DNA of 51,612 nucleotides from a virus, in IMG/VR virus record IMGVR_UViG_3300029914_000036, positions 1 through 51,612 of that record; one strand, written 5' to 3'. Shown here piece by piece: positions 1 to 51,612 of this stretch. The notes beneath the pieces are model-generated. The model was not told the origin of the DNA. It worked only from the letters and a program-made list of their open reading frames with translations, and did not search any database. Position numbers and translations under genes: made by a program. Position 1 is the first letter of the stretch; the number at the start of each line of letters is the position of its first letter.

Positions 1-288
1 ATCCTTATGCTCTTCCACGACTACATGACCGGACCTATGAACCTCTTGGGCTTTCTCTTCATTCTTTATGGTAGGAGTGGTCGTGACCTGGGTTGTAACG
101 GTTTGACCTACAGTCTTATCGTCATTTTTAATGATTTGTTGCTGTACGGTCTTTAATGGCTTAGACATCTTACCAGTACCAAAACCTATTAAAAACATAA
201 CTATAAGAGCTACGGTAATTCCACCAAGCTTCTTCCAATTAGTCTTTAAATAAGCTAAAATGTCTGTCAATATAGTAACTTCACTCAT
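1..288 (-). CDS. Membrane-anchored protein, N-terminal part (cut by window edge)
   Basis: The reading frame starts with ATG at 288-286 and is open for 96 codons to the window edge, so the C-terminus is missing. The start shares its A with the stop of the ClpP-like gene (TAATG), the coupling seen repeatedly in this genome. A single hydrophobic segment (about residues 22-38, GGITVALIVMFLIGFGTG) is preceded by a Lys-rich stretch and followed by a polar Gln/Thr/Lys-rich tail. This suggests a protein anchored by its N-terminus with a soluble domain outside or inside the cell membrane. It could be a lysis or spanin-type component, but the visible part does not prove that. Function unknown. Confidence 0.7.
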   Translation of the reverse strand, partial: MSEVTILTDILAYLKTNWKKLGGITVALIVMFLIGFGTGKMSKPLKTVQQQIIKNDDKTVGQTVTTQVTTTPTIKNEEKAQEVHRSGHVVVEEHKD

Positions 289-932
289 TAATTCTTCTTC
301 TTTTTGGTATAAGGTACAATTTCATCAACCAAACCAAGGTCTATAGCCTGTTGAGCATCGTAATAGGTATCTTTCTTGCAAGCCTTAACTACGTCCGAAT
401 GACTCATTTTACCCTTAGACGAATTAGCTAAAACATTGTAATACCGTTCGTTGTTTTCTTTTAGATCTTCTGCGTGTTCAAGCATTTCGTGAGCTTGAAA
501 TTGGTTCTCGCCAGAAATAAATAGTTTCCCCTGGTGAATCATGATCCTACTTTCCGGCATCATCCTGCGGGTGTCTGCGGCTTGAAGGATAAGGGCTCCA
601 ATGCTACTTGCGGCTCCAGCCACGTCCATAGTAACGTGGTTTCGGGCCGTTCTAATGGCATCGTAGATAGCCATCCCTATCTCCATGGAGCCGCCATTGG
701 AGTGAAAGGTTATATAGATAGGAGCTTCAAAAGTATCCATAACTGAAAATGCAGTTATAAATGCCTTAAATAGTTCTTCATCTACATCCCCAACCAGAAA
801 CAGTCTACGCTCCCTAAGGCTGACACCCATGCTGACGGCTATTTGTAACTCACCAGCTACAGTACTAATTTCTACTAACTCACCAGGATCTGTCCTGGTT
901 GTGGTTTTCGTCTTTTTGGGGGCTTTAGGCAT
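288..932 (-). CDS. clpP: ClpP-like serine protease (peptidase family S14)
   Basis: The 214-residue protein matches the ClpP fold throughout. It shows the oxyanion glycines (HSNGGSMEIG, residues 77-86), the nucleophile in GAASSIGAL (Ser110 is the likely catalytic Ser), the catalytic His in MIHQG (His133), and a KKDTYYDAQQAIDLGLVDEI segment (Asp188 the likely third member). The length is close to bacterial ClpP (about 200). An N-terminal Lys/Thr-rich extension of about 17 residues is not typical. The ATG abuts the helicase stop codon, so the two are probably translationally coupled. Phage ClpP homologues can be prohead proteases or ClpP-like subunits; the location in the replication block, far from the capsid genes, leaves the role open. 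Family assignment is firm, role inferred. Confidence 0.92.
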   Translation of the reverse strand: MPKAPKKTKTTTRTDPGELVEISTVAGELQIAVSMGVSLRERRLFLVGDVDEELFKAFITAFSVMDTFEAPIYITFHSNGGSMEIGMAIYDAIRTARNHVTMDVAGAASSIGALILQAADTRRMMPESRIMIHQGKLFISGENQFQAHEMLEHAEDLKENNERYYNVLANSSKGKMSHSDVVKACKKDTYYDAQQAIDLGLVDEIVPYTKKKKN

Positions 933-2426
933 TTATTGACCATTTCCTTGATTTTGATAGGCTGCTAAGAACTCATCCGTTACAAACTTATTGGGGTACT
1001 GTAGCATTAAGTACTGGGCCATGTCAATGTCTGAGGATGTACCCCTATATGCTACCCCTCCGAGTTCATTACTATGGGTAGTAGTAGTACCGAAATTACT
1101 ATTACAGGTAACAGCTATACCGGTTTCGCTGCCACGGGATTTATCCACATAATACGTAATCAAGTTCTTGGCTTGAGATTCAGGGTTACGATTGACAGTT
1201 ATGATGTTAGAGGCTGTTTGCATAGGTCCGTAAGCTTCGGCTGCATCTTCTTGCGTTAGGAACCTTGAGTCGTCAGCCTTGTTCACCTTAGCCCCCTCAC
1301 GGTTGGATTGGTAGGCAACAATGCTATGCCAATTAAATTCCAAAGCGTAATTAACGTAATAATCATAGACAATATCCAAGCTAAAACGCTTTTCTAGCTT
1401 GCCCCCAGCATTTTGCTTGGTCCGTAGTTTGGCCGGGTAGTCACAAACAAACAGGTCGTATCCTTTGCCAAACTTAGCGACACGCTCATCCTGCTTGGTT
1501 CGGATGATAGGTTCAACGTCTTCAATACTCATTCCGGCTTTAGCGTAATGAATAAATGTTAGATTGCGCTTTAGTTGAGCCAAAGCTGTATCTAGACGCT
1601 TCTTTCCTTCTGGATCGGTTAGCATCTTAAATAGTTCGGCTCGTTTAACCCCAAGCATGCATTGCCAGATTTTGAAGTTAATATCTGCTGGACGGCCCTC
1701 ATGAACCATGAATAATACTGATTTATTGCGCTTTACGTTGGCACAGATGGTAGTTATTAGGGTTGAAGTTTTGCCAGTATTACTTGGAGCAAGTACGATA
1801 GTCTGGTCGCCAGGGAGGAGTCCTCCCCCCTGATTGTCTGGCAGTAAAACCTTATCCATAACTCCAATACCAAATGTTAAAGCCTTGTCCCGATCTACTA
1901 GTTCTTGTTGGAAATCAGTAAGATAGTTCTCGAATTGAAATTCCTTGTCTTCTACGAAGCGGGTGGTTTTAATGTCTTCTATCTTTTTACCAAAAAAATG
2001 ATAACACTCCTGAAATCGTTGTTGTAGGAACAACGTCTTAGCTTCTTGGGCTGTACCTTGAAACATTACAGCCTGTAGCCATCCTTGTAGTTCGGTAGCA
2101 ATTACATCCTTACCATAGTTTTTGGACTCCAAAAGGGAAAGCTTAACCTTTTGTTGCATTTTGCTACGAACCAAAGGTTCTTCCGTAACGAAGTCTCCCC
2201 ACTCCGTAAGTTCTTCTACGGTTGGAATGCGCTTAAATTCATCATAAAACTTTATCTTGGTGGTCCAAACCTTGCTAGAAATGGCATCTAAAAACCAATT
2301 AGCTTGGATTTTATAACGGGAAAGAGTAAAAAACTGAGGATCTGTAAGTAAGTGACCCAAAACGGCATCTTGTTTTTTAGCACTAAAGGGGAGTTGAATT
2401 GCGTCTAGATCGTTTTCGACAGACAT
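933..2426 (-). CDS. DnaB-like replicative DNA helicase
   Basis: This 497-residue protein has the layout of DnaB/gp41-type hexameric helicases: a helical N-terminal region (1-150) and a RecA-like ATPase domain. GVMDKVLL precedes a PGD turn and the Walker A motif APSNTGKTS (213-221). A Walker B-like strand DLFVCDY lies at 324-330 (Asp329), and a YQSNREGAKV segment corresponds to the region around motif H4 in the family. It would unwind DNA at the fork together with the primase encoded two genes upstream. It is preceded by a small acidic gene and followed directly by the ClpP-like gene, all in one leftward operon. Assignment to the DnaB superfamily is confident. Confidence 0.9.
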   Translation of the reverse strand: MSVENDLDAIQLPFSAKKQDAVLGHLLTDPQFFTLSRYKIQANWFLDAISSKVWTTKIKFYDEFKRIPTVEELTEWGDFVTEEPLVRSKMQQKVKLSLLESKNYGKDVIATELQGWLQAVMFQGTAQEAKTLFLQQRFQECYHFFGKKIEDIKTTRFVEDKEFQFENYLTDFQQELVDRDKALTFGIGVMDKVLLPDNQGGGLLPGDQTIVLAPSNTGKTSTLITTICANVKRNKSVLFMVHEGRPADINFKIWQCMLGVKRAELFKMLTDPEGKKRLDTALAQLKRNLTFIHYAKAGMSIEDVEPIIRTKQDERVAKFGKGYDLFVCDYPAKLRTKQNAGGKLEKRFSLDIVYDYYVNYALEFNWHSIVAYQSNREGAKVNKADDSRFLTQEDAAEAYGPMQTASNIITVNRNPESQAKNLITYYVDKSRGSETGIAVTCNSNFGTTTTHSNELGGVAYRGTSSDIDMAQYLMLQYPNKFVTDEFLAAYQNQGNGQ

Positions 2427-2450
2427 TTAGATGGTATTCCTTGTTAGAAG

Positions 2451-2768
2451 TTAGGGTAATTGAGACTTCTTAAATTTATATCCGTACTGCTTTTTCTTTA
2501 TTATGTCGGGCGAGCACTCTGATACCATATAGGCTTTCGCTGCATTTAATTGTCTCAAAAGTTCGTCAATCCAAGTACTAGACGCACACATCTGATTAAA
2601 CCAAACACCATCATCCTCCATTAATATATTAATCATAACGTGTGGGTCTTTATCGCCATTGCGAGGGGATAATCCAACCCCAAGACACTTTCCTTTGAAT
2701 TCTTCGGTGTAATCCATCTCATTGTCTCCATCATACCCAAAATCTGTCATGTCGTCTGTATCTGCCAT
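2451..2768 (-). CDS. Small acidic protein of unknown function
   Basis: A 105-residue protein with a very acidic N-terminus (residues 1-25, rich in Asp, Glu and Met) and a basic C-terminal tail ending in KKKQYGYKFKKSQLP. No known motif is recognised. It lies between the primase (8 bases upstream) and the helicase (24 bases downstream) in the same operon, so a role at the replication fork is plausible but is inferred from position only. Confidence 0.7.
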   Translation of the reverse strand: MADTDDMTDFGYDGDNEMDYTEEFKGKCLGVGLSPRNGDKDPHVMINILMEDDGVWFNQMCASSTWIDELLRQLNAAKAYMVSECSPDIIKKKQYGYKFKKSQLP

Positions 2769-2776
2769 AACTCTCC

Positions 2777-4852
2777 TTAGAAGTTAAAAGCTTGATCAAA
2801 AATCAGTTTGGCTTTATTTATTCGTTTTGCCACACTATACTGCTCAAGTACTTCTTCAAATGTCATTTCGCCTAGGTCTTTGTGGCCCTTAGAGGGTTCC
2901 ATCAAATACAAATCAAACTCATCTTCGTATTTTTGAACCAATTTAATAGTCTCATCTAAAGCGTCTGGGTCTAATCCAAGGTATATTTTCTTAATGCCGA
3001 GATGGCGTAACAGTTGTATTTGGTGTTTAGTGACGATTTTGCCCATAGAGGCTACGTTCCCGCCAATCATATCACAGTTGTGTACAACTGTAAAGTCTTT
3101 AAGAAGAAACAAATGATCTCCGTCTGTTTCAATACCATAAAAAACCCCATCTTCAACTGAATTTATTTTGAACTGGCTTTTTGTTGGAATATGTTTTGGG
3201 GTGTAGGAAGTAGGAACTTTTTTTCTAGGGACGCGCAAGGGAATTTCAGACAAATCACCACCAATCGTAACACTATAATATAAACTTGGTCTGCCGGGAG
3301 TTTTGCTCGTAGAACGCACATAAGGCGTCAGACATGTTTTAAACCCCAAGGATCTGGATAGCCACACAAAAGAATCTACGATAACTTTGGATTTTTGAGT
3401 AAACCTTATATGATTTTTGTTAGTAGTACCGTCCGTATCAATCAAACCCGCTAAAAGTTCTAGTCTTTGTTGTCTAGATCCATGTAAATAAATGTCTGGA
3501 ATGTGTTTATTATTTAATACTCCCAATTCATTTAATTTTAATTTAGAATTAGTCATTATTGTTCGAGCTTTACCCTTACACCCATTTCTCTTTCTTAGTA
3601 CCTTTCCTGACAAAAATTCCAAAGCGATAGTAAATGGTTTAGCTGCATATTTTGAAGCTTTGTTTCCCGTCCTATCTAAAATTTCTACAAAATCATCATT
3701 TTTATTGACCCAATTACACCACTCTTGGGCTATCTCACTATCCATACTAGTCAAAAGAGCTTGATCAGAATCTCCGTCACCCAGCCAAATACCAAGAATA
3801 TACGGTGGAATGGACAACGATTTTTCTGGAAATTCTAAAATAGCTCGATATAAAGAAAAGTGTTGTTGAGTGTTATGCTTGTATTTTAAATAATTATTGA
3901 CCGAAATTTCTATTTTATTATATATAGGTTTTTTATCGTGTCTCTTTTCCAATGACAAAATATGTTCTCCATTACAAACCCACGAGTCCCCACCGCCAGA
4001 TGGAGTGATCTTATATAGCGGACCAAATCCATCATTAACAGAAAGAACGTTACGGGCGTTGCCGTCTGGACCCATTAGTTGGTCACCCACTACAATATTT
4101 TGAACGGCTTTTGAAGAGCCATCCGACATCATAACCATTGTATCGATACCAAAACATTTCATAGAATCCAGAGGCCCCTCGCTTATAACAGCTTTGTCGC
4201 CGGGAGTCAAGCGGTCATAAAACATCACCAATTTATCCCTAGGAGTTCCATTTTCTGTAAGGATCTTGGGGATCCTTCTTACTTGACCATCCTTAAAGTA
4301 GGTGGTTTCACCCGTAAAGCGACCTTGCCAGCCGTAAAGGGTACCACCGGCTTTGACCGGGAAGACCACCCGTCTCGACGTAATGTCATAGTGCAGGTCG
4401 TATTTAACGGCAACTTCCAGGGGGATTCCACGGGATTCCAAATAGCGGAGCCCTCGGGAGGACAACTTGTGCGAGATAGGGTAATAACCATACGGATATA
4501 CTTTCGGTTCTAATACTAAAGGTTCTTCTGGTTCTGGTTCTTGCTGAAAATCTAAAAAATTAAATACAAATGTCTCTTCAAAATTACTTAAGGTTATTTC
4601 CCCATACAGCTTGGATTTCATTTCACTTAAGGGAATACCAGTCAACACAGATAGAGCGTATTCTGCTTTGCCCTTGAAATTATTAGTTTCAGCGCAACTA
4701 AAGCATATAAACGCTCCATCTTTCTTACGTATATAGAGTTTGTCAGGCTTGTCGCATAACGGACATCTAAATACGTAAGAATTTGTTGTTGTTCGAAAAT
4801 TAAGACCCAGGTCGTCTATGACCTTAAATAATTGTTTGGGTTCTATAGACAT
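2777..4852 (-). CDS. DnaG-type DNA primase interrupted by an intein
   Basis: The 691-residue precursor contains a primase of about 331 residues plus a 360-residue intein. The primase N-terminus has a CHC2-like zinc-binding site (Cys30, Cys33, Cys50, Cys53: RCPLCDK and ICFSCAE). The TOPRIM domain has its conserved Glu in VISEGPLDS (Glu225) and, after the intein, the acidic GLDPDALD motif (626-633). It would synthesise RNA primers for lagging-strand replication with the adjacent DnaB-like helicase. The intein sits between Lys232 and Cys593, only seven residues after the TOPRIM glutamate, so unspliced protein should be inactive. The start is the ATG 9 bases downstream of the recombinase gene stop. 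Confidence 0.92.
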   Translation of the reverse strand: MSIEPKQLFKVIDDLGLNFRTTTNSYVFRCPLCDKPDKLYIRKKDGAFICFSCAETNNFKGKAEYALSVLTGIPLSEMKSKLYGEITLSNFEETFVFNFLDFQQEPEPEEPLVLEPKVYPYGYYPISHKLSSRGLRYLESRGIPLEVAVKYDLHYDITSRRVVFPVKAGGTLYGWQGRFTGETTYFKDGQVRRIPKILTENGTPRDKLVMFYDRLTPGDKAVISEGPLDSMKCFGIDTMVMMSDGSSKAVQNIVVGDQLMGPDGNARNVLSVNDGFGPLYKITPSGGGDSWVCNGEHILSLEKRHDKKPIYNKIEISVNNYLKYKHNTQQHFSLYRAILEFPEKSLSIPPYILGIWLGDGDSDQALLTSMDSEIAQEWCNWVNKNDDFVEILDRTGNKASKYAAKPFTIALEFLSGKVLRKRNGCKGKARTIMTNSKLKLNELGVLNNKHIPDIYLHGSRQQRLELLAGLIDTDGTTNKNHIRFTQKSKVIVDSFVWLSRSLGFKTCLTPYVRSTSKTPGRPSLYYSVTIGGDLSEIPLRVPRKKVPTSYTPKHIPTKSQFKINSVEDGVFYGIETDGDHLFLLKDFTVVHNCDMIGGNVASMGKIVTKHQIQLLRHLGIKKIYLGLDPDALDETIKLVQKYEDEFDLYLMEPSKGHKDLGEMTFEEVLEQYSVAKRINKAKLIFDQAFNF
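3077..4156 (-). other. Intein in primase TOPRIM domain with LAGLIDADG endonuclease
   Basis: Residues 233-592 of the primase precursor. The intein begins with Cys (CFGIDTMVMMSDGS) and ends with the canonical His-Asn, followed by Cys as the +1 extein residue (VVHN then CDMIGG). A block B-like segment VCNGEHILSLE contains the conserved His. Two LAGLIDADG-type motifs, ILGIWLGDGD (352-361) and LLAGLIDTDG (466-475), mark an in-frame dodecapeptide homing endonuclease. Joining the flanks rebuilds an uninterrupted TOPRIM segment, which supports these boundaries. All splice residues look intact. Confidence 0.93.
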
Positions 4853-4861
4853 GGGCTCATC

Positions 4862-5947
4862 TTACTTCGATACGATGCCCAAGTCCAGTTCTTTGATTTT
4901 CTTTAAAACATCATTATAAAGGACATTATCGTCACGCAAACCTAGTAAAAAGGCTTCCTTACTAGTAAAAGTCTTACCTCCAAATTCATAGGTGCGATTA
5001 TTTGGGCGATGAATGATATTTTGGTTTACAGATAGGGTGAAAAGCTCTTCGTGTTGATTAATAATACCCTTCTTGTAATCAAAAAGGAATTCACCGGTAC
5101 GACCTACGCAAGAACCGTCAGCTGAACTTCCCTTCATAGTAACTTTGATTTTATGACCAGTTAAAATGGGCTTTTCATTAAAGTCCAAACGAGTATCATC
5201 TTCAAACTTATTCCCTAATTCATCAACCTTACCGTCTGCATTCATAAGTCTCTGAACATGCATAAAGTACTCAGCATAGTGTTGGACGCCCCAGCTAGCA
5301 GACATCTTGGTTGTGTTTCCACGCATACGTTCAACTTGGTCCAGTTCGGCCCTAACGTGGGCTGTGGCAATAACAGCAAACTTGTATTTACGTTGAACAG
5401 GAAGTATGCGCTTGAAGCCTTCTTGTAGGGTCTGGGCTACATCACCAATGGTCATATCCATAATAGACTCATTATTTAAACCTCTGCGTCCTTGAATTTG
5501 AGTGATAGAGTCTATAATAATAAGTTTAATCGGCGCGCCCTCTTCGCATTGTTCAGCTATATTATGCTCAATAGTATCAAATATAGAAGGAGAATTGGTT
5601 TGGATAGTGCGAATACGGTCCGGATCTATTCCAAACAGCTTATTGGCTTGTTCTGTATCATCCTGGCCTCCCTGTAGACCTTCTCTGAACTCAGTGTCGA
5701 ACTTAATAACCAAAGCTTCCGGATCGTATTTATGAAGGTGACCTGCAAAGTAATTACTTAAAACACTTTTTCCACACTTTGGAGGACCATACATAATAAG
5801 GCTATAAGCAAGAGGTAAGCCGTGAGACTTCCCAAAAGTATAATTTACACTAGGTGAAGGAGTTTCGATTGTATGAGCAAATGGGTTATAGTTCTTTTGC
5901 ATTACACCGTCCCATTTGTCTATTTTTGCCATCCATTTATTAGCCAT
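4862..5947 (-). CDS. RecA/UvsX-like recombinase
   Basis: This 361-residue protein has a RecA core with Walker A GPPKCGKS (54-61) and a Walker B strand KLIIIDSITQI followed by a RecA-like loop. It is expected to form filaments on single-stranded DNA and catalyse strand exchange in recombination-dependent replication and repair, with ATP as cofactor. The length resembles RecA and T4 UvsX (about 350-390). It lies directly downstream (1 base) of a helical protein that may be its mediator, and near the gp32-like protein. Distinguishing UvsX from a cellular-type RecA would need an alignment; the superfamily is clear. Confidence 0.9.
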   Translation of the reverse strand: MANKWMAKIDKWDGVMQKNYNPFAHTIETPSPSVNYTFGKSHGLPLAYSLIMYGPPKCGKSVLSNYFAGHLHKYDPEALVIKFDTEFREGLQGGQDDTEQANKLFGIDPDRIRTIQTNSPSIFDTIEHNIAEQCEEGAPIKLIIIDSITQIQGRRGLNNESIMDMTIGDVAQTLQEGFKRILPVQRKYKFAVIATAHVRAELDQVERMRGNTTKMSASWGVQHYAEYFMHVQRLMNADGKVDELGNKFEDDTRLDFNEKPILTGHKIKVTMKGSSADGSCVGRTGEFLFDYKKGIINQHEELFTLSVNQNIIHRPNNRTYEFGGKTFTSKEAFLLGLRDDNVLYNDVLKKIKELDLGIVSK

Positions 5948-6514
5948 TTATTTAATATCTCCAAAATACGTATCTACTCTTGCTTTACTATTAAAACCAA
6001 GCCGACGATTAGCCTCATCGGCACCATTTAATTCAGATTGACGATTATTTAGGTTAGGATTATGCTCACCAATCTGCTTCTTGGCTCCAGTATAGCCCAT
6101 CTCTAAAGACTTTAAATGATGCTTTAGGAGTTCTTGAAGAGCCGCCAATTGCTCTACTACGTCCTTAATTTGAACGTAGTCAGAATCAGTCTCCATCATT
6201 GCGTCTATATTACTTTTAGTGTCTTTGAGGTGCTTTTCCTTTAGTTTAGTAGGTATTTCATCCAAAACAAGGATACTCTTACGCTTGTTAAGAGCAGCAA
6301 CAGCATTGATTTCTTCCAAGCGAACAACATTTAAATATTTTCCTAATACCAAATAAGCCTTATTAAAAGTACTCATTAGCTCGGGTGCTTTCATTGGGCT
6401 TAGGCTTCCAACCTCAGATATGCGACCCAAAACTTCGTATACATGGGTTAGATCAACCTCTAGACCATCTGTTCTTCCAGGTAGGGTTGGGATTTTTACT
6501 ATTAAGTTTGACAT
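5948..6514 (-). CDS. Helical protein, possible UvsY-like recombination mediator
   Basis: This 188-residue, mostly helical protein ends 1 base before the recombinase ATG. Its central part (about residues 45-145) contains a helix, a KRKSILVLDE strand-like stretch, a Lys-rich segment, an acidic segment with MMETDSDYVQIKDVV and a long helix ending LKSLEMGYTGAKKQI. The order and spacing resemble T4 UvsY as remembered from its sequence, and the neighbour is a UvsX-like protein. This is pattern resemblance only; no diagnostic motif exists. If correct it would load the recombinase onto ssDNA coated with the gp32-like protein. Otherwise it is an unknown recombination-operon protein. Confidence 0.6.
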   Translation of the reverse strand: MSNLIVKIPTLPGRTDGLEVDLTHVYEVLGRISEVGSLSPMKAPELMSTFNKAYLVLGKYLNVVRLEEINAVAALNKRKSILVLDEIPTKLKEKHLKDTKSNIDAMMETDSDYVQIKDVVEQLAALQELLKHHLKSLEMGYTGAKKQIGEHNPNLNNRQSELNGADEANRRLGFNSKARVDTYFGDIK

Positions 6515-6736
6515 AATTTAGATTTATAAAAGCTCCCTCTTGTGAAAAATAGCGTTCAGTCCTAACCCATGGTGGAATTCGTTTACTACTTATCCACATC
6601 TCCGGGCCATCCTCCAGGGATACCCGGTATTTTGATTAAAATAGGAGTCGGTTCCAGCCCGGTTATTTTCCAACAAGAGAGAGAAGTATAGTAACATCTA
6701 TAATACTGCGTTATATTACCTCACCACAACTACATT
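6515..6736. other. Non-coding region with a structured element and a DnaA-box-like 9-mer
   Basis: 222 bases without a convincing gene, between the ssDNA-binding protein and the UvsY-like gene. A block at 6543-6672 is closed by a long-range stem (TGAAAAATAGC with GGTTATTTTCCA) and holds three hairpins: GTGGA/TCCAC (6572-6576 with 6593-6597), CCGGG/CCCGG (6602-6606 with 6623-6627) and TATTTT/AAAATA (6628-6633 with 6638-6643). The 9-mer TTATCCACA (6590-6598) equals the E. coli DnaA-box consensus. It may be a leader RNA, a small RNA or part of an origin. Only the sequence patterns are seen. Confidence 0.5.
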
Positions 6737-7813
6737 TTACTGACTTAGGTGATCCATTAGTTCTTGTTCGGTAGGGGTAGCTACCGTGACTGATTTGTGT
6801 TTAGTGGCTGCCCGTAGGTAGTCCAACCCGCTGTCCTCCGAAGCAACAGGAGCTACGGTACGCTTTACCTCGACAACCCCAGGAGCGGTCGGTTTGGCCT
6901 GATTGACTTCGCCTGGAGCTAGCTCTATGACATTATGCAGGGTAGTTTGGGCTGCATCCATGATTGTATCTACTAGTTCTAGGTTCCCCTCACCATTATC
7001 AACCAATTGTTGAATTTGAACTTCCGTTAATACCGGTGTAGCGTGGGCATGATTTAGATCCATGCAGAAACGGCTGATCTTCTCAACATCGTCTTGGACC
7101 AGAGGAGCCTTTACGCGCTTCTGGAGAGCCTCTCCGTCAACATTGACTTCAACGCTGTAAGGTTTGGCTGAATATACAGTCTTACCAGAAGAATCAACTC
7201 CCCGACTAAACTCAAAGAAGCAACCTTCCTTGGGGCTAATGGTCTTCTCTTCGCCCATCTTATCGATGCAATCCTTTACATCGTTATAGGCCCCAGCCCC
7301 AATGCACATATTTCCAAAGGTTCCGTCTAGGTACTTAACAGCGATATAGTACTTGCGATCACAGTTGAAGTTGCGAATCCAAGCTGATAGGTTAACCCAA
7401 CGGGCATCGGCCTTCTTGGCGACTTTGATTTGTTCCTTGCTGGGATTTGCCCCTAGGCTGTTCTCAATGTCACTCTCTAGCTTCTTGAGGGTGTTGGATT
7501 GTTCCTCAAACGAGGTGCATTGAGGGCAGTTTTGGGTAACCATCTTGGTCTTCCAGTCTCTTTCTTCAATGCAAAGAAACGGAGCGATCCAGGGAGAACC
7601 ATTTACGTCCTTTTTGTTGGTACGCTTGAAGCCCCAATGGACGCCATGGCGCTTGGCCCAGCGACCAATACTCCTATTGCTCTTAAAGGGTGGAACGACC
7701 CTGGCAACTACCGTTTCGCCTTCTTTTAGCTTACGGGCACTAAGATAAGTGCGCTTTGAAAGGGTTTCATTTTTACCAGCTACTCCAAATACATCATCGA
7801 AATTATTGTCCAT
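6737..7813 (-). CDS. gp32-like single-stranded DNA-binding protein
   Basis: A 358-residue protein. The ATG at 7813 (MDNNFDDVFG) is chosen over an upstream in-frame start because it follows a good ribosome site (AAAGAGGAAA) and avoids a 34-codon extension that lies inside the preceding gene. The order of features resembles T4 gp32: an N-terminal basic/acidic tail, a strand ETVVARVVPP, a His-containing HGVHWGFK stretch, then Cys in PFLCIEE and a CPQC pair as a candidate zinc site, an OB-fold-like core, and a variable C-terminus. It would coat ssDNA and coordinate helicase, primase, polymerase and recombinase. Family assignment is by motif order and operon context, so moderately confident. Confidence 0.72.
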   Translation of the reverse strand: MDNNFDDVFGVAGKNETLSKRTYLSARKLKEGETVVARVVPPFKSNRSIGRWAKRHGVHWGFKRTNKKDVNGSPWIAPFLCIEERDWKTKMVTQNCPQCTSFEEQSNTLKKLESDIENSLGANPSKEQIKVAKKADARWVNLSAWIRNFNCDRKYYIAVKYLDGTFGNMCIGAGAYNDVKDCIDKMGEEKTISPKEGCFFEFSRGVDSSGKTVYSAKPYSVEVNVDGEALQKRVKAPLVQDDVEKISRFCMDLNHAHATPVLTEVQIQQLVDNGEGNLELVDTIMDAAQTTLHNVIELAPGEVNQAKPTAPGVVEVKRTVAPVASEDSGLDYLRAATKHKSVTVATPTEQELMDHLSQ

Positions 7814-8528
7814 TTTTGTTTTTCCTCTTTGACTTGTTGCTGCTTTTTGGGGACGACATGTCCACTTGGTTTTCAGTGCTAGGTTCAATATTAGGACTCT
7901 GTTCGGTCCCAATTGACTTCGTGTAAGTACCCGAAAACATACGGGAAATTGTACTTACTTTATTTGGTTTTACATTTTTAATAACAACATTTGGAAGTGT
8001 TTCCTTGGTATCCTTGCGTTCGAATAGCTTATCCAAAATAGACTTACTTAGGTATCGGTCAGCAAAGTAATCTATATGGGCTTTTTCAAATAGCTCTTTA
8101 AGGTGTACTGGTAGTCCTTGAGCGTCTGTTGCAACCGCAAATAAACGACTATAATCAATAGCATCGAACTCCATTATACCTAACTCTAGCGCGTTTTCAA
8201 GCATAAAATTACGCATGTGAGCTATATTGTTTACATCAAAACGTCCCTTAACGAAGTTAGGAATAGACTTACCCATATCGACGTAAAACTGATTTGCATC
8301 AAACACCAGCGTATCTACCGAAGGCTCTACATCATCGGCAAATACAGGCGTAACCGCCTTAGCAATGAGACCACCGTATGAAGAACGTAAGTTCTTTAGC
8401 TCTTCCACAGATTGGTTCTTACGCATGGTCCAAGCCGCACGAACGTTCAAGGGAACCTCATCCACATTCATAGTGCTGGCCTTGACAGCCAATTTGGCCT
8501 TGTCTACGATAATATCTATTTTATCCAT
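7803..8528 (-). CDS. Hypothetical protein in replication operon
   Basis: A 241-residue soluble protein, not recognised. The N-terminal two thirds look folded and helical; the last 40 residues are Ser/Asn/Lys-rich and end in a basic tail (SNKSKRKNKNGQ), suggesting a disordered nucleic-acid-contacting end. Its 3' end overlaps the ssDNA-binding protein start by 11 bases, so the two are likely translationally coupled. A very similar basic ending (KVKRKNKNG) closes the unrelated 137-residue protein two genes upstream. Confidence 0.7.
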   Translation of the reverse strand: MDKIDIIVDKAKLAVKASTMNVDEVPLNVRAAWTMRKNQSVEELKNLRSSYGGLIAKAVTPVFADDVEPSVDTLVFDANQFYVDMGKSIPNFVKGRFDVNNIAHMRNFMLENALELGIMEFDAIDYSRLFAVATDAQGLPVHLKELFEKAHIDYFADRYLSKSILDKLFERKDTKETLPNVVIKNVKPNKVSTISRMFSGTYTKSIGTEQSPNIEPSTENQVDMSSPKSSNKSKRKNKNGQ

Positions 8529-8551
8529 TATTAGATTTTCCTTTAAACTAT

Positions 8552-8761
8552 TTACGTAACCACTTGAAATAACTTAGCGAATGCAGTTTGGTCCAATACT
8601 TGAACAATACCAGTTTCATGGTCCCTGACAACCCAGTCGCCAGGATTGGCGTTAAGTGCAAAACCAAAGGGGGTTTCGACTTGAATATAATCATCAACTT
8701 GATACGCTATTGCCGGTGTAGGTTGATGTACCACCTGTAAATATACGATTTCTTTAGCCAT
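8552..8761 (-). CDS. Small protein with PGDWVV motif, unknown function
   Basis: A 69-residue protein, probably a small beta barrel. The NANPGDWVVRDHETG segment (about residues 39-53) resembles the PGDW/PGDY-VV turn found in several uncharacterised small phage proteins. Its start overlaps the end of the upstream gene by 8 bases. No function can be assigned. Confidence 0.65.
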   Translation of the reverse strand: MAKEIVYLQVVHQPTPAIAYQVDDYIQVETPFGFALNANPGDWVVRDHETGIVQVLDQTAFAKLFQVVT

Positions 8762-9167
8762 TTTTATTCTTCCTTTTTACCTTCAGCACGTCCGCTAGAT
8801 TAAGAAGAGGAAACACAAGACGATCTGCTTGATTTTCGTCGTAATAAGCATGATCATTCGCCTCCATTACAAGGTCGGCAGCGGTTTCAAATGAAGTCGG
8901 ATTGCGACTCCAAGGCATTTGTTCGTCATGAAGGTAGTTAGCTTCCCACTTGACGTGACCAAGAGCGCAGCTTGGGCCAATGATCTTATCTTTTGAATCA
9001 ACATTCAATAAATCATTAAATGAATAAAATGTATTATTTGAAACAATAGGTTCCTTTTTGAATTCCTGTCCAATGTCAAAATGCTTTACTTCCCCACTTG
9101 CACATTTTAACGCTAGATTGCGCGCTGCTCGTGCCATTCGTGTACGGATCTTATCTTGTGTAGCCAT
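8754..9167 (-). CDS. Hypothetical protein, first gene behind an internal promoter
   Basis: A 137-residue protein with a basic N-terminus (MATQDKIRTRMARAARN) and a basic C-terminal tail. No family is recognised. A ribosome site AAAGGAAG lies 8-15 bases before the ATG and falls within a 53-base sequence that is repeated at the end of the DNA polymerase gene. The gene is the first one after a sigma70-type promoter at 9228-9256 and so probably heads the recombination/replication operon that runs to position 1. Confidence 0.68.
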   Translation of the reverse strand: MATQDKIRTRMARAARNLALKCASGEVKHFDIGQEFKKEPIVSNNTFYSFNDLLNVDSKDKIIGPSCALGHVKWEANYLHDEQMPWSRNPTSFETAADLVMEANDHAYYDENQADRLVFPLLNLADVLKVKRKNKNG

Positions 9168-9216
9168 TTTTTATTCTTCCTTTTGGGTTATAGGTTCTCT
9201 TATTACATTGATTAAA
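9164..9216 (-). repeat. 53-bp perfect direct repeat, copy A (start of 137-aa gene)
   Basis: Identical to 9314-9366. In this copy the sequence is the untranslated leader, ribosome site and ATG of the 137-residue gene. In the other copy the same sequence encodes the last codons of DNA polymerase III alpha. The offset is exactly 150 bases. Confidence 0.9.
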
Positions 9217-9227
9217 AACTTAACAAC

Positions 9228-9256
9228 AAGATACACTAAAAAAACTTACTTGTCAA
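9228..9256 (-). promoter_or_regulatory. Sigma70-type promoter, leftward, for the recombination/replication operon
   Basis: On the minus strand: -35 TTGACA (9256-9251), 17-base spacer, -10 TATCTT (9233-9228). The -35 is a perfect consensus match. It gives a leader of about 55 bases to the ATG at 9167, with a normal ribosome site. Confidence 0.75.
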
Positions 9257-9313
9257 GCAAGACGGGTGGATTTTAAATAATTTGCAGCATTAACACAAAA
9301 TTATCAATATCTT

Positions 9314-9366
9314 CCATTTTTTATTCTTCCTTTTGGGTTATAGGTTCTCTTATTACATTGATTAAA
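9314..9366 (-). repeat. 53-bp perfect direct repeat, copy B (3' end of polymerase gene)
   Basis: Identical to 9164-9216. It encodes the C-terminal residues of the polymerase (ending REPITQKEE), then a ribosome-site-like GGAAG and an ATG at 9317-9315 that opens only a 14-codon frame (MEDIDNFVLMLQII). That frame looks like a remnant of a gene that once followed. Confidence 0.9.
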
Positions 9367-12300
9367 TCAAGTGAAGGATCTTTCCCCTTCTTTGATTTAG
9401 TTAAAACAGCAATAACTATACAGCCTGTCAAGTCTTTTTTGAAGGAAGATATTAACTCTCCTGTATTGTAATCTGGCCACTTTACCACTTTAATTTGTTG
9501 TCCAGCTACATCCAATACATACTCCGCAGCTTCCTTGGTTCCATGGTAAGTAAACAACCTATACTCCAAAACAACCGCCGCTACAGCCACTGTTGTCTTA
9601 TTTGGCAATACGGGTAAATCTTCAAGCATAGACAAATAGGAGGGGTTAACAAACGGATATCGATCTAGGTAAACATACATCCGTTTTTCTTCATTCCTGG
9701 TAACATCCTGGATTTTAGAATCTACCATAATAGGAAGAACAGATCCAGCAAAATAAGGCATAAGTTGTTTACGGTACTGGTATCGAGTCAAAGCGTCAAA
9801 TTTAAGAAACTTTTGTTCTATTGATTTTTGTTTAGATCCAGTAATTAATGCTTTTTCTTGTTCATACAGTTGTAATTTAGACAATATGTCCATATTTTCA
9901 GGAAATAGAGAATCAGCAATACCAGATATAATCAAATTATAAGCAACCTTGCGATTTATAGCAGAGTGAGCTTTTTTAATCTTTGGTGGTTCGTTAGGAG
10001 TGGAGAATAGGTCTATTTGTTTGGATTCCTTAACCTCTGGCTCTATTGTAGTTCCATTGGCAATACTTTCGTTTTCTATCTTTTGCAAGAAATCCTTAAT
10101 ATCAGTAAATGGACCAAGCTTGGTCAATTCCAAATACGCCTTTTCTCCAACCCCCTCTAATAACCATAGCGGGGCTCTTAGTTTGTTTCCTTCTACGATA
10201 AAGCCAGAACCGGAGTATTTAATGTCCGGCAACAAAACAAAGCTAGAGCAATACTTCCAAAACTTTTCTTGTATTTCATTTCTATTAGAGTTGGAGAGAA
10301 CAGCGCACCACCACTGCAAGGGGTAGAAATGTTTTAAATAGGCAGTAGCGTAAGCCGTAACTGCATAGCAGCAGGCATGGGACTTGTTGAAAGAATAACG
10401 ACTAGAAGTCACCAATTGCTCCCAGACCTTTTCTCCCACTTCTTCCCCAACCGTATCCTTGGCTCCACGCATGAAAATTTCTTTATCTTTAAGGACCTTT
10501 TCGGTGTTTTTCTTGGATGCATGACTACGGAACCCTTCGGCTTCTACCGATGTAGCCCTACCTACCTCTCGAAAAACCTTAGAGGCAGTTTCTTGGAATA
10601 CCAAAACCCCGTATGTATCGGGGGAAATATCTTGAAGTTCCTGAATCAAACCAATAGGTTTATCACCTTTGGCCCTTGCTACATATTCCTCCAACATGTT
10701 CCGAGATGTGGTTCCATCTGAAACAACAGCATCTAGTGTTCCTGGACGATCCAAAGCTGTAAATACAGCTATATCGGAAATACTGTTTATACCCATCTTT
10801 CCGTTTGATTTTTGAAAGTTGAATAACTGTAAGTATTTTTTCGCACCAGACGTGTTTAATTGAAAGACAGTTTCAGTTTTACCGTCTAATATATCTTTGA
10901 ATACTTCATCTTTTTCTGGTAAATCCCATATATCATGTAAATTACCCTCTAAATCAGGAACAAGCCTAAAACCAGGAACCCTACGACCATTTAAGGTGTG
11001 ATCGTTTAGGTATTTAGGATCATTAGCTTGAATAATTTCTATACACTTAGAGATATCTTCCAATATCTTAATTACCAGGAAGTCTATCTTAATACCACCA
11101 GCCTCTTCTACCTCGTCTTTGGTCCATTGGGTTGCGGTAACTCCATCAATATTCATTGTAGGTAGGAAACTAGAGATAGGCATATCTCTGTCAGTGATTA
11201 CATACCCTCCGGCGTGTACCCCTTTGCCCTTTACCAAAGATAGGGCAAGTTTTGCTGTTTCCCATGCTTCGGGATAATTCAATACAAACTCTTTAAGGGC
11301 TGGATCGGTGTCTATAGCCCCTGGAACGAAGTCTTCATCCTTGGGTTGGTACCCAAACACATGGGCTTGGTCTGTAACGCCCTGAGGGGCATCCGCCATG
11401 CGTTTAGTCAAGGCATGGACCTCTTTAGAGACCTCACCGTAAAGAGCCCTACATACATCCTTAATAGCTGATTTCAAGCGGAGGGTACCATTTGTAGAAA
11501 TCTTAGCTACATGGTTCTTACCAAACCTACGCTCTAGGAAGCCAGGACGACCTTCGGTGCCATCAAGAATATCTCTATTGAATAAATCATGGTCAATGTC
11601 AGGATAAGAACCGCCCTGGATACGATCTGGAGTAATAAATCGAGATAAAGACAAATCATCTTTAAATGGATCTACATGGGTAATACCCAATAGATAAGCA
11701 ATAAATACGCCAGCTGCGCTGCCCCTTCCTGGACCAGTAAGAAGACGGGCCTTTTCATATTCAGACAAAACCTCTTCCTGCGTAAAGAAATATGGCAAGA
11801 AGTCAGTAACACCATTCTTTTGTAGTAAAACAACCTCTTCCTTGAGACGTTCTACATATTTAGGGTTACTCCAGTCCATCCTTCCATGCTTACGGATCAA
11901 CTCAAATAGATACTTTACTGTATCGTGAGGATAGAATTGGGCTGGAAGTGACTTCTTATCTTGAAACTTAAAGTCCTTAAAACCAGAAGCCCAATTACGG
12001 CTATTCTCCACCCAAGAACGGAACTCATCCTCTTGTATCCCCATGTTTTGATTGAAAAATTCAAAACACTCGCTGGAGCTTTTACGCCAATAACCTTCTG
12101 AAAAGTGCCAATTGCCAGACTGTAATAGTCTAACCTTTTGAACAACCACATGTTCAGGAATAGCTACGTGGGAATCGTCTGATACTACAATTGGATCCCC
12201 ATATTTTTTAGCTAAATCTATAACAAATTGATTGGCACCTATTTGCACGGCTCCATTGGGAGCGTATGGGGAGCATTCATTTTGTATGAATCCCTCCACC

Positions 12301-13148
12301 AGACGTATATTATTAAAATGAAACGGCTCTTCTTCAGTCAAAACCTTATAACGAAAGGTTCCGACCAGCCTATAATCGGCTTGTTTGTCCTTGAAACGCT
12401 TAGCGAGCGTCTTTCCGTCAATTTCATGACGCTTTCCTTTTGCATCTAGGACCAAAAGACGTTTATTTGGATGCAACCGTTTTTCGGTACCATCTGGATT
12501 GATTAAATATAGAGATTCCTCCCAGTTAGTATCACATTTATGTGGAAATACTTCCACAATAAAGTTTCCAGGTTTAACAATAGACCGTAGCTTTTCGTAG
12601 TATTTAACAGCGATATCTGGACGGTTCAGAGCAAGGTGGCCTTGAACAGCCCCAATTAAGCAGCTAGAGCCCATAGTCACGTTCTTGGACCCAAGCTCTT
12701 CAAGTTCTTCCCAGCCGAAGATCGGCTTCTTCTCAGATCCCCACGTTTCTGCCGTTTCGTCTGCAATTGAGATAAGACGTGCCGCTGTCTGGAAGGCTTC
12801 ATAGTCCTTAAAATGCATTGTTACGTGAAAGTATTTACGATAATCAATATACGATAATTGGTCTTTGGTTGGACCCTTTTCGGCTATTGTCTTGGATACA
12901 CCCATAGACTTGAGAATTTCACACTCACGAGGGCGTAAATACGACTCCAAACCAAGTATTGGGGTAATCTTAGCCTTTTTAGCTAAATCGTAAATCTTGC
13001 GAACGCCAGCAAGAGTTCCATGGTCCGTAGTAGTAATATAGCCAGTGTTCAGGTCCAATTCTCTACGCAAAAAAGATTCTGGTGTTGAGCCAGAATCAAG
13101 AGAAAGGGTGTGACAATGTGGTGTAACTAGTGGATCGAAATCTTTCAT
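9321..13148 (-). CDS. dnaE: DNA polymerase III alpha subunit (DnaE-type replicative polymerase)
   Basis: This 1275-residue C-family polymerase has an N-terminal PHP domain with HCHTLSLDS (11-19), TTDHG (40-44), GLESY (66-70) and SDDSH (323-327). The polymerase core shows GPGRGSAAG (472-480), the catalytic pair in YPDIDHD (Asp517, Asp519), GKGVHAGGYVIT (641-652) and the third Asp in GGIKIDFLVIK (Asp689). It is slightly longer than E. coli DnaE (1160). It would be the main replicase, elongating primers made by the phage primase. No separate proofreading exonuclease or clamp is visible here; the PHP metal-binding residues look present, so it might proofread by itself. It has its own promoter and an almost leaderless start. 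Confidence 0.97.
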   Translation of the reverse strand: MKDFDPLVTPHCHTLSLDSGSTPESFLRRELDLNTGYITTTDHGTLAGVRKIYDLAKKAKITPILGLESYLRPRECEILKSMGVSKTIAEKGPTKDQLSYIDYRKYFHVTMHFKDYEAFQTAARLISIADETAETWGSEKKPIFGWEELEELGSKNVTMGSSCLIGAVQGHLALNRPDIAVKYYEKLRSIVKPGNFIVEVFPHKCDTNWEESLYLINPDGTEKRLHPNKRLLVLDAKGKRHEIDGKTLAKRFKDKQADYRLVGTFRYKVLTEEEPFHFNNIRLVEGFIQNECSPYAPNGAVQIGANQFVIDLAKKYGDPIVVSDDSHVAIPEHVVVQKVRLLQSGNWHFSEGYWRKSSSECFEFFNQNMGIQEDEFRSWVENSRNWASGFKDFKFQDKKSLPAQFYPHDTVKYLFELIRKHGRMDWSNPKYVERLKEEVVLLQKNGVTDFLPYFFTQEEVLSEYEKARLLTGPGRGSAAGVFIAYLLGITHVDPFKDDLSLSRFITPDRIQGGSYPDIDHDLFNRDILDGTEGRPGFLERRFGKNHVAKISTNGTLRLKSAIKDVCRALYGEVSKEVHALTKRMADAPQGVTDQAHVFGYQPKDEDFVPGAIDTDPALKEFVLNYPEAWETAKLALSLVKGKGVHAGGYVITDRDMPISSFLPTMNIDGVTATQWTKDEVEEAGGIKIDFLVIKILEDISKCIEIIQANDPKYLNDHTLNGRRVPGFRLVPDLEGNLHDIWDLPEKDEVFKDILDGKTETVFQLNTSGAKKYLQLFNFQKSNGKMGINSISDIAVFTALDRPGTLDAVVSDGTTSRNMLEEYVARAKGDKPIGLIQELQDISPDTYGVLVFQETASKVFREVGRATSVEAEGFRSHASKKNTEKVLKDKEIFMRGAKDTVGEEVGEKVWEQLVTSSRYSFNKSHACCYAVTAYATAYLKHFYPLQWWCAVLSNSNRNEIQEKFWKYCSSFVLLPDIKYSGSGFIVEGNKLRAPLWLLEGVGEKAYLELTKLGPFTDIKDFLQKIENESIANGTTIEPEVKESKQIDLFSTPNEPPKIKKAHSAINRKVAYNLIISGIADSLFPENMDILSKLQLYEQEKALITGSKQKSIEQKFLKFDALTRYQYRKQLMPYFAGSVLPIMVDSKIQDVTRNEEKRMYVYLDRYPFVNPSYLSMLEDLPVLPNKTTVAVAAVVLEYRLFTYHGTKEAAEYVLDVAGQQIKVVKWPDYNTGELISSFKKDLTGCIVIAVLTKSKKGKDPSLDLINVIREPITQKEE

Positions 13149-13157
13149 TGGTTAATC

Positions 13158-13186
13158 AATGTAGCACAACGACCAACACTAGTCAA
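13158..13186 (-). promoter_or_regulatory. Sigma70-type promoter for DNA polymerase, near-leaderless
   Basis: On the minus strand: -35 TTGACT (13186-13181), 17-base spacer, -10 TACATT (13163-13158). Only 9 bases separate the -10 box from the polymerase ATG at 13148, so transcription should start about two bases before or at the start codon. No ribosome site is present in that interval. Confidence 0.7.
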
Positions 13187-13621
13187 CTAACCATTGAGGA
13201 ATCTTAAGAATCCATGCAAAAAATCACTAATTCTATTGAATTCCAAAGAAACCAAAAACCACAAAGGAAAATAATGCCAATTAATCATACCTAGTATGCT
13301 TCCAGAACCTTTGTATTCCCAGGGGTTTCTATCTGTGAATCTTTTATAAATAAAAGCCCATATGAATTCAGAACTGTATATAACTAAAACATACAATATG
13401 GAGGTCAAAAACCAACCACAATGCATATTCACCTTAAGACACTCTAAGGCCATACCAGCTGTACTATATACAGGTATTACGCTAAGATGACTGTACGTTA
13501 CAAAGTGTACATCTCTATGTTTTATATAGGATTTTAGACCGGTAAATAGGTTTTCAAGTAATAAACCTACAACCCCTATGGCCAGAGCGTGTTGTAGCCA
13601 TAGAAGTTGCATAGGAATCAC
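13187..13621 (-). CDS. Integral membrane protein, about four helices
   Basis: A 144-residue protein with about four hydrophobic segments: roughly residues 6-26, 40-60, 68-92 and 112-132. It is rich in Trp, Tyr and His, and a DRNPWEYKGS motif precedes the last helix. The arrangement recalls small uncharacterised bacterial membrane proteins with a PW-Y/G loop, but no family is named with confidence. It sits alone between the polymerase promoter and small metabolic genes. A role in the host membrane (lysis control or exclusion) is only a guess. Confidence 0.7.
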   Translation of the reverse strand: MIPMQLLWLQHALAIGVVGLLLENLFTGLKSYIKHRDVHFVTYSHLSVIPVYSTAGMALECLKVNMHCGWFLTSILYVLVIYSSEFIWAFIYKRFTDRNPWEYKGSGSILGMINWHYFPLWFLVSLEFNRISDFLHGFLRFLNG

Positions 13622-13638
13622 CCTATGTTTAAATATTA

Positions 13639-13986
13639 CTAGAGATTTTTATGCAAATGAGGTAATGAAAGTAAAATAGTATTAAATAGTTTATCTATAG
13701 TGGGATCCCAAGACTTTTCTACACTATTTTCCATGATTATTTGCTGTAGATAGGCTAGAAGGTCCAAAGCCTCCATTAAGGCATCAGCTCTGGCGTTACG
13801 ACCATTAAAGGGCATCAAAGGAACACCATACCTTTTAATTCCAACCTCATTACGCTCTACCATTAAATCTATAATAGATTCTGGAAGATCTACATTTCGG
13901 GCCTTTTCAAGAACCTCATGCCAACAACTATTAAAATCAGCAGACTTATTGACTGGTTCTGGTTGGTCCAGACTATAAGCTTCCAC
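13639..13986 (-). CDS. Possible all-alpha NTP pyrophosphohydrolase-like protein
   Basis: This 115-residue helical protein contains RNEVGIKRYGVPLMPFNGRN followed by ADALMEALDLLAYLQQ. This matches a pattern often seen in phage proteins related to MazG-like or dATP/dGTP diphosphohydrolases (YGTPL, NGRD, DA-EE-LDL-YL-Q). Such enzymes trim dNTPs to monophosphates and would fit with the ribonucleotide reductase and thymidylate synthase in this window. Classical MazG EExxE metal motifs are not obvious, so the enzyme activity is uncertain. Its start overlaps the next gene's end by one base. Confidence 0.6.
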   Translation of the reverse strand: MEAYSLDQPEPVNKSADFNSCWHEVLEKARNVDLPESIIDLMVERNEVGIKRYGVPLMPFNGRNARADALMEALDLLAYLQQIIMENSVEKSWDPTIDKLFNTILLSLPHLHKNL

Positions 13987-14288
13987 TAAATAACTCCTAG
14001 GATTACCCTGAGTTTACTTACTATGTCTGAATATAATTCATCCAGGTCTTCAGTGGAAATAAGAAGACTTTGAGCTATAGTGTGATCTGGTATTGGACCA
14101 TCAAAACGTTCAATCATCTTATCCAAAGAATAACCATAACGTTTGCAGTACACGTAATCAGGATCGGTATGTATTTTTTCTCTTATCTCTTTAGGGTTTA
14201 AGGACACTAGGGACTCGAAACTGTAAAATCTTTGCGGTTGCGGGAGGAGGTTTGGACTTATTGATGCGTTCAAGTGTTTTAAGTTCAT
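13986..14288 (-). CDS. Hypothetical protein overlapping upstream gene
   Basis: A 100-residue frame with no recognised motif. The ATG at 14288 would overlap the upstream coiled-coil gene by 98 bases. An internal GTG at 14207 would reduce the overlap to 17 bases and remove the less convincing N-terminus, so the true start may be there. The C-terminal half (LDKMIERFDG to SKLRVILGVI) looks like a small helical domain. Confidence 0.55.
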   Translation of the reverse strand: MNLKHLNASISPNLLPQPQRFYSFESLVSLNPKEIREKIHTDPDYVYCKRYGYSLDKMIERFDGPIPDHTIAQSLLISTEDLDELYSDIVSKLRVILGVI

Positions 14289-14577
14289 CCTCTATTTTCT
14301 TCTTTTGATTATTAGCCTGTTGACAATCTTGTTTGGTTTTAGCTAGGCATTCCTTGATTTTAATAATATCTTCCTTGGTCTTTAAGTACTCAAACATCTT
14401 GACTATCTTGGCGTCTTTCATGTTCCGATGGTGTTTTGTTAGCTTTTTCAGCTCAGAAACCAATTCAACTGAAAAAACAGACATTTTGGTTATAATGTCA
14501 TTTACACCGCTAAGTTTGATATTTACGTCAAGTATATCTGAATCAATCTGTCCCATACCATTAATATTGGCAGTCAT
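14191..14577 (-). CDS. Coiled-coil protein of unknown function
   Basis: A 128-residue, Lys/Glu-rich protein predicted to be mainly one long coiled coil (about residues 30-110), with a short hydrophobic C-terminus. The ATG abuts the stop of the upstream phosphoesterase gene. No family is recognised. Confidence 0.65.
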   Translation of the reverse strand: MTANINGMGQIDSDILDVNIKLSGVNDIITKMSVFSVELVSELKKLTKHHRNMKDAKIVKMFEYLKTKEDIIKIKECLAKTKQDCQQANNQKKKIEDELKTLERINKSKPPPATAKILQFRVPSVLKP

Positions 14578-15831
14578 CTAAGCTGGGAAACCGGGCCAAG
14601 CAGGTATAATGGAGTCCAAAGTAGTATCACGGTCTGTTTCTTCAGATACTTCAATAAACCTATAGTCGCCAAAGGGATGATCTGGGACTGATTCCCATAG
14701 AGTTTGACCATTGGCCATATCCATAGAACCTATAGATTGGGAGTAAGGATCCGGAGGAATAAGGGCTCCGTTTGTAATAATTACCTTGTGGGGTAGTCTT
14801 ACTACCGAAGCTGTATGTACGTGCCCTACGGCAAACATATCATAAGACACACCCAACGGCTTAGCGGCATTTATCTTATTTGTTTGATTTTCCAATGATT
14901 TAATGTTGATATTACTGGAAGGGAACCCTACATTGAGGACAGTATCACCGTGAGTTAAAAACAAATGAGAATTATGAATAGGTACATCTACGTATGGAGT
15001 TAGGGGTATATGGAACCTAACATTTGACAATCCAATCGTAGCCCTATAAACTCCATAGTATATATCCATTTCATTGGAATCCCACTTTTGGTCTACGCCC
15101 CGGTCTTTGTGACGGGACTTATCTCTTCCGTGGTTACCAGTGGTACAATAGACATCAACCAATGGAAATTCCTTGCTAAATATCTTAACGGCTTTTTCTA
15201 TTAGCCACATAGCCCTAGCAACCTGTTCTCTAACAGGAGCGCCCTGGCGAGGATCGTGTAGGCATCCTTGAATTATATCCCCTCCAAGCAATAAGTTTAA
15301 CTTGGTTTCTTTTCGATATTGGGGCTTATAATTAACCGTCTCTAATATAACCTTTGAAAACCTACGAGCCTCTTCAGTCTTGCCATAAGGCAGGGGACAT
15401 TCTGCTCCATTTAGGTCTGAACCGAAGTGGGTGTCAGATATAAACAGAGTAACCTCCCTGGTGGTCTTTACGTTGACCTTTTTGATATTAGGAGGGGTCC
15501 ATTTATAATTTGAAAACCCCTTATCGATATAATTACAAAGATCTTCCCCTACTACTTGTCGGAAAATAGCCTCCTCTTTGGTCTTTTTGACTGTTTTTGC
15601 GGTTGTCTTGTCCCGTTTGGACTCTATGTCTGATTCGGTAATAGGAGTAAAAAGGGTATTTCTAAATTCATTGAACTTTTTGGAACCCAACTTGGACCAA
15701 TATTCAATCAATGAATGATTATAACCGGTTTCGTTTTCCAGAATGTCTTTAAATTCCTTTAAAGTAATCCTGGATGGCTCTGTCGAATGAGCCAATATCA
15801 GTTTTTCTGTTATTTTACGGGGTTGAGACAT
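14578..15831 (-). CDS. Calcineurin-like metallophosphoesterase
   Basis: This 417-residue protein shows the full set of metallophosphoesterase motifs from about residue 130: FISDTHFG, LLGGDIIQG, TTGNHGRDKS, LFLTHGDT and VGHVHTASV. These ligands bind two metal ions. The N-terminal 130 residues form an additional Lys-rich helical region of unknown role. The substrate is unknown: DNA, a nucleotide or a phosphoprotein are all possible. It is coupled to its neighbours at both ends (shared or abutting start/stop codons). It is distinct from the gp47-like nuclease at 33858. Confidence 0.85.
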   Translation of the reverse strand: MSQPRKITEKLILAHSTEPSRITLKEFKDILENETGYNHSLIEYWSKLGSKKFNEFRNTLFTPITESDIESKRDKTTAKTVKKTKEEAIFRQVVGEDLCNYIDKGFSNYKWTPPNIKKVNVKTTREVTLFISDTHFGSDLNGAECPLPYGKTEEARRFSKVILETVNYKPQYRKETKLNLLLGGDIIQGCLHDPRQGAPVREQVARAMWLIEKAVKIFSKEFPLVDVYCTTGNHGRDKSRHKDRGVDQKWDSNEMDIYYGVYRATIGLSNVRFHIPLTPYVDVPIHNSHLFLTHGDTVLNVGFPSSNINIKSLENQTNKINAAKPLGVSYDMFAVGHVHTASVVRLPHKVIITNGALIPPDPYSQSIGSMDMANGQTLWESVPDHPFGDYRFIEVSEETDRDTTLDSIIPAWPGFPA

Positions 15832-16439
15832 TAAGCTACCGCCTGGGTTGATTCCTTACTGGCAGCAGCCTTCTGTAGAGCCTCTTGATCTACATCCCAA
15901 AGCTCTAGAACCTCGGTACGGACGCCCGGTTGAACACTGAAGGTGTCTCCAACCTTCTTTCCAGCAACGAGAGCCTTGTATTCGTCCTTAAAGTCTACAA
16001 ACTTAGTTAGGGCAAAGCCAGGACCGATTACTTTCTCGGGTGTCGTCTCGGTAGCCTCAGCAACGTCTCGAGTGACAAGAAATGTTAATTCTGACACGCT
16101 CTCGGCAGTACGAACCAGCCCCTGAGTCTTCCAACCCTCTAGCATGGCTTTTTGATTGTCAGCTTCAGTTTTAGCCTTGACTTCCCGATTTTCCTTAATA
16201 CGATTGGAAATCAGATCGGCAATGTCACTTTTTAGAGTTGTACCGATAACTTCTACCATTGCTGTAATAATTTCAGATTGAAGACCAATGGCTTCTTTGT
16301 GATTCTTACTCATCTTATTGAAGCCAGCTTGTGTTTGCTCTAATAGATTGACAACATCTTTTTGGACGCCCTCTAATTGTTGCTCTAGAGCTAGTTGCTT
16401 TGTTTTCATACCGCTGAAGGGGATTTTAGGTGAAGACAT
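15831..16439 (-). CDS. Hypothetical protein with N-terminal coiled coil
   Basis: A 202-residue protein. Residues 12-105 are a helical/coiled-coil region; residues 110-195 form a probable alpha/beta domain (VSELTFLVTRDV, VGDTFSVQPGVRTEVLELW). It ends in an Ala/Ser-rich tail. The stop overlaps the phosphoesterase start by one base. Function unknown. Confidence 0.68.
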   Translation of the reverse strand: MSSPKIPFSGMKTKQLALEQQLEGVQKDVVNLLEQTQAGFNKMSKNHKEAIGLQSEIITAMVEVIGTTLKSDIADLISNRIKENREVKAKTEADNQKAMLEGWKTQGLVRTAESVSELTFLVTRDVAEATETTPEKVIGPGFALTKFVDFKDEYKALVAGKKVGDTFSVQPGVRTEVLELWDVDQEALQKAAASKESTQAVA

Positions 16440-16463
16440 TTTATTGGATTCCTTTGTTTTGGT

Positions 16464-17420
16464 TTATTCTTCTACTACATTACGAGTCATTCCACGTTGG
16501 ACTAATCCAGCAACGCTACTTTCAGCCACTCCAGAACGAAGACCTGGAACCGCTGACACATTTAAAGCAGCTATTCTTTGATTGTATTGAGTTTGAGCAT
16601 GAGCACTTGCGTTTAAATTAGTTTCCCATTCCTGTTTCGAAGGGGCTGGTTTCATTTGAGAGGTGTCGGTGGGGTATACTTGACCACTCTTGGTTACTTC
16701 TACTTCTTTTTCATACACTTCATTAGTTTCTATATTATGGACTAAAGCCTTCCTGGTTTCAACTGTTTTTTTAAACTTGGCTTTAGGTGTTTTAACCTTA
16801 ACGGGCTCAACAGGAGGATTTTTTGATTTCTTTTCCTTGACCATTTGAAGACCAGACTTAGTTTTTACCAAAATACGAGGAGGTTTAGTCTCCACCGATG
16901 GTGTTGGGGGAGGCAGGGTCTCTGGTTCTTTGACTGTGGGCTTCTTGGCTTTTGGTTTCTTAGGAGCGTCAGGAGGCTTGGGGGACATTTCGGGCTTCGG
17001 GGGTAGGCTTTGAGCCATGCTACTGGCGAACTGCACTATATTGGGCTCTGGAGGCTTAATTTCAGACATTGGAGAGGGGCTGGAACCCATGATCTTGGCG
17101 GCTAGGATCTTTAAAGCTAAAATCTCTTCCCTGGTAAGGCCACTATTGGTATCTTGCTGTTTTAGACCAAACAGACTTTCTATTTCTGATTTGGCAAAAT
17201 TCTTAAGTTTGTCAGATATGTAAACGGTAATACGATTTTGCTCTTCAAATAATACAGTGTTGATAAACTCTTGTAAATACTTGATAATTTCTACTCTAGA
17301 TTCTATTTCGGCAGCAAAATTTGTAGTTGTAGCATGAACAGGGACAACACCCCTAACCTGTGGCTTAATAGGTTGGGGTGTCTCCTCTTCTATTTCTGTG
17401 TCAAAAGCTGATTCGTTCAT
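16464..17420 (-). CDS. Pro/Lys-rich protein with helical N-terminal domain
   Basis: A 318-residue protein in three parts: an acidic start and a helical domain (about 35-110), a long Pro/Lys-rich low-complexity linker (about 115-215, including KPPDAPKKPKAKKP), and a C-terminal tail with Ala/Asn/Gln. The linker suggests an extended tether or virion-associated protein, but nothing identifies a function. Confidence 0.65.
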   Translation of the reverse strand: MNESAFDTEIEEETPQPIKPQVRGVVPVHATTTNFAAEIESRVEIIKYLQEFINTVLFEEQNRITVYISDKLKNFAKSEIESLFGLKQQDTNSGLTREEILALKILAAKIMGSSPSPMSEIKPPEPNIVQFASSMAQSLPPKPEMSPKPPDAPKKPKAKKPTVKEPETLPPPTPSVETKPPRILVKTKSGLQMVKEKKSKNPPVEPVKVKTPKAKFKKTVETRKALVHNIETNEVYEKEVEVTKSGQVYPTDTSQMKPAPSKQEWETNLNASAHAQTQYNQRIAALNVSAVPGLRSGVAESSVAGLVQRGMTRNVVEE

Positions 17421-17440
17421 CTAAATATACCCTATCAGAC

Positions 17441-18088
17441 TTACTTCTTAAAGTCAACATCTATTACCACGGGAGCATGGATAGGTCGGTAATACTCGTC
17501 TACGGAAGACACATTGTAATAGGAGATCCCGTTTTGGTCTGTACTTCCACGACCCTCATGGATGTGACCAAAAACTACAACTTTTGGCTTAACCTCTTGT
17601 ATTTTATAAAGCAAAGCCAAAGATCCTACACTTAAGCCACCATCACGTCCAACATAATCTAAAATACCATACGGCGGACCGTGACTAATTACAAGGTCGG
17701 TATCTGCACTCATCGCTTCAAAATGTTTTGTAAGTTGAGTATCTGTACCCATAAAAGTCCAATTATAGAAATTGGGAGTATACGGAGTACCAAATATTTT
17801 AACACCATTTATTTCTATATTTTCATTAATTAGCAATTTAATACCAGCATCATTAAATTGTACTTTAGTCAAATCAGGAGCAGACTCAACAAATCTATCG
17901 TGATTACCAGGAACACAAACTACACCATAGGTATAGTTTTGTTTTACAGAAGACATCCACTTTATAAAATAAAAAGTCTCTACATATGCTCCCCCTCCAG
18001 ACCAATCCCCACAATGAACCAAAAGATCTCCATGGGGTAGATCTTTGAGTTCATAGCCATGGGTATCACTTATTAATACTATTTTCAT
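17441..18088 (-). CDS. Calcineurin-like metallophosphoesterase (small, MPPED-like)
   Basis: A 215-residue protein starting at the ATG at 18088. This start follows AAGGACC and lies just downstream of the reductase stop; a longer in-frame start would lie inside the reductase gene. Motifs: MKIVLISDTHG (1-11), LLVHCGDWSGGG, VPGNHDRF, LVISHGPPYGILD and VFGHIHEGRG. The C-terminal SHGPP and GHIHEG pair resembles small MPPED-type phosphodiesterases. Its substrate (cyclic nucleotide, nucleotide or RNA end) cannot be told from sequence. Confidence 0.87.
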   Translation of the reverse strand: MKIVLISDTHGYELKDLPHGDLLVHCGDWSGGGAYVETFYFIKWMSSVKQNYTYGVVCVPGNHDRFVESAPDLTKVQFNDAGIKLLINENIEINGVKIFGTPYTPNFYNWTFMGTDTQLTKHFEAMSADTDLVISHGPPYGILDYVGRDGGLSVGSLALLYKIQEVKPKVVVFGHIHEGRGSTDQNGISYYNVSSVDEYYRPIHAPVVIDVDFKK

Positions 18089-18090
18089 TT

Positions 18091-21033
18091 TTAGGTCCTT
18101 ACGACTTCGCAAGCACCACCACCACATGCGACAGAGCCAGAGAAATCGGTATTGTTGTCCTCTTCTTTTACTTCTCTTAAATCTATTGACTTGACTAAAG
18201 AACTTAAAGTATTAAATGTATCTTCCGTGCAATCCTCAAAAGGCATTTGAACATAAGAAGAATTGTCGTAAGGAAGTAGGGAGATGCCAGCGTAATGATT
18301 ACGATTATCCCACATATACTTACATACACCATCCCACTCTTCTTCCTTAACAGATACCGTACACGATACGTTGTGTTTATCAACTCCAGACACATGTCCT
18401 GCTGCCACCCAATACTTATTGTAAGCAATTGCTCGTTCCAGCAAATCCAGAGCAGACTCTTTCTCCCTTACAATAGCGTTACTTGGAGACATTTGAGGTA
18501 TAGTAACTACGGTAGTATTTACCTCATTTTTTGCATCTTCACAAAGATCAGGAATAACCATTTGTAAATATTTTGTTAGAGCGTCGTCCTTTACCATCCT
18601 GATCCTGCGTAGGTAATAGGGTGAGTGGCGTGCATGGATTCCACTAGAACTACCCACAACGCAAGAACTAGAACCCTCCGGCTTGATTGTGGTGGTCCTG
18701 GCGGCTGGACGTATACCAATAGCCTTGGCAATAGATTGATTGGTCTCCAACACCAGCTTGGCTCCTTCTTCTAGCCATTCATTTGTTACTATTCCATTGG
18801 CATCAGCAACTCCTGTTAATGAAACACCAATTAAGGCTTCATAATCTGTAATCTGCTTCCAAGCTTGACGTAGGTATGGGAAATCAGTATATGAAGCTTG
18901 CAATGTTCCAATAATAGAAGCTGCCTTAACCCTATTAAGAAAATCTTGTTTGGTTTTAATACCAGTTTGATTTACTGAGGTGAGATTGCAAAATTGACCC
19001 CCAAAGACTTGACCTACATCGGGTATATTCATTGAAGCATTTAATGATATTTCATGGCACTGTCCAATATGAATACCTATGCCAATCGATAGTGAATGAC
19101 TGCCATCTACAGTACAACAGTAAACTTTTTCATCCACACCATCATCAACTATAGAGACTATTTGATTATATTTATTTTTCAATGAATAGGTCGTGGTTTT
19201 ATTAGAAAAAGAAATAAGTCTCTCGAATTTAACCTGTTTGGCCAAACAAATAGAAGAACTTTGACTGATAGTTAAACGATAAGCGTCTTTAGAATCATAC
19301 GCTCCATATCCATCGTTAAAGTCTACTTTACATGCTTTTTTGGTTAACTTCAACTTACTTCTAACACCAATAGTCTTAAGAAGTGTTTGAAAATCAGAAA
19401 GCCACTGCTTGTTTATTGAAGTGATTTGATACATAAATCCATTACGAGTGTCACTTGAGGTTCCATCTGAATCCATGACTCCTGCGATAAAATCTAATTT
19501 AGACTGAAGATCCCAGACGAATACTTCTTTAGGTAGGGAGTGTTTGTATATAGTTGCCCAGTTTATAAGATCTTCTCGTCTTGGAGAAAGTCCCCTCATC
19601 CTCTTTCTGTTTTCACCAGAAGCAACAAAGTCTAAAGTGGAGACCTCATTATTTGTTTTGTCAGTATTGATGCAATCCAGCTCATTTGCTGATTTTAACA
19701 AGCGATCCTCACATGCATACTTGGTATCATAAAGGTACAAAAGTGGTATAATACCATTACTCGCAGATCCGTCTCCAACTAGGAAACCTTTTAAATAGGC
19801 GGCTCTGGTTTTAACATTTCCGTTATTTAAAATAACCGATGGCCATAACTTATTGCCAACAACTAAATCTTTAGCCTCTAAACGATCGCCGTTTTCCAAT
19901 ATAAAAGAGTGATATGGAGTTGTACGAACAATTGAACCATCTTGTAGTTCAATCTTCAACATCTTTTGGTTTTCTCCAGTTACGCGGAAGTTATCAACTG
20001 ACTGCCATTCGAAACCATTCCAGATATCTACTGTTTTACCTACCAAATCCTCAACCGGAAATGTTCCCTGTTTGGTAACAATAAGAGTACCAGCACCAAA
20101 ACATGGATTAAATCCAGTAACCAACGGATTACCAGACCACGAGAATCCAGGTTCACCAGAACCTGATTTACGACAAATATCAAATATATGGTAAAACTCA
20201 TCCTTGGTAACTTCACCTCTAGGAAGGACGGCGCTGTTATTTGCACGGGCGCGATATGGGTGTTTCTCCCACCAGTTACCTGATTTAGACTTAAGCATCT
20301 CTTCATCGTCACGACTGAATAAACAAATTAACGCGGCGCGTCTAATTCCCCCAGCAAGAACACAATCAGATCCAATACAAATAATATCGTGTACCTCTAT
20401 TGGTTTAAGTTTACGACCAACAGCCGCTTTGAGTCTTATTTCAATTTCCTTCAAGGCATGCTTGAGTGGCTCTGGACCAGGAGCCTTTGCACCCGTAGTG
20501 ACAAGAGGACTACCTTTTGCGCGAATCATACTAAAATCAAACTGAGGTTTTACTTTACGATAAAAGTAAGCATCCATCAAAGCATCAAGGGCCTGAGCCC
20601 ATCCCTCTATTGAGTCGTGAACTGTAAAATATCCCTCATCCCGAGGAAGTTGGATTGTTGGTAGTTTAACTACATGTTCCTTTTGAACACTATATCCCAC
20701 CCCAGTCCCAGAAAGCAGACAAAATAGAATTTCACCAAAAACTCTAGTATCATCTATGGCGGTAAAAGCACAATTAAACAGACGGAGGTTGTTCTTAAGT
20801 ACACCTTGTCCCCCAAACTGCATCCCTCTCATAGACGTTAAGCACTCTTTGTCCAAAACAAATTCGAAGGCATTCATTATCTTCTTTGATAGTTTTGGGA
20901 ACCTGTCCAAATGCATAACCATTGAACGATTAACAGTTTCCTCCCAAGTCTCTCTACGGGAAAGATGAGATAAATGCTTGGCGTATGTACGAAATGATAC
21001 TATCTGGGATAGAAGTGCAGATGAATTGTCCAT
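18091..21033 (-). CDS. nrdJ: Class II (adenosylcobalamin-type) ribonucleotide reductase with intein
   Basis: The 980-residue precursor contains about 632 residues of reductase and a 348-residue intein. The reductase part resembles monomeric class II enzymes such as Lactobacillus RTPR: LFNCAF (Cys88), SGTGVGYSV (108-116), and the radical-site motif NP-C-HEISLN rebuilt across the intein. A FCNLTSVN segment has the partner Cys (Cys682), YVQMPFEDC lies near the C-terminus, and ACGGGACEVV holds the redox-active Cys pair. It reduces ribonucleotides to deoxyribonucleotides using a B12 radical. The ATG follows AAGGAAAAA and lies 14 bases after the CCA end of tRNA-Trp. Confidence 0.93.
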   Translation of the reverse strand: MDNSSALLSQIVSFRTYAKHLSHLSRRETWEETVNRSMVMHLDRFPKLSKKIMNAFEFVLDKECLTSMRGMQFGGQGVLKNNLRLFNCAFTAIDDTRVFGEILFCLLSGTGVGYSVQKEHVVKLPTIQLPRDEGYFTVHDSIEGWAQALDALMDAYFYRKVKPQFDFSMIRAKGSPLVTTGAKAPGPEPLKHALKEIEIRLKAAVGRKLKPIEVHDIICIGSDCVLAGGIRRAALICLFSRDDEEMLKSKSGNWWEKHPYRARANNSAVLPRGEVTKDEFYHIFDICRKSGSGEPGFSWSGNPLVTGFNPCFGAGTLIVTKQGTFPVEDLVGKTVDIWNGFEWQSVDNFRVTGENQKMLKIELQDGSIVRTTPYHSFILENGDRLEAKDLVVGNKLWPSVILNNGNVKTRAAYLKGFLVGDGSASNGIIPLLYLYDTKYACEDRLLKSANELDCINTDKTNNEVSTLDFVASGENRKRMRGLSPRREDLINWATIYKHSLPKEVFVWDLQSKLDFIAGVMDSDGTSSDTRNGFMYQITSINKQWLSDFQTLLKTIGVRSKLKLTKKACKVDFNDGYGAYDSKDAYRLTISQSSSICLAKQVKFERLISFSNKTTTYSLKNKYNQIVSIVDDGVDEKVYCCTVDGSHSLSIGIGIHIGQCHEISLNASMNIPDVGQVFGGQFCNLTSVNQTGIKTKQDFLNRVKAASIIGTLQASYTDFPYLRQAWKQITDYEALIGVSLTGVADANGIVTNEWLEEGAKLVLETNQSIAKAIGIRPAARTTTIKPEGSSSCVVGSSSGIHARHSPYYLRRIRMVKDDALTKYLQMVIPDLCEDAKNEVNTTVVTIPQMSPSNAIVREKESALDLLERAIAYNKYWVAAGHVSGVDKHNVSCTVSVKEEEWDGVCKYMWDNRNHYAGISLLPYDNSSYVQMPFEDCTEDTFNTLSSLVKSIDLREVKEEDNNTDFSGSVACGGGACEVVRT
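19060..20103 (-). other. Intein at the radical cysteine of ribonucleotide reductase
   Basis: Residues 311-658 of the reductase precursor. It starts with Cys (CFGAGTLIVTKQGTFPVEDL), has a block B-like VRTTPYHSFIL, and two LAGLIDADG-type motifs, LKGFLVGDGS (414-423) and FIAGVMDSDG (515-524). The end reads IHIGQ followed by Cys659. Thus the last residue is Gln instead of Asn and the penultimate residue is Gly instead of His. The +1 Cys is also the predicted thiyl-radical Cys, so splicing is needed for activity. Confidence 0.9.
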
Positions 21034-21047
21034 TTTTTCCTTGTAAT

Positions 21048-21123
21048 TGGCAGAGGGGGTTGGGATCGAACCAACTATTTACGCTTTTGGAGAGCGTCGT
21101 CTTACCGTTAAGACTTCCCCTCT
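21048..21123 (-). tRNA. tRNA-Trp (anticodon CCA)
   Basis: 76 nucleotides including encoded CCA. Acceptor stem AGAGGGG/CCCCTCT, D stem GTCT/AGAC, anticodon stem ACGCT/AGCGT with loop CTCCAAA (anticodon CCA at 21090-21088), T stem GTTGG/CCAAC with TTCGATC loop, discriminator G73 as expected for bacterial tRNA-Trp. Position 8 is A instead of the usual T. The 3' end is 14 bases from the reductase ATG. Confidence 0.96.
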
Positions 21124-21144
21124 ATTTGTGAGTGAGTTTAGATA

Positions 21145-21173
21145 ACATTATCACTTCGAAGAGAGTCAGTCAA
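21145..21173 (-). promoter_or_regulatory. Promoter for tRNA-Trp and ribonucleotide reductase
   Basis: On the minus strand: -35 TTGACT (21173-21168), 17-base spacer, -10 TAATGT (21150-21145). An overlapping GATAAT with 15-base spacing is an alternative -10. It lies about 20 bases upstream of the tRNA 5' end. Confidence 0.55.
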
Positions 21174-21177
21174 GCCA

Positions 21178-21798
21178 TTATTTTCCTTGATTTATTTTAG
21201 CACCTTTTAGATAAGAAAGGGCTTGAAGGATCGCATCTGCTTCGTCATCCTGAGTACGACCCAAAGTTACACCAAATATCTTAAAAACTAAATCGACAGC
21301 AAGATGTTTCTTTGTAATCTTACCAGTAATACCTAGTTTCTTTTTATCTAAAGGCTTCCCATCTCTTTTTGCTTGGGATTTAGCCCTGGAAAGAGTTTGG
21401 TTTTGCTTACGTTGCTCTTTCGTTAGGGAAAGTCCGACCACTTTACGCCATTCGCTTGTGTCAATATATTGGACTTTATCTATAATATCCACATCCCAAA
21501 GAGCGTACAACACAGAGTAATGGATGAAAGCGAGCAAAGTCTGAGAGTGTCTGTTCATCCCTCGGTTTAATTGCTCGATTACTATAATATCTGGATTACA
21601 GTCCGTAACTTTATCAAATATATCTGTAGCTAAATCAAATACCCTCACGATGTTGTTTTTAGGATATTTTAATGTTTTATCTAGTTCCGGGGCTTCTATA
21701 CGACCATAATCAAGCAACTTAGGCCCTACTGGAGTATCTTCCAGTAAGGCCCAACCTGCGCTAAGTGACAAATCTAAAGAAAGTACCTTAGTCCCCAT
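21178..21798 (-). CDS. RuvC-like Holliday junction resolvase
   Basis: A 206-residue protein with the RNase H-like fold of RuvC. The first catalytic Asp is in VLSLDLSLSAGWAL (Asp9), the Glu in DIIVIEQLNRG (Glu75), and the C-terminal acidic cluster in TQDDEADAILQAL (Asp184/185 and Asp188). A Lys-rich insertion (about 125-165) probably contacts DNA. It would resolve branched recombination intermediates, in keeping with the UvsX-like and gp46/47-like proteins. The length is near E. coli RuvC (173) plus the insertion. The pattern is clear, though phage endonucleases of this fold differ in specificity. Confidence 0.88.
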   Translation of the reverse strand: MGTKVLSLDLSLSAGWALLEDTPVGPKLLDYGRIEAPELDKTLKYPKNNIVRVFDLATDIFDKVTDCNPDIIVIEQLNRGMNRHSQTLLAFIHYSVLYALWDVDIIDKVQYIDTSEWRKVVGLSLTKEQRKQNQTLSRAKSQAKRDGKPLDKKKLGITGKITKKHLAVDLVFKIFGVTLGRTQDDEADAILQALSYLKGAKINQGK

Positions 21799-21800
21799 TT

Positions 21801-22214
21801 TTATCCGAATTTAGATTCTACTATATAATTAATTTTTTCCTTTATTTCTTTAATGGAATCGGTATAGGGACCTTTTAGATTTGAAAGGTCGGCTTCTGCA
21901 TCGGCAAGAGCAACGTCGTTTGACATGGCATCTTGGTTGCTCCATTCCTCGCCTAGAATCTCCATCAGTTTGTCGGCCTTATTGTCATTACGAGCCTTCT
22001 GAGCAGCTAGTTTGTTTTGTTTGGTGACAAGCTTGTAAGGTCCAAATAGACGTTCTACCTCTAGACTGGCAGCTTGTAGTTCACAATCATTACGCATAGC
22101 GTCATGAACGCTGTTTAGTTCGATATAGAGACTAATGAGTTTCTTTTGCTTTTCAGCATCAGGCATTGAGTCTATGATTGTTTGAAACTCTTGGGATAGT
22201 TCAACTTTGGCCAT
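21801..22214 (-). CDS. Helical protein of unknown function
   Basis: A 137-residue, acidic, almost fully helical protein with coiled-coil-like heptads. No family is recognised. It ends 2 bases before the RuvC-like gene start, so it belongs to the same recombination operon. Confidence 0.68.
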   Translation of the reverse strand: MAKVELSQEFQTIIDSMPDAEKQKKLISLYIELNSVHDAMRNDCELQAASLEVERLFGPYKLVTKQNKLAAQKARNDNKADKLMEILGEEWSNQDAMSNDVALADAEADLSNLKGPYTDSIKEIKEKINYIVESKFG

Positions 22215-22226
22215 TTTTAATACCTT

Positions 22227-22715
22227 TTAATTAAGGGTTACTTTTGAATCGTGGACGTTTTGGAAAAGTACTTCTAATTCTTTGATTTTACCATTAGTAA
22301 AAGCACACTTGGTGATACACAGCTTATGAGGGATGGTGTCATCTAAAGATGGGTCTTTTTCGGACTCTAGTTCAGATATTGATTTTAGCAATTTGTCCTT
22401 CAAAACAGACAGATTTGTAATCTTGTCTTGACAAATGGTGTAATCAATAGCCTCTAGCTTTATCTCGTTACTAATGATCTTGTCCGAAACATAGTCACGA
22501 GCTGACTTGGCGTCTTGTTCTGTTTCAAACACCCTCATTATACAAATATTCAAATAAGAACCATCTGGTTTTTCTAAAGGAAGAAGCTCCACCATAGGTA
22601 GTTCGGAATAGCCCTTTTCGGGCTCATCTCCCTCCTTGTAAACTAAACCGACATACCAAAAATCATCTGGATGGCCAATTACTAGATTTTCATTATCCAA
22701 TTTTACTTTTCCCAC
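22227..22715 (-). CDS. Hypothetical protein downstream of gp46-like ATPase (start uncertain)
   Basis: The frame is open from a TTG at 22775, but that start would overlap the ATPase gene by 83 bases. A GTG at 22715 or a TTG at 22700 (after GGGAAAAG, with 8 bases of overlap) are more likely; GTG is used here. The product (about 160 residues) has an alpha/beta N-terminus (FWYVGLVYKEGDE) and a helical middle. No function is recognised. Confidence 0.6.
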   Translation of the reverse strand: MGKVKLDNENLVIGHPDDFWYVGLVYKEGDEPEKGYSELPMVELLPLEKPDGSYLNICIMRVFETEQDAKSARDYVSDKIISNEIKLEAIDYTICQDKITNLSVLKDKLLKSISELESEKDPSLDDTIPHKLCITKCAFTNGKIKELEVLFQNVHDSKVTLN

Positions 22716-24807
22716 TTTCGTTATATACGGTAATTGTTTGGTTGAAACGATCTTGATATTCTGAATCGTGCTCAATCAGTAAAAGCAACGTATCATGCGC
22801 AACAGTGACTGTCAAGAGTTCAATCAGAGCATCTTTTTCGGCCCTTCCTAGGCCAGTAAACACCTCATCCAGAACGATCCAGTTGAATTTGATGCCAACC
22901 CTTCGAGCGATTACCTCCCTAACGGCTAGGTCTGAAACCAACTCTATTACAGATGATTGACCTCCAGAAAGTTCATTAAATGGTATTTTAACGCCTTGTA
23001 GGTCTACGATAGGGGTGATGGTCTTGCGTACTTTTCCTGTTTTGGCCACCTTATCCCCAAAACTGAAGTTTATATTAGATGTGTTTGGAACTTTTCCCAA
23101 TAGGTTGTTGATTTCCATGGAGATTTCTTCTAATATTTGCTCAAAATAATAAGCAGGGAAACCATCCTTATGAACTATGGATAAAACGTCCTTTTCTATC
23201 TTGAGTATATTCTCTAATTGGTATTTTTCGTGGATTACGGATTGTATTTTGGCTTCCAATTCATTTACTGTAGCTAGTACACCTTGGATACGAGCCTTTT
23301 CTTTATCCAAAGAAAGGTTTTCGTATTGAAGGGTCCGCAAAAGCGACTCTTGTACCTTATATTGTTCTAATATACCATTTAATTGAACACCAAGAACCTT
23401 AGTTTCCTTGTCTTTTTGGACGGTAATCTCTTTTTGTTCAGCTAGGTATTTTTCTTGAGCCAAGATAATATCATCATCAAACTTTTTAATTATGTTCTGT
23501 TTAATGATTTCAAATAAACTTCTATTCTCATTACGAGAAATCGTCCATTCATCTGTTTTCTTGGTAAGATCTAGTAATTCTTGTTCTAATTGGTATTTAG
23601 AGGGAGATAAATGTTCTAGTTGGTGTTTTTTTAACCTATTTAAATCATCTAATTGGGTATTTAATTTGTTTTTAAGATTATTTTGATTTAACTTTAGGTT
23701 TTCTATTTTTATATTAATTGATTGTTTTTGTAAATCTGTAATGGGTTGTCCGCAGGCACCACAATTAACATCTGACTCCAGGTCTATAATTGTTAATTCT
23801 ATATTTTTAATGTCTTTTTTGGTAGAATCAATCTCGTAGGAAATCTTATTTATCATCAAATTAGAATTTTCAATAGACTTGGATGTCTTTTGAATCTCAT
23901 CATTAATAGTCTTACTGTTAAAATCTATATTTTTGTATTGTACATCTAATTCATCTAGTTTTTGTTGTAAATTAATTAATTCAATAGATTCTTCTAATTG
24001 TTTCTTCTTGTTTTCAGATGAATTTTTGATAATCTCTCTGGATATATTGGCCACCTGAGACGCACGGTGGGTGTACATCTCGTCCACATCCCTCATTTTA
24101 GCTAAAAACAAATCTTTCTCTATATTTAACATGTCTATTTGAGATACCAGCGTTGACATGTTATGTTCATTTTCTTCTATCTTTGAGTCTATATCCAGTA
24201 TAGTCTTAGGATCTAGATTGTTAACCTTACGCAACATGTCAATTTGACCATTAAGATTATTAATCTGATTTTCTTTAACAAGTATTTGATTCTCTAACGA
24301 TTTAATCGTATTAGAAGAAGTATCTGAGGCAGTATCAAAACTATTAATACCTAAAATCTCTGAAAGGAAGGTCTTTTTCTCTTCATCAGACAAACTCAAA
24401 AACATACCATTGGTACGTTGTGTACGGTAGGTAAGGTATTTAATGAGATTAGTGTTTATACCAAAGATTTGGGATAGCTTATCCTTCTTTTGAGCTACAG
24501 TACCATGAACGGTACCCTCAAAAAACAATTCGGGGGTAGAGCCCCTGGTAGAAACAAGGGGAGAACCGTTCAATTCTAATTCTACGGAGCTATACCAAAC
24601 GTCTGGGTCTATGTTGGATTTAAGGACTGTAGCCGATTTAGAACAATAATCCAACGAAAAAGCAAGTCCGTGGGTTAGATTGGACTTACCTACACCCGAA
24701 GAACCCTTAATATGAAGAATGCCATTTTCTGGAAACTTTATGGTGGTCTTGTCGTAAAATGACCTAAAACCATACATTTCCAGTGATTTTAGTTTGGCTA
24801 GTTTCAT
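22693..24807 (-). CDS. Rad50/SbcC/gp46-like recombination ATPase
   Basis: This 704-residue protein has the SMC/Rad50 layout: N-terminal Walker A (GSSGVGKSN, 35-43), two long coiled-coil arms, a zinc hook CGACGQP in the middle, and a C-terminal lobe with signature NELSGGQSS, Walker B WIVLDEVF and a final HDTLLLLIEHD. With a Mre11/gp47-like nuclease it would resect DNA ends to feed the recombinase. Its probable partner is encoded on the other strand at 33858, not next to it. It follows the zinc ribbon gene with no spacer. Confidence 0.93.
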   Translation of the reverse strand: MKLAKLKSLEMYGFRSFYDKTTIKFPENGILHIKGSSGVGKSNLTHGLAFSLDYCSKSATVLKSNIDPDVWYSSVELELNGSPLVSTRGSTPELFFEGTVHGTVAQKKDKLSQIFGINTNLIKYLTYRTQRTNGMFLSLSDEEKKTFLSEILGINSFDTASDTSSNTIKSLENQILVKENQINNLNGQIDMLRKVNNLDPKTILDIDSKIEENEHNMSTLVSQIDMLNIEKDLFLAKMRDVDEMYTHRASQVANISREIIKNSSENKKKQLEESIELINLQQKLDELDVQYKNIDFNSKTINDEIQKTSKSIENSNLMINKISYEIDSTKKDIKNIELTIIDLESDVNCGACGQPITDLQKQSINIKIENLKLNQNNLKNKLNTQLDDLNRLKKHQLEHLSPSKYQLEQELLDLTKKTDEWTISRNENRSLFEIIKQNIIKKFDDDIILAQEKYLAEQKEITVQKDKETKVLGVQLNGILEQYKVQESLLRTLQYENLSLDKEKARIQGVLATVNELEAKIQSVIHEKYQLENILKIEKDVLSIVHKDGFPAYYFEQILEEISMEINNLLGKVPNTSNINFSFGDKVAKTGKVRKTITPIVDLQGVKIPFNELSGGQSSVIELVSDLAVREVIARRVGIKFNWIVLDEVFTGLGRAEKDALIELLTVTVAHDTLLLLIEHDSEYQDRFNQTITVYNESGKSKIG

Positions 24808-25077
24808 TTACTCTTTAACCCCAGATCTATAGAAATCAGCATTTTCTATAGCGTCCTGCCTTGAACGCTCTTTTACTATTTCCTCAGCATCAACTAGACG
24901 CTCTATAGACCTTACCATTAAACCGTTATCTAATACCTCTTTAGTAGAAGTAGTCAAGGGCTTGGGATCCCTTAATAGCAACTCACCGCAAAGTTTGCAC
25001 AATACGGGGATTTCTTGAGGCAGTAAACGCCTGGAACTCTTTTGGCATTTAACGCACTGAAAATGATAAATAGGCAT
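24808..25077 (-). CDS. FmdB-like zinc ribbon protein
   Basis: An 89-residue protein starting MPIYHFQCVKCQK, with a second pair in LCKLCGE (CxxC...CxxC at about 8-11 and 27-30). This is the signature of FmdB-type putative regulatory zinc ribbons. The C-terminal half is charged and helical. Phage homologues are common, their role unknown. It is tightly packed between GroEL and the Rad50-like gene. Confidence 0.8.
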   Translation of the reverse strand: MPIYHFQCVKCQKSSRRLLPQEIPVLCKLCGELLLRDPKPLTTSTKEVLDNGLMVRSIERLVDAEEIVKERSRQDAIENADFYRSGVKE

Positions 25078-26877
25078 TTAATCTTCTAAGGAAGTATTAG
25101 AAGACCGCTCGAACGACAAAGCTTCCCTAGCCTCTTGGCGCTCTAGTTCTGCATCCCGATGATAAACTACACATCCCCCTAGGGTGCCTAACTGGCTGGC
25201 AATTGATAAACTATTACGAACAGCCTCAAGCACAGCGGGAGTTGAATCAAGAAGACCAGCATCCTTAGCGTTTACCCATTCGTTAGCCATGCAATCATAA
25301 ATACTGGCTGTTTTGCTTGTCTGATTGGAAGCATTACCAGTAAGAGTACGAATGTTAGCATCTACCTCTTCGTTATTTAGACCAATATTTGAATAAAGCC
25401 TACGAATAGGTTCTAGAAGGCTGGGAACCAGGATTTTATTAACTATATCCTTGTCTTGGTCATTTAGGTCTTTGATTTTAGGTAACTCAGTAGTGATTTT
25501 AGCTAAGGTCCAACCACCCGCAGGAAGGCAACCATGAGAAAGAGCGCCCTGTACGGCCCTTACCGCATCTTCAGCCCTATCCTTCTTTTCACGGATCTCT
25601 CCACTAGAAGAACCGGACACAATTAGACGAGCTATACCCCCTGTTATCTTGCCAATACGCTCCTCTATGATTGATTTGTCTAATTGAGACGAGGCTGACT
25701 TTGCTTGGGTTTTTAGTACATCCACCCTAGCTAAAACTAGCTCCTCATCACACTTACCAATAATAGTAGACTTGTTGCGATACATTTCAAACATAGAAAC
25801 GTCGCCTCCACCAAAGATACATTCATCGAATTCTTCTATTTCTTGTTCTGGAAGCAATCCAGGTAGTGGTTCAGAAATAGGATTAAATACAACCGCTCCG
25901 GTAATTGCAGATAGGTCTTCCAGGAAATCTAATTGACCATTAGGCATTTGGCTTAGGGGAGCCACAACCGGTACGATCTTAAGACCGTTAGGAGCCTTGA
26001 AATTGGTAGCTAGGTTAGCTATTACGTTTTCAGAAAAACCAGTGGCAACCATCACTACGTTTGGTGATTTATTGTGTATTTGCCATTTATGTTCAAGTAT
26101 TTGAGCCAGACCAACAATTGACTGGATATCGTTAATTACACCAAAATACAGTACGAAAAAGGGACGTTCTAGCAAAACACGTTGATTTGTAGAGTCGTTT
26201 ATGTATTCATGATAGAATTTACCCATTGTATCCTCATAGCCACGAGGAATGGGAAATCCTTCTATTTTTTCTACTTTATACTCTGATTCACCGGAGATCT
26301 CAGAAATGGTCACATTACCATCGTCTCCTACAAGCTCGAAACACTTAATAACAGCATCGGCTAATTCTGAATCACCGTTAGCAGAAACCTTAGCAATGGA
26401 GTATTGGGTATCCTTGGCTACCTTGAAGGCTTGTTTCCTGACCAATGGTTCGATAGAGGTCTTAAATAGCCTCTCTAGGGTCCTAACAGCCTTCTGGGGA
26501 CTGACCTTTGGGTTTTTGATACAGAACTCTTGTACGTTACGAACGATGCTCTCAGAGAGGATGGCGCAGGTAGTTGTACCATCACCAGCGTCATGCGCGG
26601 TTTTGGCAGCACCATCTCTAGCCGCTTCCATAATAGCATGCTGGGTGGGATTTGAGAATCCAAGGCTTTTAAAGACAGTAACACCGTCTTTTGTTATAAT
26701 GTTGGGCATGCCAATTTCTTGACGCTCAATAATTACGACCTTACCGCCAGGACCAAGGGTTGAACCTACTATTTCAGAAATAGTAGCCATGGTATTTAAT
26801 ACCATTTGGTTCAAACCGTTGCGTACAGTTGTAACAGACTTAGGGGGAGACTTTACTTTAGAATATTGGGTAGCCAT
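25078..26877 (-). CDS. groEL: GroEL-like chaperonin
   Basis: This 599-residue chaperonin has TLGPGGKVVI (40-49), the ATP-binding AGDGTTTCAIL (97-107), the apical-domain region with EKIEGFPIPRGYED, and the C-terminal equatorial segment. It lacks the GGM-rich tail of E. coli GroEL and is about 50 residues longer than that protein (548). Phage chaperonins fold virion or replication proteins in large phages. A perfect-consensus promoter lies 11 bases before the ATG, so the mRNA has almost no leader. A candidate GroES-like partner is encoded at 33470. Confidence 0.96.
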   Translation of the reverse strand: MATQYSKVKSPPKSVTTVRNGLNQMVLNTMATISEIVGSTLGPGGKVVIIERQEIGMPNIITKDGVTVFKSLGFSNPTQHAIMEAARDGAAKTAHDAGDGTTTCAILSESIVRNVQEFCIKNPKVSPQKAVRTLERLFKTSIEPLVRKQAFKVAKDTQYSIAKVSANGDSELADAVIKCFELVGDDGNVTISEISGESEYKVEKIEGFPIPRGYEDTMGKFYHEYINDSTNQRVLLERPFFVLYFGVINDIQSIVGLAQILEHKWQIHNKSPNVVMVATGFSENVIANLATNFKAPNGLKIVPVVAPLSQMPNGQLDFLEDLSAITGAVVFNPISEPLPGLLPEQEIEEFDECIFGGGDVSMFEMYRNKSTIIGKCDEELVLARVDVLKTQAKSASSQLDKSIIEERIGKITGGIARLIVSGSSSGEIREKKDRAEDAVRAVQGALSHGCLPAGGWTLAKITTELPKIKDLNDQDKDIVNKILVPSLLEPIRRLYSNIGLNNEEVDANIRTLTGNASNQTSKTASIYDCMANEWVNAKDAGLLDSTPAVLEAVRNSLSIASQLGTLGGCVVYHRDAELERQEAREALSFERSSNTSLED

Positions 26878-26888
26878 TATTAAAAGGA

Positions 26889-26917
26889 ATTATAATACTA
26901 AAATACTACAATGTCAA
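26889..26917 (-). promoter_or_regulatory. Perfect-consensus sigma70 promoter for groEL, near-leaderless
   Basis: On the minus strand: -35 TTGACA (26917-26912), 17-base spacer, -10 TATAAT (26894-26889), both perfect. The -10 box ends 11 bases before the GroEL ATG, leaving a leader of roughly 4-5 bases with no ribosome site. Confidence 0.85.
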
Positions 26918-26931
26918 CATTAAAATACTAC
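26900..26931. repeat. Direct repeats AAAATACTAC flanking the groEL -35 box
   Basis: The decamer occurs at 26900-26909 and 26922-26931, exactly 22 bases apart (about two helical turns), one copy in the spacer and one just upstream of the -35. The arrangement suits an operator for a regulator, but no regulator is identified. Confidence 0.55.
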
Positions 26932-26933
26932 CG

Positions 26934-27119
26934 CTACCGCTTACCACTGAAGCGTTTTATTCTATTAATTAATGTTAGCAAATCTCCAGGGTATCTGTAA
27001 TCACCATAATCAAAAGCTAAAAAGTTATACTCATAGTTAACTTCATATAAATAATCGTGAATATCTTTGGCTTCTTTTGGAGTTCTGGTTAAATAAGGTT
27101 CTTTTGGTTTAATTGGCAT
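26934..27119 (-). CDS. Small hypothetical protein
   Basis: A 61-residue, Tyr-rich, basic protein (MPIKPKEPYLTRTPKEAK...). The ATG directly follows the AAA ATPase stop. Upstream of the GroEL promoter. No family recognised. Confidence 0.6.
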   Translation of the reverse strand: MPIKPKEPYLTRTPKEAKDIHDYLYEVNYEYNFLAFDYGDYRYPGDLLTLINRIKRFSGKR

Positions 27120-28055
27120 TTAAAAAATATCCTTACTGAATCCTACCTTGGAATCGGTTGATTCTGACTTTGGTTTGTTCTTCAATGCTTTTATACGGGC
27201 TGCTACTTCGTGGAGTTCCCCACCCATACATTTAACAGAAACTACCAATTCCTTAATATGACCAAGACTAAAACCTTTAGTTAAACCAAGCCACTCTTGG
27301 TATTGTTCTTCTGTTAATTCATCTGTTAGCTTATACTTTAGGTATTGTAACTTTACATCATCATCTGGCAAGCCAAACTCAAGTCTCCTATCGAAACGGG
27401 AGGGACGGTCGGTGAGTCTACCATCTAACTTTTCTGGGTAATTTGTGGTAGCTATATTGACGGTATTGGCAACAGAAAATTGACCATCCAAAATAGCCAA
27501 AAGGTCTGCTTCGTTACCCTTTTCAATCATTGCGTCTATATCTTCCAAAAGCACCAATAAGGGGGTATCTTTGTTAACCTTACGTATATCCTGTAGGGCG
27601 TTTTTAAGATACCAAGCGTTATCAGCCATGAGAACGATTCCTCCGTTGCGGAAGAACTCTCTGGCTATTAAAGCAGTTATACTACTTTTACCACAACCAG
27701 GGGGACCATGTAAAAGATACCCACGTTTATGACTAAATCCATATTTAAGGTAAACTTCTTTTTTGGTGAAAAACTCCTGTATTTCTTGTAATATAATATT
27801 TACAGGTCCCTTTTCGGATACTATTAAATCATCCGTAGAAATCTTTATACTACGTAAGGAAACATTTGATAACCCATCTCCATCTACCGCTACGTAGTAA
27901 CCAGGAGGAAGGGTTTCTTGTATACCCAAGGTACTACCCATCTCCATCCATTTTTCCAATGGACGCATTTTGGATTTATCCGGAACGGTTGACACCGATA
28001 TGGTATCGTTGCCAAGGTAAATATACTTCGGTTCTTTTTTAGGGTTATCAGTCAT
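27120..28055 (-). CDS. BCS1-like AAA+ ATPase
   Basis: A 311-residue AAA+ protein with Walker A HGPPGCGKSS (116-125), Walker B LLVLLEDIDAMIE, sensor-1 NIATTNYPEKLD and an arginine-finger-like RPSRFDRRLEFGLPD. This pattern is typical of the BCS1/CDC48-like branch. Such phage ATPases remodel or unfold protein complexes, but the substrate is unknown. It is preceded at 19 bases by the CCA end of tRNA-Asn, so it is probably read from the same transcript. Confidence 0.85.
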   Translation of the reverse strand: MTDNPKKEPKYIYLGNDTISVSTVPDKSKMRPLEKWMEMGSTLGIQETLPPGYYVAVDGDGLSNVSLRSIKISTDDLIVSEKGPVNIILQEIQEFFTKKEVYLKYGFSHKRGYLLHGPPGCGKSSITALIAREFFRNGGIVLMADNAWYLKNALQDIRKVNKDTPLLVLLEDIDAMIEKGNEADLLAILDGQFSVANTVNIATTNYPEKLDGRLTDRPSRFDRRLEFGLPDDDVKLQYLKYKLTDELTEEQYQEWLGLTKGFSLGHIKELVVSVKCMGGELHEVAARIKALKNKPKSESTDSKVGFSKDIF

Positions 28056-28074
28056 TTTTTACCTATTTTAAATT

Positions 28075-28150
28075 TGGCTGTGGAGGATGGGGTTGAACCA
28101 TCGACATTCGGATTAACAGTCCGACGCTCTGCCAACTGAGCTACTCCACA
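28075..28150 (-). tRNA. tRNA-Asn (anticodon GTT)
   Basis: 76 nucleotides with encoded CCA. Acceptor TGTGGAG/CTCCACA, T8, D arm GCTCAGTTGGCAGAGC, anticodon stem TCGGA/TCCGA with loop CTGTTAA (anticodon GTT), T stem GATGG/CCATC with TTCAACC loop, discriminator G73. All positions are canonical. Confidence 0.98.
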
Positions 28151-28453
28151 TTTTCTATAAAGAACCTTAACATAGGTATCCTTGCGTTGTCAATCATTAA
28201 AAGTTACTTTACATTACAACCGTTACGTATTTAGCTTTATCTCCCTTTCTTTACGTTAAGCAAATTCTATTGGGTTCCTTAGCAAGATAGGGTTTCTACG
28301 TTTACCGGTGTTTGGGTATTTACAGAGTTTAGGGCAGCTTATTCAGCTTTAATTGGCATTTACGGGGATTTACTGTTGTCTAATAGTATAGACATAGCTA
28401 TTCATTGATTTATCTTATTTGCTTTGGGTTGATAATTTTATTAGGTAAGGTTT

Positions 28454-28488
28454 CTTTAGAATCTATTTAGTTTAATTATCTTCTAAAG
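28454..28488. repeat. 8-bp inverted repeat in the long leader
   Basis: CTTTAGAA (28454-28461) and TTCTAAAG (28481-28488) are perfectly complementary with a 19-base loop that contains one copy of the ATCTATTTAG repeat. No T-run follows on either strand, so this is not a standard terminator. Confidence 0.5.
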
Positions 28489-28596
28489 GGATCTATTTAG
28501 AACCAGGGGTTGCTTTTCTTATCTAATTAAGGTAAGGTTGTTTTTAACTTTTTCGAAGGTAACCGTTACGTTTGTTACCAAAGATGGAGAAGCCCT

Positions 28597-28624
28597 ATTA
28601 TACTGGTTTCAAAAAACGTGTCAA
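28597..28624 (-). promoter_or_regulatory. Strong leftward sigma70 promoter for tRNA-Asn/AAA operon
   Basis: On the minus strand: -35 TTGACA (28624-28619), 16-base spacer, -10 TATAAT (28602-28597), both perfect. The next feature leftward is tRNA-Asn, about 440 bases away, so the transcript has a long non-coding leader. Confidence 0.8.
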
Positions 28625-28694
28625 GACAATTCTTTAGTAACGGTACTTTTTGTTGTAAGTGCCCAAGGTTCCTACCGAAAAGTTACTTTTCTTC

Positions 28695-28723
28695 TTGACT
28701 TCTATTGAAAATACCGGTAATAT
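28695..28723 (+). promoter_or_regulatory. Rightward sigma70 promoter, leaderless kinase gene
   Basis: -35 TTGACT (28695-28700), 17-base spacer, -10 TAATAT (28718-28723). Seven bases separate the -10 from ATG 28731, so the transcript should begin at or next to the A of the start codon. Confidence 0.7.
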
Positions 28724-28730
28724 ACCTTAT

Positions 28731-29315
28731 ATGAACAACAAAAAGCCTTTACTGGTTAACTTTATAGGGGCTCCAGCCAGTGGTAAGACCACCGTAGCTG
28801 CCCTCACCTTCGGTGCTCTTAAGGAAGCTTCGGTACCCTGCGAACTGCTTACAGAGGTAGCGAGGAAACACATAGTTGGTCTTAAATATGTTAATAGGTG
28901 GAGCAATCCCCCCTGGAATGGTATTTTAACCGATAGAGACCAGAACGATATCTACATTGGCGAACTCTACCAAACAGAACGCTACGTTACGGTTTGTTCC
29001 CCAGAAACTGTTATAATTAGTGATTCCAGTCCAATAAATGCTATTATTTATAACCGTAGGTTGTCTAGTGACAAAATCATAATTAACGACTGGTTAGCTT
29101 ACTGTAATCCCTTGTTCTTCTACTCCACCCCGGTACCTAATAATTTGGACACCTTGGACTCCAACCGAGTCCACTCTATCGAACAAATACACAATGCAGA
29201 CCGGGAGATCCCCGGAATTATAGAAGAGTTAGGGTTGGAAGTTATTACCCTTAATGGTAATTCCAACCAACGCCAACTTCAATGTCTTCATGCAATATAT
29301 GACAGGTTGGCCTAA
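28731..29315 (+). CDS. P-loop kinase / NadR-like ATPase
   Basis: A 194-residue protein. The ATG at 28731 is chosen because it places the P-loop FIGAPASGKTT at residues 11-21, near the N-terminus as usual for small kinases, and because the promoter's -10 lies just before it; an upstream GTG frame start would include the promoter itself. Motifs: TEVARKH, a DR(D)Q segment, and VIISDSSPI (Walker B-like). This fits AAA_28/NadR-like nucleoside or nucleotide kinases. The exact substrate is unknown. Confidence 0.8.
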   Translation: MNNKKPLLVNFIGAPASGKTTVAALTFGALKEASVPCELLTEVARKHIVGLKYVNRWSNPPWNGILTDRDQNDIYIGELYQTERYVTVCSPETVIISDSSPINAIIYNRRLSSDKIIINDWLAYCNPLFFYSTPVPNNLDTLDSNRVHSIEQIHNADREIPGIIEELGLEVITLNGNSNQRQLQCLHAIYDRLA

Positions 29316-29320
29316 ACCAG

Positions 29321-30799
29321 TTGTTATCAATAGTAGAACCCACCAGGGTTAATATAGATGAAAACGCTCCCATAGATGCCATTCGTAAGTATTTGGCATT
29401 TAAAGACATGGGTGTTTTATATCAAATAAAACAATTTAAAGCCAACAAGTGGTTATTGAAGAAAATAACCAACGAAGAGTGGAGTGAACGCCTACACTCC
29501 CTAGAGGCTCAAGTTGACCGTTCTGCTTTGTTTGAAGACTCGAATGGGTACTACACCTATAGTGGTTTAGCTGAAGATTTATCCCAGCAGTTTGGGCTGC
29601 ATTTAACCAATACAATTAAATACACCAAACCAACTCCGTTGTCTTGGACCCATACTCCTCCAGATTTAAGGTACTTTCAAGAGGATGTAGTTAAGTTGTT
29701 TCTACAGCACAAACACGCTGCGGTTAATCTTGCCGTAGGTATGGGGAAATCCTACATAGCCCTACATATAGCCCAAAGGCTAGGATTGAAAACCGTTGTA
29801 ATGGTACCCTTTTCAGCTATAGCAAACCAATTGTACGCTACGTTCACTAAACATCTCGGTAAATATAGGGTGGGCATGTTTGGGGACGGTCGCAAGGACA
29901 CCAGTAAACTCATAACCATAGCCGTGGCTCAATCGTTGGTTAGGGTCGAGGAGGGAACACCCGAATGGGACGACCTGCAAGGGGTCAAGGTGCTCGTTTC
30001 AGATGAGTCCCATATGAACCCAGCCTCAACCCTGGAGGGTGTCTGTATGGGGCTCCTACGCAACGCAGAGTACCGTTTTGCTTTGTCTGGTACTCAGCTG
30101 CGTAGCGATGGTAGCGAAATTGTCCTTAAGGGTCTAGTAGGGCCTATTGTTTACAGTAAAAACATACAAGACGGAGTTAGAGAGGGTTTTCTAGCCAAAC
30201 CCAAGTTTATTGTATATCGCTATAACAGCCAAGATCCCTATCGCTCTGCCGATACCAACAAGATGACCCAAAAACATTTATACTTAAATCCGGATATAAA
30301 CACCCTGGTTGCCAATATAGTAAACATCAGTTCTGGCAAGATGGGTCAGTCCGTTTTGGTGTTAATTGATGAGTTTGGTCAATTTAATATGATTTACCCT
30401 CAATTTACATCAAATTTCAAATTTGCCCATGGGGGAGCCACCAAGGCCAACAAAAAACACATTCCTCCTGAATTCTGGAAATCAGAACCATTGGATTTAA
30501 TTGAAGAATTTAACCAGTTAAAGTTTCCGGTAATGGTTGGAACCTCTTGTTGCTCAACCGGAGCTGACTTTAAGGTGCCCAAAACCGTTATTTACCTAAG
30601 AGGGGGAAAGTCTGAAATAGATTTCACCCAAAGTCTAGGTAGAGGAGTAAGGAAATTTGATAATGGTACTTATAAGAAGGACTCCTTCACCTTTATTGAT
30701 TTTTGGTGTCGGAACGTACCAGCCTTGGATCGTCACGCTAAGGCCAGAATAGCTTATATGAAAGCTATTGGTGGGGATATAAAGATTATTGATATTTAA
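29321..30799 (+). CDS. UvsW-like superfamily 2 DNA helicase
   Basis: A 492-residue SF2 helicase with RYFQEDVV (Q-like motif), Walker A AVGMGKSY (138-145), DESH box (228-231), ALSGTQLR (motif III) and a C-terminal QSLGRGVRKFDNG (motif VI). Phage helicases of this type (T4 UvsW) unwind recombination intermediates and switch origin use. The frame opens at a TTG (29321), 6 bases after the kinase stop, without a clear ribosome site; an ATG at 29408 is an alternative, so the start is uncertain. Confidence 0.88.
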   Translation: MLSIVEPTRVNIDENAPIDAIRKYLAFKDMGVLYQIKQFKANKWLLKKITNEEWSERLHSLEAQVDRSALFEDSNGYYTYSGLAEDLSQQFGLHLTNTIKYTKPTPLSWTHTPPDLRYFQEDVVKLFLQHKHAAVNLAVGMGKSYIALHIAQRLGLKTVVMVPFSAIANQLYATFTKHLGKYRVGMFGDGRKDTSKLITIAVAQSLVRVEEGTPEWDDLQGVKVLVSDESHMNPASTLEGVCMGLLRNAEYRFALSGTQLRSDGSEIVLKGLVGPIVYSKNIQDGVREGFLAKPKFIVYRYNSQDPYRSADTNKMTQKHLYLNPDINTLVANIVNISSGKMGQSVLVLIDEFGQFNMIYPQFTSNFKFAHGGATKANKKHIPPEFWKSEPLDLIEEFNQLKFPVMVGTSCCSTGADFKVPKTVIYLRGGKSEIDFTQSLGRGVRKFDNGTYKKDSFTFIDFWCRNVPALDRHAKARIAYMKAIGGDIKIIDI

Positions 30800-30808
30800 A
30801 TAAGATAC

Positions 30809-30836
30809 TTGACAATTGCTTTCTTTAGTATATACT
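30809..30836 (+). promoter_or_regulatory. Sigma70-type promoter for sigma-like/packaging operon, near-leaderless
   Basis: -35 TTGACA (30809-30814), 16-base spacer, -10 TATACT (30831-30836). Ten bases (GGTAAAAAAA) separate the -10 from ATG 30847. No ribosome site lies between. Confidence 0.75.
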
Positions 30837-30846
30837 GGTAAAAAAA

Positions 30847-31194
30847 ATGAATATCGAACTAAAATTAATAGGTTATCACTTAACGGATGGTTCCAAGAAG
30901 GAATTTGAATGTCCTGGGTGTGGACTTTGGTATCCAACTAAAGAAAAAACCCTTAACTGTATCAAAAAGTTCCATTCAATGTCTAATGATTGGGAATACA
31001 AGAAGATAGAGGCTAATAATGGAGATATACTCCATATGGCTCAAGGCGTTGCTTCCAAGCCCAAATCAGAAGAAATTACCGATGAGTTCGACATAGTTAA
31101 CAGTATGGCTAGTTCAGGAGAAGTTCCCCCAGAAGTAGTCAAAATACTCAAAAACCGTATACCTAAAAAGGCAACAAAAGGAAAGAACGAATAG
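30847..31194 (+). CDS. Small protein with zinc-finger-like motif
   Basis: A 115-residue protein with an ECPGCGLWYP motif and a downstream Cys and His (LNCIKKFHSM), which could bind one zinc. The rest is charged and helical. It heads the rightward operon with the sigma-like gene 6 bases downstream, so a transcription-related role is conceivable. Not recognised. Confidence 0.68.
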   Translation: MNIELKLIGYHLTDGSKKEFECPGCGLWYPTKEKTLNCIKKFHSMSNDWEYKKIEANNGDILHMAQGVASKPKSEEITDEFDIVNSMASSGEVPPEVVKILKNRIPKKATKGKNE

Positions 31195-31200
31195 ATATTA

Positions 31201-33468
31201 ATGGCTTCATCTCAAGACCAGCATTTTGCTAACTTTCAAAAGATACTATCCTCCAAGATAGTTGCCTATGGAGAGCACCAAGGCTCTGAAAAGGACTTTA
31301 TTAAGTCTCAAAAGAAGCAAGTTCTTAAGCTTTCAAAGCTGGAAGAGATGTTTCGTAAGGAACTATTACGAACTCCTCATGGTTTGCAGGTCTACATGGA
31401 ATTTATCAACTTCATTAGGGATGACCGAAAGAATATATTAGATGCCAGACCTTACTTTCGTATAAGACAAGACGTGTTCACCAAGAAGGTATCCCCAGCC
31501 TTACGAACCAGGGATCCAAAGAACATACAAAAGTGTCATTTTAACTTTACCTTTATTTCATTTGCCATGAAATATGTAGTGTTATCACCCAATGACCCAT
31601 TAACAGATATTTACGAAGAACTTAAAGAAGTAAGGAATAAGCTAATAGAAGTGAACACACCTTTGGCAATAGCCAGAAGCAGCCAATTCTATCGTAAAAC
31701 TAAAAGAAATCACTTAACCCGCATGGACCTAATCCAGGTGGCGTTGGAAGGTTTGACTGCTGGAATAGACAAGTTTTGCGGTATTTACGACAATACCAAA
31801 TACCGTCATATGCTTATAGGCAGAATTACGGGCAATCTAATTGAGGCTTATTGTATTGACGAAAACACAATATTAAACCCAATAGGCCAGCCTCCAAAGA
31901 AGATTTCAGAGTTTATTCCTGGTGATAAGATTTTAGGAATTGATGATTCTGGGGCTATTATAGAAACAGAAGTTGTAGCATTACACGATCATGGCGTCGT
32001 GGACGGCTATGAGGTTGAATTTGCCGATGGGTATAAGATAATATGCTCAAAAAATCACAAATTCCTTACAGAAGAAGGTCAAATCCCAATTCACGAAATA
32101 GTATCCAGAGGCTTGGGTGTGCTTTGTGAGCCCACCAATGAAAACTGGTGGTTGGACAACTCATTGCCAAATGGTTCTACCGTCCAAGAGAAAGATGTAT
32201 GCTCACAAAAAAGTATGTCCAATCTGCAAAACACTGGTATACGAGACCCGGCGCTCGAATGGGCTGAAACTAACCTTACATCAAACTCTAACCGAAGGAT
32301 GGAAAAGTCTGTGCGGTCAGACTTTTCGAACACGTCGATTGTTTTACAGTCACAGAAAAAACTGTCAGGTTTGTCAAAAAGCCATATTGGAGGGACTTGT
32401 CGCAAGGGCCAAGAATTGGCGGAACAAGAACATGGAACGTGTTCTAGAGCACATGCGGAATATTTCGATAGCATTTCAGGAGTCTTTACAAAAAAGACCA
32501 GACCTAAAATCGAAACACACAGAAAAGGTGAAACAAGCTTCCATGGAATGGAGGTCGAAGAATCCAGAGGAATTCATCCTCAACATGAAAAAAGCCTGGG
32601 CCGCTCAGAAACCATCCAAGATGGAAGCGTGGTTACGGTCAAGCGGAACTATAACCTGGGACGATGTTCAAATCAGATGCGGAAAGGAAAGAAAGCAGGT
32701 GGACTTCGTTTCTCCGGATCACAAAATATGGGTAGAAGTGGATGGGAGCTTTCACTTCAAAGAAGTATCGACGAAGCCGTTGAAGCAGAGATTGCCAAAG
32801 ATTCAGCAACGGGATGCCATGTTGAAGACGGAGGCCCTATTGAGGAAAGATGTGACTTTGATCCGATTAGCGGCGGATTGTTTCTATGCGACTGGCATAC
32901 TAAAAGAGCCTTGGAGGGTGTGGCTATCAAACATGCTCCTCTCACCTCGACCAGGGGTTTGGTGTTGCGGAAAGTTGTACGATTTAGCCCCATGGGCACA
33001 AGAAGGATGTACGATCTTGAGGTCGCCCACCCCAAACATAACTTCCTTTTGCCTAACGGAATAGTTACTAGCAATTCCGAAACAATGGTTCATTTTTACC
33101 CAACAGACAAGAGAAAACTGTATAATGCAAACAAAGTAATGAATAAATGTCGTACAGAGGATTTTCAAGAAATATCTGCCAGGGTAAATGATTTAGCTAA
33201 AGAGCATTTATACACCACTACCCCAGAAGAAGTAACACATTTAGTGGCAGCTAGTAATCTAATTAATGCCGACTTCTCACCTCCCGCCCATTCCGGTGAT
33301 AACCAAACCAAGACTATACAAGATACGATGCAGTATGCCGATGTACCGGAAAAACAACCAGATATAGGTTATGAAGCACATGAATTGAGCGGCAAGTTAG
33401 CACAAGCAATACGCAAATTAACAGTATTTGAGCAAAAACTACTAAGACTCAAGGGAATGGAATTTTAA
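31201..33468 (+). CDS. Sigma-factor-like protein interrupted by an intein
   Basis: The 755-residue precursor contains 347 residues of a sigma70-like protein and a 408-residue intein. Before the intein, residues 150-217 resemble sigma region 2 (VNTPLAIARS, RMDLIQVALEGLTAGIDKF, then KYRHMLIGRITGNLIEAY). After it, SETMVHFYP and NANKVMNKCRTEDFQEI continue, and a region-4-like LTVFEQKLLRLKGMEF forms the C-terminus. The protein stops right where the region 4.2 DNA-binding helices would begin, so it may act like late sigma factors that need a co-activator. The intein sits inside region 2. It heads the packaging operon with the upstream small zinc protein. Confidence 0.8.
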   Translation: MASSQDQHFANFQKILSSKIVAYGEHQGSEKDFIKSQKKQVLKLSKLEEMFRKELLRTPHGLQVYMEFINFIRDDRKNILDARPYFRIRQDVFTKKVSPALRTRDPKNIQKCHFNFTFISFAMKYVVLSPNDPLTDIYEELKEVRNKLIEVNTPLAIARSSQFYRKTKRNHLTRMDLIQVALEGLTAGIDKFCGIYDNTKYRHMLIGRITGNLIEAYCIDENTILNPIGQPPKKISEFIPGDKILGIDDSGAIIETEVVALHDHGVVDGYEVEFADGYKIICSKNHKFLTEEGQIPIHEIVSRGLGVLCEPTNENWWLDNSLPNGSTVQEKDVCSQKSMSNLQNTGIRDPALEWAETNLTSNSNRRMEKSVRSDFSNTSIVLQSQKKLSGLSKSHIGGTCRKGQELAEQEHGTCSRAHAEYFDSISGVFTKKTRPKIETHRKGETSFHGMEVEESRGIHPQHEKSLGRSETIQDGSVVTVKRNYNLGRCSNQMRKGKKAGGLRFSGSQNMGRSGWELSLQRSIDEAVEAEIAKDSATGCHVEDGGPIEERCDFDPISGGLFLCDWHTKRALEGVAIKHAPLTSTRGLVLRKVVRFSPMGTRRMYDLEVAHPKHNFLLPNGIVTSNSETMVHFYPTDKRKLYNANKVMNKCRTEDFQEISARVNDLAKEHLYTTTPEEVTHLVAASNLINADFSPPAHSGDNQTKTIQDTMQYADVPEKQPDIGYEAHELSGKLAQAIRKLTVFEQKLLRLKGMEF
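31852..33075 (+). other. Intein in sigma-like protein, host for an out-of-frame endonuclease gene
   Basis: Residues 218-625. It starts CIDENTILNPIGQPPKKI with a block A pattern, has block B (GYKIICSKNHKFLTEEGQ), and ends with block F/G (RRMYDLEVAHPKHNFLLP, then NGIVTSN) followed by Ser as +1 residue. The penultimate residue is Ser rather than His. Between about residues 310 and 595 this frame reads as low-information sequence without any endonuclease motif, because a nuclease is encoded there in another frame. Only about 135 residues resemble a splicing domain. Confidence 0.88.
32195..33064 (+). CDS. Nested homing endonuclease, zinc-finger plus Vsr/PD-(D/E)XK-like, out of frame in intein
   Basis: A 289-residue frame, offset by one base from the intein frame, from ATG 32195 (MYAHKKVCPICKTLV). 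The frame is open further upstream (from 32117), but this start precedes the first zinc motif. It shows a first CPIC motif, a CGQTF and a second NCQVCQKA motif (two candidate zinc fingers), a Lys-rich linker (KVKQASMEWRSKNPEEF), and a nuclease core: KQVDFVSPDHKIWVEVDG, then FHF and QQRDAMLKTEALLRKDV. This resembles Vsr/EDxHD-type homing endonucleases. The TAG stop lies 11 bases before the intein's end. It would cleave intein-less sigma alleles. Confidence 0.82.
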   Translation: MYAHKKVCPICKTLVYETRRSNGLKLTLHQTLTEGWKSLCGQTFRTRRLFYSHRKNCQVCQKAILEGLVARAKNWRNKNMERVLEHMRNISIAFQESLQKRPDLKSKHTEKVKQASMEWRSKNPEEFILNMKKAWAAQKPSKMEAWLRSSGTITWDDVQIRCGKERKQVDFVSPDHKIWVEVDGSFHFKEVSTKPLKQRLPKIQQRDAMLKTEALLRKDVTLIRLAADCFYATGILKEPWRVWLSNMLLSPRPGVWCCGKLYDLAPWAQEGCTILRSPTPNITSFCLTE

Positions 33469-33469
33469 T

Positions 33470-33865
33470 ATGGACAAACCTACTTTCGTTATAGATAATT
33501 TTACAGACGCAACGCCTGCTCCGGAATGGTTTAAATCACCTGAAGGTCCAGTTAATGGACAAACCAAAACTGTAGCTTTTACAGTGAATGGACAAATAGC
33601 GGTAGAACCTTTTCAGGCCACCACGACCCTTAAGACTGTTAAGAGGGGTGGTTTGAGGGTGTTAGACCAAACAATTAGCCTTATTAAGACCAAAGCCGTA
33701 TTTGACTACAAGGATTCAGATCTAGAGGTTTGCAGAGGAGGAAGTATTTATCTCAAGGGGAATGTAGGATTCCAAGCTTGGGCCAAACAGGTTTATGAAT
33801 ACGAGGGGATTAAATTCGTATTAGTTCCAAAGACTGAAATCGTAATGGTTAACAATAATGGCTAA
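33470..33865 (+). CDS. Possible GroES-like co-chaperonin
   Basis: This 131-residue, beta-rich protein has a C-terminal part (residues 58-128) that resembles a GroES barrel: RGGLRVLDQTISLIKT, then RGGSIYLKGNVGFQAWAKQV and the ending EYEGIKFVLVPKTEIVMV, like the GroES ending that has G-D-V...E-D-I-L-A-V/I. No mobile-loop motif stands out. Since a GroEL is encoded at 25078, a co-chaperonin is expected. This is an inference from pattern and context. The start overlaps the sigma-like stop by TAATATG. Confidence 0.55.
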   Translation: MDKPTFVIDNFTDATPAPEWFKSPEGPVNGQTKTVAFTVNGQIAVEPFQATTTLKTVKRGGLRVLDQTISLIKTKAVFDYKDSDLEVCRGGSIYLKGNVGFQAWAKQVYEYEGIKFVLVPKTEIVMVNNNG

Positions 33866-34877
33866 TTATTTAGTAGTTGGAGATTATCATGCGGTAGCTA
33901 CGGAGTTGGACGAGTGCGCTCGTCTGATGGAGCGAATTTACAAACTCCAAGAAACCGATAAGTGGGATGGTATTGTATTCTTGGGAGACCAATATCACTC
34001 ATTTGCTAATATAAACGCATATGTAATGGATTTTTGGACTAAATCATTTTCTGAACTAAAGACAAGATTTAAGGATGTGATAGCTCTGGTTGGTAATCAC
34101 GACCAACCTGGAGACAATACGGATGAAGTCAAGATCCACTCCATGATTCCTCATAAATCACAAATTACAGTAATAGATAAGCCAACTATTATAGATAATA
34201 TGCTGTTTATGCCTTATTATCACAAGGAGGAAACTTGGTTGAATCACTATAATGAGCAAAATCACTCTTCATTTCATACAGTTGTAGCACATCAAACATT
34301 CCAAGGGTGCATGTACGAAAACGGATTTTACGCCAAAGATGGTTTTGGTGTAGAAAACGTCCAGCACAATATAATCAGCGGTCACATTCATAAATTCCAA
34401 GATCTACGTAACAATCAACATCCATACAAAATGATTTATCCTGGAAGTCCCCGTTGGAGAAATGTCAGTGATACAAATGAAGGTAAATCTCTTTTTGATT
34501 TACATGTAAATCAGGATACTTTCCAACTAGCAGAAGCGTTAGATACAAATGAGGTTTGCTCTAAAATGCATCATATTGAGTTTGTCGAACCAGAAAGCAC
34601 CAACAAGTTTCTTCCTAAAATTAAGGATAACGATAGGATTGTAGTGGATATTAAAGGTTCAGAAGCTTATATTAAGTCTGTTTTACCAGAAATATCTACC
34701 TGGGCTACTAGAATCAGGGTGTTTCCACAAAATCAAAAGAAGGTAACCGTTTCCGAGCAAAAATCCATAGAGGAGAGCTTGAAGGATTTTCTTTCCAACA
34801 TCAAGGCCCCCAACGGAACACATCCAGACTGTTTATTAAGTAACGTAAAACGGAGGTTACATGCAGAGGAAGAATAG
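33858..34877 (+). CDS. Mre11/SbcD/gp47-like nuclease
   Basis: A 339-residue metallophosphoesterase with the nuclease pattern VGDYHAVA (7-14; Asp9, His11), VFLGDQYHSF, ALVGNHDQPGD, VAHQTF and ISGHIHKFQ. The C-terminal 120 residues (after LFDLHVN) form the capping region. This is the expected partner of the Rad50/gp46-like protein encoded at 22693 on the other strand. Together they would process DNA ends for recombination. The 8-base overlap with the upstream gene indicates translation coupling. Confidence 0.85.
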   Translation: MANYLVVGDYHAVATELDECARLMERIYKLQETDKWDGIVFLGDQYHSFANINAYVMDFWTKSFSELKTRFKDVIALVGNHDQPGDNTDEVKIHSMIPHKSQITVIDKPTIIDNMLFMPYYHKEETWLNHYNEQNHSSFHTVVAHQTFQGCMYENGFYAKDGFGVENVQHNIISGHIHKFQDLRNNQHPYKMIYPGSPRWRNVSDTNEGKSLFDLHVNQDTFQLAEALDTNEVCSKMHHIEFVEPESTNKFLPKIKDNDRIVVDIKGSEAYIKSVLPEISTWATRIRVFPQNQKKVTVSEQKSIEESLKDFLSNIKAPNGTHPDCLLSNVKRRLHAEEE

Positions 34878-35208
34878 AGAAGAACCAGAAGTAACACCTC
34901 AAGCTAAAGAGATTATTACCAAGATAAAATTGGCAATGGATCTCTTTAGACGTACAGGTGTCTTACACGATGTGCTAGCAGAACAATTAAAGCATTTATG
35001 TAGGTTTTATCTATTGGACCAAATATCCAGACTAGACCGTCTTGAGTTGGATTACGATTTGGAGGATCCCGATTACCCAAGGAAGGTAATCTTTATAGTA
35101 AACTCACCTTCAAAAACCATTAAATGTCCGCCGTTATTAAAGAAATTCACTAAATACTTACTTGGTGAAGAGTTCAAAGTAATGGTAAAAGTAGAAAAGA
35201 AACCTTAA
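34861..35208 (+). CDS. Hypothetical protein, basic
   Basis: A 115-residue protein, helical N-terminal half (residues 10-60) and a beta-rich C-terminal part ending KVMVKVEKKP. It overlaps the nuclease gene end by 17 bases and is followed 1 base later by the small-terminase-like gene. No recognised family. Confidence 0.65.
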   Translation: MQRKNREEPEVTPQAKEIITKIKLAMDLFRRTGVLHDVLAEQLKHLCRFYLLDQISRLDRLELDYDLEDPDYPRKVIFIVNSPSKTIKCPPLLKKFTKYLLGEEFKVMVKVEKKP

Positions 35209-35209
35209 A

Positions 35210-35908
35210 ATGACCACCCTGACCCTCCCAGATTCAAAACTAGCTCTATTGAGCGAAGGTGAACTAAAGGAATACGAAGATTTCCAACAATCGTTCCAAA
35301 TGCCGCTGGCATACGATGTTGCGGAGGGATTCTACAAGACATTCGAAAAAGGTCGTACCTGCGAAGAGATATGCTCTGCAAACCTAGGTGTGGGGCTTGG
35401 ATCTGTACTTGACGCTAGGATTAGGTTTAATTGGGATGCCCGGCGTGGACGCTATGAGTCTATGTTGGAATCTACCATGAAGTCAAAGTCACTTCATTCT
35501 CAGGCTACTGCTCTGAGTTTCGTTTCAGATCTTATAAGTGTAACCCAAATGAAACACCAAGAAGCCATTAATAACTATATGGCCACCAAGGATCCTAAGT
35601 TCTTAGAAAATACAATACAAATAACCAATGTTAGGGATTACAAATGCCTCGTGGAAATTCAAATGTTACTTTCTGGCCCTCCCGGTGGCCCCATACCGGT
35701 TCCCGGCAATACAGTTGTATATAATCAACAATTAGTAAATATGCCGGGAAATGGTCAGCCTCCCATTACGGTAACAATTGAACCCGAGGACCACCGTAAG
35801 TTCTTAGCCGAAAAGGCAGAAGAAATCAGCAAAGCAGACGAGGAGAGGGCTCGTGTAGCGGCAGCTGTAAGGAAACACAAAAAGAATGCAGAATCAGAGA
35901 ATGGCTAG
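35210..35908 (+). CDS. Probable terminase small subunit
   Basis: A 232-residue protein immediately upstream of the large terminase gene. Residues 40-80 (GFYKTFEKGRTCEEICSANL) look like a helix-turn-helix used by small terminase subunits to recognise DNA, followed by a helical oligomerisation region and a Pro/Gly-rich segment (GPPGGPIPVPGN). The charged C-terminus (EEISKADEERARVAAAVRK) is typical of regions that contact the large subunit. The assignment rests on position and overall layout, not on a diagnostic motif. Confidence 0.6.
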   Translation: MTTLTLPDSKLALLSEGELKEYEDFQQSFQMPLAYDVAEGFYKTFEKGRTCEEICSANLGVGLGSVLDARIRFNWDARRGRYESMLESTMKSKSLHSQATALSFVSDLISVTQMKHQEAINNYMATKDPKFLENTIQITNVRDYKCLVEIQMLLSGPPGGPIPVPGNTVVYNQQLVNMPGNGQPPITVTIEPEDHRKFLAEKAEEISKADEERARVAAAVRKHKKNAESENG

Positions 35909-37844
35909 TAAGAAACCAGTTGCAATAGCCCCCGCAGACCCTCTTAATCAATCCAAAGAGCGTCGGTATCTGTTTGTTCCTTGCCAATCCAAGAAGGAAC
36001 TCAAAAACTGGATCCGAGTCTATTTGGGTTTAGATTATCCAGACGGAAGAGTAGATCCTTCTTCTAATTCAGATCCAATGAGTTTGCTTTGGGAATTATA
36101 CAGTGCGGCTGTAGATCCAGACAGAGAATGGGAGCGTTTATTGGGGTATGCTTCACGATTCTCGTTTAAGACGCTATCCGCCTCTATTTTGGAGTTATTG
36201 TTTTTGATCCATCATGGTCGCAACATAGCCCATATGGCTGCCCTAGAAGCTCAAGCCCAAAACTCTCAAGAATATATCAAGAAGTTCCTTAAATTACCTA
36301 TATTTAATGGATTCTTATTAAAAGATAACACTCGCGAGCTATTCTTTAGTCGTTACTTAGATCCAGTAACAAACATGTCCTTTACCGAAAAGGAAGTACC
36401 TCTCCTACCAACAGAAATAAGGGATAGGCTACAAAATTTAGTAAATTACATTAAAATCATTGTTGCCACTACGGCTTCAGCTAATGGTCTGCACACCAAT
36501 CTGGTTGTATTGGACGAAGTAGATCTTATAACAAATAAAGAAGCCTACAATGAAGCAAAACTCATACCAACCGAAGAAAAGGGTTTTAGACCTATAACTT
36601 TTTTGACTTCTACCCGTAAATACTCTATTGGTTTAGTCCAAAAAGAAATAGACGCAGCGGCTGAAACTGGTCTTGAGGTAAGACACTGGAATATTTTAGA
36701 CGTTACCGAGCGTTGTACAGAGGCTAGACACCAACCAACCAAAACCAAACTACCTATATATCGTTCTCAGAAACTACTCAAGGCTATTTCAGAAGAAGAC
36801 TTTGAGCGATTGGATATAGCTTCCAAAGAAAAATACGTAAAAGATGAAGGGTATTGGGGGTGCTTGAATGAATGTAAGTTATTTGCTGCCTGCAAGGGGA
36901 ACCTAGTCAAACAAACCAATGGTTCTTCTATATTGAAGTCTATTGGCCATATTATACAACAGTTCTCTATTAATGACCCAGAGAGAGCTAACGCTCAATT
37001 GCTTTGCAATAAACCCTCCAAAGAGGGTATGATTTACCCAAATCTTGATGCAGAGATCCATTTTAAATCAGCCCAGCAAATTGCCAATATGATTACGGGG
37101 GAGGAGTTCCCAGAAAAATACACCCAAAAAGAACTAATAGGATTGGCTCAATCTCTAGATTGTAGATTCGTGTCTGGTATGGATCATGGCTATACCCATA
37201 ACTTTGCGGTATGTACTGGATTCATATATGGTAATAAGTTATTTATGATTGATTCTTTTGCTGTTCCAGAACTAGAAATAAGCCAAAAGATCAATTTGTG
37301 CAACGATCGTATTAAACACCTAGACCCAACTATATATCCAGACCCAGCCGATCCGGGTTCCAGGAAGACTTTTATTAATCACGGATACAAATGTAAGGAA
37401 TTCAAAAAAGGTCCCGGTTCTGTATTGGAGGGTATCAATGCAGTTAGAACCAAACTCATGCCCTCTTTAGGTAGGGAACCAGAGGTTTATTTCATTAAGG
37501 ACAACGATGGTGTATTGAATTTATTTGGAGATCTATCTAAATACCATTGGATCGTAGGTGTAGACGAAAAACCAACAGATGTTCCAGATGACGATAACGA
37601 TGACAGTGCTGATGCCTTTAGATATCTTATTATGAATGAGTTTCCACTCAAAAAGAAGAACAGAAACGCTTCGGAAGGCTCCGAATTACCCTATCTTTAC
37701 CAAGAAAAGCCAATTTCCGAGCCTACTGTTGAGAATTTCATCACAAATCGCCTAGAAGCACTGGGAGTTTCACGTTCAAATGAAGATTTAGACCAAAATA
37801 CCAACAAAAACGACTCCAAGTCTAGCATAAAGTGGAGATTTTAA
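35886..37844 (+). CDS. Terminase large subunit (DNA-packaging ATPase/nuclease)
   Basis: A 652-residue protein. The ATPase part has a degenerate P-loop (ASRFSFKT, 89-96) and Walker B VVLDEVD (207-213), with a coupling-like FLTSTRKYS. The nuclease part has an RNase H-like Asp in VSGMDHGYTH, the YPDPADPGSRK segment and a C-terminal acidic DDNDDSADAFRYL. It would drive DNA into proheads and cut the concatemer. The start at 35886 overlaps the small subunit by 23 bases and follows AAGGAAA; an ATG at 35901 is an alternative. The assignment is confident. Confidence 0.93.
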   Translation: MQNQRMASKKPVAIAPADPLNQSKERRYLFVPCQSKKELKNWIRVYLGLDYPDGRVDPSSNSDPMSLLWELYSAAVDPDREWERLLGYASRFSFKTLSASILELLFLIHHGRNIAHMAALEAQAQNSQEYIKKFLKLPIFNGFLLKDNTRELFFSRYLDPVTNMSFTEKEVPLLPTEIRDRLQNLVNYIKIIVATTASANGLHTNLVVLDEVDLITNKEAYNEAKLIPTEEKGFRPITFLTSTRKYSIGLVQKEIDAAAETGLEVRHWNILDVTERCTEARHQPTKTKLPIYRSQKLLKAISEEDFERLDIASKEKYVKDEGYWGCLNECKLFAACKGNLVKQTNGSSILKSIGHIIQQFSINDPERANAQLLCNKPSKEGMIYPNLDAEIHFKSAQQIANMITGEEFPEKYTQKELIGLAQSLDCRFVSGMDHGYTHNFAVCTGFIYGNKLFMIDSFAVPELEISQKINLCNDRIKHLDPTIYPDPADPGSRKTFINHGYKCKEFKKGPGSVLEGINAVRTKLMPSLGREPEVYFIKDNDGVLNLFGDLSKYHWIVGVDEKPTDVPDDDNDDSADAFRYLIMNEFPLKKKNRNASEGSELPYLYQEKPISEPTVENFITNRLEALGVSRSNEDLDQNTNKNDSKSSIKWRF

Positions 37845-37882
37845 TCGTAAAATAGCCAAAAGGCCCGCAATTTTAAGGAAAT

Positions 37883-38854
37883 ATGGCTACTTTCAACGAA
37901 CAATCCAATATTCAGTCGTTTTTCGACAACCCCAGAGCTATCCCCCAGCAATTTGCCTTTAATACTATTCAAAATATAGTAAATTTACCGGTAAATAATC
38001 CCACTGAGGTTAATTTAACCGTTCAGGCTGGATCTACTCTTTCCGCTTTCAACACATCTGTAGCTACCTCTATAGATAGTACTACTGTTTTTAGTCTTTC
38101 TGCCAATCCAATCATCTCTGGTACTTATAGATTTACCAACACGGGAGGTACGGCTCCTGCCTTTAGGACCGATAGGGGTCTTGCTCTTAACGGCCAAACC
38201 GCTTCTATTTCAACCAATACAAATGGAAGTGTTACTTTTTCTATTGTAGCTGGCTCTTTGGCGGCTCTTCAGGTCGGTGATTCTCTATTCATCCCCGGAT
38301 TGTCCACTGGAGACGCTACGGGACCGTTTAATCCATCAAATGAGGGGCTTTGGACGGTTACCTCAACCGGAACCCTATCTGTTACCCTGGTGCGTCCTGG
38401 GACGTTCAGTGCGTACTCCCAAGCTGGAGTAGTTATAACCTCCAACAGTCAAGTCCTCGGGTACTCATCTACCGGTGTTCAAATTGGTAATTTAGTCGAT
38501 ATACTAAGTGGGTTCAACGCTTATACCACAGGTACCTACACTGTAAGTCAAGTAACTCCTGGTTGGGTAGAGGTACAATCAGCTCAAGCCCTTCCTCCTC
38601 AAACAGGGATTATGCCCGGTGCTTCTGGAATGAATTTTTACAGTGGAGCTAAACGCTGGATTAGGGTTCAAGTTAATCAATCAGCCGCCTTACAGTTAAA
38701 TGGAGATACCACCATAGACACCCGTTTGGATCCAATTGTAATACAAGATGGTTCTCAATATGCCTTTATGGAAAAAATAGGTTCTGTATTCAGCCTATCA
38801 ATTGTAAATCGCTCTCTTTATTCAATGGCAGTACGAATTATGAGTTTTGAATAA
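37883..38854 (+). CDS. Beta-rich virion structural protein
   Basis: A 323-residue protein, rich in Ser, Thr, Asn and Gly with repeated beta-strand patterns and no charged clusters, typical of phage neck, fibre or decoration proteins. It lies between terminase and portal and starts with ATG after AAGGAAAT. The exact role is not clear. Confidence 0.68.
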   Translation: MATFNEQSNIQSFFDNPRAIPQQFAFNTIQNIVNLPVNNPTEVNLTVQAGSTLSAFNTSVATSIDSTTVFSLSANPIISGTYRFTNTGGTAPAFRTDRGLALNGQTASISTNTNGSVTFSIVAGSLAALQVGDSLFIPGLSTGDATGPFNPSNEGLWTVTSTGTLSVTLVRPGTFSAYSQAGVVITSNSQVLGYSSTGVQIGNLVDILSGFNAYTTGTYTVSQVTPGWVEVQSAQALPPQTGIMPGASGMNFYSGAKRWIRVQVNQSAALQLNGDTTIDTRLDPIVIQDGSQYAFMEKIGSVFSLSIVNRSLYSMAVRIMSFE

Positions 38855-38866
38855 AGGATACCTACA

Positions 38867-40807
38867 ATGGCCAAGAAAAAACAACCAGAATTAAATGCCC
38901 TGGAAGAGGTTCTGAGTCTAAATAAGACAGAAGTTGGTCCTCATCTGGGGAAACGCTTAATTACTGCTTTGGAAAATACAGTAGAATCAGATGTTAAATC
39001 TGTTAATCGTATAGGTTTTACTGTAGATCCGGTATCTGAGTCCCAAAATTCTTACTCTACTATTTTCGTATACAAACCCCAATTCCTCTTAAGCGACATA
39101 ATGCTTAAAAGGGTCGCCAGGGGAGATGAACTTGTAGCTGCCATAGCTACTGCCCGCTCAAACATGCTTGGTAGCTTTGGAGCACCAAGGGCGGATCGGT
39201 TTTCGTTTGGTCATAAAATTGTAATTAAACCAGAACTGGCCCATGAGTTAGATCAAGACACAAAGGATGGTTTAAAGAAAAAGGTAGACGTTGTTGTTGA
39301 TAAATTGGTAAAATGCGGTTCAGATCTTAAGGATGGAGACCATCTAAGCCTACGAGAGTTCCTGCACATCCAAGCTCGCTCAGCCATTATTTTGGGTAGA
39401 TTTGCTACGGAGCGCATTTACAGGGATAATCCTTTTACTAATAAGAAGGAATTCTTCGCCTTCCGCCCTATAGATGCGGGCACTATATATGTAGCTACCA
39501 ATCAACAACGGGCAGCAGCTAAGATCCGGGAAGAAGCCCGCAAGACCCTTAAAAGACTACGTAGGGACAAGCATATAGATGAAACTTTCGAAATAGACCG
39601 TTTCGAAAACGATGAATATAAATGGATTCAAGTAATTAACAATCAACCCAAACAAGCATTTACTGATGATGAGTGCTGTGTAATTAATTGCTATCCCGTT
39701 CAAGACTTTGAGTTGTGCGGGTATCCCTTAACTCCTATAGATACGGTTATTTCGGCTATTACCACTCACATTAATATCTCTGTATGGAATAAAGGCTATT
39801 TCCAGAACGGAAGAGCCAGCAGGGGTATGTTGGTTATTAAATCGGACGATGTTACAGAGCGGGAAGTTGGCTTGATTAGACAGCAATTCCAAGCCTCTAT
39901 TAATGGGGCCAGCGCAGCCTTCCGTATGCCTGTCTTTGGCGTTCCTGAAAAGTCGGATATCAACTGGATGCCAATTGATGCTGGCTCTAGGGATATGGAA
40001 TTTCAATACCTTTCAGACTCCAATGCCCGTACTATCTTGTCTGCCTTTCAAATCTCTCCGGAAGAAATTCCAGGTCTGGCCCATCTTTCCAGGGGTAGCA
40101 GTGCTCAAGACACCTCTGAATCTAATGGCGAATACATGCTTACCGCTCATAGAGATGTAGGCTTGCGCCCCCTGGTAAACATCTTTGAGACTTTCTTGAA
40201 TGAACAAATCCTACCCCTTCTAGACGAAGAGGTAGCTCGCTATTGTACAGTTAAATTACTAGGATTAGAAGCCGATACCGCCGAAAAGGAATCAGTACGA
40301 TTCCAAACTGACGGCCCCATCCACATGGAGTATGATGAGATCCTACAACGGGTAGAGAAACCTACTGTTGGTAAGGAATGGGGAGGTAAATTCCCTCTAA
40401 ATCCTCAATGGCAGTCAATTATAGATAAATATCTATATGTGGATGAAATTCGTACACATTTCTTTGGATTGCCCCCAGATCCAAATTTCCACTACGTAAG
40501 GGACCCTTATAATTTTCAATTTCTCCAGTTTAATTTCCAAAAACAACAAATGGAAATGCAAATGAAAATGCAGGAACAAGCAATGGCCGAACAGGGAGCC
40601 CAAGCCCCTTCTTCTCCAGCAGGCGGGAGTATGAGCCCCACACCCCCTGGAGAAGAAGGAGTGAATGCACAAAACCTACCTAAAACCAAGGATCCCAACT
40701 ATGTCAATGCCCAAAATGAAAAACCCAATATGGCAGTAAATGCCACAGAGGGTCAACTTTCAGAAGCTGCGGGGAAAGCAGGAGAAGCTTTTGGAGCTAA
40801 ACCCTAA
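38867..40807 (+). CDS. Portal protein
   Basis: This 646-residue protein lies two genes after the large terminase. It shows a typical portal pattern: an N-terminal part with RADRFSFGHK, a long wing region, and a core with GYFQNGRASRGMLVIKSDD, then MEFQYLSDSNARTILSAFQI and SPEEIPGLAH. The C-terminal tail is Pro/Gln/Met-rich (MQMKMQEQAMAEQGAQAPSS) and disordered. Twelve copies would form the packaging and connector ring in the prohead. Position, length and core motif together make this confident. Confidence 0.9.
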   Translation: MAKKKQPELNALEEVLSLNKTEVGPHLGKRLITALENTVESDVKSVNRIGFTVDPVSESQNSYSTIFVYKPQFLLSDIMLKRVARGDELVAAIATARSNMLGSFGAPRADRFSFGHKIVIKPELAHELDQDTKDGLKKKVDVVVDKLVKCGSDLKDGDHLSLREFLHIQARSAIILGRFATERIYRDNPFTNKKEFFAFRPIDAGTIYVATNQQRAAAKIREEARKTLKRLRRDKHIDETFEIDRFENDEYKWIQVINNQPKQAFTDDECCVINCYPVQDFELCGYPLTPIDTVISAITTHINISVWNKGYFQNGRASRGMLVIKSDDVTEREVGLIRQQFQASINGASAAFRMPVFGVPEKSDINWMPIDAGSRDMEFQYLSDSNARTILSAFQISPEEIPGLAHLSRGSSAQDTSESNGEYMLTAHRDVGLRPLVNIFETFLNEQILPLLDEEVARYCTVKLLGLEADTAEKESVRFQTDGPIHMEYDEILQRVEKPTVGKEWGGKFPLNPQWQSIIDKYLYVDEIRTHFFGLPPDPNFHYVRDPYNFQFLQFNFQKQQMEMQMKMQEQAMAEQGAQAPSSPAGGSMSPTPPGEEGVNAQNLPKTKDPNYVNAQNEKPNMAVNATEGQLSEAAGKAGEAFGAKP

Positions 40808-41034
40808 TAACCTTGAATGGTGCCATCCCCGATATATAATTCCCTACCTGCGGTGGTTGTTACCCTGTGGGGGTCGTAGGGATTATTGAATGGATTATAG
40901 GTGGTTTCTCCAGCCAAAATCCAAACACTAGGTATATTTTGTGTGTATTGGGATTGAATTAGTCTCTGACATTCCTCTGCGGTTCCTTCGGCATCAACAA
41001 TCGTACCGTCTGTTTTGGTTATTTTGATTTTCAT
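40804..41034 (-). CDS. Small hypothetical protein, convergent with portal gene
   Basis: A 76-residue protein with an N-terminal beta/alpha pattern (MKIKITKTDGTIVDAEGTAE) and a Pro/Asn-rich second half. The stop TAG overlaps the portal's TAA by three bases on the opposite strand. Not recognised. Confidence 0.65.
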   Translation of the reverse strand: MKIKITKTDGTIVDAEGTAEECQRLIQSQYTQNIPSVWILAGETTYNPFNNPYDPHRVTTTAGRELYIGDGTIQGY

Positions 41035-41041
41035 AAGTTCC

Positions 41042-41212
41042 CTAAGCCTCTTCCATATAATAGTTATCTAAAGCGTCGAATTCTTCTTGATTGAATGTAT
41101 TGTAAAGAGCATCCATCTGATTGGATAATTCTTCCATTTCATCCATATCCTCGCTTTGATTGGATTTATTTAATAAATTAATATACTTTACAACCTTGTC
41201 AGGGTAAGACAT
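41042..41212 (-). CDS. Short acidic protein (56 aa)
   Basis: A frame with ATG at 41212-41210 and TAG at 41044-41042 that encodes a 56-residue, strongly acidic helical peptide (MSYPDKVVKYINLLNK then repeated Met/Asp/Glu). It overlaps the upstream gene's end by 14 bases and fills what would otherwise be an empty 160-base gap in a tightly packed operon, which supports its being real. Confidence 0.6.
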   Translation of the reverse strand: MSYPDKVVKYINLLNKSNQSEDMDEMEELSNQMDALYNTFNQEEFDALDNYYMEEA

Positions 41213-41657
41213 TGTGCGCTCCTATATACATTTGGGATAATACTGATTTAACCTTATTTCTGCCAGATAGAACCCTTATGTAGGGTATAAATAGGGATTC
41301 TATGACTAATTCTTTTGATGGTAGGTGCTTATCACCCTGGTCTCGCTCACCACAAGCCATACTTATATTTAACTTGATTTCTGGAGTAAAATCTAGGTGA
41401 AACTCATCGTTGTCTATATCTAGACGTTCGGATGTTTCATATATAATATTCATGCTCAAACACAAGGTATGGTCTCCAGACTTTTCCAGCACTCCATACC
41501 CAATAATCCTATCATCATATCCAAGGATTTTAATTAAATCAGAGTTAAACTTTGTAACGTAAGTTACATTTATACCAAATTCATTAAAAGGAATGACTAT
41601 ATTCCTCATTTCTTTGATTTTGGCTCTAGATAGGTCGAAGGCTTCGTTGGAGTTCAT
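41199..41657 (-). CDS. Hypothetical protein
   Basis: A 152-residue soluble protein with mixed alpha/beta character (e.g. RNIVIPFNEFGINVTYVTKF and HTLCLSMNIIYETS). No known motif. Three bases upstream of it lies the stop of the next gene in the same small-gene cluster. Confidence 0.65.
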   Translation of the reverse strand: MNSNEAFDLSRAKIKEMRNIVIPFNEFGINVTYVTKFNSDLIKILGYDDRIIGYGVLEKSGDHTLCLSMNIIYETSERLDIDNDEFHLDFTPEIKLNISMACGERDQGDKHLPSKELVIESLFIPYIRVLSGRNKVKSVLSQMYIGAHNVLP

Positions 41658-41660
41658 TGG

Positions 41661-42062
41661 TTACACGTAGTTTTTAGTGGTTTCATTTAACACATTGATA
41701 TCTACATCTGGATTGGGAAGTAATTTAGCTATAATTTGAACTATTAGATCTACTTCTTGCTGAAAGATAGCATCCTTTTCCAAATCTTTCAACAGGTCGG
41801 TACGTATGTAGTCTGGATCTACTTCTCCCAGGAAGGTGACAGCATCCAACGGAAACCCTTCCTTGATAGCCCTGGCAGCTAAAACAACCAAGGTCAAATT
41901 GTAATCTCCATACAAAATGGAACCCTCCAGATACCCTTCTTGTAGTTGTTTGAAGATAATTTGGTTTAATTCTTGCTTTGTTTCTAGTTCTTTACGGCTC
42001 TTGGTGAAGGGGACTATATCTTTTAGTATTTTTAGTATATCAAAATGAGGATTTACGGCCAT
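41661..42062 (-). CDS. Hypothetical protein
   Basis: A 133-residue protein, mainly helical, with an internal hydrophobic helix (YNLTLVVLAARAIKEGF). It overlaps the upstream gene's end by 10 bases. Not recognised. Confidence 0.65.
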   Translation of the reverse strand: MAVNPHFDILKILKDIVPFTKSRKELETKQELNQIIFKQLQEGYLEGSILYGDYNLTLVVLAARAIKEGFPLDAVTFLGEVDPDYIRTDLLKDLEKDAIFQQEVDLIVQIIAKLLPNPDVDINVLNETTKNYV

Positions 42063-42241
42063 TCTTGTTCCCGTTCCAATTCTTCGTTATCCCACTCTTG
42101 TAATTCTTTGTTGTAGGTCTTTATATTCAATATACGATTAATTTCTAATTCGTAATGCTCCATAGTAATAGACCCCCTCTTTAGGGCTTCGGATATACTA
42201 AGCAACTCTTCATTTAGAGTTGATTGTTTCTGGTTTTTCAT
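42053..42241 (-). CDS. Small charged protein (62 aa)
   Basis: A 62-residue helical protein (MKNQKQSTLNEELLSISEAL...) with many Glu. The ATG at 42241 is preferred to a TTG at 42256, which is the only codon that would give a longer form. It overlaps the small membrane protein gene by 32 bases. Confidence 0.55.
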   Translation of the reverse strand: MKNQKQSTLNEELLSISEALKRGSITMEHYELEINRILNIKTYNKELQEWDNEELEREQEWP

Positions 42242-42365
42242 TATGCCTCTTGACAAACAAAATTACCAATAAGTAAAAAGCTATAAATGGGGTGGTAACA
42301 GCCAGGGAAATTACTCCTGTAGCTAACATTAACCACATCATAATTACTACTAGATCCCAATCCAT
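42210..42365 (-). CDS. Small membrane protein (51 aa)
   Basis: A frame starting with ATG at 42365-42363 (MDWDLVVIMMWLMLATGV) and ending TGA at 42212-42210. About residues 4-40 are two hydrophobic stretches, then a short basic/polar tail. The ATG shares an A with the upstream gene's stop (TAATG), the same coupling as other genes here. This supports expression. Function unknown; lysis-related or envelope roles are possible. Confidence 0.6.
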   Translation of the reverse strand: MDWDLVVIMMWLMLATGVISLAVTTPFIAFYLLVILFVKRHNEKPETINSK

Positions 42366-42808
42366 TATTCACCCTTTAAAATTGCAATTTGTTTCTTTAG
42401 TTCCTGGTTTTCCAATTTCAATTGGTCTCTTTCTACTAATAAGGGTAAGTCTGGGGTATATTTAAGTAAATGTCCATTAGACCATACCTCATCTGGAGTG
42501 TTTGAAGTTAACGGTTCACCTGTTCTTCGTTCTATTACCCACTTAATTAATCCAGTATAACCGTCTTTTTCTATGATTTTAACCAAAGCAGGCGCGTCCA
42601 TATAGTCTATTGATTCACAATCAGCGCATCCCCAGGCAAAAACATCATTTACCAATAGACCTAAACTTGGAACCCCATTATTCCATCCAGGAAGTCCAAT
42701 CAGTACATGGTTTATGTCTTTTGTTCCACTTAAGAACGCATATTCATTTGCGCATAGCAAGTGGGCTGCCTCCAGCCATTTAACTCTTTCTTCTAGACTA
42801 TTTTGCAT
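42365..42808 (-). CDS. Hypothetical protein with C-terminal coiled coil
   Basis: A 147-residue protein with a folded N-terminal domain containing AWGCADCES (a possible metal or disulfide site) and a C-terminal helix (VERDQLKLENQELKKQI) that should form a coiled coil. No known family. Part of the small-gene cluster. Confidence 0.65.
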   Translation of the reverse strand: MQNSLEERVKWLEAAHLLCANEYAFLSGTKDINHVLIGLPGWNNGVPSLGLLVNDVFAWGCADCESIDYMDAPALVKIIEKDGYTGLIKWVIERRTGEPLTSNTPDEVWSNGHLLKYTPDLPLLVERDQLKLENQELKKQIAILKGE

Positions 42809-43076
42809 ATGTCTTTTGATGATTCGAGCAGTTCAATAGGTCGGCAGCGTATTTTACTCTGCTCTGCCTACACTCATCTATGTACTTACTGGCCATAGAC
42901 ATGGTTTTGGAGTCCTCTTCTAATTGTTGACCGCATGTCTTTATCGTTAGAGTGTATTGATCCATTCCCTGTACGTAGAGTTTGATAGATTTGTCGTAAT
43001 TATGGATAGTTAATTGTTGAGCTATTATGATAAGTAGAAAGCTGATTATAATAATACTTTTAAGATATTTTAACAT
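42798..43076 (-). CDS. Membrane-anchored small protein, possible spanin-like
   Basis: A 92-residue protein with one N-terminal hydrophobic helix (residues 8-22, IIIISFLLIIIAQQL) and a helical soluble part with three Cys. The layout (inner membrane anchor plus coiled periplasmic domain) is that of Rz-like i-spanins, but many phage proteins share it. No lipoprotein partner is seen. Confidence 0.55.
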   Translation of the reverse strand: MLKYLKSIIIISFLLIIIAQQLTIHNYDKSIKLYVQGMDQYTLTIKTCGQQLEEDSKTMSMASKYIDECRQSRVKYAADLLNCSNHQKTYAK

Positions 43077-43077
43077 A

Positions 43078-43911
43078 TTATAAACCTATAATTCCAGGGT
43101 AATTGGTGCGATTTTCGTTGGGAATGGTTTGACGGTAAGACTTCCAGCCCGTAAATGGGCCATGGCGCTCTGTGGGTTCTACGGGGGTTAGACTATGCTC
43201 TAAGGGTGAAAAGTGACCATTTGTGACTAGACTGCTAAATGTGGAACGGTCTTTTTCAATTACGGGTGAATTTGAGTCGTGGTTTTCATAGCTGACCCTA
43301 GCACACCTAGCAACACAGCATTCTATTGCTATTTCAAGGGGCAGGGACGCCCTTTCTAGCTCTGTTACATAGGGAAGGTGCCAATCCCCTGGTTTAACCA
43401 AGCGCGGCTGGCTGGCCTTGGCTGCGTCCGCCATCATGTATGCCAATTCCATGAATTCTGGCTGAGCGTCTGGATGGCACCGTTGCCATAGAAGATTGGA
43501 CAGTTCCGTAGTGGTATATATTTGCTTTGTATACGAAAACGTATCCAACGGTCTGGAAGCAGTTTGCTTGTGTATTCCCAGCTTTTGTAGGTTTTCTACA
43601 GTTTTAGCAGTATATTCAATCAAATCTTCCCAAATTCCCTTGGCTTGGTTTTGTGTTTGAGGATCCACTTCTTCCCTAGCGGACATTCCGGGTTGATTTT
43701 TACCCCAATGATTCGGAATGAAGGGATTTGAACGTACAGAAGATAATCGTTTGTGCAAGGGTACAGCCCTAGATGAGGCTGTATTCCTTGCAGCCATACG
43801 ATATGTGTTGATTTCTGGTAGAATTAGTCTTGGGAACGACAACTCCAAGGTAATAACCCTAATCCCTTGTTCAGATACACTATCCTGTATTACCTTGGAG
43901 TATGTAGACAT
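43078..43911 (-). CDS. thyX: Flavin-dependent thymidylate synthase (ThyX)
   Basis: A 277-residue protein. The start at 43911 (MSTYSKVIQD) is chosen because it shares an A with the upstream stop (TAATG); a longer form would overlap that gene by about 100 bases. The phage ThyX pattern is present: ITLELSFPRLILPEINTYRM then AARNTASSRAVP (about 40-51), a variant of the ThyX motif with the conserved Ser/Arg. It would convert dUMP to dTMP with FAD, supplying dTTP alongside the class II reductase. Confidence 0.87.
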   Translation of the reverse strand: MSTYSKVIQDSVSEQGIRVITLELSFPRLILPEINTYRMAARNTASSRAVPLHKRLSSVRSNPFIPNHWGKNQPGMSAREEVDPQTQNQAKGIWEDLIEYTAKTVENLQKLGIHKQTASRPLDTFSYTKQIYTTTELSNLLWQRCHPDAQPEFMELAYMMADAAKASQPRLVKPGDWHLPYVTELERASLPLEIAIECCVARCARVSYENHDSNSPVIEKDRSTFSSLVTNGHFSPLEHSLTPVEPTERHGPFTGWKSYRQTIPNENRTNYPGIIGL

Positions 43912-44288
43912 TATTTGCCTGCGTCTGTACCTGCGCCTGAAACACCGGCATCTACAGTTACGGGTGTAGGGGGAGGAGGAACAGGAGTCGGGGGCGTGTT
44001 CGAGCAGCAAAGGCAGTTTAGTACCGCTGTTTCCTTTCCAGCCGTTCCAGCCTTGGTTGTTAGATAGTTACCCGAAAATCCATCCAAACAAACCGGAGCC
44101 TCATTTAGACCCTTTTCAGACCAACTCCAACCGCATTGATTGGGTACGTAACATACGTTGGCCGGAGGGCGTGTTTCTACCTTAGAAACTGTGGCGTTCG
44201 GAACGTTCCGAGTGCCGTATTTGTAACTAACGACTCCAACTAAGCTGATTGAAACTACCACAAGTGCCGTTAATACCTTATTATTCAT
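43911..44288 (-). CDS. Exported or anchored Cys-rich protein with Pro tail
   Basis: A 125-residue protein with an N-terminal signal or anchor helix (VLTALVVVSISLVGVVS), a Cys-containing domain (CYVPNQCGWSW, CLDGF and NCLCCSN, six Cys) likely stabilised by disulfides, and a Pro-rich tail (TPPTPVPPPPTPV). It probably acts outside the cytoplasm. Function unknown. Confidence 0.65.
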   Translation of the reverse strand: MNNKVLTALVVVSISLVGVVSYKYGTRNVPNATVSKVETRPPANVCYVPNQCGWSWSEKGLNEAPVCLDGFSGNYLTTKAGTAGKETAVLNCLCCSNTPPTPVPPPPTPVTVDAGVSGAGTDAGK

Positions 44289-45168
44289 GTTTGTTATCCT
44301 TTTGGTTGTTTGTGTTGGAAACCTTGAACTTCTTCATGACGAAAATAGCTACCTTCAGACACCCTATCACAAATCGACGGGCCATTCTACTGAAAAAGTT
44401 AGGGGTGTAGGGAACTACTGCTTGGGTTTGAGTTTTATCCAAACCGTCATTTAGTATTCCGGTTTGAATTAGGAATTTAACCCTATCTTCAGTTTGCCGA
44501 GTTGTAGACTGAAGTAGGGCCTTACTCACCTCATCTGTAGGCTGGGGCCACGGAATCATAGCATTGATATCAGCAGGAAGCACTTGTTTGTTGCGTTCCC
44601 TTATTTGGGAATATGATTTAAATAGAGTCTCGCTGCTAAATATGTTTCGAGTTGGCTTGTTTCCCTTATCGAACAGTTCCCGGCCAATATCTCCATCTAA
44701 AACAGCCAAACCCGTGTCTTCCGCCTTTTGTAGATCTTGTACCGGTACAAACACAAAGGTAAACATGGCCGACCTAGCAGGTTTGGGAAAATCAACATAA
44801 GCTAGTCTTATGTAACTGGGAGGAGCCATGCACCCAATAAAAGGAACCTGACGATAGAACTCATTTACAATGCTGGCGAATTCTTCCTTTTCCGATTCGG
44901 TAGGAGGGTAATTGGCCAAAAAGCTTAAATATACCAACCGATACTCTTTTGTGTCTATAAAAAGAGAATCATTGGTGTTTTTGACATTATATACTTTCTT
45001 TAGTTCATTTTTTACAACTGGACTAAATAGGTCTAAATTCAAAGGAAATAAGGTTAGGGGTCCCGGAGGTGACACCGCAATATCAGAAACGATATCTGCG
45101 GCCCCCTTCTCCAAGGATTCTATTGTTGATTTAAATTGTTCTTCATTTAATTGATTGGTATTTTTCAT
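44281..45168 (-). CDS. Hypothetical protein with leaderless promoter
   Basis: A 295-residue protein. The ATG at 45168 (MKNTNQLNEEQ) is chosen because the promoter's -10 box lies 8 bases before it; a longer in-frame ATG at 45186 would be inside the promoter. Residues 30-200 look folded (alpha/beta), and a hydrophobic stretch near the C-terminus (RFVIGCLKVAIFVMKKF) may attach it to the membrane. No known family. Confidence 0.68.
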   Translation of the reverse strand: MKNTNQLNEEQFKSTIESLEKGAADIVSDIAVSPPGPLTLFPLNLDLFSPVVKNELKKVYNVKNTNDSLFIDTKEYRLVYLSFLANYPPTESEKEEFASIVNEFYRQVPFIGCMAPPSYIRLAYVDFPKPARSAMFTFVFVPVQDLQKAEDTGLAVLDGDIGRELFDKGNKPTRNIFSSETLFKSYSQIRERNKQVLPADINAMIPWPQPTDEVSKALLQSTTRQTEDRVKFLIQTGILNDGLDKTQTQAVVPYTPNFFSRMARRFVIGCLKVAIFVMKKFKVSNTNNQKDNKHE

Positions 45169-45176
45169 AGAACAGA

Positions 45177-45205
45177 ACAATACCATACGGTTTTGGGGTT
45201 GTCAA
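45177..45205 (-). promoter_or_regulatory. Sigma70-type promoter, near-leaderless
   Basis: On the minus strand: -35 TTGACA (45205-45200), 17-base spacer, -10 TATTGT (45182-45177). Eight bases separate the -10 from ATG 45168. Confidence 0.72.
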
Positions 45206-45245
45206 GTGGGCTCTGTTGGAATATTATTGTATGCATAATTCTATA

Positions 45246-47210
45246 TCATATCGTTTTCTTCCACAACCATCGGTCTTTACCGCAATCCCAAATACGGTTT
45301 AGGCCCATGATCTGTGTTGCCTCCGTCTCAGTCATTCCGTCTGGACATCCGATCTTTTCCTTGCGGTATTTACTTTTGTGCTTACGAAACGTGTCACTAC
45401 CAGACTTGACATAAGAATAATCTGGTAGAGATGTATCTGTTAACACAAAATTTGCATTTTTATACATATTCCCTTGCGACCACCGTTTATCTGAAAAACT
45501 AACAATATCAGTTACATTGTTATTTTTAACAAAGTTAGACATCAATCGATCGAATCCGCCTGTTACTGCATATCCTATTTTGACACAATATCTATTTAAT
45601 TCCCAAAAACCCGGTACCGAATAACCCTTTCTTTCCGGAGAGGAGGGTGAAAATGTCATGGCTGCTATAATCTCCCCATCCACCTCTAATACATATGGAT
45701 TCCTGACGATATCTATTGATTGTATGTGATTTTCTTTGATAAATTCGGACACCTTGGCCGGATCTCCCGGTTTGACTATTCCATCTCTGGCACCAATACG
45801 CTTTATGTCTTTATGTTTTAATATGGCTTTAATATATCCTATAACTTGTTCTCTTTTTGTTAGCCACTCATCCGCAAATATGGTAATTAATCGTATACCT
45901 TTTGCTTCTGCTGACTTTAATTTATCTAAATGCCTATTCTTTGCATTCGGCTTGGCGTCGCTGTGCCAATATAGTCCGCAGTATTCAATTGCTACATTTT
46001 GTTCTGGTATGTAAATATCTAATTCTTTCCCATTGTCAAGAACACTTCTTGTCTTTTGAACATTATAACCTAAATCTTGTAGTAATTTTGCTATGTTACG
46101 CTCTTCTCTACTTTGTTCACAACCACAAGACTGTGCCCGTTCATAGGCTATTTCCCATAGCACAGCGGTAAACAAAGATCCACAAAAACACCTGAGTTCC
46201 ACTCTTTCTGACATAGACGGAACGCGATCCGTATCTATGCGCTCCCCAACCAAAAGGAATTCTTTGTTTTTTGCTGACTGTCTGATGTCGCCCCAAGTGT
46301 ATTTAGAGTCGCGCTGCATGTTGTTTTTGCGCGCTTCCTCGTCCAGTAGAATTTCACGTTTTACGCACTCCCTGGTTACGACTCCCTTGTCAATTCCAAA
46401 AAAGTCAGCAATTTCCTGACAGCTCTTTTTATCAACTAGTCGCATATTCGCTATAGCATCTAGGGTTGTCCTAGAACACGGAAGAAATACATGATCTTTT
46501 TGACTTTGACTTAGAGTTATCCCCTGTGTAGATAGGGACCATTTTATTTGTCCTAAACTATAACCGGTTTCTTTGGATATTTCTGGTATAGTTAATGGTT
46601 TATTTGTATCTCGTAGCAATCTAATAGCAGTATTAATTTCTTCTCGATTATCGTCAACCAAAATAGCACTTAATTGAGTTTTGTCTAACAATACACCCTC
46701 GTTACGACAAATATATTCAACGGTATCTTCTGATTGACCAGTCAGCATCGCAATTTCATAATATGAAGGAGTGTTTTTTTGTTTTCTGTAATCTGTTATA
46801 ATTTTTCTAAGCTCATCAGAGTAAATTCTGCGAACTTCGCTCTGTCCTTGTTTGCTTAGATAAAATCCATTGTCGCTACAAATGGTACGCACCTTGTTTT
46901 CGTGTAATCCCAAAATGGTAGCGATTGATTTTTCAGAGCAATTGGAGTCTTTTAACTGCTTGATTTTGTTTATTGTTTCTTGTGAAACTGGTGTGTAATC
47001 GTGGGTAAGTCTTCCTTTGTGTATGTTTTCTCTGCGTGCTTCCTTGCTTAATTTAGCTCCATTTCTAGTAGATAGTTTATTTACCTGAGAAACAGTCAAT
47101 CCAAGCGTAACGGCTATTTCTTTGGCTGTTTTTCCTTCTTTTTTTTGTCGTATAATTTCTGATTTAATTTCTGGTGAAGCTCGATACCGTTGTCCTGTGC
47201 TCTGTGTCAT
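45246..47210 (-). CDS. Free-standing homing endonuclease with HTH array
   Basis: A 654-residue protein. The N-terminal 290 residues hold about five helix-turn-helix units (for example TAKEIAVTLGLTVSQVNKLS, SEKSIATILGLHENKVRTIC and SCQEIADFFGIDKGVVTREC), each followed by an LS or LD. Then comes a zinc-ribbon-like CFCGSLF...CGCEQS, a PD-(D/E)XK-type nuclease core ELDIYIPEQNVAIEYCGLYW followed by H and KLKSAEAKGIRLITIFADEW, and a C-terminal domain. Phage homing endonucleases of the Hef type share this nuclease core. It sits between the capsid gene terminator and the next operon with its own promoter, like a mobile cassette. Confidence 0.85.
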   Translation of the reverse strand: MTQSTGQRYRASPEIKSEIIRQKKEGKTAKEIAVTLGLTVSQVNKLSTRNGAKLSKEARRENIHKGRLTHDYTPVSQETINKIKQLKDSNCSEKSIATILGLHENKVRTICSDNGFYLSKQGQSEVRRIYSDELRKIITDYRKQKNTPSYYEIAMLTGQSEDTVEYICRNEGVLLDKTQLSAILVDDNREEINTAIRLLRDTNKPLTIPEISKETGYSLGQIKWSLSTQGITLSQSQKDHVFLPCSRTTLDAIANMRLVDKKSCQEIADFFGIDKGVVTRECVKREILLDEEARKNNMQRDSKYTWGDIRQSAKNKEFLLVGERIDTDRVPSMSERVELRCFCGSLFTAVLWEIAYERAQSCGCEQSREERNIAKLLQDLGYNVQKTRSVLDNGKELDIYIPEQNVAIEYCGLYWHSDAKPNAKNRHLDKLKSAEAKGIRLITIFADEWLTKREQVIGYIKAILKHKDIKRIGARDGIVKPGDPAKVSEFIKENHIQSIDIVRNPYVLEVDGEIIAAMTFSPSSPERKGYSVPGFWELNRYCVKIGYAVTGGFDRLMSNFVKNNNVTDIVSFSDKRWSQGNMYKNANFVLTDTSLPDYSYVKSGSDTFRKHKSKYRKEKIGCPDGMTETEATQIMGLNRIWDCGKDRWLWKKTI

Positions 47211-47264
47211 GTTGTTCCCATGTCTGATAGTTGTTTGTACAAATATTTTATTTTTATGATTTCA

Positions 47265-47293
47265 ATAGTAACAAAACTGAAATGTCCTGTCAA
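47265..47293 (-). promoter_or_regulatory. Promoter for the homing endonuclease gene
   Basis: On the minus strand: -35 TTGACA (47293-47288), 17-base spacer, -10 TACTAT (47270-47265). The leader to ATG 47210 is about 50 bases, longer than in most other promoters here. Confidence 0.7.
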
Positions 47294-47331
47294 GACAAAA
47301 GAAAACCCCGGTACTTTTTAGGGTGCCGGGG
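47293..47331 (-). terminator. Intrinsic terminator after the major capsid gene
   Basis: A 9-bp GC-rich stem (CCCCGGCAC/GTACCGGGG in minus orientation, 47331-47306; one G-T pair) with an 8-base loop, followed on the minus strand by TTTTCTTTTGTC. It lies 26 bases beyond the capsid gene stop and overlaps the next promoter's -35. Confidence 0.85.
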
Positions 47332-47356
47332 CAATCTAATTACTTGATTTTAATGG

Positions 47357-48748
47357 TTAAAATGTTGAAGCGATATTATCAAGCAACACATTCTTGCGGG
47401 GCTGATAGCCTCGAACGCAGAGGAAGCGGAAATGACCCTCAGGTTGGGATAAGTCAGTTACCGCTAGCTTTACTCGGCTGTATGGGCTTAGTTCGGCAAA
47501 GTCCCACGTATCTGATTGGAACGCAGTACCAGTAACGAAACCAGGGATACGATTGCCTAGGTCCGTAAAGGTTACAGTGGTCGCACCAGGGGTTACCGCT
47601 ACGTTACCAATGAACTTGAACGTTGAACCACCGGCCGCAGTACGGAATACGCGGCAGAACTTAACCGGTTGCGTAACAGTGATTACAGAGGCTACTTGCT
47701 GACCGGCCGCAGTGATGGTCGCAGTAATGGCAGGTGATAGAACTGATTCACCAATTTCATTAACTGAGGTCGCCTTGTATTGGTAAACATCGCCCGCATT
47801 GAACGCCGTGCTGCCTGACGTAATGCTCGCAGCGCCCATGGAAGGAGCCGCAGGGCTGTTCGCACGAGTCGGATCAGGACCAGTACGGCCTGAGAGGAAG
47901 CGTGACGCGGTTAGACGCATCGTGCCACCTGAAACCCATTGCCTACGTAGATCCGCCCCGGTCGCGTCTTGAGGTGAGTTCGCTAAGATAATGCGTTCTT
48001 TGCCTAGAGCGATCTTGTTGTACGCTGATAGCGTCTTTGGATCTAGGAGGAATTCATCGGCTGAACCCATGTTCATCGCTGAACGAACTGAGCAGTCCTC
48101 TAGGTTGGTTTGCTGTAGAACCGTGCCGCATTGTAGAACTACCGTGTCATCGGAACCATACGCACCGAACATGAGGTCGTGGGCGTTACGTTGTGAGTCT
48201 GATTGACGAACTTGAACGGTAACACCGCTCATATTCGCTAGGGACGGGATAGCGTTCGGGTTACCATCAAATACGCCCGCATTGCTAAAGTCGTCCTTGC
48301 CGCGCCAACCGTCGAACTCGATATCGCCAGCGATTTTCTTGGTCGCATCTGACGCAGCGCGTTCCTCGTTGCCCTTGCCATCGACCGTATCAACTAGCGT
48401 CGCTTGGAGGGTAACCCTACGAATTGAGGAGTAGTAGCTCATAGGATAAACGATACGAACGAACGAGCTTACTTCCTCTTGACCGATCGCACCTTCGATT
48501 ACAGCTGAACCACCAAAGATACCGTAGCTTAGTTGACGATCAAACTGAGCGGTAGTAGCCTTAATCGGCTTAACTTTGAGTAGCTTCTGGAGACGAATCG
48601 CATCGTCACCGAAAGTAACTACATGCATTACGTCCGAAAGGTCTTCGCGTTGTAGCGCGGCACCTTGGGTTAGAGTGGAAGGAGCGGCATTGTAATTGCC
48701 CGCTTCTAGGGCTTTCGTTAGATCCATTAAAGTTTGAAGTGCGTCCAT
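47357..48748 (-). CDS. Major capsid protein, probable
   Basis: A 463-residue protein downstream of a scaffold-like gene and followed by a strong terminator, as expected for a highly expressed late gene. The N-terminal part looks like a HK97-type capsid core (RQLSYGIFGGSAVIEGAIGQ, IVYPMSYYSSIRRVTLQATL). A C-terminal insert (about 310-400: GDVYQYKATSVNEIGESVLS then PAITATITAAGQQ) has the pattern of an Ig/fibronectin-like surface domain. The last part (KFCRVFRTAAGG, SRVKLAVTDLSQPEGHFRFL) resumes the core. Identification rests on context and pattern, not a fixed motif. Confidence 0.78.
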   Translation of the reverse strand: MDALQTLMDLTKALEAGNYNAAPSTLTQGAALQREDLSDVMHVVTFGDDAIRLQKLLKVKPIKATTAQFDRQLSYGIFGGSAVIEGAIGQEEVSSFVRIVYPMSYYSSIRRVTLQATLVDTVDGKGNEERAASDATKKIAGDIEFDGWRGKDDFSNAGVFDGNPNAIPSLANMSGVTVQVRQSDSQRNAHDLMFGAYGSDDTVVLQCGTVLQQTNLEDCSVRSAMNMGSADEFLLDPKTLSAYNKIALGKERIILANSPQDATGADLRRQWVSGGTMRLTASRFLSGRTGPDPTRANSPAAPSMGAASITSGSTAFNAGDVYQYKATSVNEIGESVLSPAITATITAAGQQVASVITVTQPVKFCRVFRTAAGGSTFKFIGNVAVTPGATTVTFTDLGNRIPGFVTGTAFQSDTWDFAELSPYSRVKLAVTDLSQPEGHFRFLCVRGYQPRKNVLLDNIASTF

Positions 48749-48788
48749 GATATTTCCTTTGTTCCTTTATTAGAGGTGTATTGCTAAA

Positions 48789-49691
48789 TTATGACAACAG
48801 ATGCTTAATTGCTGAAACGTCGATTTCGCCTAAGAAGTAATGCATGACCGTATCTAATTCGTGTTTAGATAGGTTTCCTGATTCTACTTTCTTGTTAAGA
48901 GCAGTACGTATTTCGCTCTTGCTAAGCGTAGGGACTTCTTCGGGCGTCTTAACGTCTATACCAGTAAATGACTTACGCATCGGCTGGGTGATCTTGTTAA
49001 TGGCATTAATCGCCATATCTAAGGTCTTGGAGAGGTCAACAACCTTGGTCTCTAATTCTTTATTAGATTTCTTTAGGTCGTTAATTTCCGTTTCTGATTT
49101 CATTGCTGGAGCCGGAGCCGGAGCAGCCGCAGGAGCAGCAGGAGCCGCCGCAGGGGCTGGAGCGGGAGTGCCGCCCATACCTTGAGGAGCCGGAGCCGCT
49201 GATTGCGCCATTTTGGCTTCAATAACTTGCTTGATAGCCATAAAGTGGGCTTCTAGGCTTTGTGGGTCTAGTTTTCCATATTCGGCTGATAGTTGTTCCG
49301 GGGTAACACCCTGATCTTGCGCAGGATCTTGCCCAGGGGCCGGAGGTAGACCCGCATCAGGCGTCATTCCGGTGTCGGCAATGGCGTTATTCGGATCTTC
49401 TGAAGGCCCCGCGTCCGGAGGACCACCGGCACCACAAGTGGGGCAAGCAGATCCCCCAGCCGGAGCTTCTGATTCACTAGCCGGAGGAGCACTAGGAGAA
49501 GGACTCGGAGCTTCCGCAGTCTCGCTAGCTTCGTCAGGAGAACCTTCAGACGGAGCGCCAGCCCCATCCTCGTCCTTGGCTAAGGCCGCAGTTCCTTCGC
49601 TTTGGCTCTTTTTGAGAGCATCAGCGAAGAGATTGTGGGCCTCCTTAACGAGCGTATCAAGCTCTGATTTAGTAATATTTTCGAAATCCAT
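48789..49691 (-). CDS. Pro/Ala-rich protein, probable capsid scaffold or internal protein
   Basis: A 300-residue protein with an acidic helical start (MDFENITKSELDTLVKEAHN), a long Pro/Ala/Ser/Glu-rich low-complexity region (35-205; a CPTCG motif in the middle) and a helical C-terminus with a coiled coil (ETEINDLKKSNKELETKV). Higher GC than neighbours because of Ala and Pro codons. Its place just before the capsid gene and its helical ends suggest a scaffold, unproven. Confidence 0.6.
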   Translation of the reverse strand: MDFENITKSELDTLVKEAHNLFADALKKSQSEGTAALAKDEDGAGAPSEGSPDEASETAEAPSPSPSAPPASESEAPAGGSACPTCGAGGPPDAGPSEDPNNAIADTGMTPDAGLPPAPGQDPAQDQGVTPEQLSAEYGKLDPQSLEAHFMAIKQVIEAKMAQSAAPAPQGMGGTPAPAPAAAPAAPAAAPAPAPAMKSETEINDLKKSNKELETKVVDLSKTLDMAINAINKITQPMRKSFTGIDVKTPEEVPTLSKSEIRTALNKKVESGNLSKHELDTVMHYFLGEIDVSAIKHLLS

Positions 49692-49718
49692 ATATACCTT
49701 TCTTTTCCGTAGCTTTTA

Positions 49719-50243
49719 TTAGCTTTGGTTGGTGAGAGGATTGTATTGATCGATAACGAAGGAGGGTGAGAGTTGCGTGGCGGCTAGTACGTTGGCTGGG
49801 GTTGGAGCAGTTCCGGCCGTGGTTAGAACGAGCGTAACGCGCATGCCAGTTCCAATGCAGTCACCGATAACTTGTAGACGAGCAGCTTCGTTGGTCCAAA
49901 TGGTGTTATTGCTGGTGTGGTAGTTTTCGAAACCCATTAGGAGTTGGTGAGGCGTATATACTTCCTGCGCGTTGCCAATTGAGTTGTTCCAAACGTTTGA
50001 CGCAACGCCCGTGGTGAGATTTAATTGCTCTGGTAGGAGGATGAGTGACGCTGAGTTGCTATTGCTGCCTGAAGCTTGGGTACCAATTAGGACCGCAGGC
50101 TGAACTGAGCCAGGGCCGCTACCAACAGTAATGGTAGTATTGGTTACAGTGATATTCGCCCCGGATGAGCCTTGGCCTTGTAGGCGAAGGCTTAGGTCGT
50201 TGGCTAGCTGAGCAGCTACGTTCATTGCTTTAAAAGTGGCCAT
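49719..50243 (-). CDS. Virion structural protein, likely head or neck component
   Basis: A 174-residue protein with Gly/Ser/Asn/Thr-rich beta pattern (ANITVTNTTITVGSGPGS) and few charges, like minor capsid or decoration proteins. It is in the capsid gene cluster. No diagnostic motif. Confidence 0.65.
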   Translation of the reverse strand: MATFKAMNVAAQLANDLSLRLQGQGSSGANITVTNTTITVGSGPGSVQPAVLIGTQASGSNSNSASLILLPEQLNLTTGVASNVWNNSIGNAQEVYTPHQLLMGFENYHTSNNTIWTNEAARLQVIGDCIGTGMRVTLVLTTAGTAPTPANVLAATQLSPSFVIDQYNPLTNQS

Positions 50244-50313
50244 AATAGTGTTTTCCTTTAGAAAGTGTGGTTAGGGCTTCTTGCTTACCCTGACCTACAA
50301 CATAAGTTTGAGA

Positions 50314-50319
50314 TATAAT
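50314..50319 (+). promoter_or_regulatory. Candidate -10 box for the Cys-rich gene
   Basis: TATAAT at 50314-50319, 21 bases before ATG 50341. A weak -35 candidate CTGACC lies 18 bases upstream. The -10 is perfect, the -35 poor. Confidence 0.5.
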
Positions 50320-50340
50320 TAGGGAAACAATTTTAGTAAC

Positions 50341-50736
50341 ATGGAAAAAACATACCCCCAAACCAAGATTTGTGTTATTTGCAAAAGAGAATTAGACACC
50401 AAGAAGGATTTTTACGTAAGAGATATTGATTCTAGTTGCCCTAGAAGTGAGTGTAAGGCTTGCTTTATTATCAATAAGAGAATGCGCAAATATAATAAGT
50501 TTTGTTCAGAGTGTCATCTACCGTGCCGTCCAAAACGTAACGGTAAATGCTATAAATGCAACAAAAGACAAGGGCTACGAGAATGCTCCCGGTGCTTTCA
50601 GTTGCTTTCTTATTATTTGAGCTTTTACAAGGATAGGGGTTCTGTATGCAAAAAATGCTATCTAAAGGGTCTAAGGAAGACTCGTAAGAAGGATGCTTTT
50701 GAACAGTTCTATGAAATACTATCCAAGTTTATGTAG
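50341..50736 (+). CDS. Cys-rich protein with three tandem zinc-ribbon-like units
   Basis: A 131-residue basic protein with 14 Cys, twelve of them in six CxxC pairs (11/14, 38/41, 55/58, 70/73, 82/85, 103/106), which can form three four-Cys zinc ribbons. The CVICKRELDTKKDFYVRD unit has the C-x2-C-x-K...F pattern seen in zinc ribbons that accompany endonuclease VII-like phage proteins, but the nuclease itself is missing. It is the only plus-strand gene in the capsid region, with its own -10 box. A nucleic-acid-binding regulator or a fragment of a mobile endonuclease are both possible. Confidence 0.72.
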   Translation: MEKTYPQTKICVICKRELDTKKDFYVRDIDSSCPRSECKACFIINKRMRKYNKFCSECHLPCRPKRNGKCYKCNKRQGLRECSRCFQLLSYYLSFYKDRGSVCKKCYLKGLRKTRKKDAFEQFYEILSKFM

Positions 50737-50740
50737 GTGT

Positions 50741-51601
50741 TTATCCCACATCTGAGGCAAAATTGGTTAATGTGTACAGAGATTTAATTCTACGCATTAT
50801 ATCGTCGTATTGTTTAGACATGTTATCTATGGCGTTCTGATAAACCTGGGGTCCAGATGAGGATGTACTTTGATTCATCCCATCCAACCCTAACGATTGA
50901 CTATTAACCAAAGCCCTAGTGGCTTGTAATTGTTGTAGAATTAGACAAGAAGCCTTTAGTCCTATAGCTTCATTAAGGATGTTTGGAACCAAACTGTCAG
51001 GAAAACCGACAGTATACTCAACGTAGAAATAGTTGGTCAGCCAGCTGTTACCAGCCAAGCCATTACCCAGCCAAAAGATACCCCCTCCAGCCCCATTGTT
51101 ATTGGTAGCGAATTGACCCTGAGAATAAACTCCAACCCCTATGGCTGTAAGCGATACCACTCCAGCGTATAACATCGAAGTATCTATCCACTCGTTAGGG
51201 AATATGTATTGGTCTATTTCTTGTCCACCGATACGAATAGACAATTGCTTAATGCTATTTACTGGCAAAGACTTTAACTTCATGTAGTTTTGTGTTTTAA
51301 ATAACTGATAATCATATGGTAACTTATCGGTCATTTGCTTTTCCATTATATTTAGACCAGTGGCTTCTATAATGGAAATTGCCCTTTCGATCTGTTTAAA
51401 TATAATAGTGTCCGACATCGCTTGTTTTTGTCCGGTAGTTGGATTTGGGAACGGTGAAACTAATGGGATCCCCCAAAGATACTCATCCCTTATTTGTTGG
51501 GCGGTGATTAATGGACCGCAATTGCTAAAACCACTGGAATTAACCTCTCCAGGTTGAAACAAACTACCTAATGATGGCTTAGCACCTTGTTGATTGGACA
51601 T
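50741..51601 (-). CDS. Head-tail connector/adaptor-like protein
   Basis: A 286-residue protein. The helical start after the linker (ITAQQIRDEYLWGIPL, then SDTIIFKQIERAISIIEATG), a beta middle (KSLPVNSIKQLSIRIGGQEI, NNNGAGGGIFWLGNG) and the C-terminal helices (NEAIGLKASCLILQQLQATR) resemble gp6/gp15-type connector proteins that bind below the portal. Some 70 residues of linker suggest added surface loops. It belongs to the capsid cluster. Assignment is by pattern and context. Confidence 0.65.
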   Translation of the reverse strand: MSNQQGAKPSLGSLFQPGEVNSSGFSNCGPLITAQQIRDEYLWGIPLVSPFPNPTTGQKQAMSDTIIFKQIERAISIIEATGLNIMEKQMTDKLPYDYQLFKTQNYMKLKSLPVNSIKQLSIRIGGQEIDQYIFPNEWIDTSMLYAGVVSLTAIGVGVYSQGQFATNNNGAGGGIFWLGNGLAGNSWLTNYFYVEYTVGFPDSLVPNILNEAIGLKASCLILQQLQATRALVNSQSLGLDGMNQSTSSSGPQVYQNAIDNMSKQYDDIMRRIKSLYTLTNFASDVG

Positions 51602-51612
51602 ATTTAATTAAA

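Follow-up and report, generated by a model that had tools for sequence, protein, structure and literature searches.

A phage intein whose putative homing nuclease is encoded out of frame on its linker

Fractured genes, in which a split intein carries an EDxHD/Vsr-like endonuclease ORF between its halves, were reportedly described by Dassa et al. in 2009. I-Bth0305I, a homing endonuclease of the Vsr (EDxHD) group, is encoded in an intron. The closest published case that we found to the locus described below is that of the ShiLan domain and the Pacc40 insert, where methylases of actinobacteriophages harbour HNH endonucleases out of frame, as far as the accessible parts of that report go (PMC11855218). 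No description of a true intein with an out-of-frame endonuclease was found in the open-licence PMC literature, of which only portions were available.

An intein must keep the frame of its host gene open, whereas the targets of its nuclease lie in other genomes. We analysed a stretch of viral DNA of 51,612 nucleotides (the window; IMG/VR record IMGVR_UViG_3300029914_000036), in which these two tasks appear to be assigned to two frames of the same DNA. We conclude with high confidence that the intein in the window is mobile and that its homing endonuclease, in place of an in-frame domain, is a gene of its own overprinted on the linker; splicing, expression and cutting are inferred.

The sigma-like host gene and its intein

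The sigma-like gene (31201-33468; all features given here are on the + strand) runs through 755 codons unbroken across the intein, with the N-extein at 31201-31851, the C-extein at 33076-33465 and the stop codon at 33466-33468. Sigma-family profile matches to this gene were all below the cut-off, and the host protein is 43% identical to an intein-free homologue annotated as a putative sigma factor. The intein (31852-33075) comprises 408 codons from Cys1 to Asn408, followed by Ser+1, and was identified by alignment to empty homologues, by profiles and by PDB sequence and fold matches. Its borders are supported exactly by the intein-free protein of Myxococcus phage Mx1, which aligns gap-free over the junction. 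Besides Mx1, 30 intein-free loci span the insertion site within a single match, so that, at the level of sequence only, excision would restore an intact host protein. These 30 empty sites are no census, since the sigma scan missed the intein-bearing loci L123 and L124.

The N-terminal splicing part of the HINT domain (31852-32124, blocks A and B) is predicted mostly with pLDDT above 90 and matches DnaE inteins in the PDB, while the C-terminal part (32956-33075, blocks F and G) was placed from profiles, alignment and pLDDT; the inner borders of both are approximate. Between them lies a linker of about 277 codons (32125-32955) without a stop, which is predicted to be disordered (pLDDT below 50 for intein residues 104-365). 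The best fold match of the intein-frame model, in which HINT is ordered and the linker is not, is the NpuDnaE intein (1.9e-7), and sequence matches to PDB inteins reach E values down to 2.9e-8. Among the intein profiles, TIGR01443 scored above its cut-off, and TIGR01445 and Pfam Intein_splicing (PF14890, curated cut-off) below.

Inteins use a nucleophile at position 1, a block B His, a block F His, a C-terminal Asn and a Ser, Thr or Cys at +1. All of these residues are present in the window (Cys1, His69, His396, Asn408 and Ser+1), and His69, His396 and Asn408 are invariant in 14/14 loci of the same layout. Position 1 is Thr in five of these 14 loci, and the penultimate residue is Ser instead of the usual His. 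The in-frame endonuclease domain expected of large inteins is missing from the host frame, because the nuclease lies in the +1 frame. Judged by these sequence and model data, the insert is a HINT intein, and its self-splicing is inferred. The insert could instead be a group I or group II intron, spliced as RNA and carrying an endonuclease gene, and related EDxHD/Vsr-like nucleases are indeed intron-encoded in phages according to the available part of PMC12350094. However, intein splicing blocks stand at both insert ends, the host frame is kept open, and over 31000-34000 no match met the gathering score of an Rfam family, the sole one being to an unrelated microRNA family (E 0.66). Absence from Rfam is no proof, yet taken together these points leave the intron with next to no support.

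The overlapping nuclease frame

The nuclease ORF, +1 to the intein frame, may extend from GTG 32126 (or GTG 32117 or ATG 32138) to the TAG at 33062-33064 (32126-33064), and its frame is open from 32102. Since the stop is only 11 nt before the intein end, the nuclease frame continues through the C-terminal splicing part. Two zinc fingers of the form C-x12-H-x3-C-x2-C, at 32165-32227 and 32312-32374, were recognised from the sequence and alignments. They are followed by a predicted Vsr/EDxHD-like catalytic domain (32612-33028), which rests on structure matches and on conservation of a Glu (32624), an Asp (32702), a His (32753) and a second Asp (32813). Over 16 aligned rows, E163 and H206 are invariant and D189 and D226 nearly so; these four may correspond to the residues of the named EDxHD motif.

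The nuclease was modelled as a confident fold (pLDDT 89.2), whose nearest structures are Vsr (1cw0, Z 10.4 over 133 residues; 1vsr, Z 9.6) and I-Bth0305I (Z 8.4 over 92 residues), and the Foldseek E values for Vsr are weak (0.04-0.06). No Pfam or NCBIfam profile matched the nuclease above its cut-off, and it matched phrog_559, a family labelled HNH, at 1.5e-8. By structural modelling, the nuclease meets the description of a Vsr-like catalytic fold; cleavage of intein-free alleles is inferred.

Stops over the linker number zero in the intein frame, zero in the nuclease frame and 19 in the third forward frame. When nuclease codons were shuffled synonymously, a mean of 10.6-11.5 intein-frame stops arose and zero stops occurred in 0/20,000 shuffles. 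Over 32195-32953, 10.6 stops are expected from permutation of the gene's own codons and 18.9 from the codon usage of the 23 other window genes, again with 0/20,000 free of stops for both. T-ending nuclease codons, which would create intein-frame stops before AA, AG or GA, precede these in none of 88 cases, compared with 60/231 other sites, in the open nuclease stretch (0/76 vs 45/176 over 32195-32953; Fisher p = 1.6e-8). In the 23 other window genes, the longest alternative forward open run is 95 codons. In the converse shuffle, in which the intein-frame protein was fixed, the nuclease frame stayed open in 2/20,000 cases for the window and in 580/20,000 for the GC-rich locus L042.

A first-pass annotation, made without database searches, had anticipated much of this: a single 755-codon frame with intein blocks A, B and F/G, two stop-free frames over a closed third one, and no T-ending nuclease codon ahead of AA, AG or GA are all borne out, and its rough estimate of about 15 chance stops is of the same order as the computed values. 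It had also counted a lack of nuclease similarity in frame 2 as a refutation; similarity is present in phrog_559, in conservation and in Vsr-like structure matches. Its placement of a zinc finger plus nuclease at 32195-33064 holds for the nuclease and the stop but not for the start. Zinc finger 1 already has its first Cys at 32165, which makes ATG 32195 an unlikely start; the start lies upstream, perhaps at GTG 32126.

Recurrence of the layout in other loci

At least 13 further distinct loci, from related phages and two bacterial MAGs, have the same layout, with the nuclease at +1 and zero host-frame stops. Their host genes are dnaE (the host gene in the MAGs), a second sigma gene and an unidentified phage ORF. 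Over the 14 distinct loci, for which the near-copies L124 and L128 were left out, host-frame stops number zero against about 184 expected, and zero was reached in 0/2,000 shuffles at every locus. T before AA, AG or GA was found in 0/1328 cases over 16 loci (0/1187 over 14 without the two near-duplicates), whereas six fractured or free-standing relatives show no depletion (281/742). Selection thus keeps the linker frame stop-free.

An assembly or sequencing artefact, in which two compensating indels shifted an ordinary in-frame endonuclease, was considered, and the evidence does consist of assembled contigs only. However, such a pair of indels cannot give zero host-frame stops at every locus, and the layout is repeated in separately assembled contigs of different metagenomes and in two MAGs; the nucleases there have 31-47% identity to that of the window. 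An assembly error is therefore very unlikely as the source of the layout, and we set its chances close to nil.

The same can be said of a second frame left open through chance or codon bias, with one frame alone being real. Long alternative open frames do exist, with 160-221 codons in L093, L094, L096 and L112 (0.34-0.41 GC) and up to 299 codons in the GC-rich L009, but the permutations, the 14 distinct loci and the six undepleted control relatives speak against this explanation, and each of the two frames has its own family and fold matches. We consider it scarcely tenable.

Across 78 pairs of 13 loci, mean identity is 0.375 in the nuclease frame, the conserved one, and 0.202 in the host frame, and it is the third positions of nuclease codons that change most (0.50, 0.44 and 0.65 for the three positions). 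In this pairwise test, part of HINT-N is taken in at L078, L121, L122 and L129, which raises the host-frame identity, and L132 was excluded from it and from the tree since its nuclease is truncated and lacks the conserved Asp189. Judged by this position-wise conservation, the protein sequence of the linker seems to be a side effect of coding for the nuclease. Compared with shuffles, the host-frame linker is more hydrophilic in 11/13 loci (z -3.9 to +0.5).

The 14 loci are a lower bound, and the nuclease family is probably larger. Single-protein scans with the window proteins matched only the window's own contig, and alignment queries were needed to find relatives. At the thresholds applied, none of 50,697 phage records matched the nucleases of the window, L076, L077 or L129, and we therefore have no cultured example; a permissive search of phage records gave relatives only at E 4e-3 and weaker. 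None was found in plasmids with the L077 nuclease, and among 369 genomes sampled from the class to which the Thiomargarita MAG belongs, only that MAG matched. The HINT scan gave 42 loci. At least 31 weaker relatives (L043-L073), which match mainly in the catalytic core, were examined by a mechanical overlap screen only. This screen, applied to 110 other loci, flagged 17 overlapping frame pairs in eight loci: L012, L093, L096 and L112 were inspected and set aside, and the others are L009 and L115 (0.64-0.66 GC), L094 and one pair in L130.

Expression, mobility and relation to fractured genes

A candidate Shine-Dalgarno region for GTG 32126, GAGGCTTGGGTGTGC (32108-32122), is weak, as 194/1000 permutations were equally good in the window; the signal is absent in L127 (343/1000). 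At the nuclease head, the complementarity to the 16S tail that accompanies a start codon was above the permuted mean in 13/14 loci and at or below 5% of permutations in 7/14 (combined p = 6.5e-7, ignoring the kinship of the sequences). Alternatively, ribosomes might undergo a programmed +1 frameshift out of the HINT-N frame, and the nuclease would then be produced as an N-extein/HINT-N/nuclease fusion and with no separate protein. A frameshift site would likewise enforce the fixed register (+1 in 14/14 distinct loci), and in the window and L127 the ribosome-site signal is no better than chance. Against this, most loci do have a start codon complementary to the 16S tail at the nuclease head, and in L077, L122, L126, L129 and L132 a nuclease-frame stop 6-9 nt before the start leaves almost no room for a shift. 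We regard frameshifting as improbable, and infer that the nuclease is most likely translated separately by internal initiation.

With internal initiation, the element would work as follows. The host frame would yield a sigma precursor with its HINT domain interrupted by a long unstructured linker, and inferred splicing would remove all 408 residues and restore the sigma-like protein. The observed +1 frame, read from a start codon where HINT-N ends, would give the zinc-finger nuclease of Vsr/EDxHD type, its translation being inferred. The nuclease may then cut intein-free alleles, whose repair would copy the whole element. Mobility is favoured by the intein-free sigma loci (30 plus Mx1) and by L076 and L127, which at one shared site have dnaE exteins that are 93% identical and nucleases that are 56% identical. 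Recent homing was considered for L123/L124, where the intein differs at 1 of 1218 bases and the exteins at 25, but we do not count this as proof, since further identical stretches occur in the surrounding mosaic region.

L130, L131 and L136 are fractured dnaE genes (Pfam) with a related nuclease ORF between split-intein halves, at +2 relative to the N-half. The first-pass annotation was apt in likening the window to such genes. It had named intein-frame stops in homologues as a refutation; none occur among homologues of contiguous layout, and those in L130, L131 and L136 fall where the host gene is split. Its overall reading of an intein, an out-of-frame Vsr-like nuclease and dual coding passes the tests applied, with the layout kept in at least 14 distinct loci; its further suggestion, that a nuclease gene invaded a mini-intein, is conjectural as a founding step. 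In the tree, the branch that sets the dual-coding rows apart has a support of only 62/88; therefore the tree does not settle whether the fractured or the dual-coding form is older. We think it quite probable, if somewhat less so than the mobile intein itself, that these loci represent a distinct 'overprinted' intein family at three sites in three phage host genes and in dnaE of two MAGs, in which the nuclease is independently translated from the +1 linker frame, the linker is a stop-free by-product, and the family is the source or the outcome of fractured split-intein genes.

Such an arrangement separates two functions into two proteins with the gene unbroken, so that the precursor does not have to accommodate a folded nuclease. 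For the question of how split inteins came to have a nuclease gene between their halves, it provides a concrete related form, and in dnaE the contiguous and fractured forms share one position. The arrangement is also a clear natural example of overprinting in which one DNA stretch encodes both a disordered protein segment and a folded one, with 14 distinct loci tested, and a gene-calling pipeline that chooses one frame there is expected to miss the other.

In comparison with known systems, the window shares with LAGLIDADG inteins a HINT domain split by an endonuclease insertion, but their endonuclease shares the host frame and belongs to the precursor; an ordinary intein of this type, with an in-frame LAGLIDADG domain, lies in the window's own ribonucleotide reductase gene (18091-21033). 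I-Bth0305I, from its intron, differs in setting from the window nuclease, which is overprinted on an intein linker. Both have a catalytic fold behind an extended multi-domain DNA-binding front end, as far as the accessible part of PMC3943268 describes it. As in the ShiLan and Pacc40 inserts, a phage insert leaves the host frame stop-free while a different frame on that strand encodes a homing endonuclease. According to the available sections of PMC11855218, however, no intein splicing domain is detectable in those inserts, which are thought to remain in the host protein, and the ShiLan nuclease is an HNH enzyme in the third frame for which the authors found no ribosome-binding site. The window departs from that type with its HINT domain and its Vsr-like nuclease at +1, notwithstanding the HNH label of phrog_559, and the layout found here occurs in unrelated host genes. 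Fractured genes have a nuclease of this kind, likewise placed between the two splicing halves. Their host gene is divided into two ORFs with the nuclease between them, whereas in the window host and intein form one uninterrupted frame, which makes splicing in cis possible.

The intein and the nuclease in its second frame

The phage sigma-like gene (31201-33468, plus strand) is flanked by genes for a helicase and a metallophosphoesterase, with one small ORF on either side, and except for one small ORF the gene order around it is shared with Myxococcus phage Mx1. The Mx1 sigma protein is intein-free, 43% identical and aligned without a gap across the intein borders of the window. In viral contigs, 30 more homologous loci, counted without removing duplicates, also cross the site in a single unbroken match. 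Because Mx1 and these loci run through the site uninterrupted, we placed the insert at 31852-33075. Another IMG/VR contig, IMGVR_UViG_3300029985_000693 (125,960 bases), contains two stretches of 12,265 and 10,945 bases identical to the window.

The similarity search of both frames proposed in the first-pass annotation supported its reading. Both intein ends resemble HINT splicing domains in profile and PDB sequence searches, with the Pfam model and one of two NCBIfam intein-end models below their curated cut-offs. The structural model, built from 14 aligned inteins, is confident over roughly ninety residues at the start and forty at the end, with disorder in between (pLDDT below 50 for linker residues 104-365); the closest fold for its ordered part is the Npu DnaE intein (Foldseek E 1.9e-7).

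The nuclease frame is shifted one base forward relative to the intein frame and stays open from 32102 until a TAG at 33062; it encodes a catalytic domain as well as two C-x12-H-x3-C-x2-C zinc fingers. Foldseek E-values alone were weak for the nuclease model (pLDDT 89.2, 16 aligned sequences). In a second-look alignment, Vsr was the top structural match (Z 10.4, 133 residues, 3.7 Å; second entry Z 9.6), and the I-Bth0305I catalytic domain ranked third (Z 8.4, 92 residues). Over 16 sequences Glu163 and His206 are invariant and Asp189 and Asp226 nearly so; these four may be the EDxHD motif residues. The predicted fold says that the nuclease is Vsr-like. Its best profile match is phrog_559 (1.5e-8), which PHROGs labels HNH endonuclease, followed by a family labeled homing endonuclease (5.6e-4). 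The nucleases of three homologous loci (L121, L123 and L130) also match phrog_559, and given the Vsr-like fold modeled for the window nuclease, the HNH label may be wrong for some members.

A family of overprinted inteins

Searches with the nuclease alignment turned up relatives not just in viral contigs but also in two bacterial MAGs, one of Thiomargarita sp. and one of a Thiotrichaceae bacterium. The claim that an intein carries an out-of-frame nuclease, with both frames open, was substantially correct, and the layout forms a family conserved across at least 14 distinct loci (the window, L042, L075, L076, L077, L078, L121, L122, L123, L125, L126, L127, L129 and L132) plus the near-copies L124 and L128; splicing, separate translation and cleavage are only inferred. 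In all of these the nuclease is +1 to the host frame, which has zero stops; along the open nuclease stretch the third frame is interrupted by 10 to 42 stops. The host gene is dnaE in 10 of the 14, always at the YGFN/YSFN site (called by Pfam for L075 and L121, and by extein similarity to these two for the rest). The other hosts are the sigma gene (window, L123) and an unidentified ORF with at least 1,140 extein residues (L042, L125). Since L125 and L127 share a contig, one phage has two overprinted inteins. The nuclease tree recovers the sigma pair (97/96), the ORF pair (97/94) and a group of all four (96/98), and places the dnaE elements in several groups.

Among the matches listed, 17 distinct loci have a relative inside a host gene, 14 dual-coding and three fractured, and in none of the 17 is the nuclease in the host frame. 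A mechanical screen, the only examination of at least 31 weaker relatives (L043-L073), flagged none. At L132:4685-5335 the nuclease frame is cut to 145 residues and both frames are nonetheless open; by eye, the same dnaE ORF contains a second, ordinary-looking intein upstream. Threonine, an unusual first nucleophile for inteins in place of Cys or Ser, occupies intein position 1 in five of the 14 (L076, L078, L122, L129 and L132).

Selection on two frames and probable expression of the nuclease

The absence of intein-frame stops had been judged to exceed chance, and permutation bore this out. When synonymous codons of the window nuclease were permuted, which preserves its protein and codon use, a mean of 10.6 intein-frame stops arose over 253 codons; sampling codons by their usage in 23 other genes of the window gave a mean of 18.9, and zero stops occurred in 0 of 20,000 trials either way. 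With the intein-frame protein fixed instead, the nuclease frame stayed open in 2 of 20,000 permutations for the window and in 580 of as many for L042, a GC-rich relative. Over 16 loci, 204 host-frame stops were expected (about 184 once the two near-copies are left out) and none observed, an outcome reached in none of 2,000 shuffles per locus. The avoidance of T-ending nuclease codons before AA, AG or GA, already noted for the window, holds throughout (0 of 1328 sites versus 896 of 3635 other sites). In six relatives without this kind of overlap (fractured L130, L131 and L136; free-standing L036, L037 and L038), T precedes AA, AG or GA at 281 of 742 sites, and stop counts are close to the average of the permutations.

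Across the 78 pairwise comparisons of 13 loci, identity is 0.375 in the nuclease frame versus 0.202 in the host frame, and differences at nuclease codon positions 1, 2 and 3 are 0.50, 0.44 and 0.65. The host-frame third position is therefore the least variable, the reverse of the pattern expected if the linker protein were under selection. From these comparisons, the linker appears to be selected for openness rather than for amino-acid sequence.

An in-frame start codon lies at the nuclease head, either in the final part of HINT-N or ahead of block B, and the sequence upstream of it shows some complementarity to the 16S tail (-6.2 to -12.9 for the best duplex across 14 loci). Compared with permuted host codons, 13 of 14 loci have a duplex stronger than average and seven reach the 5% level or better (combined p 6.5e-7, although the loci are related to each other); the window is unremarkable (194 of 1000 permutations) and L127 has no such signal (343 of 1000). 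The nuclease could also be made by frameshifting from the host frame, a less favored reading because five loci have a stop in the nuclease frame just 6-9 nt before the start. The evidence fits internal initiation best but does not demonstrate it. In 13 of the 14 loci the nuclease stop comes before the intein end, which the L075 frame overruns by 49 nt.

Mobility and relation to known systems

Mx1 and the 30 loci have no intein at the sigma site. Identity between the two sigma hosts is only 31%, versus 44% for their nucleases, and L076 and L127, at the same dnaE site, have exteins 93% identical and nucleases only 56%. These patterns fit horizontal movement. Separately, the inteins of L123 (4660-5997) and L124 have one difference in 1218 bases and their exteins 25 differing positions, and the flanks are mosaic.

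The nearest published out-of-frame cases that we found are the ShiLan domain and the Pacc40 insert, both without splicing domains (PMC11855218). In the open-licence literature, the only literature searched, we found no description of a true intein with its nuclease in a different frame. On some other, AT-rich contigs, +1 frames stay open for 160-221 codons (L093:6775-7254, comparable positions in L094 and L096, and L112:1682-2344) inside ORFs that by eye resemble a helicase and a DNA polymerase; no intein or nuclease motif was seen, and these frames were set aside as chance or another overlap. A conventional contrast is found in the window itself, where the ribonucleotide reductase gene (18091-21033, minus strand) carries an in-frame LAGLIDADG intein (PF14528, PF14890).

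The fractured arrangement, with a nuclease ORF between two split-intein halves, was reportedly described by Dassa et al. in 2009. L130, L131 and L136 have this form, with a related nuclease between split dnaE halves (dnaE by Pfam), in keeping with the earlier comparison of the intein with fractured genes; either form could be the source of the other. The N-half dnaE ORF of L130 starts with another intein C-terminus (L130:2152-2330; PF14890, 1.6e-12, residues 12-49), so dnaE may be fractured twice there. The two forms differ in register: the nuclease is +2 to the N-half in the three fractured loci, whereas it is +1 to the host frame in the overprinted ones.
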